From positions 1-57,065 of the forward strand of contig JACQXX010000057.1 in assembly GCA_016208495.1 (NCBI GenBank): a DNA stretch of 57,065 nt. The letters are read 5' to 3'. Below, piece after piece: positions 1 to 57,065 of this stretch. The DNA comes from Acidobacteriota bacterium (lineage in GTDB: Bacteria > Acidobacteriota > Blastocatellia > Chloracidobacteriales > Chloracidobacteriaceae). The notes beneath the pieces were generated by a model, which saw only the letters and a list, made by a program, of their open reading frames with translations, had not been told where the DNA came from and searched no databases. Position 1 is the stretch's first letter, and the number at the start of each line of letters is the position of its first letter. A program made the position numbers and the translations under genes.

Positions 1-1
1 T

Positions 2-214
2 GTTTTCCTGCAACCAGCCAATAGTCCAACGGAACGGGTGGTGTGGTTTGGAGACGGTGGACTCTTCCGGTTTGAATCGCCCGCCGGAAATGACGAATCC
101 CGACTGAGAATCGGAAGCTTTGCCGGTGAACGGGACTTTGACATGGTGATTGTCGAAGGCCGAAAGCTCACCACGCTGGTGGATGTCTTGAATAACGACA
201 CACCTGAGCAATAG
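2..214 (+). CDS. C-terminal end of an unidentified protein (partial)
   Basis: An open frame enters from the left edge and runs to a TAG stop at 212-214, giving about 70 residues. The peptide is mixed hydrophobic and polar (it includes ERVVWFGDGGLFRFE and ends DVLNNDTPEQ). It has no transmembrane segment and no motif I can assign. The frame reads cleanly with codon use like the neighbours, so I take it as the real end of a gene. No function can be given from this fragment. Confidence 0.55.
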   Translation, partial: VFLQPANSPTERVVWFGDGGLFRFESPAGNDESRLRIGSFAGERDFDMVIVEGRKLTTLVDVLNNDTPEQ

Positions 215-388
215 TGAAGAGAAAGGCTTTTAGTGTTCAAGATTTGTAATCCAGACAAATACAATTTTCTCAATGGCTTGACTTGTTGAGTCAAAACTTC
301 AAGTTTCCAGAACCCGCCGTTGATGATCAAACTAATTTTCCTGCTTCTACCGGATTTTGTGTTGGGGACAAATCAAGAGCGCCAGGAA

Positions 389-460
389 GTCAGTACCACC
401 TGCGTGAGCGGGTGGGTCAGCCAGCTTCCAATCCCACCCGCTCACGCAGGTGGTACTGAC
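389..460. repeat. Perfect 28-bp inverted repeat with 16-nt loop
   Basis: Positions 389-416 are the exact reverse complement of 433-460, and 417-432 form the loop. The arms are GC-rich and contain CACCTGCGTGAGCGGGTGGG in the left arm. No T-tract follows, so it does not look like a simple terminator. It resembles a dispersed intergenic palindrome (REP- or MITE-like). Confidence 0.9.
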
Positions 461-554
461 AAGTCCTTTATTTTCAACACCGGCCTGGTCCAACACAAAA
501 TCCGGTAGAAACAGTAATTTTCAAGCACCTTTCGTGCGAATTGGTTTGGATAGG

Positions 555-594
555 TAGCCAGTGGTCGTGCTCAAAGCAGCACGACCACTGGCTA
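555..594. repeat. Perfect 17-bp inverted repeat with 6-nt loop
   Basis: The left arm at 555-571 (TAGCCAGTGGTCGTGCT) is the exact reverse complement of 578-594, with loop 572-577. TTGTTTATT follows, so it could act as a terminator for rightward transcription from the gene ending at 214. That gene lies 340 bases upstream, which makes a dispersed palindrome equally likely. Confidence 0.85.
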
Positions 595-876
595 TTGTTT
601 ATTACCCTTCAAACAACAAATAGCCAGTTTATTCAACCTGAAGAAAAAAACGAAGTTCATCCTGGCTGTGAAACAGACGGGGTTTCAAACCTTCAATGAA
701 TGGATTAGACTGCGGCGTTCTAAAAGGCTCAGTTTTCCAACCCTGTCATATCTCCCTGAACTTTCCATCAAGCCCCGTTTGCCAGCTATGAAGAATGAAT
801 TTTGAATTCCCGACTGTCCAGGTTTTCATAAGTCATAATTCATAGTTCATAATTTGAGTCGTTTTTGAGGTGTTGT

Positions 877-2691
877 GTGTTTCGCAGTTCTCGCATGAAG
901 GTTCTCATTGCTGGTTGTTTTCTGACTGGTGTCGGCCTGGTGGTCGCCGTAACGACGTATCAAACAAAGGCGATGCGTGAACTCAAGCCCGATTTAGCCA
1001 CGGTTGACTATGCCGGGTCAGAAAGCTGTCGTCAGTGTCATCAAGCGGAATTTGATCATTGGAGCGAGTCGCACCATCACAAGATGACCCAGGTGGCGTC
1101 GCCGCAATCGGTGGTTGGAGATTTCAACAATGCCACTTATACCTTCAATGGCGTTACGTCGCGGATGTTTCGGCAGGGAGATGAGTTTTTCATGGAGACG
1201 CTTGACCCCAGCGGCCAAATGGCAACCGCGAAAATTGTTCGAACCATCGGGTCACGTCGGTTCCAGCAGTATGTGACCCAGGTCGGCCCGACGTTCTGGC
1301 GGTTGCCGATTGCCTGGAATATTGAAAAGGGGTACTGGTTCAACTTACAGGGATTATTTCTCCACGCCGACAATCCCAATTTTAGTCAACACACGGCCAT
1401 TTGGAACCAAAACTGTATTTTCTGCCACAACGTGAAGGGCAATCCGGGAATGGACTTTGACACCCGGCAGTTTGTCAACACCAATGTCAAAGAACTGGGC
1501 ATTGGCTGTGAAGCGTGCCACGGACCTGGAAAACTGCACATTGAGAAAAACCAGATACCCGGCTGGGCCTGGTTGCGCAAAAAGGTGCGTGCCGACGATC
1601 CAACCATTGTCGAGCCGAAGAAACTTGAGAAAACGACCGAACTTCAGGTGTGCGGGCATTGCCACGGCCAGCGAATTCCGGCTCAGGAAAATGCCATTCG
1701 CGACGTGATGGAAAAGGGCGACCCTTATACGGCAGGTGAAAACCTCTCAAAATATTTCACGCCACTCAATATCACGTCCAAAGTCGGAACCTACAGTTTT
1801 GCCCAGCGGTTTTACCCGGATGGCACACCTCGTCTGACCGCTTATGAATACCAGGGTGTGTTGATGAGCAAGTGTTATCAGGCCGGGGAAATGACCTGCA
1901 ACAGTTGTCATGATGTTCACAAAGGCCGTCAGCAGTCGCTCCTGACTGACGACATGCGGGGCAATACCGGGTGTGTCCAGTGCCATCAGGACATCAAGGC
2001 TCGACTGACCGAACACACTCATCATAAAGCCGACAGTAACGGGAGTTCGTGCAATGAATGTCATCGCCCACGGATCATCTTTGGGCTGCTGACTGCCAAG
2101 CGTACCCATCGCGTGCTGAATCCCAACCCCGACAAAAGCCTGACGACGGATATGCCCAATGGGTGCAATATGTGCCACCAGAAGGAAAGCACCGCCTGGA
2201 CTTCGAAATACCTGACCGAGTGGTATGGTCCGGAACATGCTCTGACGGCTGAAAACCAAACCCGCCCTGACGCCAGCCAGTCAGAAATGGTTCGGGAGCT
2301 GTTTAGCGTTGATCCGTCAGCCCGGTGCGTGGCGGCCTGGGCGCTTGGCCAGCCAGGGGCAAATGAAAACAGTGACGCCGCCAAATGGGCAATTCCGTTT
2401 TTGATCGAAGCGTTGCGCGACCCGTACCCGGCGGTTCGGTACTTTGCCTATGATTCGCTCAAGCAACTGACTCAGGACGACAACCTGAAATTCTTCTATC
2501 TGGCTGATTCCAAAGATCGTGAAGCCGTCATTGCCTCGTTTGTGACCTGGTGGGAGAAATCCCCGAAGCCAGATGCCAGATATCGCCCAACAACGGTGCC
2601 GCTTGATGCCCGTTGGATGATTCCAGCGACCGAGCAGGCCAGGTACAAAGCCAGCATCAACAAAAGCTTATCAATTGAAATCGGTGAATAA
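877..2691 (+). CDS. Octaheme c-type cytochrome with C-terminal HEAT-like region
   Basis: This is a periplasmic or membrane-anchored electron carrier or redox enzyme of the multiheme cytochrome c (c554-like) group. Eight CXXCH heme-attachment motifs are visible in order: CRQCH, CIFCH, CEACH, CGHCH, CNSCH, CVQCH, CNECH and CNMCH. The N-terminus has a basic stretch followed by a hydrophobic segment (LIAGCFLTGVGLVVAV), which fits a signal anchor or signal peptide. After the last heme the protein has a HEAT-like helical region (PFLIEALRDPYPAVRYFAYDSL). I chose GTG at 877 because GAGG at 867-870 lies 6 nt upstream; ATG at 895 is the alternative, and TTG at 865 overlaps the ribosome site. The hydrolase-ThDP gene starts about 52 nt downstream and may be co-transcribed. 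The substrate is unknown. Decaheme or nitrite-reductase-type function is not supported by any special motif. Confidence 0.9.
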   Translation: MFRSSRMKVLIAGCFLTGVGLVVAVTTYQTKAMRELKPDLATVDYAGSESCRQCHQAEFDHWSESHHHKMTQVASPQSVVGDFNNATYTFNGVTSRMFRQGDEFFMETLDPSGQMATAKIVRTIGSRRFQQYVTQVGPTFWRLPIAWNIEKGYWFNLQGLFLHADNPNFSQHTAIWNQNCIFCHNVKGNPGMDFDTRQFVNTNVKELGIGCEACHGPGKLHIEKNQIPGWAWLRKKVRADDPTIVEPKKLEKTTELQVCGHCHGQRIPAQENAIRDVMEKGDPYTAGENLSKYFTPLNITSKVGTYSFAQRFYPDGTPRLTAYEYQGVLMSKCYQAGEMTCNSCHDVHKGRQQSLLTDDMRGNTGCVQCHQDIKARLTEHTHHKADSNGSSCNECHRPRIIFGLLTAKRTHRVLNPNPDKSLTTDMPNGCNMCHQKESTAWTSKYLTEWYGPEHALTAENQTRPDASQSEMVRELFSVDPSARCVAAWALGQPGANENSDAAKWAIPFLIEALRDPYPAVRYFAYDSLKQLTQDDNLKFFYLADSKDREAVIASFVTWWEKSPKPDARYRPTTVPLDARWMIPATEQARYKASINKSLSIEIGE

Positions 2692-2743
2692 AAAAGTCCA
2701 GAGTTCCGCCATCAGGCGGCCTTGTCATTTGAGAAAGGAAAAT

Positions 2744-5299
2744 GTGTTTGTGGAAACTCAACTGATTGAAGTCTCAACCGGCGCTAAATTGTATGTTGCC
2801 AAAGCTGGCACGGGGCCGGAACTGATTTTGTTTCTCCATGCTGTGGGCGGAGACCATTCGTCCTGGATGCCCCAGATCGAGGCATTTCAAGATCGCTATA
2901 CCTGCATTTCCTTCGATCAACGTGGCCACAGCCGGTCTGAGATTCCGGAGATGCTCCTGGAGCATATCAATGTGATGACCTTTGCCGAAGACGCCGCCGC
3001 TGTAATTGCCCATTTCGGCTTTCGTCGGGCGCATCTGGTTGGGCTTTCGATGGGTGGCGTGGTGGCACTAAAGGTTTTTCGCCGGTTTCCACACCTGGTT
3101 CAATCCCTGACACTGGCCAATACCTGGGCGTTTCATCCTGAAGCCGAAGGCCGAATTGTCTTTATGCAGCATCAGTTGGAAGAAATGAGCCTTTCGAAAA
3201 GCTCGGAAATGCTTATTCCGGGATTGTTTGCACCAAAAACGGCTCCGGAAATTATTGAACGGGCCATTCGAGTTGAAGCCGCCAAAGATCCAGATGTTTT
3301 TCTGGCCTCGTGGCAATCCATGTTCGGCGTTGATTTTCGCGATTTACTGCCATCCATCAACGTTCCGGTCTTGCTTCTTGGCGGCACCGAAGACAAAGTC
3401 ACCCCAACTGACCCGCTCCTGACTGAAATCTTTGCAACTGTTCCAACTTCGCAACTGGTAAACATTGACGGCGCCGGGCATTTCTCAAACCTTGACCATC
3501 CAGCGGAATTTAATCGGGCCCTGGGCGTCCATTTGGGGCGTTCCCGAAGTCGAAGCGGCGCCAAAACCCAATTTCAAGCCAATCCAAATATCAAACTTGA
3601 GGCTGACACCGTGGCTCAAGGGTTGATGGCCATGCTTTCGCAGCGTGGTGTGGAGTGTTTCTTTTCAAATTCCGGGACGGATTTCACCCCGATTATTGAT
3701 GCCCTGGCGCGGTACCAGAACAATGCTGAATTCAAGCTCAAGACGATTGCGATTCCCCACGAAAACACCGCTATTGCCATGGCGCACGGTCATTACCTGC
3801 TGTCTGGTCGTCCACAGGTCGTGATGGCTCACGTCAATGTTGGAACGGCAAATATGGGACTGGGAATCATCAACGCGGCCCGGTCACGGATTCCAATGCT
3901 GGTCCTGGCCGGGAAAACGCCCTGGTATGAATCAGAGGTTGATGGATGCCGTACCAATTTTGTGCAGTGGGGACAGGATACCTTTGACCAGGGCGCCTAT
4001 TTTCGTGAATTCACCAAATGGGATTATGAGTTAAAGGGCGCCTTCAACCTGGAAACAATTGTTGATCGGGCCCTGGCAATTGCCGCCAGTGAACCTGCCG
4101 GTCCGGTCTATCTCACACTTCCCAAAGAAGCTCTGTGCCAGAAGCTCGAAACGCCGTTTCAGATTCATCAAACCCCGCGTCAGCAACCAGCCGGAACTCA
4201 GGAACCAACCGCCGATGCGCTTTCTGTGGCAGTTAACCTGATTCAGAACGCCAAATCTCCTTTGATTGTGACGGCTGATGCTGGACGGTTTCGCGGTGCG
4301 GTTGAAGCCTTAATTCAGTTTTCAGAAACGTGCGCCATTCCGGTGATTGAGCACGGCAAACGCAATTTCTTTAATTTTCCAACTGAGCATCCGTTGCACC
4401 TTGGCTTTTCACCCTCACCGTATGTTGAGCAGGCCGACCTGGTCATTGCGCTCGAATGCCCTGTCCCCTGGATTCCGGCCCTGTCCCAGGTCAAACAGCC
4501 GCCAACTTTAATCCAAATTGGGGTGGATCCGCTCTTTCAAGCCATTCCCATGCGCAGTTTCCCAGCCGATGTGGCTCTGGCCGGAGATCCAGCCGCAACC
4601 TTGCAGAAACTGACCCGGTTGCTCAACCAGTGTGAGAATTTGGAACATCGCGCCCAACGTCGTGAAACCATTGCCGTGGAACACAACCGGATGGTGTCAG
4701 CCTGTCGGACGGCAGCGGCTGGCGATAGTTCGAAATCGGTGATTACCAAGCGGTTTCTGTCGTGGTGTATTGGGCAGGTGGTGGATGATGAGACGGTCAT
4801 CTTTAACGAGTACAACCTGGATCCACAGCTTGTTTCACGCCGGTTGACCGATAGCTGGTTTGAAAATTCAGTGGCCAGCGGTCTGGGCTGGTCGCTTGGG
4901 GCCGCACTCGGGGCTCAACTGGCCAGACCTGAACTCACGATGGTCGTCACCCTGGGCGATGGGAGCTATTTATTCAACACTCCGCTTTCGGCACACTATG
5001 TGGCCGCAGCTTACAATCTGCCGATTATCATTGTGGTGTTTAATGACAGTGCCTGGACCACGATCAAGAAATCCTATTTAGGCACCACACCTGAGCCCTG
5101 GGGTGTCAAAAATAACACTTTCCCGCTGTGCAATTTTGACGTGCAAATCCATTTTGAAAAACTGGCTGAGTCGTGTGGCGGCGTTGGATTGACGGTTTCT
5201 GAACCCGGAGATGTGATCGAAGCCCTCAAGCAAGCATTTCATATTTCCCGGCAGGAGCGGCGGCACGTTCTGGTCAATGTGCTTTGCGAGCGGGATTGA
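2744..5299 (+). CDS. Alpha/beta hydrolase fused to a thiamine-diphosphate-dependent enzyme
   Basis: Two complete enzymes lie in one chain of about 851 residues. Residues 1-265 form an alpha/beta hydrolase of the 3-oxoadipate enol-lactonase-like type. Its triad is visible: Ser102 in GLSMGG, Asp217 in GGTEDKVTP and His246 in GAGHFS. Residues 270-850 form a ThDP enzyme of the acetolactate-synthase/benzoylformate-decarboxylase superfamily. It has the catalytic Glu340 in PHENTAIAMAHG and the cofactor motif GDGS (738-741) through Asn767 (VVFNDSAWTT). The start is GTG 2744 or 2750, both following AAAGGA at 2734-2739; the longer TTG frame overlaps the cytochrome gene. The fusion implies sequential steps, for example C-C bond cleavage or formation by the ThDP part and ester, lactone or beta-diketone hydrolysis by the other. 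The substrate is not deducible. The domain calls are firm and the pathway is not. Confidence 0.9.
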   Translation: MFVETQLIEVSTGAKLYVAKAGTGPELILFLHAVGGDHSSWMPQIEAFQDRYTCISFDQRGHSRSEIPEMLLEHINVMTFAEDAAAVIAHFGFRRAHLVGLSMGGVVALKVFRRFPHLVQSLTLANTWAFHPEAEGRIVFMQHQLEEMSLSKSSEMLIPGLFAPKTAPEIIERAIRVEAAKDPDVFLASWQSMFGVDFRDLLPSINVPVLLLGGTEDKVTPTDPLLTEIFATVPTSQLVNIDGAGHFSNLDHPAEFNRALGVHLGRSRSRSGAKTQFQANPNIKLEADTVAQGLMAMLSQRGVECFFSNSGTDFTPIIDALARYQNNAEFKLKTIAIPHENTAIAMAHGHYLLSGRPQVVMAHVNVGTANMGLGIINAARSRIPMLVLAGKTPWYESEVDGCRTNFVQWGQDTFDQGAYFREFTKWDYELKGAFNLETIVDRALAIAASEPAGPVYLTLPKEALCQKLETPFQIHQTPRQQPAGTQEPTADALSVAVNLIQNAKSPLIVTADAGRFRGAVEALIQFSETCAIPVIEHGKRNFFNFPTEHPLHLGFSPSPYVEQADLVIALECPVPWIPALSQVKQPPTLIQIGVDPLFQAIPMRSFPADVALAGDPAATLQKLTRLLNQCENLEHRAQRRETIAVEHNRMVSACRTAAAGDSSKSVITKRFLSWCIGQVVDDETVIFNEYNLDPQLVSRRLTDSWFENSVASGLGWSLGAALGAQLARPELTMVVTLGDGSYLFNTPLSAHYVAAAYNLPIIIVVFNDSAWTTIKKSYLGTTPEPWGVKNNTFPLCNFDVQIHFEKLAESCGGVGLTVSEPGDVIEALKQAFHISRQERRHVLVNVLCERD

Positions 5300-5492
5300 A
5301 AGCAAAAGACCAGTCCCTGGAAATTCAAACTGGTTGGTATCAATGGCTTCGAGTGTTTGATGATTCTAACAGCGGTGCGGAAAAAGTCGGGTTTCGCCGT
5401 CCAGGCAAAGGTTGTCAGACTCAGATGAGCATTCCGTAGCTGCCTTGGAATAGCTGAACCCGGTAGCCCGTTAACTGAGTGGGGAGACTTTA

Positions 5493-7730
5493 ATGTCAAT
5501 AACTTACAAGCAGAAACAACTGCTCTTCTTTTTGTTTTTCCTATCTGGATTTTGCGGTTTGTTGTATCAGGTTGTATGGATTCGGCTGGCGTTTGCGTCG
5601 TTTGGGGTGATTACTCCAGTACTTTCGGTCATTGTTTCGGTTTTTATGGCTGGGCTGGCTGTTGGATCCTGGGGCGCCGGAAGATATGTCAGGAGTCTGA
5701 GTCGAACCCTCAACTGGTCTGTCGTTACTCTGTATTCAGTTTCAGAATGCCTGATTGGTATTGGGGCGGTTGTGGTTCCTTACTTGTTTCGATTTGGTGA
5801 GCGATTGCTGCTTAACACCGGAGAATCAAATTCAGTTCTTCACCTCGCACTCACGGCTGTGGTTATTGCGATATCAATTTTCCCGTTTTGTTTGTGTATG
5901 GGAGCCACCTTTCCATTGATGATGGCTTATGTGAAAGCCAGGGAAACGGAAAACACAACAAGCTTTAGTTACTTATATTTAGCAAATGTAATTGGAGCAA
6001 TGTGTGGAACATTAATAACCTCAGTTTTTTTAATTGAATTGCTAGGGTTTTCCAGGACCTTATGGGTTGCAGGGGTATCAAATTTTCTGATTGCTGGAAT
6101 CAGTTTCGAGTTGGGGCGCAGACACCGGGAACCACAGCTTGAATTGCCTGATCCGGTTTCCTCCTCTTTGCCGACAAACACATTTTGGAAAGATGCTCGA
6201 TTTCGAGTGGCCCTGGTCATTTTATTTACCACAGGTTTGACTTCGATGGCTTTTGAAGTTGTTTGGACCCGGGCATTTAATTCTGTTTTAGGCACTCAGG
6301 TTTACTCGTTTGCCTCTGTACTGTTTGTTTATTTGCTGACAACCTGGATTGGGGCGCTTATTTACCGGCATGATTTTGACCGAAAAAAAGAACATTCTCT
6401 TTCAAGTTTGATTGCCTGGTTGGTTTTGGCGGCATTGTTACCTATTTTGCTCAATGACCCTCGGTTGCAAACGACACTTTCCAACTTGTTCAAAATGGAT
6501 TTGAGATGGTTTTGGGCATTGGCAAGCATCGGCCCGTTCTGCGGTATTCTGGGTTATTTAACTCCGGGTTTAATTGATCAGGTGTCACTTGGTAACCCCA
6601 AGGAAGCTGGTATTGCCTATGCTTTTAATATTCTGGGTTGCATTCTGGGGCCGCTATTGACCTGTTATATTTTTCTGCCTTCTTTTGGGGCTCAAACTTC
6701 AATCGTCATTATGACCTTACCCATCGCTGGGCTGTTTGTGCTTAAATTCAGAGAGTACAGGCCATTTTTTGGATGGGGAATTGGAGCACTGACTGTTGCC
6801 GCCTTGATTGTATCAGGAGCTGTTGCCCGAAGTTATGAAGGTGGAAATGCCCAGGTACAGGGGAAGAATTTTGAACTACGTCGGGATCATGTTGCGACTG
6901 TGATGGCTTACCGGACGGGGGATTCGGCAACGGGAGGCACGTTGTTGGTAAACGGTGTCGGGATTACAAAAAAAAGTACTATCACAAAATTTATGGCACA
7001 CCTTCCAATGGTTTTTTGCCCACATAAGCCGGAATCTTCACTGGTCATCTGCTTTGGAATGGGGACGACATACCGGTCTTTGTTAAGTTGGGGCGGTCAG
7101 GCCACAGCCGTTGAGTTATCCCCAAGTGTTACAGCTTCATTTGGGTTCTTTTTTAAAGATGCAGAACAAATTTTGCGCAACCCAAAGGGCAAAATTGTGG
7201 TTGATGATGGCCGGCGGTTCTTGCAACGAACAAATCAAACCTTTGATGTCATCACCATTGACCCCCCACCTCCAGCAGAGTCAGCGGGTTCAAGTTTGTT
7301 GTATTCTGAAGAATTTTATCAACTGGTAAAACTCCGCCTCCATCCAGATGGGGTTTTTCAGCAATGGTTTGGCGAAGGTGATGACCAGTGCCCTAAAGCT
7401 ATAGCCCAGTCCCTTTGTAAAGTATTTCCTTATGTCCGTGTGTTTCATTCTGTTGAAGGTTGGGGATATCACTTCCTGGCTTCATCCAGGCCGATTATGA
7501 ATCCGGACCCGGCAGTGTTTTCGGCTAAGTTCCCAGAATCTGCTCACAATGATCTGGTCGAATGGGTTCCTCAATGGTCTGAGCCCAAAGACTTTCCTAC
7601 TTTTTTAAACTTTGTTCTCTCAAAAGAAATACCTGTGCAGCAAACATTACCGACCAATCCCAACCAGCGCATTACGGATGATCGTCCGTTTAATGAGTAT
7701 TATCTGGTTCGGAGATATTTGTTGAATTAG
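5493..7730 (+). CDS. Fused MFS-type membrane protein / spermidine synthase-like protein
   Basis: The first two thirds (about residues 8-450) are polytopic, with at least ten hydrophobic segments, beginning FLFFLSGFCGLLYQVVWIR, which is typical of fused MFS/spermidine synthase proteins. The last third (about 465-745) is a Rossmann-type spermidine synthase-like domain with the nucleotide-binding stretch CFGMGTTYRSLL, the acidic turn VELSPS and VVDDGRRFL. In true spermidine synthases the catalytic loop carries two aspartates (DSTD or DSSD). Here the equivalent is TIDPPPPAESAG, keeping the first Asp and replacing the second, so canonical polyamine synthesis is doubtful. GGGGAG at 5481-5486 sits 6 nt before the ATG. 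The gene converges on the SH3 gene, and the two stop codons overlap at 7727-7730. Confidence 0.85.
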   Translation: MSITYKQKQLLFFLFFLSGFCGLLYQVVWIRLAFASFGVITPVLSVIVSVFMAGLAVGSWGAGRYVRSLSRTLNWSVVTLYSVSECLIGIGAVVVPYLFRFGERLLLNTGESNSVLHLALTAVVIAISIFPFCLCMGATFPLMMAYVKARETENTTSFSYLYLANVIGAMCGTLITSVFLIELLGFSRTLWVAGVSNFLIAGISFELGRRHREPQLELPDPVSSSLPTNTFWKDARFRVALVILFTTGLTSMAFEVVWTRAFNSVLGTQVYSFASVLFVYLLTTWIGALIYRHDFDRKKEHSLSSLIAWLVLAALLPILLNDPRLQTTLSNLFKMDLRWFWALASIGPFCGILGYLTPGLIDQVSLGNPKEAGIAYAFNILGCILGPLLTCYIFLPSFGAQTSIVIMTLPIAGLFVLKFREYRPFFGWGIGALTVAALIVSGAVARSYEGGNAQVQGKNFELRRDHVATVMAYRTGDSATGGTLLVNGVGITKKSTITKFMAHLPMVFCPHKPESSLVICFGMGTTYRSLLSWGGQATAVELSPSVTASFGFFFKDAEQILRNPKGKIVVDDGRRFLQRTNQTFDVITIDPPPPAESAGSSLLYSEEFYQLVKLRLHPDGVFQQWFGEGDDQCPKAIAQSLCKVFPYVRVFHSVEGWGYHFLASSRPIMNPDPAVFSAKFPESAHNDLVEWVPQWSEPKDFPTFLNFVLSKEIPVQQTLPTNPNQRITDDRPFNEYYLVRRYLLN

Positions 7731-8107
7731 GCGGATGTAATCTGGTCCAAAGAGGGATTGGCGTCTGAAATTTCAAGACAGGAAACCGGAATCCAGCCTG
7801 ATTCTCCGGCGCTATTGGTACACCACGCCCAGCCGAATTCAATCTTGTGAACAACCAGGTGGTGTCCCTCATGAGCCGTCAGCTCACGGGCAGTGTAATC
7901 CATCACTGTTTGCTCGGATTGCCCGTTGGCTTCAAAGGTATGTTTGGGCACCCAGCCGCTTTTTCCCCGCTGGTCCGTGCACCAGATCCAGCCTGGAAAC
8001 TCGGTGTCTTCCTGGCCAACCTGGATTGGTTCGCCGGCCTGGAATGAAATTGGGTCAAGGTATTGTGCCTGATAGGCTTTGATGACAATTGCCTGGGTTG
8101 TAACCAT
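7727..8107 (-). CDS. Small protein with two SH3-like domains
   Basis: This 126-residue protein is two tandem variant SH3 modules of about 55 residues. Each has the ALYD-like opening, the central acidic stretch and the conserved W-x-W-C plus GWVP/GWIP ending: GWIWCTDQRGKSGWVPKHTF in the first and GWAWCTNSAGESGWIPVSCL in the second. No signal peptide is present, so it is likely cytoplasmic. SH3-only proteins of this type bind peptides or ligands, and the partner is unknown. A good ribosome site (GAGGAG) lies 9 nt upstream of the ATG. It follows the epimerase gene on the same strand, separated by tandem-repeat arrays. Confidence 0.8.
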   Translation of the reverse strand: MVTTQAIVIKAYQAQYLDPISFQAGEPIQVGQEDTEFPGWIWCTDQRGKSGWVPKHTFEANGQSEQTVMDYTARELTAHEGHHLVVHKIEFGWAWCTNSAGESGWIPVSCLEISDANPSLDQITSA

Positions 8108-8133
8108 AAATTGATGCTCCTCAAAAAAAGAAC

Positions 8134-8242
8134 AAAAAGGACGAAAGGGACAAAAAGGACATAAGGGACCAAAAGTTCGAAAACCCCGAACCCCGAACCC
8201 CGAACCCCGAACCCCGAACCCCGAACCCCGAACCCCGAACCC
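8134..8242. repeat. Two adjacent short tandem arrays: a 9-mer array and an (AACCCCG)8 array
   Basis: Positions 8134-8169 hold four copies of a degenerate 9-mer (AAAAAGGAC, GAAAGGGAC, AAAAAGGAC, ATAAGGGAC). Positions 8182-8237 hold eight exact copies of the 7-mer AACCCCG, followed by a partial copy to 8242. Read on the minus strand the second array is (GGGTTCG)n, closely related to the (GGGTTCA)n array at 13338. It has runs of four G on the minus strand and could form a G-quadruplex. The arrays fill the gap between the epimerase and SH3 genes. Confidence 0.95.
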
Positions 8243-8251
8243 GTGTCTTTC

Positions 8252-9238
8252 TCACACATACTCATTGGCGCGAAACCACTCCACAGCATCACGGAGCGCG
8301 GTTTCAATCGGGGTTTGGGGCAGGCCAAGTTCGCGGATGGCTTTATCGCTTCGATAGTACATGGCGTGTTTGGCCATTTTGGCGCTGTCAATTTCAACAG
8401 TTGGGGGACGGCCAGTGAGCCGACTGATGAAAAGTTCGTCAATGTAGCCGACCGCAATTGGAATCCAATGTGGAATCGCTTTTGTCGGTGCGGGGAGGCC
8501 CGTGATGACTTCGAGCATGTCCACCAGTTCCTTGAGCGTCACGTTGCGGTTCCCCAAAATGTAGCGTTCACCAATCCGGCCTTTTTCAGCCGCCAGCAGA
8601 TGTCCTTTGACGACGTCGCGAACATCCACCAGGTTGAGTCCAGTGTGGACATACAGCGGCATTTCACGCTTCAAAAACCGAAGAACAATATTTCCAGTTG
8701 GGGTGGGCTTGACGTCACGCGGGCCAATTGGGGTACTTGGATTGACGATTACCACGGGGAGTCCTTCGCGGGCAGCCGCGACGGCGGCTTCTTCGGCCAG
8801 GAACTTTGATTTTTTATAGGCACTGACCAGTTCATCAACTGTTGTGCAGGTGGTTTCATCCGCTTCCTGACCGTGAGGTGGCACGCCGATAGCGGCCACT
8901 GAACTGGTGTGGACAAACCGTCGAATATTGGTTTTCCGAGCGGCTCGAAGCAGATTCTTGGTGCCATCAACGTTGCTTCGATAAATGGCCGCACTGTCAC
9001 GCCGAAGCAGGCTGTAATGAGCCGCCACGTGAAAAACCAGTTGGCACCCATCGAGAGCCCGGTGTAAAAAGTGTTCGTCGTTTAAATCTCCCTCAACACA
9101 ATCAATTGTCAACCCTTCCAGATTTTTTTGGTCACTTCCGGGTCGTACCAGCGCCCGGACTTCACTGCCTGAGGCCAGGAGTTCCGGGATGAGATTTCCG
9201 CCGATAAATCCCGTGCCTCCAGTCACAAATGCACGCAT
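8252..9238 (-). CDS. hpnA: NAD-dependent epimerase/dehydratase, HpnA-like
   Basis: This is an extended short-chain dehydrogenase of 328 residues. It has the N-terminal dinucleotide-binding motif GGTGFIGG at residues 7-14, the acidic residue pair after ALVRP, and the YKKSK form of the catalytic YxxxK. The overall sequence (RAFVTGGTGFIGGNL, YILGNRNVTLKEL) matches the hopanoid-associated sugar epimerase HpnA family, which modifies the sugar or ribosyl side chain of hopanoids in the cytoplasm. No squalene-hopene cyclase or other hpn gene is in the window, so the hopanoid role is inferred from similarity only. It may instead be a dihydroflavonol-4-reductase-like enzyme. AAAGGAG lies about 15 nt before the ATG, rather far. 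Confidence 0.8.
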   Translation of the reverse strand: MRAFVTGGTGFIGGNLIPELLASGSEVRALVRPGSDQKNLEGLTIDCVEGDLNDEHFLHRALDGCQLVFHVAAHYSLLRRDSAAIYRSNVDGTKNLLRAARKTNIRRFVHTSSVAAIGVPPHGQEADETTCTTVDELVSAYKKSKFLAEEAAVAAAREGLPVVIVNPSTPIGPRDVKPTPTGNIVLRFLKREMPLYVHTGLNLVDVRDVVKGHLLAAEKGRIGERYILGNRNVTLKELVDMLEVITGLPAPTKAIPHWIPIAVGYIDELFISRLTGRPPTVEIDSAKMAKHAMYYRSDKAIRELGLPQTPIETALRDAVEWFRANEYV

Positions 9239-9339
9239 AGATTGGTTGTTTTTCTCCTTTGACTGAATTTTGGATTGACACCACTGAAGTCACGGAACCA
9301 ACGATTTTCAAACCTCAAGCGGAGCCTCACCCAAAAACT

Positions 9340-10446
9340 ATGAAAAAACTCTTTGCGGCTGAAAACATTATGAATCTGCTGCTGGTCTTTGTGCCGGTGG
9401 CAATGATTTTGGAATGGGTGATCCACGCCCAACCCATCTGGATTTTTGTGGTATCGTGTCTGGCGATTATTCCACTGGCTGGCTTGATGGGAAAGGCCAC
9501 CGAGCACCTTTCGGAAAAATTAGGGGAAGGGATTGGCGGGTTGCTCAATGCCACCTTTGGCAACGCCGCGGAATTGATTATCGCGTTTATGGCGCTCCGC
9601 GAAGGGCTCTATGATGTGGTCAAAGCCTCGATCACGGGCTCGATTATCGGTAACCTGTTACTGGTCTTTGGGTTAAGTGCTCTGGTTGGTGGATTGAAAT
9701 TTCCAAATCAAACGTTTAACCGGACGGCAGCCAATCTCGGCACCACCATGCTCGCTTTGAGCGCGTTTGCACTGCTGATACCAGCCGTGTTTCACGCCAT
9801 TGTGTTTGGCAAAGCACCAGCCACCCACGAGCGCGAATTGAGCCTGGAAATTTCAATCGTGCTCTTTATTACCTATATCCTGAGTCTGATTTTTACGCTC
9901 AAAACCCATAAACATCTGTACGTTGGTGAGTTAGGTGATGCTGAAGAAGAAGCCATCGGGACCCACGGCTGGTCGCAAGGGAAATCAGTCGGCGTCCTGG
10001 TCGGTGCCACGGCTATGGTTGCGCTGATTAGTGAATTCCTGGTTGGGTCAGTTGAAGCCGCCGCCAAAACGCTTGGAATGACTGAAGTTTTCGTCGGCGT
10101 GATTCTGGTGGCGATTATTGGGAACGCGGCGGAGCATTCAACCGCCGTGCTGATGGCGCTTAAAAACAAGATGGACCTGGCGATGAACATTGCGGTTGGG
10201 TCTTCGCTTCAGATTGCCTTGTTTGTGGCCCCGATGCTGGTTTTTCTGAGCTATCCATTTGGCGGCAAAGGGCCAATGGATTTGCTTTTTACCACACTTG
10301 AAGTCGTTTCGATTGTGATTGCCGTCACCACAACCTCACTGGTTTCACAGGATGGCGAATCCAACTGGATGGAAGGTGTGCAATTACTGGCGGTGTATCT
10401 GATACTCGGGATTGCCTTTTACAACCTGCCGCATCTGCCGTTGTAA
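9340..10446 (+). CDS. cax: Calcium/proton antiporter (CAX family)
   Basis: This inner-membrane exchanger of about 368 residues has eleven or so hydrophobic segments. The two inverted alpha-repeats each carry the family signature: [13 protein letters not shown] in the first half and [11 protein letters not shown] in the second, with the conserved Glu residues that bind Ca2+. An acidic loop ([12 protein letters not shown]) separates the two halves. It exports Ca2+ in exchange for protons. A longer TTG-started frame from 9259 exists, but its extra 27 residues are not membrane-like. I prefer ATG 9340, although no strong ribosome site precedes it. It is divergent from the epimerase gene and shares the short 9239-9339 gap with it. 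Confidence 0.9.
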
Positions 10447-10495
10447 CAGATTCGCTCGTCAGTTCACCTGGAATTTGCAGTGAAAGGCCAACGAT

Positions 10496-11536
10496 ATGCG
10501 AAGTTTCGGTCTTGTCTCGGCAGCCGTTTTGATGCTGGCATGGATTGGAGTTTCAAGTTCTCCGATTCAGGCGAAACCAATGAATATCAACACTTTGAGC
10601 ACCGCCCAAACCATTCGGGATGGTGCTCTTTTGTATTTTCCGCTTGAAGTCGGGAATCAGTGGATCTATCGCAGCACCACCCTTGAAGGCATCGTGATCG
10701 AAGTCGTTGAAATCCGTGAAGTCCAGGGCAAATCTTACTTTGTGGTGAGAGGATTGGTCCGAGGGCGCGACATACTGGTCCGTGAGTCCAAAAAAGGGAC
10801 CCTGGTGATTTTTGATGAAGAATCGAAAACCGAAAATCTGTGGTATGACTTTAAGACGAAAAAGGATGATGATTTTATATCGCCACCTCACGTCTGTGCG
10901 CCGAAAGCAGTAATGACATCAAGGACATACACGTATCGAGGGTTGATTGGCACCTATTCCAATGCCCTGCAACTCACGTACCCTGGTGTTTTTCAATGCG
11001 GCAATGCTCAGGAAATTTTTGTTCCGACCATTGGGCTGGTTCAGTGGACCGAAGTGCGTGGTCCGGCACAGTTTGTCTACGATTTGATGTATGTGCGGCT
11101 TGGAAAAAATACCGTCTTGACCCAGCCGGAGATCGGTTTTTTCATCACGCTTGATCAGTCAACCTATTTGACACGCCCGCCGGGTACAACCGCCGGGTAT
11201 ATTCCACATTTGACAGCAAAGATTACACTTCGAAGCACCCATCCGGCACCATTGAAACTGACCTTTCCCACCGGGCAACTGTTTGATTTCTCGATTCGGG
11301 ATGAGAAAGGCGAAGTCTTTTATACCTGGTCAGATGGGAAGGGATTTCCTGAAGTCATCACTGAAGAATCAGTCTCCGGCGAGCGACATTTTGTCATCGG
11401 TGTGCCGTTGATCACGTCAGATGCCTGGATTTTGCCCGCCGGCCACTATATCGCCGAAGCCTGGATGACGACGCAGGGGACGCGCAAATTTGCGGCTTCA
11501 GTTGGATTTGAAGTGGTGGACAATAAATCGAAATAA
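10496..11536 (+). CDS. Secreted protein with C-terminal BsuPI-like domain
   Basis: The 346-residue product starts with a signal peptide (hydrophobic core VSAAVLMLAWIGVS, likely cleavage after IQA). Residues about 45-200 begin YFPLEVGNQWIYRST, a common opening of secreted proteins of unknown function that carry a WIY-type beta domain. Residues about 235-340 (LRSTHPAPLKLTFPTGQLFDFSI ... ILPAGHYIAEAW) match the BsuPI fold, named after an intracellular proteinase inhibitor of Bacillus. AAAGG lies 8 nt before the ATG. The M48 protease gene follows about 250 bases downstream. A protease-inhibitor pairing is possible but unproven. Confidence 0.75.
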   Translation: MRSFGLVSAAVLMLAWIGVSSSPIQAKPMNINTLSTAQTIRDGALLYFPLEVGNQWIYRSTTLEGIVIEVVEIREVQGKSYFVVRGLVRGRDILVRESKKGTLVIFDEESKTENLWYDFKTKKDDDFISPPHVCAPKAVMTSRTYTYRGLIGTYSNALQLTYPGVFQCGNAQEIFVPTIGLVQWTEVRGPAQFVYDLMYVRLGKNTVLTQPEIGFFITLDQSTYLTRPPGTTAGYIPHLTAKITLRSTHPAPLKLTFPTGQLFDFSIRDEKGEVFYTWSDGKGFPEVITEESVSGERHFVIGVPLITSDAWILPAGHYIAEAWMTTQGTRKFAASVGFEVVDNKSK

Positions 11537-11609
11537 TACCAGTCCGTCGTCAGTGGCAGTGGTCAGTCGTTCGCTCAGTTGATTTCGCTGAATAGCTTGA
11601 CTATTTCCT

Positions 11610-11670
11610 GGGAGCGCCGGCATCTGATTGAAAACCAACCGCTTTGTGCCAGCAAGATGCCGGCGCTCCC
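11610..11670. repeat. Perfect 16-bp inverted repeat with 29-nt loop
   Basis: The left arm 11610-11625 (GGGAGCGCCGGCATCT) is the exact reverse complement of 11655-11670. It lies in the gap after the BsuPI gene. No T-run follows, so I regard it as a dispersed intergenic palindrome rather than a terminator. Just before it, 11543-11575 has short imperfect CAGT-type repeats. Confidence 0.85.
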
Positions 11671-11786
11671 ACGAGGAATCTTTTCCTGAGAATTTATGCT
11701 TCCTGGCCCGTGATTTGCTCGGTGTTAGGCATTGAGGAAAATCACCCAGACCTGTTTTGTTCAGGTGTCGAAGGGAGGTAAGTTGT

Positions 11787-13199
11787 ATGGTGACCTCTCG
11801 CTTAAAATCTCACTTTCCGTTGCGTTTCCAACAATTCCTTTCCATTGGGATCAGTGCAGTTTTGCTTACGATACTGTGTTTACCAGTTCGTGGGCAGGAA
11901 GTTCCATCGCCCCAGCCACCTCTTTCTGAACTGGTTGAGCAACCCTACCTCCAGGTGTTGATTCTTGCCCCGCAGCTTGAACTTTCACGTTCTGAAGTTG
12001 CCGATTTTCGGGCTGAACTCAAACGCCAGAAGGAGCTGGAACAAAAGCGGTTTGAATCACAGGAAAAATTGCTGGCCCGCACCATTGAACAATGGCAAAA
12101 ACAACTTGAAGTGCTGAACCGGAGTGCTTCGAAAGACTCTGAGACAATGGCAAAGCAGCGTAAAGACGCCCATTGCCAAATTTTGAAGCTCGAACGTGAA
12201 AAGCGTGAAAAAACACTGGCCCGTAAACATGGTGTTCCGGTCGCCTTTGAAAATAAGCTGGCCAAGCTCGATTTATTAGTGGACTGGCCAGCCAAAGAGC
12301 AGGAAATCAAAAATACCATCGCTTCGGGAACCGCCCGTCAACGTCGGTATGGAAATGTCGAAGATATTGGCATCCGGGTCATTGTCAAAGACCAGGAAAA
12401 AGACATCAAGCTTGGTGAACGTGCAGTTCAAGAACTCAAGCTGTATGGCCTGCTTCCAAAGGAATTTGACGACAAGGAAGTCAATGATTTTGTGCGGGTG
12501 GTGGCTGAAAATATCGCAATCAATTCTGACTTGAAAGTGCCACTCAAGGTCACAATCCTGGAAAGCGATGAAATCAATGCCTTTGCCTTGCCGGGTGGTT
12601 ACCTCTTTATCAACACGGGGTTGATCCAGCATGTTCGCACTGAAGCAGAGTTAGCCGGAGTGATTTCGCATGAAATCGCCCACATCACTGGTCGTCACGG
12701 TGCCCGATTGATGAAGCGAGTGACAATTGCCAGCATCATTTTTGAAGCTGCCCAGGTTGCCGCCATCATTTTTACCGGCGGCATTGCAGGCATCGGAACA
12801 TACTATGCTCTGCAATATGGATTCTTTGGGTTGGGACTGATGTTGAATCTGGCGTTATTGGGCGTTTGCCGCGATTTTGAGGCCGAAGCGGATCAACTCG
12901 GTGTTCAGTATGCGTGGCGCGCGGGCTATGACCCACGCGGATTTGTTACCTTTTTTGACTACATGGCCAGTGAAAAAGGCTATGTCAAATCCTCAAGCTT
13001 TTTCCGAACGCATCCGCCATTCTTTGAACGAATCGTGAGTACGTTCAGTGAAATTGCTTATTTACCGGAAATGGAAGTTCAAAAAATTGACTCCAGCGAG
13101 TTTCAGGCGATCAAAATTCGCCTCAAAACTTTGCTGGAGCAGACAAAACTCGAAGAGAAAAACAAACCTTCTCTCAAGCGAAAAATTGAATGTGATTGA
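11787..13199 (+). CDS. M48-family zinc metalloprotease, secreted or membrane-bound
   Basis: This 470-residue protein has a signal peptide (hydrophobic core [16 protein letters not shown] ending VRGQ). A charged, probably coiled-coil region follows at about 50-150 ([20 protein letters not shown]). The peptidase domain has the zinc motif HEIAH at residues 295-299 and the third-ligand region FEAEADQLG around 365. Hydrophobic segments between the two motifs may dip into the membrane. M48 proteins of this kind (BepA/LoiP-like) degrade or help fold envelope proteins. GGGAGG at 11773-11778 with 8-nt spacing decides ATG 11787; a TTG frame from 11757 is longer but lacks a ribosome site. The coiled region before the catalytic domain is an addition to the usual short form. 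Confidence 0.9.
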
Positions 13200-13568
13200 T
13201 TGCCAATCGAATGAAGAACCTTTTTAGTGGTTAGTGGTTAGTGGTTAGAAATCAATACTTTCGAAGAAGGACCAAGGCTCAACCACCAAATACCAGGGAC
13301 CAAGGGACCCAGAAGAAAATAAAATCCCACTGAAATCGGGTTCAGGGTTCAGGGTTCAGGGTTTCAGCGATGAGTTGACTGATCCCACTCAAGATGAAGA
13401 CTGGGGAACTGGCGGGTACCACTCAACGTGGAGTATCTGGCCCTGAACCCTGAACCCTGGTGGTATGATATTTCCATCCGACTCCCTTAACTGGCATCAC
13501 TAACCACTTTCTTCATTCTCAATTTTTCATTCTCGTTTTATTTGACAAGGACTTCCACCTGATTCGAA
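13200..13568. other. Repeat-filled gap downstream of the M48 protease gene
   Basis: No gene is seen. A short direct repeat (GTGGTTA units, about 13228-13247) is followed by a near-repeat of ACCAAGGGACC-like units (13270-13312), and then by the inverted pair of heptamer arrays at 13338-13460. The final 100 bases show nothing I can name. Confidence 0.7.
13338..13460. repeat. Inverted pair of heptamer arrays around a 73-nt spacer
   Basis: Positions 13338-13366 hold three copies of GGGTTCA and a fourth 8-nt variant. Positions 13441-13460 hold CCCTGAA twice and a partial third copy, the reverse complement of the first array. The 73-nt spacer is non-coding and has a small hairpin (CCAC/GTGG around 13412-13424). 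A transcript could fold into a stem of about 20 bp closing the spacer. The same layout carries a gene at 30457-31057. Confidence 0.9.
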
Positions 13569-13892
13569 TTAGAGATAGGTATTGCGACTTACGGTTTGAC
13601 TGTAGGTCGTCACATTTGATTTGAGGGTTGCGACTCGACTGAATGTGCCGTTGCTTTTCAGTGCTCGTTCCACATAAAACCCGGTTTCATTGGTTGACCG
13701 ATCTGTCCACCGAAGCGTCACTTTCCGTGAAGCAACCGTTGCCGTCAAATTCGACGGGGCATTGATGAAGTTGGGGTCAGTTCCCGTAGCTGTAATCGTC
13801 AAACTCGTTGAAGCTGTTTTCCCGCCATTATCGGTAACCGTCAGTGTTGCCGTGTAGGTGCCTGCTGTTGCGTAGGTATCGAAATCAATCAT
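13569..13892 (-). pseudogene. Fragment of a secreted PKD-FN3 protein gene
   Basis: The 107-residue frame is the tail of a PKD domain (YATAGTYTATLTVTDNGG) followed by most of an FN3 domain (PSNLTATVASRKVTLRWTD, STNETGFYVERAL). It ends at NTYL-stop, just where an FN3 domain would continue with a YRVRA-like strand, so the C-terminus is cut by a stop or frameshift. At the N-terminus an in-frame TGA and the AT-rich end of the IS607-type element replace the start of the PKD domain (WDFGDG part missing). It is the remnant of a larger exported protein broken by insertion or decay. Similar FN3 domains are in the proteins at 25485 and 28185. Confidence 0.75.
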
Positions 13893-13945
13893 TCATTTTA
13901 TATAAAATCATAGTATTTTAATAAAATTTATATTATATTCTGAAT

Positions 13946-14548
13946 ATGAAACTTTCGACCTACGCAAAACACATGGGAGTGTGCTATCTGACGGCGTACA
14001 ACTGGTTCAAAGCTGGACGGATTCAAGGGTATCAAATGGAGACTGGCACAATCATTGTGACCGAACCAGTCAGCCGTCCGATAGTCAAGACACAAACCCG
14101 AAAGGTGGCGATCTACGCACGGGTTTCGGCGGCGGAAAACAAAGAGAATCTGGAAGCACAGGCACAACGAGTGATGGATTACTGCACGGCCCGAGGATAT
14201 CAAATTGGGCAAGTGGTCAAAGAAGTGGGGTCAGGGGTCAACGATACGCGACCCAAATTGCTGAAACTGCTGACGGATACGACGGTGAAGTGTATTGTGT
14301 GCGAACACAAAGACCGGCTGGCACGGAGTGGGTTTCATTTTGTGGAAGAGTTGCTCAAAATCCAAGGGCGAGAAGTGGAGGTAATCAATCTGGCGGAAAA
14401 CGAGAACGAAGATTTGATGGATGATTTCGTGAGCAGTGTGACTTCATTTTGTGCCCGGCTGTATGGACAGAGGCGATCAAAACGGAAGACGGAGCGGATT
14501 ATCGCGGAACTCAAACGGGAAGAAACCGATGAACCGGGCGATCAATAA
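13946..14548 (+). CDS. tnpA: IS607-family serine recombinase (TnpA)
   Basis: The product is 200 residues. The N-terminus is a MerR-like helix-turn-helix (STYAKHMGVCYLTAYNWFKAGRI), followed by a serine-resolvase catalytic domain with the nucleophile in YARVSAAENKENLEAQ, the conserved GSGVNDTRPKL region and EHKDRLARSGF. The C-terminus YGQRRSKRKTERII is typical of IS607 TnpA. It catalyses excision and integration of the element through a serine-DNA intermediate. Length and motifs are complete, so it may be active. Its end overlaps tnpB by 20 nt. Confidence 0.95.
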   Translation: MKLSTYAKHMGVCYLTAYNWFKAGRIQGYQMETGTIIVTEPVSRPIVKTQTRKVAIYARVSAAENKENLEAQAQRVMDYCTARGYQIGQVVKEVGSGVNDTRPKLLKLLTDTTVKCIVCEHKDRLARSGFHFVEELLKIQGREVEVINLAENENEDLMDDFVSSVTSFCARLYGQRRSKRKTERIIAELKREETDEPGDQ

Positions 14549-15809
14549 CCTCAAATTGGAAGCGGCGAATGTCGGGAAGCTGAAGCGGCTCGATGAAGTG
14601 GCCTCGGTGTATATCCTGGCGGTCCAGCGGCTGGTCAACATTTTGATTGCGACGGGGCAGCGAGTGCCAAATAAATATGGGGAAATCCCAGGTGATGAGG
14701 CGAACCTGATCGGGCCACCATCACCGGAAAATCAGCTCTCGGAGCGATGGCGGCGATGTGCGTGGCAACAAGCCTGTGGCATCGTCAAATCGTGGTATGC
14801 CAATGAGCGAACCAATCCACCCTGCCTCAATGTCGAGGACATCTGCATCCAGGCGAATGCGAATGTGGTGAAACTGGAAATGCAAGGCGCGCCGCAACGA
14901 GCCCGGTTGGAACAGATCAAACGCTTGAAAACCAAAGGGGAAGCGGAAGGCAAAGTGGTGCGGATTCCAAAGACGCTCCCGGATCCGAAGGGTGGGCGGC
15001 AGTTTGAATACTGGCTCAAAGTGGCGACGTTGCGCGCCGGGGAACCGATCTATCTCCCGGTGCAACTGTATCCGCGAGCCGCGAAACTTCTCAAAAGCGC
15101 ATCGCGAACCGCAAGCAGTGTCTTGCTGACCCGCCGCCGGGGTGAGTGGCAGCTCCAAATCGTGGTTGAGCATCAGGCCCCCGAACCGGTTACTGCCTCG
15201 GCCCCAGCCGTGGTTGGGATTGATGTCGGAATCGTCAATTTCGCCACTGTGTCACCGACTCATGACGTAGACTCTGGAGAATCGCTGCCTGAAACCGACC
15301 AGCGTCCGTTTCACCAGTCCTTTGGCGGCATCCCCGACCAACTCTCCAACCGGGTCGAACGAGACGCCGAACGGATGAGCCGGAAACAAAAACTCAATGT
15401 CTGTTTGGAAAAGAAGGGCCGGACACCGGTATCCCTCACCAATCCCGCCACCACGGCCTGGATTCGCAACCTGATCGGATATGCCCTCAATCAACTCCTG
15501 TTTTGGCTGCCCTCGCCGGATTCGGTGGTCATCGTGGTTGAAACCCAGGCTGAGTTTCACTGTCAACATTGTCACTTTCAAATCAACGCGGACTGCAATG
15601 CGAGCGACGTGATCGCCAAACGTTTTGGGGATCACCAGCTCAATCAGCTTTCAGTCCCGCGCACGGGAGACCTGCTGCTGGAGCGTTTTTGGAATACCAT
15701 CAGCTTCTCCTACGGCCCATCACCCACCGTTCCCCGTAGTGGAATGGCTGGCGAGAAGTCGTTCATCAGTCGTGACAGACCGCTCCGCCAGGTGAAACCG
15801 ATTTTATAA
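14529..15809 (+). CDS. tnpB: TnpB-type RNA-guided nuclease relative with an internal deletion
   Basis: This 426-residue protein follows tnpA with a 20-nt overlap, starting at ATG 14529. RuvC-I is clear (VVGIDVGIVNFATVS). A helix (NPATTAWIRNLIGYALNQLL) leads to the RuvC-II strand VVIVVE. In intact TnpB proteins this Glu is followed by some 60-80 residues holding the SQ-C-x-x-C-G half of the zinc ribbon. Here it jumps directly to the second half, FHCQHCHFQINADCNASDVI, which contains the RuvC-III Asp. The first CxxC is therefore missing and the zinc site cannot form as usual. The frame is intact, so the gene may be recently shortened, or the product may be a binding-only form. The guide-RNA region would be expected around the 3' end. 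Confidence 0.85.
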   Translation: MNRAINNLKLEAANVGKLKRLDEVASVYILAVQRLVNILIATGQRVPNKYGEIPGDEANLIGPPSPENQLSERWRRCAWQQACGIVKSWYANERTNPPCLNVEDICIQANANVVKLEMQGAPQRARLEQIKRLKTKGEAEGKVVRIPKTLPDPKGGRQFEYWLKVATLRAGEPIYLPVQLYPRAAKLLKSASRTASSVLLTRRRGEWQLQIVVEHQAPEPVTASAPAVVGIDVGIVNFATVSPTHDVDSGESLPETDQRPFHQSFGGIPDQLSNRVERDAERMSRKQKLNVCLEKKGRTPVSLTNPATTAWIRNLIGYALNQLLFWLPSPDSVVIVVETQAEFHCQHCHFQINADCNASDVIAKRFGDHQLNQLSVPRTGDLLLERFWNTISFSYGPSPTVPRSGMAGEKSFISRDRPLRQVKPIL

Positions 15810-16157
15810 ATTATAATAAAATTCGGAACTATCTCCTCCATCTGCCCCGGTACTGAAATCTCGAAATCCATTGCGATCTTTGGTGTTTCGTAAATATTTG
15901 AAAAATAAATATTTACAAGGGGAAATTGTCAGATCAACAATCCCAAAACACAGGTTCCGATCTGGCACTCAGGCTTGTTGAACAATTAGCCGATGCACAG
16001 TTTGTTTGGGCAGTCAGAAAAATTTGATTGTTTTTTGAGAGAGTGCGGGGAAATTAGCGTGGTGCAACCCTACCACTCTAACTGGAAAAAAGATGTAAAT
16101 AAACCTTCATCTATTTTTCATTGAGCTGGGAAAAATCTGGCGAGATTTGATGTAGGG
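15810..16157. other. Gap right of the IS607-type element, with an AT-rich hairpin
   Basis: There is no credible gene. A perfect hairpin lies at 15890-15916: arms GTAAATATTT (15890-15899) and AAATATTTAC (15907-15916) with a 7-nt loop. The first 60 bases may still belong to the element's right end, and the rest shows nothing recognisable. Confidence 0.6.
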
Positions 16158-17171
16158 TTATTTTTTTCTGAGAATTTGAATGAAGTCCACTACTCTGGAT
16201 TCTGCCCAACGGCGGCAATTGTTTTCTCGGATGGCTGAGATAAATGCAACGTGCCCGCCGTGGCGGGTAATGATGGCGACCAGATTTGGATTGGCGGTAA
16301 CTGTTTTATTATGAAGGGGATCTGCCGGGATAAAGGGATCATCCTCTGAATGCAGGATCAGGGTTGGGATTTGAATATCAGCCAGGTAGTTGCGAGAGCT
16401 GGCCCGTTCATAATAATCAGCCGCATCTCGAAATCCGGAATAGGGCGCCGTGTAGACATCATCAAATTTTCGCAAGGTCTGGATTTTGGGTAGAAGTGAC
16501 TCGTCAACCCACCCTGGATAGGTCTGGTTGTAGGCAACCACTTTGCGCTTGATACTGCGCAGGAAATTCATGTGGTAAAGGTAATTGGTGTGGCGTTCGA
16601 GGGCATCAATGCAGGTGGGAAGGTATACGGAAGGGGAAATCGCGACTAGTCCACGCAAAATATTCTTTCCATTGGATTTTTCTTCTCCGGCAAATTTGAG
16701 GGATTGATTTCCGCCAAGTGAAAATCCAGCCAGATAACATTCCTCGACACCATCAACTTCGCGCAACTGATGAAATATCTGCCGCAGATCCTCAGTCAGA
16801 CCAGCATGATAAAATGCCTGGTTTGGTTTAACGCCACCACAATTGCGGATATTGAGTCTGACGACATTGAACCCAGCCGCCAGCGCTTTTTCAGCCGTTC
16901 CAATCATATACGGAGACTCGGTTGAGCCTTCCATGCCATGAATGAGGACCAGGCAAGGCGTTTTTTTCTTGTCCGATTGCCAGGAGCAATGCCCCAAAAT
17001 CTGAATATGATGTGGCAGGTGAAACATCCGTGGTTCAGAGTACCGCTCCAACCAGTGTTTCCGGCGGGAAAGCACTGCCGATGCAATCGTTTGAGCGTGT
17101 CCACTCTTGAGTAGAGGATGTGGAATAAAAGGCTTCTGGTCAAAAACCGATAAGATTGCGCTTCGATTCAT
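16158..17171 (-). CDS. yheT: YheT-family alpha/beta hydrolase
   Basis: The 337-residue protein shows the family opening HPLLKSGHAQTI and the oxyanion region LVLIHGMEGSTESPYM. The nucleophile elbow is GFSLGGNQSLKFAGE, the Asp is in LILHSEDDPFIP and the His is in RHGGHVAFI. These are the marks of the YheT/ABHD1-3 group, predicted carboxylesterases or lipases acting on medium or long acyl chains. The length is normal. It lies just downstream of the ankyrin kinase gene on the same strand, with a 24-nt gap, so the two may be co-transcribed. No signal peptide is visible. Confidence 0.9.
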   Translation of the reverse strand: MNRSAILSVFDQKPFIPHPLLKSGHAQTIASAVLSRRKHWLERYSEPRMFHLPHHIQILGHCSWQSDKKKTPCLVLIHGMEGSTESPYMIGTAEKALAAGFNVVRLNIRNCGGVKPNQAFYHAGLTEDLRQIFHQLREVDGVEECYLAGFSLGGNQSLKFAGEEKSNGKNILRGLVAISPSVYLPTCIDALERHTNYLYHMNFLRSIKRKVVAYNQTYPGWVDESLLPKIQTLRKFDDVYTAPYSGFRDAADYYERASSRNYLADIQIPTLILHSEDDPFIPADPLHNKTVTANPNLVAIITRHGGHVAFISAIRENNCRRWAESRVVDFIQILRKK

Positions 17172-17195
17172 TGGTCTATTATTTTTAATCAGTAG

Positions 17196-19748
17196 TCAGT
17201 GGTCAGTCGTCAGGAGTTTAACCACTTCAGTTCGATTTTCTTCTCTGGCTTTTTCCAGTGGGGTTTTTCCAGTTTTATCTTTGATCGAGGGATTTGCCCC
17301 GGCGGCAAGCAGAACTTTCACCACCTCGGTTCGGCCATATCGGGCTGCCTGCCAGAGAGCCGTTTCCTGGTTGTTATTTTGGTCATCAACCGCAGCTCCT
17401 TTTTCCAACAAAAGCTGGACCGTGTCCACATAGCCTGTGCGCGCGGCCATCATCAGAGCCGTGTAGCCGTCATTGTCTTTGGCATTGAGCGTGGCGCCGG
17501 CCTCAAGCAATGTTTTCACAATTTCGGTGTGACCGTTGCTGGCGGAAAGGATCAGAACCGTCATTCCGTTCTTGACGGTTGCATTGGCAAAAGGCCGACG
17601 ACTGAGTACCTGTTTGACCTTCTCGCTTTTTCCATCGCGCACCGCCCGGATCAATTCAGCCCGTTGTGGGTTCTGCTGGCTGATAAACACCAGCAGCACC
17701 AGAAAAATCGCGGGCATAATCAACCAGGAAAGCGTCCCCAGTTTTAATGCACTCGGGCGCTTGGGTTTGGTTGTAATTTGGGCTTCGACCGCACAAGAGT
17801 CAGCACAGGGAATAATTCCGGCTGAGCGCAGGGCCTGGAAATAAAACAGGGCGGTTGGAATGGCACAATTGACCGAATGAAACATGGTGGAAATAAACAA
17901 ACCCGCAATCGCCAGTCCGACCCACACGCTGAAAATTTTCTGGATTAAATCTCCCAAAATGTCGTCACCACCATAAACCAAAAAGCCAAGCATCGATAGG
18001 TGGGGATACAACACGCCAAACGTTGCTGCACTGATGTCTCTCACCAAAAATGCATACCCAACTGGCCGATGAAATTTCATCAATTCAGTTGATCGCTCAA
18101 TAGCGTCCCGCCCAGTTTTGCCCTCCACAATCACTGCGGCTGGGGCCAGTGCCTGGTACATGGCGGCTTTTACCCCTGGAACCACCAGCGGAATAGACCG
18201 GGCAAGAACCGACCCACAGCTTAAGAGAATGGTTTTGGTCAGCGGCCAGAAATTTCGGCAGTAGGTGAGGGCGATTGGCTTGAATGAAAGCTCTGATTCC
18301 GGGTTGGTTACCAGTTTTTCCACAATAATGGTGGCGGCGGCGACATTGTATCGGTTCCCAAGCAGTGCCAGCCCATAGAGCCCAACCAGCATGCCGATAA
18401 ACGCAACTGGACCATAAGCGGAGTTTAAGGCACCCGATGAATACTCAAGGTAAATCAGAGCGGCTGCCAGGATAACCGTTGGAAGGTAGGCAATGAACCC
18501 CAGCGTAAAGAATAGCCGCTGGCAGGTGGAAAACATAAATTTAGCTGTTTTCAGGACCCCGGTTTCACCTTCGATGGTTGATCGGATTGCCGCGGCAAAC
18601 GCCCGAGCATTGACAGGGCGGTCCCGTGGGTCTTTTGCCAGCGCCGAAAACACAACCGCTTCAACGTCTTTCGAAATTTCAATTCGTTTTTCAAACAGCG
18701 AGGGAGGTGGCTCTTCGGTGTGTTTGGTAATCAGTTGGAAGGTATCTCCCTGAAATGGTTGTTCACCAGCCAGCATCTGGTAGACAATCACCCCAAGACT
18801 GTAAATATCTGATTTTCCATCGGTTGCACCCCCTTTGCATTGTTCGGGCGACATATAAGCGGGGGTTCCCATGACCGTCCCAACCTGGGTAACCAGACTG
18901 AGTGCCGTGCTCTGACTGAGCAAACTGGTTGCCCGTCCACCGTCAGTGCGAGGGATTTCTGGGTCATCAAACCGGGTCGTCGGATGAATCTGAGTGCCAG
19001 ACTCTGAGTCAACTGCGACCGACACCACAACTGGTGATGGTGAAACCTGAGGATTTGAAGGGTGGATTTGGGTGGCTCCCTCGGTATTTTCAAAGATTGG
19101 GGTGTTGGATCGCTGAGGACTAAACGGAAGTGTGCCGCGATGAATTAAGGTTGAGCCTTCGGTATCAACTGGGTGGAGTCGGCCAGAGGGAGTCAGGCTC
19201 ACATCGGTATCAGATCCTTCGCTGCAGGTATCACGCAGTTTGGCAATTCCAAAATCAAGCACTTTGATGTTGTAGCCGCCGCGCCGATTCGGTTCCAGCC
19301 AGATATTGTCAGGTTTCAGGTCCCGGTGAATGATGCCCTGTTTATGGGCTTCATCAATGGCAAGCGCCGTTTGTTCAACAATATCAATCACCAGATTCAG
19401 TGGAAGTTGCCCTTTTTGAGCCAGCAACTCGCCCAGATTGCACCCATCCAGAAACTCCATAACCAGGAAGGCCAGGGTGGTTGACCCAACGAGTGAAAAT
19501 CCAAAATCGGTGACGTTGACCACATTGGGATGGCGAAGCCGCCCGGCGGCAACGGCTTCACGTTTAAACCGCTCAACAAACTCAGTGTTGGCCATAAAGT
19601 CTGGGGCAATCACTTTGACGGCCACTGGACGCTGGGTGCCGAGGTGGATTGCTTGAAAGACAGCGCCCATTCCTCCCTGGCCAAGTTGTTTGACAATCTG
19701 GTACTTACCGTCAAGCGGTTGCCCAATCAGACTATCGAGGGTGGACAT
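17196..19748 (-). CDS. Ser/Thr protein kinase with multi-pass membrane region and ankyrin repeats
   Basis: The protein has about 850 residues. The kinase domain is near residues 17-375, with GQGGMGAVFQA (P-loop), AVKVI (Lys), HRDLKPDN and DFGIAKL. A long low-complexity insert of about 100 residues rich in TQIHP-like repeats comes between DFG and TPAYMSPEQCKGG. Residues about 405-650 carry five or six hydrophobic segments of the DUF-type seen in membrane glycerophosphoryl or YIP-like proteins. One more segment (LSWLIMPAIFLVLLVFI) precedes four ankyrin repeats (about 715-848). The start is uncertain: ATG 19748, ATG 19775 and TTG 19787 all lack a strong ribosome site. It probably phosphorylates targets at the inner membrane, with ankyrins for partner binding. 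Confidence 0.9.
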   Translation of the reverse strand: MSTLDSLIGQPLDGKYQIVKQLGQGGMGAVFQAIHLGTQRPVAVKVIAPDFMANTEFVERFKREAVAAGRLRHPNVVNVTDFGFSLVGSTTLAFLVMEFLDGCNLGELLAQKGQLPLNLVIDIVEQTALAIDEAHKQGIIHRDLKPDNIWLEPNRRGGYNIKVLDFGIAKLRDTCSEGSDTDVSLTPSGRLHPVDTEGSTLIHRGTLPFSPQRSNTPIFENTEGATQIHPSNPQVSPSPVVVSVAVDSESGTQIHPTTRFDDPEIPRTDGGRATSLLSQSTALSLVTQVGTVMGTPAYMSPEQCKGGATDGKSDIYSLGVIVYQMLAGEQPFQGDTFQLITKHTEEPPPSLFEKRIEISKDVEAVVFSALAKDPRDRPVNARAFAAAIRSTIEGETGVLKTAKFMFSTCQRLFFTLGFIAYLPTVILAAALIYLEYSSGALNSAYGPVAFIGMLVGLYGLALLGNRYNVAAATIIVEKLVTNPESELSFKPIALTYCRNFWPLTKTILLSCGSVLARSIPLVVPGVKAAMYQALAPAAVIVEGKTGRDAIERSTELMKFHRPVGYAFLVRDISAATFGVLYPHLSMLGFLVYGGDDILGDLIQKIFSVWVGLAIAGLFISTMFHSVNCAIPTALFYFQALRSAGIIPCADSCAVEAQITTKPKRPSALKLGTLSWLIMPAIFLVLLVFISQQNPQRAELIRAVRDGKSEKVKQVLSRRPFANATVKNGMTVLILSASNGHTEIVKTLLEAGATLNAKDNDGYTALMMAARTGYVDTVQLLLEKGAAVDDQNNNQETALWQAARYGRTEVVKVLLAAGANPSIKDKTGKTPLEKAREENRTEVVKLLTTDH

Positions 19749-19793
19749 GGTTTGATCTTTCAGTGGGTGTGGCATTGAGGAAACCAAACGGGA

Positions 19794-19843
19794 AAACCAC
19801 GAAAAACACCAGATGTTGGGAGTGCAAGTGTTTTTCGTGGTTT
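19794..19843 (-). terminator. Terminator-like hairpin after the heme genes
   Basis: The arms 19794-19809 and 19828-19843 are perfect 16-bp complements (AAACCACGAAAAACAC and its reverse complement) with an 18-nt loop. On the minus strand the stem ends in a T-rich run before the kinase gene. It sits 40 bases after the hemY stop, so it likely ends the hemH-hemY transcript. The stem itself is AT-rich at its base. Confidence 0.65.
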
Positions 19844-19884
19844 ACAAAAGGGTTAAACCTTCCAGGAACAAGGCCGCGAACACT

Positions 19885-21363
19885 TTAAAGAAGGAGATCC
19901 GAGCCTGTTCGTGGATACTGATTCACACCGGTTGACGGTGGAATCGTGCGCTCCAGAAATTCTTCAACCTGTTCGGCAATTCGTTGGGCTTGCCCGATGC
20001 AATCGCCAATTGAGACTCCATACATGTAATTCCCCGTGAGATACAAACCCGGGTACCGGCCAACTTGCTCTTCAATTTCAGTCCGCCGGGATGGATGGCC
20101 GAGTGTGTATTGGGGAATGGCCCGTTCCCAGCGAGTAACGCCCAGCACGCGAGGGGCACCTGTCACCCCAAGGGTTTGCTGCAAATCTTTGTGAACGGTC
20201 CGAATAATGTCCTCATCGCTCAGGGTTAAGACTTCTGGGTCAGTGCTGCCGCCGATAAAACAGGTGAGGGTCACATAGCCTTGTGGGGCACGCTCTGGAA
20301 AAAGTGACGAGTTCCAGATACACCCAAGCGTTCGAACTCCCTCTGAACGAGGAATTAAGAACCCAAAGCCCTGGAGTGATGTCCCCGGTTGAAGCTTTAA
20401 TTGGGATTCTTTAAACGCCAGCGCCACTGAGGCCAGCGGGGGATATGGAATCTTGTCCAACGTATCAGCCAGTTTGTCTGAAAGCGGGTTCAGCAATCGG
20501 GCGGCTGTATAGGCGGGTGTGGCGACCACAAGAGATGCCGTATGAATTGGCTGGCGGTCACCACAAAATTCAACTTCAAGCGTATAATGAGCTTGTGGCG
20601 CGTGATTGTGAAATTCGATGCCGTGAATCTTGCAGTTTAAGAGCAACTCGTTAACTAAAGCTTTGTGCAGGGCTTTCGGCAGGGTTTCCAACCCATTCAA
20701 AAACGAACAACTCTGATGGGACCGGCGGGGTGGTTCACCCGTTTTGGCCGAAACGGTTTTTTTCGAGCGGAAGGCACCCCGAATGACACTGCCGTGTTCG
20801 GCTTCAAGGTCAGCAAGCTTGGAAAATGGGGGTGAGGCCATGGCGCTGAGTTCAGACGTGTCTCCAGCGTAAACACCAGATACAAATGAGCTTACCAGGA
20901 CATCGTGGAATTGTTTGCCAAATCGGCGGGTAATAAATTCCTCAATCGTTTGTTCCTGGCCAGATGTGCTCGGGGCGATGAAGGGCTCGGCAAAGAGCCG
21001 AAGTTTGGCAAGTGGGGAAAGCAGCCGGGTGGTTAAGAAAGAAGACAGAAACTTGAGTGGAGAGGTTGGAACCGGAACGGGTCGGAGCTTTCCCTTATAG
21101 TAGACAAATCGTGGTGCTGAACTGTCGGCTGTCACCAGGTACGGGGAAATCCCAATACTATCAAGTAATTCGGAAATTTCAGGGGTGATGTAAAAACTGT
21201 TTGGACCACGCTCAAACAGAAACCCGTCAACCGATTCGGATTTCATGACCCCGCCAACACGGTTGCTTCCGTCAATGAGCAAGACGTTGCGCCCAAGCTG
21301 CTTGAGTTGATATGCACAAACCAGTCCCGAGATACCACCACCAACCACGATTACGTCTTGCAT
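19885..21363 (-). CDS. hemY: Protoporphyrinogen IX oxidase (oxygen-dependent type)
   Basis: This FAD enzyme oxidises protoporphyrinogen IX to protoporphyrin IX, the step before iron insertion. The 492 residues show the FAD-binding motif VGGGISGL near the N-terminus and the following acidic strand end (LLIDGSNRVGGVMKS). They also show the conserved GFLFERGPNSF, a central SFVSGVYAGD motif, and the C-terminal FAD segment GLYLTGNYMYGVSIGDCI. The start is ATG 21363, with GGGGGA 7 nt upstream; an in-frame ATG at 21378 overlaps this site. Ferrochelatase lies upstream on the same strand, which supports the assignment. Such enzymes may also act on coproporphyrinogen III in a coproporphyrin-dependent pathway. 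No HemQ is in the window to decide this. Confidence 0.93.
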   Translation of the reverse strand: MQDVIVVGGGISGLVCAYQLKQLGRNVLLIDGSNRVGGVMKSESVDGFLFERGPNSFYITPEISELLDSIGISPYLVTADSSAPRFVYYKGKLRPVPVPTSPLKFLSSFLTTRLLSPLAKLRLFAEPFIAPSTSGQEQTIEEFITRRFGKQFHDVLVSSFVSGVYAGDTSELSAMASPPFSKLADLEAEHGSVIRGAFRSKKTVSAKTGEPPRRSHQSCSFLNGLETLPKALHKALVNELLLNCKIHGIEFHNHAPQAHYTLEVEFCGDRQPIHTASLVVATPAYTAARLLNPLSDKLADTLDKIPYPPLASVALAFKESQLKLQPGTSLQGFGFLIPRSEGVRTLGCIWNSSLFPERAPQGYVTLTCFIGGSTDPEVLTLSDEDIIRTVHKDLQQTLGVTGAPRVLGVTRWERAIPQYTLGHPSRRTEIEEQVGRYPGLYLTGNYMYGVSIGDCIGQAQRIAEQVEEFLERTIPPSTGVNQYPRTGSDLLL

Positions 21364-21675
21364 GAGAGATTCCCCCATCTGGAATAAAGAAGTCTTTTAG
21401 GATATTGGCTTAGGACCTCATCCAAGCCGAACCGGCTAAAATTTGTGTTGGGAGCAAGAAACGAGCCAGAATTTTTGAAAACATATCAACTCCGTCAGGA
21501 TCTCGGAACGATATGGTATCGCAAGTGATGATAGAGGTGACCCCTCGCGATTTTGATGCCAGCCCGCAACTTTGTTGTTTTTGAATGACTTAAATTTACC
21601 CTGGAAGCAATAAAAAATCAATTTGACCGGTACTTCAAGCTCGGGAAAATTGCTTCAAGGGGGGAATCTCAACGC
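21364..21675. other. Gap of 312 bases between hemH and hemY
   Basis: There is no gene. It is unusually long for two adjacent heme genes on one strand, so hemY may have its own promoter. I see only a weak GGCTT/AAGCC hairpin near 21407-21428 and a string starting AACTCCGTCAGGATC (about 21488) that looks like a decayed intergenic repeat. No clear promoter can be fixed. Confidence 0.5.
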
Positions 21676-22722
21676 CTATCGCTGACCAGCCTGTTTGACA
21701 ACCCGTTTTGGCTGTGGGCGCAAACGGGTCTCGACCAGATCTGCCAGAGATTGGATGAATAATGGATGACAATTCAGCGTGGGTACCCTGAAGAAAGGCA
21801 ACTGGATTTTTTCCGCCATTTCCTTGTACAGGATATCCATTTCATACAGGGTTTCGATATGTTCAGAAACAAAGCTGATTGGAATCGCCAGAACCTGTTG
21901 GCGCCGTTCCTGGGCAAATTGCCGGAGGGTGACTTCCGTTGAAGGTTCGAGCCACTTGACGGGACCAATCTTGCTTTGAAATGATAGAAAATGCTGAGGT
22001 TCAGCACCAAGATGATGCCGAATACGATCCATAACCGCTGCCACGGTGGCCTGGGTTTGTTTTAAATAAGGATCGCCTCGATGGACATATTTTTCGGGAA
22101 TGCTGTGGGCACTAAACAACAGCGTTGTGGAGGCAGGGTTTGGGTCCGGAAGTTTCTGGAATTCAGCAACCGTCATTTGAGCCAGTGCTTCAATATAGGC
22201 CGGATGGGTTTCATACCGCGTGATGTAGCTGCGACGAATATGCCGAACTCCCCCTTGGGAATTGATGAGTCGAATCAATTTTTTAGCGGCTGAACCGGTG
22301 GTGGTGACTGAGAACTGAGGGAAGAGCGGAAGAATAATTAAATGAGTGATTTGATCCTTCTTGATTTGTTCAAATGTGTCTTCCACCAGAGGGTGCCAGC
22401 ACGCCATACCAACATAGGTTTTGGCTTGAACTCCACGCTGGATAAGTTCTTTTTCAAGTGCTTGAGCCTGTTCTTCGGTAATCCGGCGTTGCGGAGACCC
22501 TCCGCCAATCTGACGATAGTACCCGGCTGATTTCTTATGTCGGGTGGTTGAAATAAGCCAGGCCACCGGTTTTTGCAACGCCGGGATGGGTAATTGAATG
22601 ATCTCAGGGTCAGAGAATAGATTGTATAAAAAGGGTTTAACGTCATCTAACGTGTCAGGGCCGCCCAAATTGATCAGCAAAACACCAATCCGTGATGGTT
22701 GAGGATTTTTTGGAGATACCAT
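21676..22722 (-). CDS. hemH: Ferrochelatase
   Basis: This enzyme inserts Fe2+ into a porphyrin, the last or second-last step of heme formation. The 348 residues carry the family opening IGVLLINLGGPDTLDDVKPFL and YRQIGGGSPQRRITEEQA. The catalytic His is in LLFSAHSIPEKYV and the acidic catalytic Glu is in PISFVSEHIETLYE. The length is normal. It is the first gene of a minus-strand pair with hemY and is divergent from the TPR gene. The ATG at 22722 has no strong ribosome site in front of it. Heme demand in this region fits the octaheme cytochrome. Confidence 0.96.
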   Translation of the reverse strand: MVSPKNPQPSRIGVLLINLGGPDTLDDVKPFLYNLFSDPEIIQLPIPALQKPVAWLISTTRHKKSAGYYRQIGGGSPQRRITEEQAQALEKELIQRGVQAKTYVGMACWHPLVEDTFEQIKKDQITHLIILPLFPQFSVTTTGSAAKKLIRLINSQGGVRHIRRSYITRYETHPAYIEALAQMTVAEFQKLPDPNPASTTLLFSAHSIPEKYVHRGDPYLKQTQATVAAVMDRIRHHLGAEPQHFLSFQSKIGPVKWLEPSTEVTLRQFAQERRQQVLAIPISFVSEHIETLYEMDILYKEMAEKIQLPFFRVPTLNCHPLFIQSLADLVETRLRPQPKRVVKQAGQR

Positions 22723-23083
22723 AAGTCAGGTTTCGATCAGAATGTTCATTTGATGAACTGTCAGTGGGGGAACTGGTTCAAATTCAGGAGGCCGTCTCAG
22801 AGACTGAAACGTGATGGCTGTGAAATGGGGATCACCAAACGAAAAGATTGAAGGGTTTATTCAGGTAGATTCAATGAGATCAATGGCTTGAAAAGGACTA
22901 TGTCAGTGGATGCTGGTTGGTGTACCTCTTAGAATCAGCAACCAAGTATAAGCAGGCAATTGCATCGTTGCCACCCAAAATTCCACGATTGTGTCCGGTC
23001 CCAGTTTGTTGCGCATCAAGGAGAAACTGTGAAAAAATCCCCACCTGATTCAATTTTTCCCCATTCACATTGGAGCTTTTAGC
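22723..23083. other. Divergent promoter region between hemH and the TPR gene
   Basis: This stretch of 361 bases must hold promoters for both directions. I see no gene, no clear inverted repeat and no convincing sigma-70 pair. GGAG at 23072-23075 is the ribosome site of the rightward TPR gene. Confidence 0.5.
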
Positions 23084-23425
23084 ATGTCAAAGTCACGGAT
23101 TGAAGTTTTTACCACGTTGCTTGAGAAACAACCCACTGACCCGATGATCTGGTACGGGCTGGCGAATGAGTATTTCAAAATCAGCGACTGGGCAAAAGCA
23201 GTGGAGGCACTCCAAAAAGTAGTGGAATTCAACCCTTCGTATACTGCCGCCTATCAAATGTTAGGCTCGGCGCTGGCAAATTTGGGAAATACCCCAGAAG
23301 CCCGCCAGATTTGGGAGCGAGGTGTACTGGTTGCAACTGAGACTGGCGCCTGGAAAGCCCGTCAGCATATGGAGGGTTTGCTGGCCCAACATCAAGCTGA
23401 TTCAACTTCATCCTTTTGTTCCTGA
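23084..23425 (+). CDS. Small TPR protein
   Basis: The 113 residues contain two or three tetratricopeptide helices (PMIWYGLANEYFKISDWAKAVEALQKVVEFNP, YTAAYQMLGSALANLGNTPEARQIWERGVLV). There is no signal peptide, so it is a cytoplasmic protein-protein adapter. Homologous small TPR proteins are common in Acidobacteria, with no fixed role. GGAG lies 8 nt before the ATG. A repeat element begins directly after its stop. Confidence 0.8.
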   Translation: MSKSRIEVFTTLLEKQPTDPMIWYGLANEYFKISDWAKAVEALQKVVEFNPSYTAAYQMLGSALANLGNTPEARQIWERGVLVATETGAWKARQHMEGLLAQHQADSTSSFCS

Positions 23426-23427
23426 TT

Positions 23428-23460
23428 AAAGCGGCGTCAAGCCGCCGCACTCCATATTAT
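23428..23460. repeat. Dispersed repeat copy (GCGGCGTCAAGCCGC type)
   Basis: The string AAAGCGGCGTCAAGCCGCCG (23428-23447) and the following CACTCCA with TTATTT are nearly the same as 50040-50073. The core is a small palindrome, GCGGC-GTCAA-GCCGC. It starts three bases after the TPR stop and may act as a weak terminator. Confidence 0.75.
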
Positions 23461-23478
23461 TTGACCTGAGGTGATCGA

Positions 23479-25248
23479 ATGCGTGTTTTGGCAAAGCGGC
23501 GGGTTTCACGGCTGCTGTTAACCCTTTTTTTTCTGGTGGTGTGTCTGTCCAGCGGTCATTTATTTTCAGTCTCATTTTCCAAGGCCAGTGCTTTATTCCA
23601 ATCAAATTCAGAGCTGAATTCGCAGCCTGATCGAGCCCCGGTGATGTATCGGGTTTCAGTGAAGGATAGCAAGGCGGTTCAGCAGCTTATCCATTTGGGA
23701 ATGGACGTCCTCGAAGTGCGTGGTCACGGGTACGTTCTGGTCCTGGGAGATGAACACACCAAAAATCAGTTAGCCGAAAGTGGCTTTCAGACGGAAGTGG
23801 ATCCTGAACTAACTCAACGGTCTGGGTTTAGCCCGCAGACTTTTTTCAAAGGGTATCGCACCGTTGAGGAGCAGTATGCTCACCTTGACGCACTGGCCGC
23901 AGCCCATCCGGATCTGGTGGCAGTGGTGGATTATGGTGATTCCTGGCGCAAACTCAATGGTCGTCCAGGCGGACATGATTTAAAGGCCGTCTGTATCACC
24001 AAATTAGGGCCGGGCGATCCAGTTTTGAGCCCAACTGCTCCTAAACCCCGATTTTTCCTCATGGCGGCCATCCATGCCCGTGAACTCTCGACATCGGAAC
24101 TGGCCTGGCGGTGGATGGATTATCTGGTTGAGAGTTATGGTGTTGATCCAGACGTAACCATGTTGCTGGATTACAATGAATTGTGGGTTGTTCCGGTGGT
24201 AAATCCAGATGGACGGTCCATTGTTGAGGAAGGCGTTGATTTTCCTTTTTCCCAACGAAAAAATGCCAACGATAGCCTTGGAAACTGTGACATCCCTCCA
24301 TCAGGAGGCAATCAATCAGGCGTGGATCTCAATCGGAACGCCAGTTTTCAATATGGCGGGGCAGGGACCAGCAGCAATCCCTGCAGCCTGGTTTACAGAG
24401 GCTCGGCACCGGCATCCGAACCTGAGGAGTATTTCCTCGAAGCCTTTTTGCAGCAACTCTTTGCCGACCGGCGTGGCCCGCAGTTGACAGATGCGTCGCC
24501 CAGTGACACGTCGGGTGTTTTTATTACCCTGCATAGCTTTAGCGATCTGGTATTGCTCCCGTGGGGATGGAATGAGTGTAACGGCCAGCCCTGTCCGGGT
24601 CGGTTCCGGGCACCAAATGACGAAGGTCTGCGGACCCTGGCGTTCCGATTGAGTTCTTTTAATGAGTACACCACAGGGCAGGGATCGGAAATTCTCTATG
24701 CGGCGAGCGGTTCAACCGATGACTGGACCTATGGAGAATTAGGGATTGCCAGTTTTACATTTGAGGTGGGACCGGAATCTGGGCCCTGTGCCGGGTTTGC
24801 TCCTGACTACTCCTGTCAGGATACAGTGTTCTGGCCAAAAAACCGTGGAGCGCTGGTTTATGCCGCAAAAGCAGCCCGCAACCCCTATGAATGTGCTTTG
24901 GGTCCAACCACCACCAGTCTCCAGGCGACACCAGCAACCGTGAAAGCCGGCCAGTCCGTCACCATTACCGCGACAGTGGATGATAAACAGTTTGGAACTT
25001 TTGGTGTTCGGCGTCCGAAAGCTCAAAAAATACAGGCGGCTGAATACTATATTGACACACCGCCCTGGAAAGGTGGGATGCCACGTCAACTTCAAGCCGC
25101 TGATGGAAAATTCAACCGGTCCACGGAATCTGTTTCGGTTGAATTTTCGGCCAGTCTAAGCCCTGGCAAACACACGATTTATGTTCGAGGACAGGATCGG
25201 GATGGGAACTGGGGACCACTCTCGGCGGTGTTCGTCACGGTTGAATGA
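23479..25248 (+). CDS. Secreted zinc carboxypeptidase (M14 family)
   Basis: The protein has 589 residues, with a signal peptide (LLLTLFFLVVCLSS) and a propeptide of about 100 residues. The catalytic domain follows. The first two zinc ligands are in AAIHARELSTSE (HxxE), the substrate-binding residues in VDLNRNASFQYGG, and the third zinc ligand His in FITLHSFSD. The catalytic Glu is in ASFTFEVGPE. The C-terminus (about 490-589) is an Ig-like beta domain (PGKHTIYVRGQDRDGNWG) that probably binds a substrate or surface. It would trim C-terminal residues from peptides outside the cell. The start is fixed by the extended site GAGGTGATC ending 3-7 nt before ATG 23479. Confidence 0.93.
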   Translation: MRVLAKRRVSRLLLTLFFLVVCLSSGHLFSVSFSKASALFQSNSELNSQPDRAPVMYRVSVKDSKAVQQLIHLGMDVLEVRGHGYVLVLGDEHTKNQLAESGFQTEVDPELTQRSGFSPQTFFKGYRTVEEQYAHLDALAAAHPDLVAVVDYGDSWRKLNGRPGGHDLKAVCITKLGPGDPVLSPTAPKPRFFLMAAIHARELSTSELAWRWMDYLVESYGVDPDVTMLLDYNELWVVPVVNPDGRSIVEEGVDFPFSQRKNANDSLGNCDIPPSGGNQSGVDLNRNASFQYGGAGTSSNPCSLVYRGSAPASEPEEYFLEAFLQQLFADRRGPQLTDASPSDTSGVFITLHSFSDLVLLPWGWNECNGQPCPGRFRAPNDEGLRTLAFRLSSFNEYTTGQGSEILYAASGSTDDWTYGELGIASFTFEVGPESGPCAGFAPDYSCQDTVFWPKNRGALVYAAKAARNPYECALGPTTTSLQATPATVKAGQSVTITATVDDKQFGTFGVRRPKAQKIQAAEYYIDTPPWKGGMPRQLQAADGKFNRSTESVSVEFSASLSPGKHTIYVRGQDRDGNWGPLSAVFVTVE

Positions 25249-25280
25249 GAGTGAATTCGATAGGGATCAGGAGTCCTAAG

Positions 25281-25326
25281 CCAAAGGCCGGGTTCGTATT
25301 CCACACGGAATACTCCCGGCTTTTGG
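25281..25326 (+). terminator. Compound hairpin after the carboxypeptidase gene
   Basis: The outer arms CCAAAGGCCGGG (25281-25292) and CCCGGCTTTTGG (25315-25326) pair with one G-T wobble. An inner stem GTATTCC/GGAATAC (25296-25302 with 25307-25313) extends it. It lies about 30 bases after the stop. The following T content is moderate, so termination is likely but not certain. Confidence 0.65.
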
Positions 25327-25484
25327 GTTATTGGGTTCAACTTATCGAACTTCCAGACGAAAAATATTCAAATTCCAGAAGACTTTAAAATTCCAGGCTG
25401 GAGCATTTTGGGGTTGTTCTGGTAGAGTAGAAGCTGCTTCATCCAAGGAAATCCCAAACATCCTCATAATCACCGAGGTGAGCT

Positions 25485-28031
25485 ATGCCCTCACGCCAGT
25501 CGTTTGTCGGACTCTTACTGCCTGGGATGCGGATATTTTTCTTCAGCATCGGCGTCATGTTCCTTCTTCTGGGAGTATTGCCGCGGGTTTCAGCTCAGGC
25601 AGTTACGATCACCTCAATCAAGCCGAATCAAACCGGATTAGGCCAGTCTCCACCCAAAATCGTGATCAAGGGAACCGGATTTGTCACCGGCACCAGGGTG
25701 TTGTTTAACAACACCGAGGTGGCGGCCATTGTCAAGCCCAGTGGTCGCAAAATTGTGGTCAAGCAATCTCCTCAATCCTTTTTCCAGAATAGCGGGGTTA
25801 TTGCGGTAAAAGTAATTTTACCTGGGGGGCAGGAGTCAAACACGGTCCAACTGGTGGTCGGAAGCCAGAACTCGATTGTGATCAATGAACCGGCCAGTCT
25901 GGCGGTCAATACCGGGGGGACCATTCGGATTCGAGCCAGCGTCGTTGATCTGGCGGGAAATCCGGTGCCGAATGCTCAGGTGGCTTTTCAAAGTGAAACT
26001 CCAGAGGTTGCAACCGTTGATAGCACGGGAACTGTTACCGGGAAAGTGAGCGGGGCGGCAACCTTGCTCCTGAGTTCGAGCGATACCACTCGACGTGTGG
26101 TGGTGGCGGTGAGTCAGGTGATCAATACCGTCCCCTCAGGAATTTTTGGAGATGGTGACATTAAGGTCAATGCTGGCACCGTCTATGCCTCTGATTTGCG
26201 CAATCATTTGATGAAATCGGCTGCGATTGGAAGTCCACTTGGAAATCTGGCCGGATCAAGCGGTACCCCCGGAGATGCCAATGGAGGTTTTGCCGCCAGC
26301 CGATTTAATGGTCCGCTGGGCATTGGATTTGGAAATAATGTGTTGCTTTTAGCTGATACAGCCAATCGAGCGGTTCGACGATTGAATCTCAACACTCGAC
26401 AGGTAGACACCATCATTACCCTGGCTGACGTGCGAGCCAATGTCTCAACCGTCGCCGATTGGGGGCCACGGGGCGTTGTTCAAACCGCAGACGGCAGCAT
26501 TTATATCACCGACCAGTTAAACCATGTGTTATGGCGGGCGCGGTTAAGTGGCGCCCAGGTTTCAATCAACGTTTTTGCTGGCACGATTGGCGAATCTGGC
26601 TTACGCGATGAACTTGGACAAGCCGCCCGGTTTAATGGACCACAGGAACTTGAGTTTGGTTCGGCGAATGTACTGGCGGTTTCTGATCGCCTGAACAAAG
26701 TTGTTCGACTTGTGGCGTTGCCATCAGGGCTGGTTTCCACTATTCGGTCAAATGCCAGTAGATTGGCTGCCCCACAGCGTGGCCAGTTTGAACCACAGCA
26801 AACCAACTTTGCTTTTTCTGATCCGTTTGGTGTTGATCTTGATCCTGCTGGAAATGTTTATGTGGCTGATGGCACAACCGTGCGGGTGGTTTCATTTCAA
26901 GGCGGATCCGCTGAGGTAAATGATCTGGCTCAACCTGGGACTTTTCAAAAAGCGATTGGAGTCTCGATTTCGAATAATGCTGTGTTTGTACTTGACTCCG
27001 GTAAGGGGCAGGTGCTGCAAGTTGGAATTGGGGCACCAACGATTCAGTCGGCTTCACCTGTTGAAGTGACCATCAACCAATCAGTTGAAGTCACACTGAA
27101 GGGGACGAATTTCCTGCCAGGAACTCAAGTTCAGGTCAACGGACAACTTGTTTCAGCCATTGTGGAGAGTGCTTCGCAACTTCGGTTTATTCTCCCCGCG
27201 CAGACATTGGGGGGAAGCCTGGGCCTGAGGGTGTTGACCCGAGGGGGAAGCGCGCAAACCACAATCAATGTGGTTGGCCCGCCCGCCGCACCGTCAAATT
27301 TAAGTGCCCGAGCAATTTCAGGCAAACAAGTTGATCTTTCCTGGACCGATAACAGCACAAACGAGACCGGATTTGTCATTGAACGCCGCGATGGGGACGT
27401 TCCCGTTTTTGTGCCGATTTTCACCACCGGGCCGGACATCACCTCCTTTAGTAATACCGGCCTCAAAGCTGGAACCCTGTATGGATATCGAGTTCGTGCC
27501 GTTAGTGATTTTGGCGAATCACCCAATTCCAACGAGGCGATTGCGGTTCCTTCAACCCCAGTTGAAATTACGTTCACCCCTTCAACCACCCTGGTGGTTC
27601 CTGAAGGAAGCCTGACGCTTGGTATCAACTTCAAAATTAGTGATGAAGAAGGTGCGGAACCTGGAACCGTGACACTTGATATTCCGCTTGATCCACGGGT
27701 CTTTGATCTGAATCGGATTACCATAGAGGCTGGAAAGTTAATCCCAGCAGAAAGTTACCCGGCAGACAGCCTCTTTGTGGCGCCATATAACGATGGAATC
27801 CGCATTGTTCTTTCCAGCTCGAAAGATCCGTTGAATGCCAAATTAAACAGTGGTCTGGATGAATTTTGTAAGCTCACGCTTCCGATTTTGGCGACGGCGC
27901 CTTTCGGAGACTTCCCGATTGATGCTTCGGCGACGCTTCCATTTGGCACTCAGTTAAATCAGCCGCTTATCAACGGTGGGCAACCAGTACCGTTTGTCAG
28001 TCAAGCCACAATGATTACGGTGGTCAGATAA
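25485..28031 (+). CDS. Secreted multidomain protein: IPT, Big, NHL, IPT, FN3 and cohesin-like domains
   Basis: The 848-residue protein begins with a signal peptide (IFFFSIGVMFLLLGVLPRVSAQA). In order it shows an IPT/TIG domain (about 38-125), a Big-2-like domain (about 130-205, ATVDSTGTVTGKVSGAATL) and an NHL beta-propeller (about 215-500, repeated DPAGNVYVAD and RFNGPLGIGFGNNVLLLADT). A second IPT (about 515-595), an FN3 domain (about 598-690) and a C-terminal beta-sandwich (about 695-848) follow. The last domain resembles cohesins (LDIPLDPRVFDLNRITIEAGKL with a later GDFPIDA). GAGGTGA at 25474-25480 precedes the ATG. The next gene encodes a dockerin-ending protein, so the two may dock. Propeller and IPT modules suggest extracellular binding, and no catalytic motif is seen. 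Confidence 0.85.
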   Translation: MPSRQSFVGLLLPGMRIFFFSIGVMFLLLGVLPRVSAQAVTITSIKPNQTGLGQSPPKIVIKGTGFVTGTRVLFNNTEVAAIVKPSGRKIVVKQSPQSFFQNSGVIAVKVILPGGQESNTVQLVVGSQNSIVINEPASLAVNTGGTIRIRASVVDLAGNPVPNAQVAFQSETPEVATVDSTGTVTGKVSGAATLLLSSSDTTRRVVVAVSQVINTVPSGIFGDGDIKVNAGTVYASDLRNHLMKSAAIGSPLGNLAGSSGTPGDANGGFAASRFNGPLGIGFGNNVLLLADTANRAVRRLNLNTRQVDTIITLADVRANVSTVADWGPRGVVQTADGSIYITDQLNHVLWRARLSGAQVSINVFAGTIGESGLRDELGQAARFNGPQELEFGSANVLAVSDRLNKVVRLVALPSGLVSTIRSNASRLAAPQRGQFEPQQTNFAFSDPFGVDLDPAGNVYVADGTTVRVVSFQGGSAEVNDLAQPGTFQKAIGVSISNNAVFVLDSGKGQVLQVGIGAPTIQSASPVEVTINQSVEVTLKGTNFLPGTQVQVNGQLVSAIVESASQLRFILPAQTLGGSLGLRVLTRGGSAQTTINVVGPPAAPSNLSARAISGKQVDLSWTDNSTNETGFVIERRDGDVPVFVPIFTTGPDITSFSNTGLKAGTLYGYRVRAVSDFGESPNSNEAIAVPSTPVEITFTPSTTLVVPEGSLTLGINFKISDEEGAEPGTVTLDIPLDPRVFDLNRITIEAGKLIPAESYPADSLFVAPYNDGIRIVLSSSKDPLNAKLNSGLDEFCKLTLPILATAPFGDFPIDASATLPFGTQLNQPLINGGQPVPFVSQATMITVVR

Positions 28032-28184
28032 GGGGAATGGAATAGAACTGGCCATTGCCTTCAGGCTTGTGGACCAGCGCTTCGATTCACCGAATCACTC
28101 TGGGCCAGCAATGGGCAAAATGATTGGAAATAGCAGGTTTTCCTGACTTTGAACTCTGAACCCTAAATTGATTTGAGGAACGCT

Positions 28185-30455
28185 ATGTCATCAGGTGTGA
28201 CCCGTCATAATGCTTCTTCACCAAACGCGGTGAGCCGTTTTGCCTCTCTGGCACCAACCAAAAAGACTCCTTCTTCCACCTGGAAAGGCTGGAAAACTCG
28301 GGTGCTGGTTGGGGTTGTTCTGGGATTAACCTTGATGACCGGGCCTAAGGGGTCAGAAGGGGATACAACGTTTGATCCACCCGTTTTGAGAGCCCCCAAT
28401 GCCGCACCTGTCATTACTCAAACTGGACTGACGGTTATGGCGGGAAAAACAACCACCGGCAATATTGGTGGTGCTTCGGATGATTGTGGCATTTCTGAAT
28501 TTGGATTCAGCCCTGATCCTGCGGCGGGGATTACGGTCAGTGGGGTGAACGATTCATTTTCCGGAAATCTGGGAAGTGTGACAGCGACGATTTCCGCCGT
28601 ATGTGGTTTGTCTCCAGGGGTATACCCGGTTGGGCAGATTTCAGTGATTGATGATGCTAAAACCCCACCGATGTGTCTGAGCCCAGGTGGGCCGCAACTC
28701 AGTGCCAATGCTGTGATTTCGGTGCGGGTTATCGCCAATCCAGTTCCTACTTTAGGCACTTACACCGACGTTACAACCGGCGCCAGCTCAACCGTCACTG
28801 TTACCCCGACAACACCCCCGGCTGATGCCAGCAATGACATCCGTGAAGTGATCGTGAGTCCTCAAGATTTACCCGGTGGCGGAACTGCCGTTGTGAACCC
28901 TGCAACCGGAGTGGTGACGATAACAACCGATGTCGGAACCACCGCTGGAGAATATCAAATTTCGGTCATGGTAACCGATGCCTGTAACTCGAAAACAACT
29001 CAGTCCTTTAAATTAACAGTGACCCAAACCCTGGTAAACACAGCACCATTATTGACTGCCACGGGCAGTGTGACTGTTTCCCAGGGAGGCGCTGAAGTTT
29101 CCGCCGATGTGGCCACCACCACCGATGAGCAGGAAGAGGCTGGGGCACTCCAGGTTTCACTTTCGGATATTCCAGCGGGGATTTCAGTGCGAGTTGTCAA
29201 TTCTGGCGGAACCATTCAGGCGTTTGCCCAGGCTGCCTGCTCAGTCGCACCAAACATTTATCCAATTTCATTGACAGTCAGTGACACTGGGATTCCAGTC
29301 GCACCGCCATTGACGACCTCAACAACTTTTAATGTAACAGTTACCGGAAATTCAACTCCGACTATCGGCAGTTATTCCAATGTGACCCTGGTCCAGGGAG
29401 GTTCAGCAACTCAATCTCCGAGCGCTCCGCCATCTGATCGAAATAACAATATTTCACGAGTCACTGTGACCCCAACTTCATTGCCGGGTGGTGGCAGCGT
29501 TTCGGTTGACCCGGCCAGCGGCGCCGTCCGGATTACGACTGTTTCGGCGACACAACCTGGTACCTACCCGGTTCGCGTGGTCGTGGCAGATCCATGTAAC
29601 GAAACAAGCGCGGGCTTCCAGCTCCTTGTGAATAAACCCCAAACCCGACCCGCAGCTCCGACCGGGTTGGCGGCAGGTGCGGCGACTTCAGTCCAGATTG
29701 ATCTTTCCTGGAGTGACAACAGTGACAATGAAGCTGGTTTTGTCATTGAGCGTCGGACTGCCACTGGTCAGTTTGCTATACTGGCCACCACCAACGCTGA
29801 TGTTGTTCGGTTTAGCAACAGTGGTCTGACCCCAGGGGTTGAATATGGGTATCGAGTCAAAGCCACCAATGGGGTTGGCGACTCAGACTATACCAACGTG
29901 GCAAGTGCCATACCCCCAATCCCAACCAACCTTGGGGTCTCCCAGTTTTTCCCACTGGCCGCTGCGCCCGGAGGGAAAATTATCATTCATGGATTTGGGT
30001 TTATTCCTGGTGCTACGGAAGTCTATTTCGGAGGCGATGCGCAAATTCGGTCTCCTCTGGTAGCTGTCTTTTCACCAACTCAAGCCGAAGTGACGGTCCC
30101 GGATTCAGGAGGAGGCTCAGGCAATGTCAATGGGTTTATTACCGTCCGAGTTCCTGGCCAACCTGATGCCAACACCCGAGGGTTTTTACAAAATTCGAGT
30201 GATCCCAACAATCCAGCCTCAACTTTCCCTGAATTTGTGGTGTTAGGCGATATCACTGGGGATGGGATTGTTGATCAACGCGACGTGAATGAATTGCAAG
30301 CCGCTGTTTTGGGGCAGAAACAATTAGACGCTCGTCAAGCACTTGCTGGGGATGTCTTCCCTTTAAATCTGAATGGTAGTCGTGGGGATGGAAAATTCTC
30401 TGGGATTGATTTCACTGTTCTTCGGGCGGTCGTTTTGGGTCAGGTTGCCTTCTGA
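28185..30455 (+). CDS. Secreted repeat protein with FN3, IPT and C-terminal dockerin
   Basis: The protein has about 756 residues. After a basic N-terminus it has one hydrophobic stretch (RVLVGVVLGLTLMTG). Residues about 60-500 consist of alternating beta domains. Two long units repeat closely, with VPTLGTYTDVTTG and TPTIGSYSNVTLV marking their starts and LPGGGTAVVNPATGVVTITT and LPGGGSVSVDPASGAVRITT their ends. An FN3 domain (about 500-590) and an IPT domain (about 598-680) follow. The last 65 residues form a type I dockerin: GDITGDGIVDQRDVNELQAAVLGQ, then a second loop NLNGSRGDGKFSGIDFTVLRAVVLGQ with an insert. ATG 28185 follows GAGGA at 28175-28179. It probably forms a complex at the cell surface with the preceding protein. 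Confidence 0.85.
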   Translation: MSSGVTRHNASSPNAVSRFASLAPTKKTPSSTWKGWKTRVLVGVVLGLTLMTGPKGSEGDTTFDPPVLRAPNAAPVITQTGLTVMAGKTTTGNIGGASDDCGISEFGFSPDPAAGITVSGVNDSFSGNLGSVTATISAVCGLSPGVYPVGQISVIDDAKTPPMCLSPGGPQLSANAVISVRVIANPVPTLGTYTDVTTGASSTVTVTPTTPPADASNDIREVIVSPQDLPGGGTAVVNPATGVVTITTDVGTTAGEYQISVMVTDACNSKTTQSFKLTVTQTLVNTAPLLTATGSVTVSQGGAEVSADVATTTDEQEEAGALQVSLSDIPAGISVRVVNSGGTIQAFAQAACSVAPNIYPISLTVSDTGIPVAPPLTTSTTFNVTVTGNSTPTIGSYSNVTLVQGGSATQSPSAPPSDRNNNISRVTVTPTSLPGGGSVSVDPASGAVRITTVSATQPGTYPVRVVVADPCNETSAGFQLLVNKPQTRPAAPTGLAAGAATSVQIDLSWSDNSDNEAGFVIERRTATGQFAILATTNADVVRFSNSGLTPGVEYGYRVKATNGVGDSDYTNVASAIPPIPTNLGVSQFFPLAAAPGGKIIIHGFGFIPGATEVYFGGDAQIRSPLVAVFSPTQAEVTVPDSGGGSGNVNGFITVRVPGQPDANTRGFLQNSSDPNNPASTFPEFVVLGDITGDGIVDQRDVNELQAAVLGQKQLDARQALAGDVFPLNLNGSRGDGKFSGIDFTVLRAVVLGQVAF

Positions 30456-30456
30456 G

Positions 30457-30551
30457 ATGACAAGGTGACAAGTGACAGGATGACAGGGTGACAGGGTGAC
30501 AAGGTGACAGGATGACAGGGTGACAGGGTGACAGGGTGACAAGGTGATAAG
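30457..30551. repeat. Left array of an inverted pair: twelve units of an 8-nt repeat
   Basis: From 30457, two bases after the dockerin stop, twelve units of RTGACARG run to 30551 (for example GTGACAGG, ATGACAGG, GTGACAAG), one of them shortened to 7 nt. The matching reverse-complement array is at 30985-31057, and the four-helix-bundle gene lies between them. Confidence 0.95.
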
Positions 30552-30569
30552 AGGAAGCCCTGGCTTGTT

Positions 30570-30974
30570 TCACTTTTTCTGCTGAGTGTTGGTTAAAATC
30601 CACGTTTCTGAATGGGTTGCCATGCCAACAAGGGTTCGAATGATCCTTGAATAGGTTTCAAATAACTCAAGTACAACTTCCCGGTTTATGTATTCGCATC
30701 GGGATGAAAATTCAATCCAAACCTGAGTTTCAGCCGACTCGCTTTCACACTCACAAAGCTTACTGATGAATGCTGCCTGATATCTCCTTTTTCTCCAGGC
30801 TTCAGCCAGGTTGGCACAAACAGATCGTGAGGACCTCCGAATTTGATCCACAAGGGAGTAAGTTTCTTCCTTCGGAAACAATTTGGTAAGTTCAAAGATT
30901 TTCATAGCTGCATCAAGAGAGAGTTGATACACCTCAAGATCGTTATGAGTCTGGATTCTTTTCTTTTGGCTCAT
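30570..30974 (-). CDS. Four-helix-bundle protein (S23 / 23S rRNA intervening-sequence type)
   Basis: The 134-residue protein opens with the family pattern NDLEVYQLSLDAAMKIFELTK and continues LVDQIRRSSRSVCANLAEAWRKR and ISKLCECESESAETQVWIEFSSRCEYI. These are the marks of S23-type four-helix bundles, known from ORFs inside 23S rRNA intervening sequences and related to the Avd protein of diversity-generating retroelements. They form pentameric barrels that bind nucleic acid. It is free-standing here. No rRNA or reverse transcriptase is near. Inverted 8-nt-repeat arrays lie on both sides, and GGTGA from the last unit of the right array sits 9 nt before the ATG, where it can act as the ribosome site. 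The C-terminal tail TNTQQKK is short and basic. Confidence 0.92.
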   Translation of the reverse strand: MSQKKRIQTHNDLEVYQLSLDAAMKIFELTKLFPKEETYSLVDQIRRSSRSVCANLAEAWRKRRYQAAFISKLCECESESAETQVWIEFSSRCEYINREVVLELFETYSRIIRTLVGMATHSETWILTNTQQKK

Positions 30975-30984
30975 AAGTTTTTTT

Positions 30985-31057
30985 CACCCGTCACCTTGTC
31001 ATCCTGTCACCTTGTCACTCTGTCATTTGTCACCTTGTCATTGGTCACCTTGTCACC
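30985..31057. repeat. Right array of the inverted pair (CYTGTCAY units)
   Basis: About nine units of CTTGTCAC or CCTGTCAT type run from 30985 to 31057, some with a base missing. They are the reverse complement of the units at 30457-30551. A transcript of the S23 gene would carry one array before the start and the other after the stop, able to pair. The right edge touches the DUF4384 gene's stop at 31060. Confidence 0.95.
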
Positions 31058-31059
31058 CT

Positions 31060-31818
31060 TCATTCATGTTTGATCAAAAATCGTTCGATCAACTCAGCCC
31101 GCTTATTTGGGTTGGTTGAGGTGATGAAGATGGAAAAAAGTCGTTCAAAATTTCTTCCGTTCGTGCCACCACTGGTTCGACGCACAAAAGGGGCAGTTGT
31201 TTGAACCAGTTCTTCGAGTACTTGCTGCTGGTTGATTCCACTCTGTCGGTCAACCAGGCTAAGCAGGAGTTCACGGCTGTAAACGATGGTAAACACTTCG
31301 TTTCCAACTGGCGGGGTGATGGTATACCAGCATTCATCGGGGTTGGTTCCATCCAGGCACTCACCGGGAAGGATGTATTCCTGACCCTGACGCAAAAAAT
31401 TTCTTCCATTTCCAATCCTGGAGTCAGGGTAAATCAGTTGGGGCTGATTCAACGGGCGGCCATCAGGTGTTTCGCTGTGGTTGAATACATACAGGTACCC
31501 GTCATAGTTGGGCCGGACCCAAATCCGTAACTGGTCGTCAGTAAAAAACGTGGATAATGGATTGACCGCTTCAGCACGTCCAGTCGGTGATTTTTTCAAA
31601 AGCTGCAATTCCAAACCCAGGGGGGCGCTTTTGACTTTTGGACGAGCGCGAACGGGTCGAGGTTGAGGTGCTGATTTTTTGGCATTGGCTTTACTCCACA
31701 CCAGTGTGTCTGAGTTAGACTGTGCCTGACAGGGAGGTGCCCCGGCCAGCAAGACAACGACTCCCCAAACCAAAGTGAATAGAGTGATTTGAATAGAATT
31801 ACCAGCGCGAAATTGCAT
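31060..31818 (-). CDS. Secreted DUF4384-domain protein
   Basis: The 252-residue protein has a signal peptide (hydrophobic ITLFTLVWGVVVLLAG, cleavage near CQAQS). Residues about 70-190 are a DUF4384 domain (FFTDDQLRIWVRPNYDGYLYVFNHSETPDG, LIYPDSRIGNG, YSRELLLSL). DUF4384 domains commonly lie near kinases, caspase-like peptidases or SUMF1 proteins in Acidobacteria and cyanobacteria. Their role is unknown. ATG 31818 is supported by GAGG 5 nt upstream. It is the third gene of the minus-strand operon that starts at 36074, with a 66-nt gap to the kinase gene. Its stop lies two bases from the repeat array. Confidence 0.85.
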   Translation of the reverse strand: MQFRAGNSIQITLFTLVWGVVVLLAGAPPCQAQSNSDTLVWSKANAKKSAPQPRPVRARPKVKSAPLGLELQLLKKSPTGRAEAVNPLSTFFTDDQLRIWVRPNYDGYLYVFNHSETPDGRPLNQPQLIYPDSRIGNGRNFLRQGQEYILPGECLDGTNPDECWYTITPPVGNEVFTIVYSRELLLSLVDRQSGINQQQVLEELVQTTAPFVRRTSGGTNGRNFERLFSIFITSTNPNKRAELIERFLIKHE

Positions 31819-31884
31819 ACACACCTCATCAATTTATTGAAATCAAAATCAATCAGCTTTTTGAGCTTCAGCCAATCATTTGCC

Positions 31885-33975
31885 TTATCGAGTTTTTTTC
31901 AGCACTTCCGTCAACCGTGGATCATCGGCTGAAATCGCACATCGGAAACCAATCAACCAGCTTCGTTCTTCCTGGTCACTTTTTTCAAACTGAGGGGTAT
32001 GAAACAGTCGTCGCGAAGTCCGGGTGTCTTCTGGTCCACCACGAAAACTGCCACCCCGCACCACTTTATTTTTGCTTCCGAAATTTGGGTCCGGCTGGGT
32101 GTTTCCGGGATAGGGTTGATAATCAGAATCGGTCCATTCAGCCACATTTCCAGCTAAATCAAATACTCCATAGGCACTGGTATTTCCTGAAATCACACCT
32201 GGCTGAACCGGGCTGGTTGAAGTTGCATTGGCCCGGCTCGGGTCAAATGAAGCGCCCCAGGGCCAGATATTTTTCAATTTGGCGCCGCGTCCCCAGGAAG
32301 CTGCCTTTTCCCACTCGATTTCATTTGGCAACCGTTTCCCAGCCCACTGTGCATACGCCCGGGCATCATCCCAGGTAACTCCCACAACGGGGAGCGTTGG
32401 ACTGCCAAGAAAGTATTTTTCATTCCACCAGGGGTTGGTCGGAATCGCACGACCAGTTGCCTCACAAAAACGACGGTACTGATCATTGGTAACCTCAAAT
32501 TTGTCAATATAATACGCTGGAAGCGTCACCGCCTGGGCTGGCTTTTCATTGGGTTGGTGATCATTACTTCCCAACTGAAATTCCCCTTCCGGAATATAAA
32601 TCATTGGGCCCTGGTACTCGATTTCATTAGCTGGACTGATTTGTTGGGCCTGAAGTTTGGCGTCCACAACCTGGTTTTGGCCATTCTGGCCGACCACGGT
32701 GGTGGTAAATTCACCGTACCCTTCACACACGACCCGGAGGGCGCGGCTTCCTGCTTTCACCCCGGTCACGACTACATTTCCAGTATGAGCTGTGATACCT
32801 CGCGGAGCATTATCAACCAGAATGATACTCCCTTGGGGCGCTCCCTGAACCGTCATTGTAAAGCCAGCCTGATCAGTCAAGAACATGAACCCGACACAAA
32901 GTGTGACGAGTGTTGCCCAAACTGCACCGGCTGCCCACAGAAACCATTGTGGAGCGGAGCCGATTCGATTGGCAAAGAACCCAGTTCGGGCCCGGTGTGG
33001 TACGACCTGCCCGGCAGATTGATATGTTGTTGATCGGGATGAATAAGCTGAAGCATTTCGATCAACCAGGGTTCGTCGTTCAGAAGGCTCACTTCGGGCG
33101 GATCTTGAAGGGGAGACCGGGCTTCGGTCCCGTCCTGAACGCCGGCCAAGTGCCCGGAGGGCATCCTCAGTTGATCGAAAACGATTATTGGTGTGTTTCG
33201 CCATAAGACTCTCAACCGTTCTGGAAAGAAATAATGGAATATGTGGATCAAATTCGTGTAAGACCGGAGCTTCCGCATTGAAATTACAGTGCCATTCCAA
33301 CCACCGTTGGTTCAGGCTATTGGAGCTCCCGCGATAAATATGTCGAAATGTATCTCGAAACCGTTTTTCACCAACCACCAGCTCATAAGCCAGAATACCA
33401 ACAGCATATAAGTCTGCTTGAACCCGATCTGCCCCACGGTTTTTCTGAGGGTCAATCAACTCCGGTGCGGTGTATTTGGCAGTGCCGAGTTGATTTTGTG
33501 GGGGGCTTGAAATTGACTCCGCCAGCCCAAAATCAATAATCACCACGCTTCCATCCAGACCGAGCACGACGTTTTCAGCTTTTAAATCGCGATGGACAAA
33601 TCCTGCTTGATGAAGCGCATTCACTCCGGTTAAGACAGGTATTAATAAATCAACCACTTTGTCAGCGGGTGTCGGCCCCGACCGGATAATATCTCGGAGG
33701 GTGTGGCCTTCAATATAATCCATCACCACAAAGTACCGGCCCTGCCACTCAAAAGCATCAAGCAACGAAACCAGATTGTGGTGTTCCGGCAGTTGCTTTA
33801 AAACCTGCCGTTCATGCTCAAATCGCTTGCGAATTCCCTGGTCGTTCGTTCCATGAGCCAAAATTTCTTTGACGGCAACATACTTTTCAAATCGCGGATG
33901 GAATGCTTTCCACACGGTCCCCATTCCGCCAGTGCCAATTTGTTCCAGCAATTCATATTTCCCGACGCGTTTCAT
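31885..33975 (-). CDS. Ser/Thr kinase with PEGA and SUMF1-like domains
   Basis: The protein has 696 residues. The kinase domain covers about 7-265, with GTGGMGTVWKA, AVKEI, HRDLKAEN, DFGLAE and the activation-loop GTAKYTAPE. A Ser/Arg-rich linker follows, and one transmembrane helix lies at about 345-365 (FLWAAGAVWATLVTLCVGFMF). Outside the membrane are a PEGA domain (about 375-440) and a SUMF1/FGE-like domain (about 455-690). The latter has MIYIPEGEFQLGSN, DKFEVTNDQYRRFCE, GKRLPNEIEWEKAA, DLAGNVAEWT and IGFRCA. In real formylglycine-generating enzymes two Cys follow the GGS stretch. Here it reads RGGSFRGGPEDTRTSRR, without Cys, so it is unlikely to oxidise sulfatases and more likely binds a ligand. 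It lies in an operon with the secreted genes on either side. Confidence 0.92.
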   Translation of the reverse strand: MKRVGKYELLEQIGTGGMGTVWKAFHPRFEKYVAVKEILAHGTNDQGIRKRFEHERQVLKQLPEHHNLVSLLDAFEWQGRYFVVMDYIEGHTLRDIIRSGPTPADKVVDLLIPVLTGVNALHQAGFVHRDLKAENVVLGLDGSVVIIDFGLAESISSPPQNQLGTAKYTAPELIDPQKNRGADRVQADLYAVGILAYELVVGEKRFRDTFRHIYRGSSNSLNQRWLEWHCNFNAEAPVLHEFDPHIPLFLSRTVESLMAKHTNNRFRSTEDALRALGRRSGRDRSPVSPSRSARSEPSERRTLVDRNASAYSSRSTTYQSAGQVVPHRARTGFFANRIGSAPQWFLWAAGAVWATLVTLCVGFMFLTDQAGFTMTVQGAPQGSIILVDNAPRGITAHTGNVVVTGVKAGSRALRVVCEGYGEFTTTVVGQNGQNQVVDAKLQAQQISPANEIEYQGPMIYIPEGEFQLGSNDHQPNEKPAQAVTLPAYYIDKFEVTNDQYRRFCEATGRAIPTNPWWNEKYFLGSPTLPVVGVTWDDARAYAQWAGKRLPNEIEWEKAASWGRGAKLKNIWPWGASFDPSRANATSTSPVQPGVISGNTSAYGVFDLAGNVAEWTDSDYQPYPGNTQPDPNFGSKNKVVRGGSFRGGPEDTRTSRRLFHTPQFEKSDQEERSWLIGFRCAISADDPRLTEVLKKTR

Positions 33976-34052
33976 ATCCCTGCCCCATTTTGAAAGAAAC
34001 CCTTCGAACCTTGAACTCGCTCAATGAGGAAATGACTGAGGTGCCACAAAGC

Positions 34053-36074
34053 CTATCTGGAACGAAAGGGAACTCTGACCGAGGTCCAGGCCCCTTCCTG
34101 AGCCCAACGGATTTCAATTTGGTCAGGTCGGATGGTTTCAGGAAACCGAAAGTCAATTGAATCAGTCGCAAGCGGATTGATCGGTTCAAATTGAATCTGA
34201 ACTGGTTCAAGTTGAGTAATCTGTGCGAGTTGGGGGCCAGTTGAGGAACTTCCCGTACTGACTGCCATAAGTTCAATTTTACCAACAGGTTGTGTTCCAA
34301 GATTTCGGGCTTTTACCCGGATGATCTGGCCCGAATTTTCCTGACGAAGTCGAGTCACCGAAAATTCAACGGTGCCAGCCTGAAATACTTGTTCCTTGCC
34401 TTCAGTGCCCGTTTGCGTCAACTCTGATTTAGCCTGGATTCTCAGGTGTTCATTGCCAACCTTAAACACACACTTGAGACGGTCAACGGAAATCGTCCCC
34501 GAGTCAAAGATAAACCCTGAAACCAGCGGTGTGGTTATCAATGTCCGTGGAAATGGTTTTAAGATGGCGCGAGCCGTGACGGGTTGACCATTGGTATCCC
34601 ATTGTAACGGCGAGATTTCGCGGGGTGTACTTCCCCGGAAGCGCTCCAAGCACACAATGGCCAGGGTCAATCCCTGGAATTCCTCTATGTAAATGCCAGC
34701 CAAAATTTCACCAGCCGTCACCTGCTTGACCTGGGCAGAGCGAACACCCAGTGTTTGAGTCAAATAATCAAGGCGATCCTGGGCAACCGATAAGGGCTGG
34801 CGTCCAGCAGAAGTGGGCTCACCTGTCCGGTAGACAACCGAAGCCATCGAGCCTGAGGTACCGCCGGTGATTTGATTCAAGCGGTGCACTTGATCTTGTT
34901 GGGCGGGGGTCAACGGGGAATCATTGATAGGTGGAATGCCCACGGATGGTTTCACTTGGGACTCGATGTTGGGTGAAGAAAGGATCGGAAAGGCTTTCGC
35001 ATCGGGTGCGGCTGGTCCGGTTTGGTCAGCCACCGGAACTGGTGATGCCTGCAGCGAAACGAGTGCGGTTTGAACCCCAACCTGAACTCCGAGAACTGGC
35101 TGTGATGAGCCGGGTGCGTTCATCTGATTCACTTCGGATGACTCAGTTAGATCAAATAGAAAACTGCCTGCAACCGGTGTTTTCTTGATGGCTTCAGGGA
35201 GCGTTTGATGGGTAAACTTCGGCAGAATGGTGGTTTCCCTAAGGGTCCAGCTTGGTGTGGTCAACACCACCTTTTTGGATTTCGAGGCCGGAGCAATCCG
35301 CAAAACTGCCAGCAAATACTGACCTTCCCGACGAACCCAAAATGAAGTTGTCCCAAACTGGTTGGTTACCACACTCGCTGGGCGTTCCTGAAGAGACTGG
35401 TTGGTTAAGGCACGCAGCCGAGCTTTGGCTTCGTCGAGACTCACGGTTGGAAATTGTGATTCGGGGGCTTGTCCGGTCTGTGAGTTTGCCAAAAGTGGTG
35501 GATTGGCTGGACCATCAGGGTCCACAAACCGGCACCGATAGACCGTCAGCGTTTCACTTTCGGTATTATCTAATAGAATTGACAGTACTCGACCGTTTGC
35601 CAGCTTGATAGTCAGGTTGGTGACAATCCGGTCTCCGGCTGGATCATTGACTTTAAGGGGTTTGATCAGCAATAAGCGTGAGGACGGCTGAACATTTTTT
35701 ACCGGTTGGGCTGATGTTTCCGGCAGTGGCTCAACCAGAAATCGGGCTGGGTTACCCACTAAAATTGCCTCGGGCAGGACTGGCAATTCAACCAGGCACA
35801 CAAAATTAGGCCGGACCCGGAGATGATAGATCTTTCCATCCTGAATGGTTACTTCGTCGGTCGGCGCCTGAATCAGGGTCAGATTGGTCAGGGGAGATGA
35901 CTCAGGTACCGACTGGTTCGCGGGCGGTGGCACTGCCTGTTGTCGGGTATTGGTTCGACCCGCCACGGTTTTTTTCGAATTTTTGGGTTTAGATTGAGCA
36001 GCGGCACGGTGTGATCCTGACAGAAAGAAAAAGCAACTAAGGATAAAAATTCCGAGCACCTGAATGTAACGCAT
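34053..36074 (-). CDS. Secreted protein of unknown family, with a VirB9/TrbG-like N-terminal region
   Basis: The 673-residue protein starts with a signal peptide (YIQVLGIFILSCFFFLSG, cleavage after RAAAQ). Residues about 60-170 have a beta pattern that recalls VirB9/TrbG-type or secretin-N domains: FVCLVELPVLPEAILVGNPARF, then RLLLIKPLKVNDPAGDRIVTNLTIKL. This is only a resemblance. The rest (about 170-673) is Pro/Thr/Gln-rich with beta segments, and a C-terminal part (about 555-670) looks Ig-like. No catalytic motif was found. ATG 36074 follows GGAGAG on the minus strand; a longer frame to 36089 would include that site. It is the first gene of the operon with the kinase and DUF4384 genes, so it may be exported or modified with them. 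Confidence 0.7.
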   Translation of the reverse strand: MRYIQVLGIFILSCFFFLSGSHRAAAQSKPKNSKKTVAGRTNTRQQAVPPPANQSVPESSPLTNLTLIQAPTDEVTIQDGKIYHLRVRPNFVCLVELPVLPEAILVGNPARFLVEPLPETSAQPVKNVQPSSRLLLIKPLKVNDPAGDRIVTNLTIKLANGRVLSILLDNTESETLTVYRCRFVDPDGPANPPLLANSQTGQAPESQFPTVSLDEAKARLRALTNQSLQERPASVVTNQFGTTSFWVRREGQYLLAVLRIAPASKSKKVVLTTPSWTLRETTILPKFTHQTLPEAIKKTPVAGSFLFDLTESSEVNQMNAPGSSQPVLGVQVGVQTALVSLQASPVPVADQTGPAAPDAKAFPILSSPNIESQVKPSVGIPPINDSPLTPAQQDQVHRLNQITGGTSGSMASVVYRTGEPTSAGRQPLSVAQDRLDYLTQTLGVRSAQVKQVTAGEILAGIYIEEFQGLTLAIVCLERFRGSTPREISPLQWDTNGQPVTARAILKPFPRTLITTPLVSGFIFDSGTISVDRLKCVFKVGNEHLRIQAKSELTQTGTEGKEQVFQAGTVEFSVTRLRQENSGQIIRVKARNLGTQPVGKIELMAVSTGSSSTGPQLAQITQLEPVQIQFEPINPLATDSIDFRFPETIRPDQIEIRWAQEGAWTSVRVPFRSR

Positions 36075-36267
36075 AGGCTCTCCAGTCAAAAATTAAATTG
36101 CGGTTGAATGTGATTCTGTAGAGCAACTGGCGTTCCATTCAATTTTAAATTTCTTTTTAAATCTGGATTTGAGGTAGACAAGTCATAGGGAAGCCCGGTA
36201 AGCTACTTCCGATAATGAAGCTTATCAGAAGTATTTTTTGGTGAATCCGCACTGACTGCGATTCGCT

Positions 36268-37377
36268 ATGGCTGTGAAAAACCGACTGGATTCGACTATG
36301 GCAAAACAAAAACCCAACCCAACCCTCTCGATCCCAGGGGAATTTGACCAGATAACGGACCTGACGGTGTCAACCCCGGCGGGAAAGGAATCGGCACTCA
36401 TCCCGGTGAATGATTCGAAATCATTGATGCCGCTGGTCTTAGAGCGCCTGCGCGACTTTGTGAACAAATCGAATTCTGAAGCGACCCGCCGAGCCTACCG
36501 GGTCACTATGGAACAATTCCAGATTTTCCTTCGCAACCGGGGCAAAAATATTGTTCAGGCCACACCCGGTGATGTACTGGCCTTTCGAGATGGGCTGATC
36601 CAGGGTCCCAAACCCTTGAAACCGGCTTCGGTCACCTTGAGGCTGGCGGCATTGCGGAGCTTTTATAAGTATCTCCACCTGGCGGGTTTGGTGCCGATCA
36701 ATCCGGCTGATACCCGGCTGGTAACGCCGCCACCGCCGCCCGAGATGGCCACCACCAATGCTTTGTCCCCCAAAGAAGTCCGCATGTTGCTCGGTAGCCC
36801 CGACCGCAAGGAGGTAACCGGTGCCCGTGATTATGTGGTGTTACTCCTGCTGGCGAGGCTGGCGTTGCGGGCCGCTGAGGTGTGCAGCCTTCGGAACCAG
36901 GATGTGATGCGGGTCTCTGCCCGTGATATTCGAGGGCGCTCAATCAACTGGGTTATCCGCGTCCGGGTAAAAGGAGGGCGAGAACGAAAACTCCCACTTC
37001 CAGATGATGTGAAATCTGCGATTGAAGAGTATTTAAAGCTGGACGATGAAATGCGACGATTGACCAAGGGGCTCAATCCGGACGCCGCGTTGATCCAGCG
37101 GACCGGGATGGGACGAACACTTGGAGGAAAGGCGCTGACCACTCGCGCACTTTGGAATATTGTCAATAAGTATGCCGAATATGTGGGGCTCGATCAGGTT
37201 CATCCACATTCATTTCGCCATACAGCCATCACCCGGGCACTGGATATGGGATTGAGTTACCGTGATGTTCAGATGATGACTGGACATAAGACCCTGCTCA
37301 CGGTTCAACGCTATGATGCCCACCGGGAAGATATGTCGCGAAATGCCATCAATGAATTGAATTATGAGGATGAATAA
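36268..37377 (+). CDS. Tyrosine recombinase (XerC/D-like)
   Basis: The product has 369 residues. A SAM-like core-binding domain lies at about 60-155 (LERLRDFVNKSNSEATRRAYRVTMEQF). The catalytic domain shows Arg in LALRAAEVCSLR, Lys in KGGRERKLPLP, His-x-x-Arg in HPHSFRHTAITRA, His in TGHKTLLT and the nucleophile Tyr in VQRYDAH. It cuts and rejoins DNA through a 3'-phosphotyrosyl link. It could be XerC/D for chromosome dimers or an orphan integrase. No attachment sites, phage genes or tRNA are near. The start is uncertain (ATG 36268 or 36298, no clear ribosome site). It is divergent from the 36074 operon. Confidence 0.92.
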   Translation: MAVKNRLDSTMAKQKPNPTLSIPGEFDQITDLTVSTPAGKESALIPVNDSKSLMPLVLERLRDFVNKSNSEATRRAYRVTMEQFQIFLRNRGKNIVQATPGDVLAFRDGLIQGPKPLKPASVTLRLAALRSFYKYLHLAGLVPINPADTRLVTPPPPPEMATTNALSPKEVRMLLGSPDRKEVTGARDYVVLLLLARLALRAAEVCSLRNQDVMRVSARDIRGRSINWVIRVRVKGGRERKLPLPDDVKSAIEEYLKLDDEMRRLTKGLNPDAALIQRTGMGRTLGGKALTTRALWNIVNKYAEYVGLDQVHPHSFRHTAITRALDMGLSYRDVQMMTGHKTLLTVQRYDAHREDMSRNAINELNYEDE

Positions 37378-37653
37378 AGATTAAATTCAATTCGGATTTA
37401 ATTTGATGGGCTGTCTCCCTGGGGCGTGGATTCAGGTTTTCGGGTGGCCGGGTCTGGAGTATGATGAGAGCTTGTTTGATCGTTTGCTTATTTGGGGAAG
37501 TCCACTCCTTTGCCGCCAGCCCCTCATTTTGATTTTGGTTGTGTCGGCAAGGTACACGTTCCCCAATCTCCATCCGTCATTTGAACCGATCTTCAACCAC
37601 TGGTCCGTCAACCAGGCCGTCCTTATCCGAAGGGTTTTGAGCAAAGGGAATTT

Positions 37654-40305
37654 ATGGGAGATCTGAAAGAACCACCACCGGGGCACGGGGAAAACATATC
37701 ATTGGGCAGTTCAACAGTAATTGACTCTTACCATTTGGAAAGCAGCACCCTCCCAACCCAGCACCAGTTGAACCAGTCCAGCACCGGCATTCGCACCACG
37801 GATTTAATTGGGCAGATGTTGGGAGACAAATACCGGATCCATCGGCTTCTCGGGCAGGGAGGGGCTGGGGCTGTCTATCACGCCACCCAACTTGACCTGG
37901 ACCGTCCGGTGGCCATCAAGGTGTTACGGCCAGATGTTGTGTGTGATGTGGTGGCGATTGAGCGATTTCGCCGTGAAGCACGGGCGGCGGCCAAACTCCA
38001 TCATCCCAACGTGGTTGCGGTCTATGATTTCGGCATGCTTCCGGAAATCTGTGCCTTTATCGCCATGGAATACCTGATCGGTCGTACCCTGCGGGAAGAA
38101 ATTCGGAGATTTCCGACCGGGCTTCCGGTGGAAAAAGCGATTGGTATCTTTGATCAGATTTGTTTTGGTGTTCAGGCTGCCCACGATTTGAGCATCATTC
38201 ATCGGGATTTGAAACCACAAAACATTTTTCTCGAAGAATTTACCAACGGACAGGTTTTGGCCAAGGTGCTTGATTTCGGGATTGCCAAAATGCTGGAAAG
38301 TTCAAATGAGGAACAGCTGATTGATCTGACGGGATCAATGCTGCTGGGGACGCCACATTATTGCTCGCCTGAACAATGTCTGGGTGAACCGCTCGATCAC
38401 CGGTCAGATCTTTACAGCCTGGGGATTATGCTGTTTCAAATGCTGACGGGTCACCTTCCATTTGATGGAAACAGTTCAGGCGCTATCTTGATCCAGCATG
38501 TCAACGGACATCCCAAAACGCTGCGTGAATTCCGCCCATCGCTTCCACTGGCCCTGGAACGAGTTGTGTTGCGGGCATTGGAAAAAAATCGGAGTGACCG
38601 GCCAGCCTCAGCCCGTGATTTCGCGATCATGGTCAAATCGGCATTACAGGATGAATCCAGGTTTTTAACCACATCCATCAATTTAAAAGCTGAGACGACT
38701 GAAAAAACCGAAACCGTTCCACTTCCTGTCCGAATCCCCGAGGTTGACCCTCCAACTCTGGTTCAATCAACCATCGTCTGTCAGTCGGATGCAACTCCAA
38801 TTTCTTCGGGTGAATTGCGTGAAAAGCTCAACCTGTCCTCACCCTCAAACCCAAGGCTCAATTCCACCTTTCCGATTGATATTGGCTTTGCCAAACGCCG
38901 GCTGGCGGTTCTGCCACTCCGCAATTTGGCCCGGATGGCCGATATTGAGTTCTTAAGTTTTTCACTGGCTGATGCGGTGATTTCACAACTGGCCTATGTC
39001 AAATCCTTGATTGTACGGCCTTCGAGCGCCATTGAACGCTTTCGCGATCAGGTGGAAGTCGAACAAGTCGCCCGAGCCCTGGATGTGGATACCGTTTTGA
39101 CCGGAAACTTCTTAAAGGCTGGCGACACCTTTCGCGTCAGCGTGCAACTGGTTGATATTCCACTCAACGAGATTATCTGGCGGGAACAGTTTGATTTGCC
39201 GTTTGGCGATATTCTGGTTTTGCAGGATCGAATCGCTGAAAAAATCGTCGAAGGACTGAAACTGACGATTTCTTCGGCTGAGTTGGAACTTATCCACCGG
39301 GATGTGGCCAGGAATGCGGTGGCGTACGAGTTATTTTTGAAAGCCAAAAACTATAGCCACGATATGCATCAGAATCAGACTGCACTCGACCTGCTGAAGA
39401 GTTCGCTTGAAGCCGATCCGAATTATGCCCCGGCCTGGGCCGAACTGGCGATGCGCCACCTTCACATTGCATTGAAGGGATTAGGCGGGATTTCGCACGT
39501 GGTCGAAGCCCGAAAAGCGGCCAATCGGGCGCTTGAAATCAACCCCGACCTCCCCGAGGCGCTTTCTGCTTTGATGGGGGTCAGCGCGGAAATGGGTGAT
39601 GTCTCGGAAGCCGTCCGAATTTGCTACCGATTGTTGGAAATTGCCCCGAATAATGAATTGACTTATCTGGGGTTGGGGCATGCCTATGAGTATTCTGGTC
39701 TTCTGGACCAGGCATTGCGGGCTTATACCCGGTCCATGCAAATCAACCCCAAATTAAGTGCTCCCTACACCCAGATTGCCGCCGTTTTGAGCCAGCGTGG
39801 ACGATATGATCTGGCCTATGAATTTCTGACCACCCGTGATTGCAAGGAAGTCATGTGTGAGGTCAAAGCCTATTTACTTGGAATCCTGGCGATGCGCAAG
39901 GGGGAAAAGGATGAAGCCGTGCGCCAGTTTAAATCGGCTGAACAATGGAGTCCTCGCAGCCTCTGGGGGCGACTCAGTCTGGCCATGCACCTCAACCTGG
40001 ATGGTGATCTTGCCGGCAGTCTTACCATTTTGGAGCAAATCCGGACCACGGTGACGAGTGGTGATAGTTGCTTCTACCTGGCACATCATTACACCACGCT
40101 CAACCAGCCTGAGATTGTGCTTGATTTGCTTGAGAAAGCGATTGATCGTGGATACTGCAATGTCGAAGGGTATGAACACGATCCAGCATTTACCGACCTT
40201 CATGCCCATCCACGGTTTACCGCATTGGTGAGCCGGGCCCGTGACCTCCAAAGCCAGTTTATGTCTTGTATGAATGAGCTTCAACGCAAAGAGGTGACCA
40301 GGTGA
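37654..40305 (+). CDS. Ser/Thr kinase with TolB-N-like and TPR domains
   Basis: The 883-residue protein has a kinase domain at about 62-320 with GQGGAGAVYHA, AIKVLR, HRDLKPQN, DFGIAKML and GTPHYCSPEQC. Then comes a Pro/Ser-rich linker. A domain at about 410-545 (RRLAVLPLRNL, VIRPSSAI-like VRPSSAIERF and VDTVLTGNFLKAGDTFRVSVQLVD) matches the FlgO/TolB N-terminal type seen before TPRs in adenylate-cyclase-like proteins. At least six TPR units follow (about 555-860). No transmembrane helix is present, so it is a cytoplasmic signalling scaffold. The last codons and stop lie inside a tandem-repeat array (GAGGTGACCAGGTGA), showing that the array has grown into the gene end. AAGGGAA precedes the ATG. 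Confidence 0.93.
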   Translation: MGDLKEPPPGHGENISLGSSTVIDSYHLESSTLPTQHQLNQSSTGIRTTDLIGQMLGDKYRIHRLLGQGGAGAVYHATQLDLDRPVAIKVLRPDVVCDVVAIERFRREARAAAKLHHPNVVAVYDFGMLPEICAFIAMEYLIGRTLREEIRRFPTGLPVEKAIGIFDQICFGVQAAHDLSIIHRDLKPQNIFLEEFTNGQVLAKVLDFGIAKMLESSNEEQLIDLTGSMLLGTPHYCSPEQCLGEPLDHRSDLYSLGIMLFQMLTGHLPFDGNSSGAILIQHVNGHPKTLREFRPSLPLALERVVLRALEKNRSDRPASARDFAIMVKSALQDESRFLTTSINLKAETTEKTETVPLPVRIPEVDPPTLVQSTIVCQSDATPISSGELREKLNLSSPSNPRLNSTFPIDIGFAKRRLAVLPLRNLARMADIEFLSFSLADAVISQLAYVKSLIVRPSSAIERFRDQVEVEQVARALDVDTVLTGNFLKAGDTFRVSVQLVDIPLNEIIWREQFDLPFGDILVLQDRIAEKIVEGLKLTISSAELELIHRDVARNAVAYELFLKAKNYSHDMHQNQTALDLLKSSLEADPNYAPAWAELAMRHLHIALKGLGGISHVVEARKAANRALEINPDLPEALSALMGVSAEMGDVSEAVRICYRLLEIAPNNELTYLGLGHAYEYSGLLDQALRAYTRSMQINPKLSAPYTQIAAVLSQRGRYDLAYEFLTTRDCKEVMCEVKAYLLGILAMRKGEKDEAVRQFKSAEQWSPRSLWGRLSLAMHLNLDGDLAGSLTILEQIRTTVTSGDSCFYLAHHYTTLNQPEIVLDLLEKAIDRGYCNVEGYEHDPAFTDLHAHPRFTALVSRARDLQSQFMSCMNELQRKEVTR

Positions 40306-40560
40306 CAGAAATAACCGGATGACAAGGGACGGGGTGACAAGGGGACAAGGGTGACAAGGGGACAGGGTGACAGAAATGACAAGGTGACAAGGCTGTCCAA
40401 AATTGATTGTTCCAGAGCCAAATCCATCTGGGAACGAACTGATCATTTCTTTTTCTATCTGCTAACTATTCACAATAAAAAAGATACCAGATAATCACCT
40501 TGTCCCCCTGTCCCCCCTCCCTTGTCCCCCTGTCCCCCTGTCACTTGTCCCCTGTCATCT
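40292..40560. repeat. Inverted pair of GTGACAAGG-type arrays around a 100-nt spacer
   Basis: The left array 40292-40393 has units such as GTGACAAGG, GGACAAGG and GTGACAGAAAT. The right array, about 40495-40560, has CTTGTCCCC, CTGTCCCCC and CTGTCACTT units, its reverse complement. The spacer (40394-40494) is AT-rich and non-coding. The units are relatives of those at 30457 and 30985 but are more degenerate and 8-10 nt long. The first repeats overlap the end of the kinase gene. Confidence 0.9.
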
Positions 40561-40659
40561 GATCGGCTTGCCATTCGTCGTCCAGTCCAATAAAGTCAGC
40601 AACACACATCCTTTATTCAATCAATCCAATCAGTTCAAACTCCTTACACACCCAAAACA

Positions 40660-42372
40660 ATGTGGTTGTGGCCAGTTCATTTTATGAGGCTTATTTCCTT
40701 TTTTTTAGTTGTTCTTTTCATTGGAACCCAAACCCTTCTGGGGACGGAAAAACCTGCGGACACCGTATTTCTCAACGGGAATGTTTATACCGTGTCTGAT
40801 GCTCATCCACGGGCAGAGGCGATGGCCATTCGAAATGGCAAACTGATGTTTGTTGGTTCAACCAAAGAAGCGCGACGCCATATCGGGAAAGCGACCAAAG
40901 TGGTTGATTTGCAAGGGAAAACCGTGGTGCCAGGATTCACGGATGCCCACTGTCACCTGGCTGGAATTGGGCAACGTGAATTGCAGCTCAATCTTGAGGG
41001 AACAACCAGTCTCGACGACTTGCTTACCAAAATCAAGCAGCGGGTGGATCAAGCCAAACCTGGAGAATGGATCATCGGGCGCGGGTGGATCGAAACCTTT
41101 TGGACGCCGCCAGTTTTTCCGACCTGCCTGGATTTGGACCGGGTTTCACCCAAAAACCCGGTGTTTTTGCAGCGTGCCGACGGACACGGAGCTGTCGTCA
41201 ACAGCCTGGTTTTAAAAATGGCGGGCATTTCCAAAGAAACTCCAAACCCGGCTGGCGGCGAAATAATGCGCGATCCGAAAACTGGCGAAGCCAACGGGAT
41301 GTTGCTTGATAAAGCGAATTTTCTGGTCGTGCCCTACTTACCCCATCCGACAGCGGAAGATTCCACAAAAGCTCTGTTGCTTGGAATTGAACGAAGTCTG
41401 TCACTCGGATGGTGCCAAATCCAGATTGCCGGGAACTCGCGGGCTGAAATTGATTTGCTCAACAGGTTGTACCAGGACGGAAAGGTCAAACTTCGCATCT
41501 ATAACGCCATTGCTGGACCTGGACCGGAAGCCGAAGAACTGATCAAAGCCGGGCCGAAAATTGGCGAATACGGCAATCGCTTCACCTTGCGGGGAATCAA
41601 GCTGGTACTTGATGGGGCGCTCGGATCAAAAGGAGCGGCGTTGCTTGAGCCCTATGCCGACTACAACACGACTGGACTCTTAATTTTAGAAGAAAAAGAC
41701 GTGATGCCGCTGTTGAAAGAAGCACTTCGACAAGGCATCCAGATCGAAACGCATGCCATTGGTGACCGGGCCAATCGAACCATCCTGGACTGGTATGAAA
41801 AAGCGTTTCAGGCCGTGCCACCGAAGGAACGAAAAATCCGTGACCCCCGGTGGCGGGTCGAACATGCGCAAATTCTCAATCTGGCTGATCTTCCACGGTT
41901 TCAAAAGCTCGGTGTCATTCCATCAATGCAACCGTCCCACGCCATCGGAGACCTTCATTTTGCGCCAAGCCGAATTGGAATCAAGCGACTGGCGGGCGCC
42001 TATGCCTGGAAAAGCTTGCTCAAAACGGGTGTTGTGATTGCCGGAGGTTCCGACGCGCCGGTTGAACGAGGCGAACCGATGATTGAATTTTATGCCGCCG
42101 TCGCCCGAAAAGACCAAAAAGGATTTTCAGGTGAGGGCTGGCATCCGGAGGAAGCCGTCACTCGCGAAGAAGCCCTCAAAATGTTGACCCTTTGGCCGGC
42201 CTATGCCGCCTTTGAAGAAAAACTCAAAGGCTCGCTTGAACCAGGGAAACTCGCTGATTTTGTGGTGCTTTCCGCCGACATTATGAAAATCCCGGACCCT
42301 GAAATCCTCAAAACACAGTGCCTGATGACGGTGGTGGGTGGTGAAGTGGTATTTGAGAACAAAGCCAAATAG
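40660..42372 (+). CDS. YtcJ-like amidohydrolase, exported
   Basis: The 570-residue protein has a signal peptide (MRLISFFLVVLFIGTQTLLG, with a second in-frame ATG at 40684 that may be the true start). The amidohydrolase-3 domain shows the metal motif DAHCHLAG, the stretch GIKLVLDGALGSKGAALLEPYADY, then the ligands THAIGDRA and VEHAQ and the catalytic Asp in GGSDAPVERGEP. Members hydrolyse N-substituted amides or formamides, and the substrate cannot be predicted. Localisation is probably periplasmic. The molybdoenzyme gene lies 84 bases downstream and might be co-transcribed. No strong ribosome site is seen before either ATG. Confidence 0.88.
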   Translation: MWLWPVHFMRLISFFLVVLFIGTQTLLGTEKPADTVFLNGNVYTVSDAHPRAEAMAIRNGKLMFVGSTKEARRHIGKATKVVDLQGKTVVPGFTDAHCHLAGIGQRELQLNLEGTTSLDDLLTKIKQRVDQAKPGEWIIGRGWIETFWTPPVFPTCLDLDRVSPKNPVFLQRADGHGAVVNSLVLKMAGISKETPNPAGGEIMRDPKTGEANGMLLDKANFLVVPYLPHPTAEDSTKALLLGIERSLSLGWCQIQIAGNSRAEIDLLNRLYQDGKVKLRIYNAIAGPGPEAEELIKAGPKIGEYGNRFTLRGIKLVLDGALGSKGAALLEPYADYNTTGLLILEEKDVMPLLKEALRQGIQIETHAIGDRANRTILDWYEKAFQAVPPKERKIRDPRWRVEHAQILNLADLPRFQKLGVIPSMQPSHAIGDLHFAPSRIGIKRLAGAYAWKSLLKTGVVIAGGSDAPVERGEPMIEFYAAVARKDQKGFSGEGWHPEEAVTREEALKMLTLWPAYAAFEEKLKGSLEPGKLADFVVLSADIMKIPDPEILKTQCLMTVVGGEVVFENKAK

Positions 42373-42456
42373 CGAAATAGCGAAGGAGTGATATTCCGTG
42401 TATTCCGTGGTTTCTCATTCTGAAAATCAAAAGACCAAAAGCGAAGGAGCATTGCT

Positions 42457-44649
42457 GTGAAAGTTCGGTCAGGTGGTGGATGGGCCGCAATCGGCTATAC
42501 CCTGGAAAAGTCGTTTCGTGCGTTTGGTGGACCTCGCCAGTTCTGGCAACGCATGCTTTCACGCAATAGCTGCAAAACCTGCGCGGTCGGAATGGGCGGC
42601 CAGGCGGGTGGCATGCGCAATGAATCGGGACATTTTCCAGAATTTTGCAAAAAGTCGGTTCAGGCCATGGCTCACGATATGCAGCCACCGATTGATGTGA
42701 ATTTCTTTCTGTCACATCCGGTTGACGAACTCGCCAGGTACAGCCCACGGCAACTTGAAAATTTGGGTCGGCTGGCGTACCCGGTGATTCGGGAAACCGG
42801 GAAAAAAAATTACAAGCGGATTGAATGGAATGAAGCTCTGGACCGGATTGCCGCCGCCATGAAGGCCACCACCCCGGATCGGACTTTTTTCTATTCCTCT
42901 GGACGGAGCAGCAATGAAGCCGCTTTCCTATTGCAATGGCTGGCAAGGGTTTACGGCACCAACAACGTCAATAATTGTTCTTTTTATTGTCATCAGGCGA
43001 GTGGCGTCGGTTTGGTGGACGCGGTTGGTTCGGGAACGGCAACCGTGACGCTTGAAGACGTGGAACAGTGCGATTTCGTGATGTTGCTCGGGGCCAACCC
43101 AGCCAGCAACCATCCGCGACTGATCACCCAGTTGTCAGATATGCGAAAGCGGGGTGGAAAAGTGGTGGTGGTCAACCCGCTCCTCGAAACCGGACTGGTC
43201 CGGTTTAACATTCCTTCCCAGCCGTTTTCTTTGCTGTTTGGGTCAAAAATCAGCGATCTGTACGTGATGCCGCGCATTGGCGGCGATATTGCTTTTTTAA
43301 AGGCTGTTTTAAAGATCGTCATTGCCGAAAAAGCTACTGATGACACTTTTATTCAAAAATACACCACCGGGTTTCAAGCCGTTCGCGAAGAACTTGACCG
43401 TGAATCGCTCGAAGGACTGGCCGCCAACGCCGGTGTCAGCCTGGATCAAATCAAGCAGGTCGCCAAACTGTACATGGCTTCGAAAAACGCCATTTTTATG
43501 TGGGCCATGGGGATTACCCATCATGAACATGGGGTGGACAATGTGCTGGCCATTTCAAATCTGGCGCTGGCTCGTGGAATGATTGCACGTCCCAACGCCG
43601 GATTGATGCCGATTCGGGGACATTCAAATGTCCAGGGGATTGGCTCGGTCGGGTTTGCTCCGCAGTTAAAGGCTGGGTTTTTGAAAAAGATGGAAGAGCT
43701 GTATGGACTTCCCATGCCTCAAGGGCCAGGGATGGATTCGATGCAGTCGCTGCAGGCTTCATACCATGGCAAGGTTGATTTTGCCTTGTTGATGGGTGGA
43801 AATTTTTATGCGGCAAACCCCGATCTGACTTTTGCCCGTGAAGCGCTAAGTCGTATTAAGCTGGCGGTTCACGTCAGCACCAAGCTCAACCAGGGGCATG
43901 TCTGTGTGTCACCTCAAGTTCCAGGCGGAGCGGTGATCATTTTGCCCACCTGTGTCCGCGATGAAGAATTACAACCCACCACTCAGGAAAGCATGTTCAG
44001 CTTTGTGCGGCTTTCGGAGGGTGGCATGCCCCAACCTTCACGAGAATTGAAATCGGAAGTTGAGATTGTGACCTCAATTGGGGCCAGGCTTCTTCCAAAA
44101 GATGGCCCAATTAATTTTGAAACGTTGAAAAATCACGATCATATTCGGACTCTGATTGGCAAAGTGGTCCCTGGGTATGCAAAAGTGAGCGACATTAGGA
44201 CAACAAAGGCTGAATTTCACGTTGAGGGCCGGGTGCGCCACGAACCAGTGTTTCCGACCTCGGATGGCAAAGCCCATTTTACGACCTTCCCAACCCCAGG
44301 TGCTGAATTACCTGCCGGGTGGCTTCGCTTGATGACTATTCGGTCTGAGGGCCAGTTCAACACGGTGGTGTATGAAGAACATGATCGCTATCGAAACCAG
44401 CCAACCCGCGATGTGATTTTGCTCAACCCACAAGACATGCGCGATTTGGGAATCCAGGAAGGGGATCGGGTGACAATTCGGTCTGAAATTGGAGAAATGG
44501 CTGACATTCGAGCGGTTGCCTTTGAGATCAGCCGAGGATCCGCCGCCATGTATTACCCCGAATCCAATGTGTTGGTGAAAACTCAGGTGGACTCAAAAAG
44601 CGGAACGCCAGCCTACAAAAACACGCTGGTCACTGTGACCAAAGCCTAG
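42457..44649 (+). CDS. FdhF/YdeP-type molybdopterin oxidoreductase
   Basis: The 730-residue protein belongs to the oxidoreductase alpha (molybdopterin) subunit group of YdeP-like proteins. The N-terminus has a cysteine cluster (SCKTCAVGMGG ... EFCKKSV) that likely holds an iron-sulfur cluster. The bis-MGD binding region includes FYSSGRSSNEAAFLLQ. Cys178 in YCHQASGVGL occupies the molybdenum-ligand position. LLGANPASNHPRL and the C-terminal cofactor domain (DVILLNPQDMRDLGIQEGDRVTI) complete it. No signal peptide is present, so it acts in the cytoplasm. The E. coli relative YdeP is linked to acid resistance, and the substrate of this group is not settled. The start is GTG 42457, with GAAGGAG 7 nt upstream. 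Confidence 0.92.
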   Translation: MKVRSGGGWAAIGYTLEKSFRAFGGPRQFWQRMLSRNSCKTCAVGMGGQAGGMRNESGHFPEFCKKSVQAMAHDMQPPIDVNFFLSHPVDELARYSPRQLENLGRLAYPVIRETGKKNYKRIEWNEALDRIAAAMKATTPDRTFFYSSGRSSNEAAFLLQWLARVYGTNNVNNCSFYCHQASGVGLVDAVGSGTATVTLEDVEQCDFVMLLGANPASNHPRLITQLSDMRKRGGKVVVVNPLLETGLVRFNIPSQPFSLLFGSKISDLYVMPRIGGDIAFLKAVLKIVIAEKATDDTFIQKYTTGFQAVREELDRESLEGLAANAGVSLDQIKQVAKLYMASKNAIFMWAMGITHHEHGVDNVLAISNLALARGMIARPNAGLMPIRGHSNVQGIGSVGFAPQLKAGFLKKMEELYGLPMPQGPGMDSMQSLQASYHGKVDFALLMGGNFYAANPDLTFAREALSRIKLAVHVSTKLNQGHVCVSPQVPGGAVIILPTCVRDEELQPTTQESMFSFVRLSEGGMPQPSRELKSEVEIVTSIGARLLPKDGPINFETLKNHDHIRTLIGKVVPGYAKVSDIRTTKAEFHVEGRVRHEPVFPTSDGKAHFTTFPTPGAELPAGWLRLMTIRSEGQFNTVVYEEHDRYRNQPTRDVILLNPQDMRDLGIQEGDRVTIRSEIGEMADIRAVAFEISRGSAAMYYPESNVLVKTQVDSKSGTPAYKNTLVTVTKA

Positions 44650-44936
44650 TATTGTGTGGCGGATACGCACTCCCAGTTGAAATTCCCCAACCAGTTCCTG
44701 GCGCTCGATTTTTGCAAATAATTCAATTTCAAATAGTTACCAAAACCAAAGAGCTTTCCTCAAGCTCGGTCAACTCAATGAGTGACCACCCTTTCGCACG
44801 TTAGATTGTTCTAACGTGCAATCAAGGCCACCAGTTGGAGAGCGGTTGATGGTCAGAACCCGAATCCGCCAGCACTCTGTGGTCCTGGCTGACCGACAAC
44901 TGCACGCTCCGATTGAAGAAAGAAGTAGGAAATGGA
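44650..44936. other. Gap of 287 bases with a perfect hairpin
   Basis: There is no gene. A perfect 10-bp hairpin lies at 44796-44819: GCACGTTAGA (44796-44805), loop TTGT, and its reverse complement at 44810-44819. It has no T-tract and stands about 120 bases before the next start, so it could be an operator or a 5' UTR element. The site AGGA at 44927-44930 is the ribosome site of the following gene. Confidence 0.7.
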
Positions 44937-47843
44937 ATGTTGAGAACAGTTTTTCTTTACACCGTTGTATTCACAGGTCTGCTGGCAATCTTAGTGCCAG
45001 GCAGGTCAGTCCTTTCATCTCTGCTATCGGCTCAACCAGTCGTGGCAAGCACTGCTTTGGCAGCCCCTCACCCTGGGCTGAAAACCCCGGCGCCACGCCA
45101 GGATCCAGATGAAGAATATGAGCAGCTCCCAGTATTTACGGTCACCAGTGCCAATGATCGTGGTGCTGGAACACTCCGTGAAGCCTTTGCCAAAATCCAG
45201 GAAGATGGAGTGAGCCGCCGCATCGTGTTTCATCTGGAACCATCTGATCCAAACTATGACCCTCAAACTGGTGTTTGGCGGGTCAAAGCCAAAATCCCCT
45301 TTGTGTTGACCAAAGACATGATTTTTATTGATGGGCTTTCACAAACGGAATATGGGGGTGATACCAATTCAAGTGGACCTGAGGTGGTGATTGATGGCTC
45401 GGACGTAAAACCCCAAATTGTGGATGTGGGTGAAACCAGTGTGTATGTGACGTCGCTGTTTTTGGTTTTTGGTGGGAGTAAAAATTGGATTCGCGGGCTT
45501 GATATTGTCATTCCACGAAATCTGGATTTCTTCAGTGGAGCAATCAGCGCCATCATTCTCTCGAAATCTTCCCCAACCGCGCCACCGATTACCAAAAATC
45601 GGATTACCGACTGCTTTATTGGGATCAATCCAGATGGAGAGACCATTCCAGTGGGCACCTGGAACGGCATTATTGTGGAGGCTGGCGTTCAAGAAACCCT
45701 GATTGAAAACAATGTGATTGTCAGTCCAGGAATTGATATTTCAATCACTGGTCAAGGGGAAGAAGAGCTTGAATCCTTGCGAACCGTCAAGACCACAATT
45801 CGAAATAATCGAATTGGCACGAATTCAAGCGGCACCAAGCGACTAACTCCGTTTGTTCGCGGACCGGTGAATTCGGCGCTTCCCCCGCCAACCATATATA
45901 TAAAGGATCGGGCCAGTGAAAATTTGATTGAGCGCAATATTATTTCCGGGACCCGGTCAGGAGGTGTTGGACCCATCAATCAGTTTGTGAACACCACCTC
46001 GCTTTTTAATACCATTCGGGAAAATCGAATTGGGATTGGACCAAACGGCGAAAATATTGCCCCCAGTCGTGGCGAGGACCGTGGTGCCTATGCGATTGGA
46101 ATCTTTGCCATTCCGGGCGATTTTGTTTCCAAGAACGTCATCGGCTTTTTCCCATTTGTCGGAATCTATGTCCGCAACCATAAGGGACTCGATGCCACCC
46201 AGCAGACTCGCATTCTGGAAAACCAGATCATCAACATCCCGGTTGGTATGCAGGTGGCGCAAGTTGACAACGTTCAAATATCAAAAAACACCTTTACCCG
46301 TTGTAGTCGAGGCGGTATCGCGGTTTGTGCCAAGGTTTTTACGGCGGCTGATGTCTTTGACATTCCGCCGATTAATCCGTTTGGGCTCGTGACCACCCGA
46401 GTCAATATCACCCAGAACAACTTCGTTCGGGTCCAGGGGCCGGGTATCGGGTTTATGGTTTCACCGGTTGATTTGTTTATTGGGAATTATTCGCCCAACT
46501 TGTTGACTGGACCAGCACTGGGGCCGAATTCCTACCAACCCTCTCCCCATATTGAATCAGCGACTTTGCGCACCGATGGGTCAATCGAAGTCAAAGGCCG
46601 GGTGACGGTTGCCGCGGATGGGACAATTGAGGTTTTTGCTTCAGGGCGGGATGAACTTCCTGACGCACCGCCCCTGGATGGCAAAGCATACGGAGTTGGA
46701 ACGTTCCTCCAATCCATTCCCATCAAGCGAACTGATCGTGGCATGTTCACCATGATCATTCCTGCATCACGGGCTGCCAACGTCTATGCCTTGACGGCCA
46801 CATTTACCGCGAATCTGGAAACGTCTGAATTTTCGCGCACCATCAACATTGCCGGTGCCCCTCCGCGACCAGATACTGAAGAACCAGTGGTTGAGGTGAG
46901 TTCACCCACACAGGAACAGACGATTCAATCCAGGCGCAATGCCACCATTGAGGTTGAGTGGTTTTCAACCGACAACAAAACAATTGCCAGCCACACCATC
47001 AAACTCTCTGGAATCCGCAACGAAGTTCCCTTTAATCAAACAGTGGCCACCGGCTTGCCTGGAAACATTTCCACCTTTTCAATTGAAGTCGTTCGGGATG
47101 ACGTGTTTAACAATGGGCTGGTCACGGTGGAGGCGATTGACCCGTCGGGGAACATCGGGCGTGGTGAATCGGGGATCTTTTCAGTTGTGTTGCCACCTCC
47201 ACCCGAAACCGAAAAACCGGAGGTCAGCATTTTGGCACCGACTGGAGGCACTGAATATGAATCAAAACTCGGCGCCGAAGCTTTGATTGTTTGGGTCTCA
47301 ACCGACAATGTGGATGTGGTCGAGCATCAAGTGACTTTAAATCGAGATGGCCGACTGGAATCCCTGGCCTCAGGATTACCTGGTGCGGCACAAAGTTTTA
47401 TCTGGAATATCCCGCTCAATACTTCAATTGCCAAAGCCACTGTGACCATTCAGGCTGAAGATGAAGCTGGAAATGTGGGCGAAGCCACCTCGGGAGAATT
47501 TTCGGTGGTGCCGCCAAAAGTGGTTGATACTGAAAAACCAGTTGTTTCGCAAATCACCCTTTCCAAGAAAAAAGTGGTTCGCTCAAAGGATGCAAGTATC
47601 GAAATCAACTGGACTTCACGGGACAACGTTGGCGTTGCTCGCCACGATATCAGCTACTCAACCGACGGACAGGATTTTTCAACCGTCGTGGTTTCGGGGC
47701 TGGCAGGCACTGTCCAGAAATTCACCTGGACGATTCCATCATCAGTGGCCAAAACCAAAACCGGCTCAGTCTTGATTGAAGCCAGGGATGCTGGCGGGAA
47801 CGTTGGTTTTAGTTTTACTCCGCCAACGCTGGTTATTAAATAA
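44937..47843 (+). CDS. Secreted parallel beta-helix protein with three Ig-like repeats
   Basis: The protein has about 968 residues. After a signal peptide (TVVFTGLLAILVPG, then a region ending AQPVVAS) residues about 65-510 form a right-handed parallel beta-helix of the NosD/polysaccharide-lyase fold. It opens TVTSANDRGAGTLREAFAKI, a classic start of such domains, with many N-rich turns (ENNVIVSPG, RNNRIGTNSSGTKRL). No catalytic motif is evident. Three tandem Ig-like repeats follow (about 650-968), each opening EEP/EKP-V-V and ending G-N-[IV]-G (for example EAIDPSGNIGRGESG, QAEDEAGNVGEATSG). Such proteins bind or cut surface polysaccharides. AGGA 6 nt upstream fixes ATG 44937; a TTG frame from 44913 is less likely. 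Confidence 0.85.
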   Translation: MLRTVFLYTVVFTGLLAILVPGRSVLSSLLSAQPVVASTALAAPHPGLKTPAPRQDPDEEYEQLPVFTVTSANDRGAGTLREAFAKIQEDGVSRRIVFHLEPSDPNYDPQTGVWRVKAKIPFVLTKDMIFIDGLSQTEYGGDTNSSGPEVVIDGSDVKPQIVDVGETSVYVTSLFLVFGGSKNWIRGLDIVIPRNLDFFSGAISAIILSKSSPTAPPITKNRITDCFIGINPDGETIPVGTWNGIIVEAGVQETLIENNVIVSPGIDISITGQGEEELESLRTVKTTIRNNRIGTNSSGTKRLTPFVRGPVNSALPPPTIYIKDRASENLIERNIISGTRSGGVGPINQFVNTTSLFNTIRENRIGIGPNGENIAPSRGEDRGAYAIGIFAIPGDFVSKNVIGFFPFVGIYVRNHKGLDATQQTRILENQIINIPVGMQVAQVDNVQISKNTFTRCSRGGIAVCAKVFTAADVFDIPPINPFGLVTTRVNITQNNFVRVQGPGIGFMVSPVDLFIGNYSPNLLTGPALGPNSYQPSPHIESATLRTDGSIEVKGRVTVAADGTIEVFASGRDELPDAPPLDGKAYGVGTFLQSIPIKRTDRGMFTMIIPASRAANVYALTATFTANLETSEFSRTINIAGAPPRPDTEEPVVEVSSPTQEQTIQSRRNATIEVEWFSTDNKTIASHTIKLSGIRNEVPFNQTVATGLPGNISTFSIEVVRDDVFNNGLVTVEAIDPSGNIGRGESGIFSVVLPPPPETEKPEVSILAPTGGTEYESKLGAEALIVWVSTDNVDVVEHQVTLNRDGRLESLASGLPGAAQSFIWNIPLNTSIAKATVTIQAEDEAGNVGEATSGEFSVVPPKVVDTEKPVVSQITLSKKKVVRSKDASIEINWTSRDNVGVARHDISYSTDGQDFSTVVVSGLAGTVQKFTWTIPSSVAKTKTGSVLIEARDAGGNVGFSFTPPTLVIK

Positions 47844-47901
47844 CACCATTGGGCGCTTATGGCCTGACTGGCTACTCTGTTTGATTTGATCAACACTTCA
47901 T

Positions 47902-47950
47902 AAAGTTTCCGGCGGTTGCTTCTTTAAACTCGCCGGAAACTTTTTGTTTT
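47902..47950 (+). terminator. Rho-independent terminator after the beta-helix gene
   Basis: A perfect 13-bp stem (AAAGTTTCCGGCG at 47902-47914 with its reverse complement at 47931-47943) and 16-nt loop is followed by TTGTTTTTG. It lies 60 bases after the stop at 47843 and ends the transcript. Confidence 0.85.
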
Positions 47951-48277
47951 TGTAAAAGAAATCTGAAGAAATGGAAACTCGCTTTCGGCCTGGCGCGGGT
48001 TGAGGCTTTCATTTCAGGTTTGATTTGAGATTTTTTCTTGCCTAACAATGGTTTCTAAGGGCAGTATGCAATTGTTCCGATTTCTTTCCCCAACCTCGGA
48101 ACACCCCTTACATTACATGAACTGATCGCTTGCTTTATCTTGGTTCCCACCTGTGCGGGGAAGGGATTGTTGTCGTTCCAGGGACCAACGACCACTGACC
48201 CAGGTCAGGAACACCACAGGCGGGATGGTTTTATTGATTTTCGATTGATAGTTAAAACTGCAAATGGAGGACTTCTG
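47951..48277. other. Leader gap before the SulP gene
   Basis: This 327-base stretch shows no gene. An open frame runs through from 48140, but the true SulP start is 48278. I see no convincing promoter or riboswitch. GGAGG at 48266-48270 is the SulP ribosome site. Confidence 0.55.
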
Positions 48278-49873
48278 ATGACTGAAAGTGTAGCCAAACG
48301 AAGCTTGGCACCGTCAACTTTTGGCGCCGATATGCTGGCATCTATTGTCGTGGTGCTGGTGGCCTTACCCTTGTGTATGGGAATTGCCATCGCTTCTGGG
48401 CTTCCCCCGGCACTTGGGTTGGTAACTGGAATTATTGGTGGCGTACTGGTCGGATCAATTGCTGGCTCGCCATTACAGGTGAGCGGACCGGCGGCTGGTT
48501 TAGCCGTCATTGTCTATGAAATTGTTCAGGAACACGGGCTTGATACCTTTGGCATTATTATATTGCTGGCTGGTATCATCCAGGCGGGCGCGGGTTTGCT
48601 GCGGTTTGGCCAGTGGTTTCGGGCCGTGTCCCCGGCGGTGATCAACGGGATGCTGGCGGGAATTGGGATTTTGATTTTTTCCAGTCAATTTCACGTGATG
48701 GTTGATGACAAGCCCCGATCCAGCGGAATTGCAAACCTGATCTCCATTCCTGAATCGGTATGGAAGGGGATTTCCCCCCTGGATGGCTCGACACATCACC
48801 TGGCTGCCGCCATCGGCGTGCTGACCATCATCGTCATTTTGTTTTGGAACACCTTCGCGAAAAAAATCAAAATGGTTCCAGCCCCGCTGGTGGCGGTGAT
48901 TACAGCCGTGATTGTCGCCGCGGTGATGAAGCTGGATGTGAAATATGTTCAAATTCCAGGGAGTTTTCTCGACATCCTCAACGTGCCCTCATTGGAATCG
49001 GTCAAAAGCATTACCCACTTTCCTATTTTTCTGGCCAGCGTTTCAGTGGCGTTTATTGCCAGTGCGGAAACCCTGTTGAGTGCCTCGGCGGTTGATAAAA
49101 TGCACTCAGGCGTGAGAACCAACTATGATCGGGAGCTTTTTGCCCAGGGAATTGGAAATGCAATCTGTGGGATGTTGGGGGCGTTACCCATGACCGGGGT
49201 GATTGTTCGAAGTGCCGCGAATGTGGAAGCCGGTGCCAAAACTCGATTGTCCACGATTTTACACGGCATCTGGTTGCTGGTGTTTGTCCTGTGTTTTCCG
49301 TGGTTGCTTGAGAAAATCCCAACCGCCAGTTTAGCCGCGATTCTGGTGTTTACCGGGTATAAACTGGTCAACCCCACGAAAATGAAAGAGATATTGACCT
49401 ATGGGCGAAGCGAGTTTGCCATCTATCTGGTGACTGTGATCGCGATTGTGGCAACCAATTTGTTGGAAGGCGTCCTGATTGGGTTGGGGATGTCAATTGC
49501 CAAGCTCATCTATGTCTTTACCCATCTCGATTCACGACTTGAGGTGACTGATGGTGGCAAACACGCCCGGTTGACCATGCGGGGGAGCGCCACTTTTATC
49601 ATGCTTCCGAAACTGGCCGCCTTGCTTGACCAGGTTCCCCCTGGTGCTGAGCTGCAGGTTCATTTCGAGTCGCTTGATTACATTGACCATGCCTGTCTCG
49701 ACCTGTTGATGGATTGGGAAAAACAGCACGAGTCAACTGGTGGGGAAATGTGTATTGAGTGGGATGAACTCGAAGCCAAATTCCACCGCCGCCGACCTGA
49801 ATGGTCAAAAACTCCTGATCGTGTGGCAAAATCTGAGAGTGATCCGGATAAAGAACTGGCGGTCAATAAATAA
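48278..49873 (+). CDS. SulP-family anion transporter with STAS domain
   Basis: The 531-residue protein has ten or more membrane segments. It opens with the SulP pattern ADMLASIVVVLVALPLCMGIAIASGLPPALGLVTGIIGG and the conserved GSPLQVSGPAAGL and GALPMTGVIVRSAANVEAGAKTRLSTI. A cytoplasmic STAS domain of about 90 residues follows (ELQVHFESLDYIDHACLDLLMDW). SulP proteins import sulfate, bicarbonate or other anions. The specificity cannot be read, though no carbonic anhydrase is fused or adjacent. GGAGG 7 nt upstream decides ATG 48278; the frame extends to 48140 but the added residues are not membrane-like. Confidence 0.92.
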   Translation: MTESVAKRSLAPSTFGADMLASIVVVLVALPLCMGIAIASGLPPALGLVTGIIGGVLVGSIAGSPLQVSGPAAGLAVIVYEIVQEHGLDTFGIIILLAGIIQAGAGLLRFGQWFRAVSPAVINGMLAGIGILIFSSQFHVMVDDKPRSSGIANLISIPESVWKGISPLDGSTHHLAAAIGVLTIIVILFWNTFAKKIKMVPAPLVAVITAVIVAAVMKLDVKYVQIPGSFLDILNVPSLESVKSITHFPIFLASVSVAFIASAETLLSASAVDKMHSGVRTNYDRELFAQGIGNAICGMLGALPMTGVIVRSAANVEAGAKTRLSTILHGIWLLVFVLCFPWLLEKIPTASLAAILVFTGYKLVNPTKMKEILTYGRSEFAIYLVTVIAIVATNLLEGVLIGLGMSIAKLIYVFTHLDSRLEVTDGGKHARLTMRGSATFIMLPKLAALLDQVPPGAELQVHFESLDYIDHACLDLLMDWEKQHESTGGEMCIEWDELEAKFHRRRPEWSKTPDRVAKSESDPDKELAVNK

Positions 49874-49988
49874 CACCATTTTGCAATGAAGTGTTTGTAT
49901 GATCAAAAGGCTAAGTTATTGATAAATTACTCTCTTCCTTAACCCTTAGCCCGGTACCCTCAGCTAAAAATGGTATAGCAGTCCTCAC

Positions 49989-50073
49989 CTTTGGAGTACG
50001 GCGGCTTTCGGATGCTTGATTTCCTGACAACTGCTGCTCAAAGCGGCGTCAAGTCGCCACACTCCAAAGTTAT
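49989..50073. repeat. Imperfect inverted pair of the dispersed CTTTGGAGT element
   Basis: CTTTGGAGT (49989-49997) with GCGGC nearby faces ACTCCAAAG (50061-50069) within the string starting AAAGCGGCGTCAAGTCGCCA (50040-50059). The right member is almost identical to 23428-23460. It lies between the SulP and rarA genes and ends just before the rarA start. Confidence 0.75.
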
Positions 50074-50087
50074 TTGGACCAAAACTT

Positions 50088-51470
50088 ATGGACCTTTTTC
50101 AGGCTCAACGCGCCAAAGATATTGAAGCTGAATCTCCACTGGCTGCCCGCATGCGGCCCCGCACCCTCGAAGAATTCATTGGCCAGGAACATATTTTGGG
50201 AGAAGGAAAATTACTCCGGCGGGCCATCCAGGCCGACCAGCTTTCCTCGTTAATTTTTTCTGGGCCGCCTGGAACTGGAAAAACCACGCTGGCGCGGATT
50301 ATCGCTAATTCCACCCGGGCGGCTTTTACCTCAATCAATGCCGTTTTGGCCGGAGTAAAAGAAATTCGGGATGCGGTGTCCGCTGCCCAGGAACGCCGGG
50401 CCTATCAAGGCCAGCGCACCATTTTGTTTGTGGATGAAGTCCACCGATTTAATAAAGCCCAGCAGGATGCCTTACTTCCCTGGGTCGAAAACGGGACCGT
50501 GATTTTTATCGGGGCAACCACTGAGAACCCTTATTTTGAAGTAAACAAAGCACTTGTGAGTCGGTCCCGAATTTTTCAATTGCGATCTTTAACTGAAGAT
50601 GACCTGCGAAAAATCGCACTGAGGGCACTTCAGGACTCTGATCACGGGTATGGAAAGGTGAATGTCCAGCTTGCTGAAGCGGCACTTGAGCACCTGGTCA
50701 ATGTTGCTAACGGGGACGCCAGAGCCTTATACAATGCACTGGAACTGGCGGTTGAAACGACTCAACCAGATGTTGAGGGGATCATTCACATCACGCTGGC
50801 AGTGGCCGAAGAATCCATTCAACAGCGGGCAGTGCTCTATGACAAAGAAGGGGACGCCCATTTTGACACCATCAGCGCTTTTATTAAGAGTTTGCGTGGT
50901 TCTGACCCTGATGCCGCTCTCTACTGGCTGGCCAAAATGGTGTATGCCGGTGAGGATCCCCGATTTTTACTCCGGCGAATGCTGATTCTGGCCTGTGAAG
51001 ACGTCGGCATGGCAGATCCACAGGCACTGGGGGTCATAACAGCCTGTGCCGATGCCTTTGACCGGGTTGGATTGCCTGAAGGCCGGTATCATCTTGCCCA
51101 CGCCGCGCTCTATCTGGCAACCGCCCCGAAATCAAACAGTTCAATGGGTTTTTTTGATGCGCTGGCCGCAGTTGAGCGTGAAATGGAAGATGAAGTGCCA
51201 ACCCATCTCAAAGACCCAAACCGTGATCGGAAAGGATTTGGACATGGGGAAGGATATCTCTATCCTCATGCCTACCGTGACCATTGGGTAAAACAACAAT
51301 ACCTGCCGGATAAGTTACAGGGACAATTTTATTACCAGCCTTCTGATCAAGGGTACGAAGCCCGCATTCGTGAGCAGGTTCTCAAAAAACGTGAGGATAT
51401 GACCAGGCAAGAACATCAAAAATCAAACGAGATGACCCCGTCTCCGCGACCTGGAACCCAGCAAAAATGA
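50088..51470 (+). CDS. rarA: Replication-associated recombination protein A (RarA/MgsA)
   Basis: This AAA+ ATPase acts at stalled replication forks and interacts with single-strand DNA-binding protein. The 460 residues show the opening [22 protein letters not shown] and Walker [13 protein letters not shown]. Walker B is [19 protein letters not shown], sensor 1 is [10 protein letters not shown], and the C-terminal oligomerisation helices include [18 protein letters not shown]. The length and all motifs are normal. The last residues ([13 protein letters not shown]) are variable. A dispersed repeat ends 15 bases before the ATG and no strong ribosome site is seen, so expression may be low. Confidence 0.97.
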
Positions 51471-51559
51471 CCTGCTGGAAAGTTCCAGAAAAAAACTTAA
51501 AAAATATGCGAAATACTTTTCAGAAATCTGCATATAACAATGAAGGAGATCGAAAATTT

Positions 51560-52549
51560 ATGGAGAATACAATTTACTTATATTTGTTGGGGGCCTTACC
51601 TGAGCGTGAGCAACAGCAACTCGAACAGAAATATATGGTTGATGATACAGAGTTTGAAGAACTGCTGGCCGCGGAGGACGATTTGCTGGACGCCTATGTT
51701 CGTGGGGAGCTTTCCACCACCCAGCGTAAACAATTTGAAACCCATTTTCTGGTTTCTCCTCGACGACAAAAACGCCTTGAATTTGCCCGCGCCCTGGCGA
51801 TTTCATCAATGAGCGCCCATCCGGCGACCGTTGGCGACAGTGCCAGAGTTTCAGGTTCCTTTATGAACTGGGTAAGTTCGTTATTCCAACCATCCGGCTT
51901 AGGCTGGCGGTTATCGTTTGCCACACTTGCGCTCGCGATGGCTGTTGGCACAACGTTATTTTTGATTCGTGAACAGCCAATGCCGGTTCTCCCTGATCAA
52001 ACTGGCCGAAATGATCCGGGAATGCTGCCCTCCCTGCCTCCATTGGGAGGCGATGCCAACGCGGTTGCGCCACAACTCGATCAAAATAAAGATTCGAAAA
52101 AAACTGGGTTGCAAGCCGACGCCAATAAAAAACAGCCCCGGCCTGGGACTGGAAAAGGCAGTACTCCAAAACAGCCGACCACCCTGTCATTTGTCCTGAC
52201 ACCGGAAAATGTCCGGGGCGCCGGTGAGGCAACGGATGCGGGTTCGGATGAAAATCGGATCGTGGTGCCTCCTGGCGTTGAAAAAATTCAACTCAAGATT
52301 GAATTGGAACCTGGCCTGGACGAGTATAAATCCTATTCTGCCGTCATCCGAACGGTTGAAGGTGTTGACGTTGTTACCCAAAATAGCGTGAAACTGGTTA
52401 AATCAAAGTCAGGCAGTGTGTTACTGCTCCCAGTCGCCGCCAAATTGCTGTCAACAAATGATTATATTATTTATGTTTCGGGAACGCTGCCCGGTGGTGA
52501 GGTTGAAAGCATTGTGAACCCCACCATGACGGTTGTCATGAAGCAATAA
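51560..52549 (+). CDS. Anti-sigma-like single-pass membrane protein
   Basis: The 329-residue protein opens YLYLLGALPEREQQQLEQKYMVDDTEFEELLAAEDDLLDAYVRGELS. This pattern belongs to anti-sigma-like cytoplasmic domains of Acidobacteria, which lack the usual zinc-binding HxxxCxxC. A transmembrane helix lies at about residues 117-137 (LSFATLALAMAVGTTLFLI). The periplasmic part has a Pro/Lys/Gln-rich linker and a beta domain at about 210-329 (IQLKIELEPGLDEYKSYSAVIRT). GGAG lies 11 nt before ATG 51560, and the frame extends upstream to 51467. No sigma factor gene is adjacent, so the partner is unknown. A strong terminator follows. Confidence 0.75.
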   Translation: MENTIYLYLLGALPEREQQQLEQKYMVDDTEFEELLAAEDDLLDAYVRGELSTTQRKQFETHFLVSPRRQKRLEFARALAISSMSAHPATVGDSARVSGSFMNWVSSLFQPSGLGWRLSFATLALAMAVGTTLFLIREQPMPVLPDQTGRNDPGMLPSLPPLGGDANAVAPQLDQNKDSKKTGLQADANKKQPRPGTGKGSTPKQPTTLSFVLTPENVRGAGEATDAGSDENRIVVPPGVEKIQLKIELEPGLDEYKSYSAVIRTVEGVDVVTQNSVKLVKSKSGSVLLLPVAAKLLSTNDYIIYVSGTLPGGEVESIVNPTMTVVMKQ

Positions 52550-52581
52550 CTCTCCCCCTGTAAGACGCTTATCCTCAACAC

Positions 52582-52608
52582 GCCCCCCGCCCTGGGGGGC
52601 TTTTTTTT
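52582..52608 (+). terminator. Rho-independent terminator
   Basis: A 7-bp G/C stem (GCCCCCC at 52582-52588 with GGGGGGC at 52594-52600) and 5-nt loop is followed by eight T (52601-52608). It ends the anti-sigma-like gene's transcript. Confidence 0.95.
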
Positions 52609-52699
52609 GAGATTGCCAGGGAATCGAACGTAGTTTGAGCCTGTTCCACATTCAACAGTACCTTGGAATTCGTGAATAGTCTCATGGAAGGAGTTCGGT

Positions 52700-54550
52700 A
52701 TGTCTCGCCCCAAAATCCATCCAGAACTGGTGGCTACGATTACATCCGCTGTCCCAAAACGATTGATTTCCAAACTTGACGCGCAACCGACCATTGCCGA
52801 AAAGTGGGCCTGGAAACGGTCGGAACTTGACCAAAAGAGTGATAAATGGGTGGTCAACGTTGAGAGTGGTGAAATCGTTACATTGCAAACGGCTGATGGT
52901 GTGGTACGGATGGCTGAACATATCCAGTGCAGTTGTCTGTTGTCGCCGAAATGTTTTCATATTTTGGCAGCCGTCAGTGTGTTGGAACCCGACAGCCAGA
53001 CCGAACCTGAACCAGCTTCCGTGACCATGGAAGCCAAAGCTGAACTTTCCTTTTTATCATCTGAACAGGTATGTGCCGCGCAGACACTCTGGAAAGCTGC
53101 CTCGCAGGTGCTCATGGTTGGCGGAAATGGTGCTGGGGCGGTTCTACAGGCTGAACTTCTTCGCGCCGTGCATACCTGCCGGAGTCTGGGACTGCACCGT
53201 ATGGCGGCATCTGGGATTCGGGTCGTGCAAGGGATTCGAAATCTTCGATCAGACCGGCCAGAATTTAACCTTTCCGGTTTGGGCAAAGACATTTACGAGC
53301 TATTAAAAGTCACGTGGGAACTCGGCGGACGGTCCGAAACCTCAGATTCAAGAGTCGCCACGCCAGAGCAAATTGGAACTGCTCGTCGGGCCTATGAAGA
53401 AGCTGGGAACCTCAAACTGGCAGGTATTTGGACTGAACCAATCCTGACACGAACCGGGTATGCAGGCGTGGTGACATACCTGGTTGATCGGAGCCAAAAA
53501 ATATACAGCCTGGCCTCGATATTGCTGGGAGACGAAACATCATCCCCGCAAGCCTATGGTGCTTCGGCTGGGTTGGGTGACCTGGCGGTCCCGCATCGGG
53601 ATTTAAGTCGGGTGGGAGTCTTTGTTGAAGGAGCAACTGTTTCTCCTGAAGGACGATTGGGAACTGGTTCTGCTACTCGGGGTGTGAAAGCCGGCCCACT
53701 TTCCTGGGGTGACCCAACCGTGCGGGCGCTGTGGGATGTCCCGTTACGCCTTCAGCTTGAACGGGCATTCCAGACCGTTTCAACTTCCAGGGACACGGCT
53801 TTTGTCGGAAGTGACGTGCTCTTTTTCAAAGGAACCCTGGTCGGTGCTGATAAAGATGCCTTGTTTATTTCTGTCCTGGAAGCCGCTGACCAGCCGTCTC
53901 TGATGGTTCGTGGCGTACTGGCTTCTGACCACTCAGCCCTTGTTTTTCGAGACAATCTGAAACTCCTGGCTCAAAGTATCGGAGTCACTGCCTGTTTTAT
54001 TGGTCGGTTCATTCCGGAACAACCTAAAACCGTGGCTTTACTTGCGGTTGGAGTACAAGAACCCCAACCGGCAGCCGCTGGAGCTGGTGTTGATGTTGAA
54101 ACTGAACCACGACTCCGATTTCCTTCGGCCTGGATGGCCCACTGTAACCTTGGCCTGGATCGGCTGCAGGGAAGTTACTTACCACCTCCAGTGAGTGCCT
54201 CATCCCTGTTGACTGATCTTTTCGATCAGGCTTTTCAAGTCAAGGATGAAAATCCCCTGCTTCAACTCCAGCGACGCCTGGAACGCATGGTGTTGGGTGG
54301 CAAGGCGACGCTGACCCCCGAGATGCTTTCCACCATTGACCGCGAAACTGCCTTGCTTGAGCGGCGGCTCCTCCCAACGGCATCTATCTTGCTCAGGAAC
54401 CTGGCAAATACTGTATGCTCAACCGAACGCACCTTATCAGGTGGGCACCGAACAGTCTCCCCGACTGCGCTTGCCGAAGCCTGGGTATCGGCCATGACTT
54501 ACACCCAATCCGCATTGAATGCCTGGTATCGGGGACTCTGGGAACGGTGA
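52700..54550 (+). CDS. SWIM zinc-finger protein of unknown function
   Basis: The 616-residue protein has a SWIM motif near residue 76 (CSCLLSPKCFH, that is C-x-C-x5-C-x-H), a zinc fold that binds DNA or proteins. Before it is a WAWKRSELDQKSDKWVVNVESG segment. The remaining 500 residues show mixed alpha and beta character with no known catalytic motif, and end in a helical region. Bacterial SWIM proteins often occur beside MoxR ATPase and VWA genes, but neither is here. AAGGAG lies 6 nt before the ATG. The gene stands alone between a terminator and a sigma-54-like promoter. It is cytoplasmic, as no signal peptide is seen. Confidence 0.8.
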   Translation: MSRPKIHPELVATITSAVPKRLISKLDAQPTIAEKWAWKRSELDQKSDKWVVNVESGEIVTLQTADGVVRMAEHIQCSCLLSPKCFHILAAVSVLEPDSQTEPEPASVTMEAKAELSFLSSEQVCAAQTLWKAASQVLMVGGNGAGAVLQAELLRAVHTCRSLGLHRMAASGIRVVQGIRNLRSDRPEFNLSGLGKDIYELLKVTWELGGRSETSDSRVATPEQIGTARRAYEEAGNLKLAGIWTEPILTRTGYAGVVTYLVDRSQKIYSLASILLGDETSSPQAYGASAGLGDLAVPHRDLSRVGVFVEGATVSPEGRLGTGSATRGVKAGPLSWGDPTVRALWDVPLRLQLERAFQTVSTSRDTAFVGSDVLFFKGTLVGADKDALFISVLEAADQPSLMVRGVLASDHSALVFRDNLKLLAQSIGVTACFIGRFIPEQPKTVALLAVGVQEPQPAAAGAGVDVETEPRLRFPSAWMAHCNLGLDRLQGSYLPPPVSASSLLTDLFDQAFQVKDENPLLQLQRRLERMVLGGKATLTPEMLSTIDRETALLERRLLPTASILLRNLANTVCSTERTLSGGHRTVSPTALAEAWVSAMTYTQSALNAWYRGLWER

Positions 54551-54890
54551 AAAAGCGACTGACGGCCGTGTTCAGTTGGTGAACACTGTGTAGCAACTAT
54601 CCATAGAGTGTGATGATCCCCGGCTCTGGAAACAGGGGTGGCCCAGTTTTTATTCAAATCAACCGGAATCGCCCTTATGGTCCAAATTATTGAAAAAAAA
54701 GATGTTTCCTGCGGTTATGTGCAAAGAGTGGATTGTTATTTGAAATGAGAGCCCGGTCACACCATCGTCCATCAACAACTGGCATAAAATTTGCACAGGT
54801 TAGACGATAATCATATTCTGCTTTTCAAATTCAGTTGGGCCAAGTATGCTTACGCGGCTTAACAGCTTTCATCATACTCACGGAGAATCT
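54551..54890. other. Regulatory gap of 340 bases before the secreted protein/TssK pair
   Basis: The stretch has no gene. It holds the sigma-54-like promoter at 54780-54795 and a ribosome site GGAGA at 54882-54886. Enhancer sites for a sigma-54 activator would be expected 80-200 bases upstream. I do not see a clear inverted repeat there. Confidence 0.6.
54780..54795 (+). promoter_or_regulatory. Sigma-54 (-24/-12) promoter
   Basis: TGGCATAAAATTTGCA matches the sigma-54 consensus TGGCAC-N5-TTGCA, with the invariant GG and GC dinucleotides at the required 11-bp distance (G 54782, G 54793). Transcription would start near 54806, about 85 bases before ATG 54891. It lies in an intergenic region and points at the secreted-protein/tssK pair. 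Confidence 0.7.
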
Positions 54891-55244
54891 ATGTACAACA
54901 CACTGCGGAACCTGAAGGAAGTCAGCTTTGGAAAACTTCTCACAGGCATCGTATGTTTGGTCGCTATGTTCTGGTTGATGGGAAGCGTTCCTGCTCTTGC
55001 TCAATCAGGACGCAAACCTGAGGCTCAATCGCCTCAAACCAAAAACAAACCCGCACCACCTCAGGATGCCAATCTTCCAGACGCTGAAGAAGAAATATTT
55101 CTGGATGGTGGATTGAGCACAGCGGAAGTCTTTGCCCCAAGTTTTATTAGCAAACGGTCAGCCCCACTTACCATCGGAAAACCAAAGAACACGAAACCAC
55201 AATCAAAGGTCCTCATTATTCCAAACGGCCCGGTTCAAAATTAA
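54891..55244 (+). CDS. Small secreted protein of unknown family
   Basis: The 117-residue product has a signal peptide (FGKLLTGIVCLVAMFWLMGSV, cleavage after ALAQS). A Lys/Pro/Gln-rich linker (KPEAQSPQTKNKPAPPQ) is followed by a short acidic and then basic tail (PDAEEEIFLDGG, ISKRSAPLTIGKPKNTK). No domain is recognised. GGAGA 4 nt upstream decides ATG 54891; the frame extends to ATG 54846. It lies directly behind a sigma-54-like promoter and before tssK, so the two may act in the same envelope system. Confidence 0.65.
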   Translation: MYNTLRNLKEVSFGKLLTGIVCLVAMFWLMGSVPALAQSGRKPEAQSPQTKNKPAPPQDANLPDAEEEIFLDGGLSTAEVFAPSFISKRSAPLTIGKPKNTKPQSKVLIIPNGPVQN

Positions 55245-55381
55245 TTGCTCTTATTCGTTGAGGATCCTTGAACGGGAGAAAAACCAGAAGGTTTTTCTCC
55301 CGTTTTGTCTTTCCGGCATTCGATTTGCACTGATCACAGTGAAATTAAATAAAAATTTACTTGTGAAGAGGTTCAATTCCG

Positions 55382-56734
55382 ATGGGATATACACGAAAAC
55401 TTGTTTGGTCCGAAGGCATGCGGATTACTCCCCACCATTTCCAACAGTGGGATCACTATGTTGATGACCAGATTACGGCACGGGTTCAATCACTGACTCA
55501 CTATGGGTGGGGAATTGGCGACCTGAGGATCAACCGGGAAGCAATTGCCAATGGACAAATTGTGATTGAACGGTTAACGGGGCTGCTGCCTGATGGGATG
55601 TGGATTCAACTGCCTGAAAGCGAGCCTTGTCCGCCGGTTCGGAATTTTAAAGATGTGTTTCCTCCAACTGAGGACCACCTGGATGTGTATCTGGCCATTC
55701 CACACCGTCAGCCAGGAACCAGAAACTTTCAATTGAATGGTCAGCTTTCAAGCCAGCCAGTTCGGTTCCGACAAGTGGTGGGAACCGTGGTGGATGAAAC
55801 CCGAGGCGAAGGCGAAATCCAGCTTGGGCAGGCGCTTGGGAATTATCAAATTCTGGTCGGACCTGAAATCCGGGAGGGGTTTTCGGCCTTGAAAATTGGC
55901 GTGATTACCCGAAGTGCAACGGGTCAATTTATTTTGGACGAACAGTTTATTCCGCCGCTCATTGACAGTCAGAGTTCTGACTGGCTGAGAACCGAGTTTC
56001 GCAAAATCATTGAAATCCTGATTACCAAAAGTTCCAGTCTGGGCGATCAACGCCGGCAGGGCGCCAACTCACTGGTTGACTTTACTGCTTTGGAAGCAAG
56101 TGCTTTCTGGCTCCTGCACACAATCAACGGTGCCATTCCCAAGCTCAAACACCTCTATGTCACCCGTGCTGTCCACCCAGAGCGGCTTTACACCGAACTG
56201 GCAGGAGTGATTGGCCAGCTTATGACTTTTGCACCACTCCGTCATCCCAAGGACATTGTGGCCTATGACCACACTGATTTGCGACAGACCTTTAGCCGGT
56301 TGTTTGCCGATTTACGAGATCTGCTTGAAATTGTCATTTCGACGCGATGTGTTGCCATCCCGCTGACAAATGTCCGGGAATCTGTCTATGTTGGTCGGGT
56401 TGAGGACGAACGATTGCTGCAGGAAGCCAGCTTCTTCCTGGCAATTCGGTCACAAATGCCGGAACGCGAAGCAATTGTCAAAGCTCCACGCATGATTAAG
56501 GTTGCGGCTTCTGATCACATTGACCGGGTAATCGGAGTGGCCATGCCTGGTGTCCCGCTCAACTACGCCGCGGCCCCACCGGGCCCGATTCCTACCCGTC
56601 CGGGATTTGTGTATTTTGGATTGGAAACAGTTGGTCGGTTTTGGGATGTGATTCGTGGTTCAAAATCAATTGGTATTTATGTGCCGAATGAATTTCCAGA
56701 GGTAAAACTGGAACTCTATGCTGTAAAACCTTGA
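55382..56734 (+). CDS. tssK: Type VI secretion baseplate subunit TssK
   Basis: The 450-residue protein opens with the TssK signature: KLVWSEGMRITPHHFQQWDHYVDDQI, then LLPDGMWIQLPE. The family length is normal. TssK is a trimer that links the T6SS baseplate to the membrane complex. The C-terminal receptor-binding part (QEASFFLAIRSQMPEREAIVKAPRMIKVAASDHI) is present. GAAGAGG lies 10 nt before the ATG. No other tss gene is in the window. It is preceded by a small secreted protein behind a sigma-54-like promoter and followed by a terminator, so it is outside a compact tss cluster, at least on this side. The remaining T6SS genes could lie beyond 57065. Confidence 0.93.
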   Translation: MGYTRKLVWSEGMRITPHHFQQWDHYVDDQITARVQSLTHYGWGIGDLRINREAIANGQIVIERLTGLLPDGMWIQLPESEPCPPVRNFKDVFPPTEDHLDVYLAIPHRQPGTRNFQLNGQLSSQPVRFRQVVGTVVDETRGEGEIQLGQALGNYQILVGPEIREGFSALKIGVITRSATGQFILDEQFIPPLIDSQSSDWLRTEFRKIIEILITKSSSLGDQRRQGANSLVDFTALEASAFWLLHTINGAIPKLKHLYVTRAVHPERLYTELAGVIGQLMTFAPLRHPKDIVAYDHTDLRQTFSRLFADLRDLLEIVISTRCVAIPLTNVRESVYVGRVEDERLLQEASFFLAIRSQMPEREAIVKAPRMIKVAASDHIDRVIGVAMPGVPLNYAAAPPGPIPTRPGFVYFGLETVGRFWDVIRGSKSIGIYVPNEFPEVKLELYAVKP

Positions 56735-57065
56735 GCCAGAGAAGGTTTACCTAAACCTGAGGATTTCTGAAACAAAGACAGAGAAAGTCTCAGACCACCG
56801 TTGAGGTTCTGGGCTTTCTCTGTCTTTTTGGGTTCCCAGTGGAAAAAACAAATCTCTCTGAAAAAGTTCAGAGTTCAAGCTTTAGCTTGCGCATACCAGG
56901 TTGCAGTCAGTGGTCAGTAGTTCGTCAGCAATTCCCGGTGAGTCTGTAAATGAAGAAAAGAAAGGAAAAAGGAAAAAGAGTTTCCGCGCTGAGAAGAGAA
57001 AAGAGAAAAGAGGGAGGAAGGGGAAAAAAGAGCAAGCGGGAAAGTAGGGGTGAGGAGGGCCGAAA
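56735..57065. other. Gene-free right edge with purine-rich tract
   Basis: After the terminator there is no gene. Positions 56905-56930 contain CAGTCAGTGGTCAGTAGT-like short repeats. From about 56948 to 57063 the sequence is almost all purines (GAAAAGAAAGG and AAAAGAG units), interrupted by a short GTTTCCGCGCT stretch. The tract may run on past the window. Confidence 0.7.
56774..56829 (+). terminator. Rho-independent terminator after tssK
   Basis: A perfect 14-bp stem (AAAGACAGAGAAAG at 56774-56787 with its reverse complement at 56814-56827) encloses a 26-nt loop, which can itself pair (CAGACC/GGTTCTG). The stem ends in TTTTT (56825-56829). It lies 40 bases after the tssK stop. Confidence 0.85.

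What the first reader, a model, noticed from the sequence alone, without database searches (positions are those of the whole stretch)
30457..31057. Free-standing S23 four-helix-bundle gene enclosed by inverted arrays of an 8-nt repeat
Twelve RTGACARG units (30457-30551) and about nine reverse-complement units (30985-31057) bracket a 134-residue S23-type gene on the minus strand. The arrays touch the gene on both sides, so its mRNA would fold with a long closing stem. S23 proteins are known from 23S rRNA intervening sequences, which also have paired flanks; here there is no rRNA. The array unit also supplies GGTGA at a good distance from the ATG. This looks like a compact element in which repeat and protein belong together, perhaps mobile or self-regulating. 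The layout is seen; the functional link is inference.
Basis: partly seen in the sequence, partly recalled or inferred. Interest (0 to 1): 0.78.

Follow-up and report, generated by a model that had tools for sequence, protein, structure and literature searches.

The report
Mobile S23 gene between mirrored repeats
A small gene that biologists know mainly from inserts in bacterial ribosomal RNA turns out, across many bacterial phyla, to sit between mirror-image runs of a 7- or 8-letter DNA repeat and appears to move with them, which may explain where these long-puzzling repeats come from.

Summary
In detail: an S23 gene (30570-30974, minus strand) fills the gap between two convergent genes, enclosed by inverted octamer arrays (30456-30551, 30984-31059).

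It is one copy of a general pattern. Of 151 non-duplicate S23 loci with readable flanks, 114 have short tandem arrays on both sides, against 5 of 1505 shifted positions and 0 of 30 PIN-domain control genes. About 90% of arrays are heptamers, inward consensus AGTRGYY. Units differ between loci but match within a locus.

Period follows the protein. The window's S23 clade has mostly 8-9-nt units in Blastocatellia and cyanobacteria; other S23 clades on cyanobacterial plasmids mostly have 7.

Evidence for movement: two copies in one genome share only array-S23-array; single sites are filled, reduced to S23-less hairpins, or empty in related genomes; elements sit in frame inside DNA methylase genes.

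I read it as the free-standing form of the rRNA intervening sequence: a mobile element with tandem-array ends. The association is near certain, mobility likely; direct action of S23 on the arrays is inferred. My searches found no paper making the link.

The parts
30456..30551 (+). Left arm: tandem array of TGACAGGG/TGACAAGG octamers, G-rich reading inward; starts directly after the stop codon of the plus-strand neighbour
30570..30974 (-). S23 (PF05635, TIGR02436) four-helix-bundle gene, 134 aa; member of the clade with the RKRRY motif that also occurs on cyanobacterial plasmids (about 60% identity)
30984..31059 (+). Right arm: reverse-complement array (GTCACCTT octamers, 8.8 copies by TRF); abuts the end of the minus-strand neighbour
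30453..31062 (-). Whole element as transcribed in the S23 sense, with the two neighbours' stop codons; predicted long closing stem
28173..30455 (+). Neighbouring ORF (760 aa) whose stop codon abuts the left array
31060..31824 (-). Neighbouring ORF (254 aa) whose stop codon abuts the right array
40320..40556 (.). S23-less inverted pair of arrays of the same octamer family (TGACAAGGG / CCCTTGTCCCC) around about 105 nt
13303..13490 (+). Dispersed mini-element of about 188 nt with inner inverted GGGTTCA / CCCTGAA arrays; 40 long copies in the genome; its unit equals that of S23 locus L002

Best explanation
The unit 30456-31059 is one copy of a widespread mobile element: an S23 gene between two inverted arrays of a 7-9-nt tandem repeat. 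It is the free-standing counterpart of the S23-coding intervening sequence (IVS) of rRNA genes. Shown by comparison: arms and gene form the unit; the arms match each other but differ between loci; the repeat period goes with the S23 clade; the unit occurs at unrelated sites, is absent from the same sites in relatives, or is replaced there by an array hairpin; S23 is under purifying selection. Inferred: the S23 protein, a ring-forming relative of DGR Avd (recalled), binds the repeats in register as DNA hairpin or RNA stem and helps host replication or repair to copy arms and element into new sites by template switching, which would also keep the two arms matched; the RNA stem makes insertion tolerable, as in rRNA IVS, where RNase III removes it; and S23-less hairpins are reduced copies maintained by S23 acting in trans, as REPINs are by RAYT (recalled).
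For: Association: both-side arrays in 114 of 151 loci, 107 of them with matching inverted units; 5 of 1505 shifted positions; 0 of 30 PIN genes. Arms of one locus agree in at least 85% of the unit in 84% of 117 loci, against 3.5% between loci (two duplicate loci included). Consensus AGTRGYY, information 4.22 bits against a maximum of 2.87 in 40 shuffled sets. Period: 4 changes on the S23 tree, shuffled mean 10.7, minimum 8, 300 shuffles; on cyanobacterial plasmids 8-9 nt in 11 of 13 loci of the window's clade and 7 nt in 7 of 8 of other clades (Fisher p 0.002). Unit similarity rises with protein identity, r 0.21, 0 of 999 permutations, same-site pairs excluded. Copies: L047 and L050 in genome G033 share only array-S23-array. 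Site states: upstream of lgt and at the L047 site. Cognate arrays: the GCGAGTG pattern has 114 hits in G004 and 118 in G005, which carry the matching S23, and none in G003 and G006-G009; 71% of 105 S23-less arrays in the window's genome match one of its own S23 units, against a mean of 28% and a maximum of 70% for sets of eight foreign S23 loci. dN/dS 0.02-0.26 in the 14 of 28 pairs with an estimate. Elements in frame in methylase genes, absent from uninterrupted homologs. Coxiella rRNA IVS: inverted-repeat stem, RNase III excision and tandem GACAGAT heptamers before the S23 ATG (PMC4990558, passages).
Against: No movement was watched. No target-site duplication or defined end was found. L047/L050 have dS 0.19, so the event is not recent, and G033 is a draft assembly. 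37 of 151 loci lack a detectable array on one side (26) or both (11), and 7 of the 114 two-armed loci have units that do not match when inverted. On cyanobacterial plasmids L265 and L286 have their arrays in direct, not inverted, orientation, and L269 shows no complementary arms. The window's own element has no traceable empty site: the best hit of one neighbouring protein in nine relatives is 36% identical, with no S23 and no array near it; the other neighbour was not searched. S23 has no nuclease, polymerase or recombinase family match in Pfam or NCBIfam. Arms can be kept alike by replication errors alone, without S23. With a stricter control (shifted positions in the same loci), only 28 of 77 broad-set stems pass the 99th percentile. 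In the GCGAGTG test the window's genome gave 12 hits and G028 gave 2. Several dN/dS values rest on dS above 1.5, and in loci that overlap a methylase frame the ratio is constrained twice.
Confidence: 0.68

Rival explanations
1. RNA-level unit: the arrays matter only as a stem in the transcript, which S23 binds or RNase III cuts, so that the gene regulates itself or is silenced inside operons. The element is not mobile by any act of S23.
For: Long predicted stem; rRNA IVS are excised by RNase III (PMC4990558, passages); by eye, many Blastocatellia copies lie close between neighbouring genes, with the arrays running to their stop and start codons (output partly cut).
Against: Copies at unrelated sites and site states; S23-less hairpins spread through genomes; in 12 loci the host frame is kept open through the whole element, which is not needed if the RNA is always cut out.
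Confidence: 0.17
2. Passive repeats: short arrays arise by slippage and become inverted pairs by quasi-palindrome template switching; S23 genes merely sit where such arrays are common.
For: The window's genome is array-rich, 115 arrays in 435 kb; units turn over quickly at fixed sites; two plasmid loci have direct rather than inverted arms.
Against: Shifted-position and PIN controls; two-armed loci in 17 of 20 named phyla of the broad set; period going with the protein clade within the same host phylum; array families tracking the cognate S23.
Confidence: 0.07
3. Another enzyme moves the unit in trans, for example a Y1 (IS200/RAYT-type) HUH transposase that acts on hairpin ends; S23 is an accessory or a passenger.
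For: Y1 transposases occur in 37 of 39 S23-positive and 9 of 17 S23-negative genomes (Fisher p 0.0005).
Confidence: 0.12
4. A relative of diversity-generating retroelements, in which S23 acts like Avd with a reverse transcriptase.
For: S23 and Avd are homologous (PMC10053308, passages); weak bAvd match 28.5 bits.
Against: The bAvd (28.5 against 40) and Avd (19.5 against 80) cut-offs are not met; 19 of 39 S23-positive genomes have no PF00078 match, among them G042 with 17 S23 matches.
Confidence: 0.03

Closest known systems
S23-coding intervening sequences (IVS) of 16S/23S rRNA genes (Coxiella and other bacteria; CPR bacteria)
   Same: S23 ORF inside an inverted-repeat stem; in Coxiella also tandem heptamers (GACAGAT) just before the S23 ATG, varying in number between strains (PMC4990558, passages). 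PF05635 ORFs occur in insertions of both 16S and 23S genes of CPR bacteria (PMC11270868, passage).
   Different: Here outside rRNA, between or within protein genes, with long tandem-array arms, several copies per genome, locus-specific units and S23-less derivatives.
Heptamer repeats of cyanobacteria, Beggiatoaceae (TAACTGA) and Xanthomonas/Nostoc (GGGAATC, GGGGA(C/T)T)
   Same: Intergenic 7-nt tandem arrays next to start or stop codons; in Xanthomonas 70-75 inverted pairs per genome (PMC4692102, passages); TAACTGA arrays mostly end just before start codons (PMC4679880, abstract and passages).
   Different: Neither text mentions S23 or a four-helix protein (0 hits for S23, helix bundle and 23S; 0 for 'four helix' and '23S'). 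GGGAATC does not carry the AG core seen here.
REPIN/RAYT
   Same: One gene flanked by inverted repeats, plus many gene-less hairpins of the same repeat spread through the genome (PMC3116915, listing and abstract start only; otherwise recalled).
   Different: RAYT is a Y1 transposase; S23 is a four-helix bundle without known catalytic site. REPs are short palindromes, not tandem 7-9-mers (recalled).
Avd of diversity-generating retroelements
   Same: Remote homology and similar structure (PMC10053308, passages; PF22296 28.5 bits).
   Different: Curated Avd cut-offs not met; no reverse transcriptase ORF beside the gene in the listed ORFs (by eye).

Membership tests
PF05635 / TIGR02436 (S23, 23S rRNA IVP) protein family | Profile match above the curated cut-off | tested here: met
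   97.6 bits against 33.8; 90.2 against 24; PDB relatives 2rld and 2gsc
rRNA intervening sequence (IVS) | S23 ORF enclosed by an inverted-repeat stem | tested here: met
rRNA intervening sequence (IVS) | Located inside a 16S or 23S rRNA gene | tested here: not met
   Both neighbours are long protein-coding ORFs that abut the arrays; no Rfam scan was run
rRNA intervening sequence (IVS) | Excised from the transcript by RNase III | not testable with these tools
   Only the stem is predicted
REPIN/RAYT | Y1 (HUH) transposase gene between the repeats | tested here: not met
   The gene between the arms matches S23 families, not Y1
REPIN/RAYT | Gene-less copies of the same repeat spread in the genome | tested here: met
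Insertion sequence / transposon | Transposase of a known type inside the element | tested here: not met
   (window element)
Insertion sequence / transposon | Target-site duplication | tested here: inconclusive
   Filled and empty sites read by eye; arrays reach the neighbouring genes and would hide a duplication
Diversity-generating retroelement (Avd) | Avd profile above cut-off and reverse transcriptase in the genome | tested here: not met
   Avd cut-offs not met; the window's own genome does have PF00078 matches, but 19 of 39 S23-positive genomes have none
Mobile element | Same unit at unrelated sites, homology ending at its edges | tested here: met
   L047 and L050 in one genome; the only such pair at 78% identity or more among the 157 loci compared, and not shown for the window copy itself

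The most novel reading that the evidence does not exclude
S23 proteins are the agents of a new class of mobile element whose ends are not a fixed sequence but a tandem array of protein-set period: each S23 clade measures a 7-, 8- or 9-nt unit, copies it into matched inverted arms and seeds hairpins across the genome. The scattered heptamer repeats of cyanobacteria and other bacteria would be the debris of this process, and rRNA intervening sequences would be its members that landed in rRNA genes.
Probability: 0.42. Interest if true: 0.93.

Novelty: new variant of a known kind. Interest (0 to 1): 0.85.

Why it matters
Short tandem heptamer repeats are abundant in many bacterial genomes without an accepted origin; for TAACTGA, PMC4679880 suspects horizontal spread but says that no mechanism is evident (abstract). 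S23 proteins have been known from rRNA inserts for over 25 years, and their function and origin remain unclear (PMC4990558, passages). Joining the two gives both a testable partner, suggests one origin for rRNA intervening sequences and intergenic arrays, and offers a protein whose clade predicts repeat length. It may also explain some 'four helix bundle' genes inside CRISPR, BREX and restriction operons as inserted elements rather than defence parts.

Tried and rejected
Rejected: chance or local repeat richness; reverse-transcriptase dependence; obligatory RNA excision, because host frames stay open through the element. Led nowhere: orthologs of the window's own site; target-site duplications; S23 remnants inside S23-less hairpin loops of the window's genome (none found). 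The 13338 hairpin turned out to lie within a larger dispersed mini-element, so it is not by itself proof of array mobility. Stop codons within units: outward 55 of 132 against 25% after shuffling, inward 54 of 132 against 38%: a slight excess, not used. Protein charge was uninformative (median pI 7.7).

Limits of the samples. L123 and L137 duplicate L014 and L024; they are and were removed. The strand was wrongly assigned in the script for a few loci; L027 was checked again. The in-frame methylase loci are not independent: L025, L027 and L029 share a site, as do L103, L119, L141 and L170, L116 and L153, and perhaps L127 and L131. L038-L077 were the first 40 listed matches without a locus; the rest were not fetched, so high-scoring S23 genes are over-represented. 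The 435-kb sample of the window's genome was taken largely from contigs that hold S23 genes. In the PIN control most match ends were set at a common position. Of 29 plasmid records that match the window's S23 14 places were fetched, and of 33 for another S23 ten; L273 (same S23 as L272), L275 (not a cyanobacterium) and L278 (array too weak) were left out of the period count, and L266 and L269 share upstream sequence. Up to ten same-site loci were dropped. Gene names at the compared sites (lspA, lgt, acetyltransferase, thioesterase, aminotransferase) were read by eye.

Full report
What is there. The window holds a 134-aa S23 gene (30570-30974, minus strand) between a TGACAGGG-type octamer array (30456-30551) and its reverse complement (30984-31059). 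PF05635 scores 97.6 bits. The element fills the whole space between two convergent ORFs that end at 30455 and 31060. As RNA it closes with a long stem (z -6.9, 0 of 20 shuffles as good).

Not a single curiosity. The window's genome has eight PF05635 matches. Read by eye, all eight have short tandem arrays next to them, but with different units: GATAGGG, GGGTTCA, AGTAGTC, TGACAGGG, GGGTTCG (twice), AGTGGTT and a nonamer. L005 and L006 run into contig ends; L002, L005 and L007 have a stop inside the match; L007 and L008 lie below the Pfam cut-off. PF05635 matches occur in 40 of 58 genomes of the set of relatives, the window's own included, up to 17 matches each, and in 0 of 14 control genomes.

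Test against controls. I collected 77 loci from the window's genome and class, and 80 loci from a scan of species genomes (78 without duplicates, in 20 named phyla). With the same detector and 220-nt flanks, 114 of 151 non-duplicate loci with readable flanks have arrays on both sides, 26 on one, 11 on none; two-armed loci occur in 17 of the 20 phyla, many of them with a single locus. Shifted positions in the same loci give 5 of 1505, and PIN-domain genes from the same set of relatives 0 of 30. By a separate measure, left-right complementarity has a median of 25 against 12 for random positions in the window's genome (64 of 74 above the 99th percentile) and 23 against 11 in the broad set, where only 28 of 77 pass the 99th percentile of the stricter control.

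Anatomy of the repeat. Period 7 dominates: 117 of 131 left and 122 of 132 right arrays. Arms of one locus match (mean 0.89) while arms of different loci do not (0.55). Units fit an inward consensus AGTRGYY with a nearly invariant AG (4.22 bits against a shuffled maximum of 2.87, 134 loci). One search lists 44 pairs of loci with homologous genes on both sides. At one such site two S23 proteins that are 80% identical have AGTAGTC in one genome and AGAAGAC in the other, each matched between its own arms, so both arms changed together; a third genome has a more distant S23 there (38-42% identity) with AGTTCGC.

The protein predicts the period. On a tree of 155 S23 proteins, 8-9-nt units need 4 changes where shuffled labels need at least 8 (300 shuffles, same-site orthologs reduced). 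The window's clade has octamers in Blastocatellia (L004, L035) and in cyanobacteria. On cyanobacterial plasmids that clade has 8-9 nt in 11 of 13 loci, other S23 clades 7 nt in 7 of 8 (p 0.002). So the host phylum alone does not set the period. Unit sequence also follows protein identity weakly (r 0.21, 0 of 999 permutations). The tree is a quick one with few columns and many weak forks. Exceptions: on two plasmids (L265, L286) the arrays are direct rather than inverted, and L269 shows no complementary arms.

Evidence for movement. L047 and L050 are two copies in genome G033; their 95% identity runs from within one array to within the other and stops, with 700 nt compared on each side. It was the only such pair at 78% identity or more among the loci compared. 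Between lspA and lgt, three of thirteen genomes carry an S23 element (two of them with a further acetyltransferase-like gene), one (G055) an S23-less inverted hairpin, two (G015, G023) one-sided arrays, one (G038) an array at a contig end, and six none of these (G045 has an unrelated hairpin) (read by eye). At the L047 site G033 has the element, G021 and G029 an S23-less hairpin, G025 and G014 nothing, and G040 and G044 another downstream gene (read by eye). S23 itself is kept by purifying selection: dN/dS 0.02-0.26 in 14 of 28 pairs; dS was saturated in 13 pairs and one was not computable.

Gene-less copies. In 435 kb of the window's genome there are 115 arrays and 18 inverted pairs within 700 nt, none with S23 homology in its loop. 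Of 105 S23-less 7-9-nt arrays there, 71% match a unit of the genome's own S23 loci within one mismatch, against a mean of 28% and a maximum of 70% for 300 random sets of eight foreign loci; part of the gain comes from the rarer 8- and 9-nt periods of the own set. In genus g4 the GCGAGTG pattern is present (114 and 118 overlapping hits) in the two closely related genomes whose S23 has GCGAGTG arms, and absent in the five others; the reversed pattern gives none. In 400 kb of G051, which holds two S23 genes, three inverted pairs were found, one with S23 inside; a second has a 9-nt unit that agrees in 8 of 9 positions with that of the L046 element elsewhere in that genome; the other S23 gene had no detected inverted pair.

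Inside genes. In 12 loci the element lies within a longer open frame that stays open throughout, always on the same strand and in the same relative frame. Eight of these hosts were scanned: seven match DNA methylase families and one DUF1156. In seven pglX-like loci the host frame has no stop across the S23 match, against a mean of 4.6 in 137 other loci; 12 of those also have none, five of which are themselves in-frame loci. An uninterrupted PglX and an uninterrupted Mod protein from plasmids lack the insert (five loci aligned). The same genes also carry short S23-less in-frame array hairpins. These loci may come from about six independent insertions.

Mechanism. Shown: the unit, its matched arms, the protein-period link, its presence at unrelated sites and its reduced forms. 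Inferred: that S23 binds the units in register and promotes their copying by host replication, and that S23-less hairpins depend on it in trans. A PF00078 reverse transcriptase seems not to be needed (no match in 19 of 39 S23-positive genomes, some of them incomplete). A Y1 transposase acting in trans is not excluded (37 of 39 against 9 of 17, confounded).

Relation to what is known. The Coxiella 23S IVS has the same parts, including heptamers before the S23 start codon (PMC4990558, passages read). Heptamer arrays have been described in Beggiatoaceae, Cyanobacteria, Bacteroidetes and Xanthomonas; the two texts that I looked into do not mention S23 (PMC4679880, abstract, outline and passages; PMC4692102, passages). 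My searches for a paper that makes the link found none; the library holds only open-licence papers, and only part of the matching papers was listed. IVS are the nearest known kind, hence 'new variant of a known kind'; if S23 proves to be the copying agent, the class would be categorically new.

Noticed in passing
L103, L119, L141, L170 (also L098, L116, L153): S23 elements inserted in frame in BREX pglX or Eco57I-like methylase genes of several phyla, S23 in an overlapping frame; four of them at the same stretch of PglX. Heptamer number could switch such genes on and off.
   Followed up: partly
L284 (Anabaena sp. 90), L286 (Pseudanabaena), L288 (Picosynechococcus): S23 genes with arrays between cas6 and cas4 (two plasmids) and between cas10 and a Cmr3-family gene, which may explain why this family is named in a figure legend of a CRISPR-linked protein survey (PMC10910872, passage).
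   Followed up: no
window 13303-13490: Dispersed mini-element of about 188 nt with inner inverted GGGTTCA arrays; 40 long copies of 87-100% identity in the genome.
   Followed up: partly
L078, L083, L088, L090, L092, L094, L097 (own genome): Eight AGGGATG-type arrays that all have nearly the same length, 27-29 nt (about four units), unlike the other array families; perhaps another repeat class without S23.
   Followed up: no
L082 8213-8542 and L094 9428-9823: S23-less inverted AGTGGTT-type arrays around a 260-280-nt loop with an inner palindrome; loops 86% identical on two contigs.
   Followed up: partly
G000 contigs C37, C130, C147: Contigs end within a few hundred bases of S23 matches, so assemblies may break at such elements and undercount them.
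   Followed up: no
L265 and L286: S23 genes flanked by arrays in direct instead of inverted orientation, which a hairpin model does not explain.
   Followed up: no
window 14451-15809 and 13946-14548: ORFs resembling an IS607-type pair (serine recombinase-like and TnpB-like), judged by eye only.
   Followed up: no
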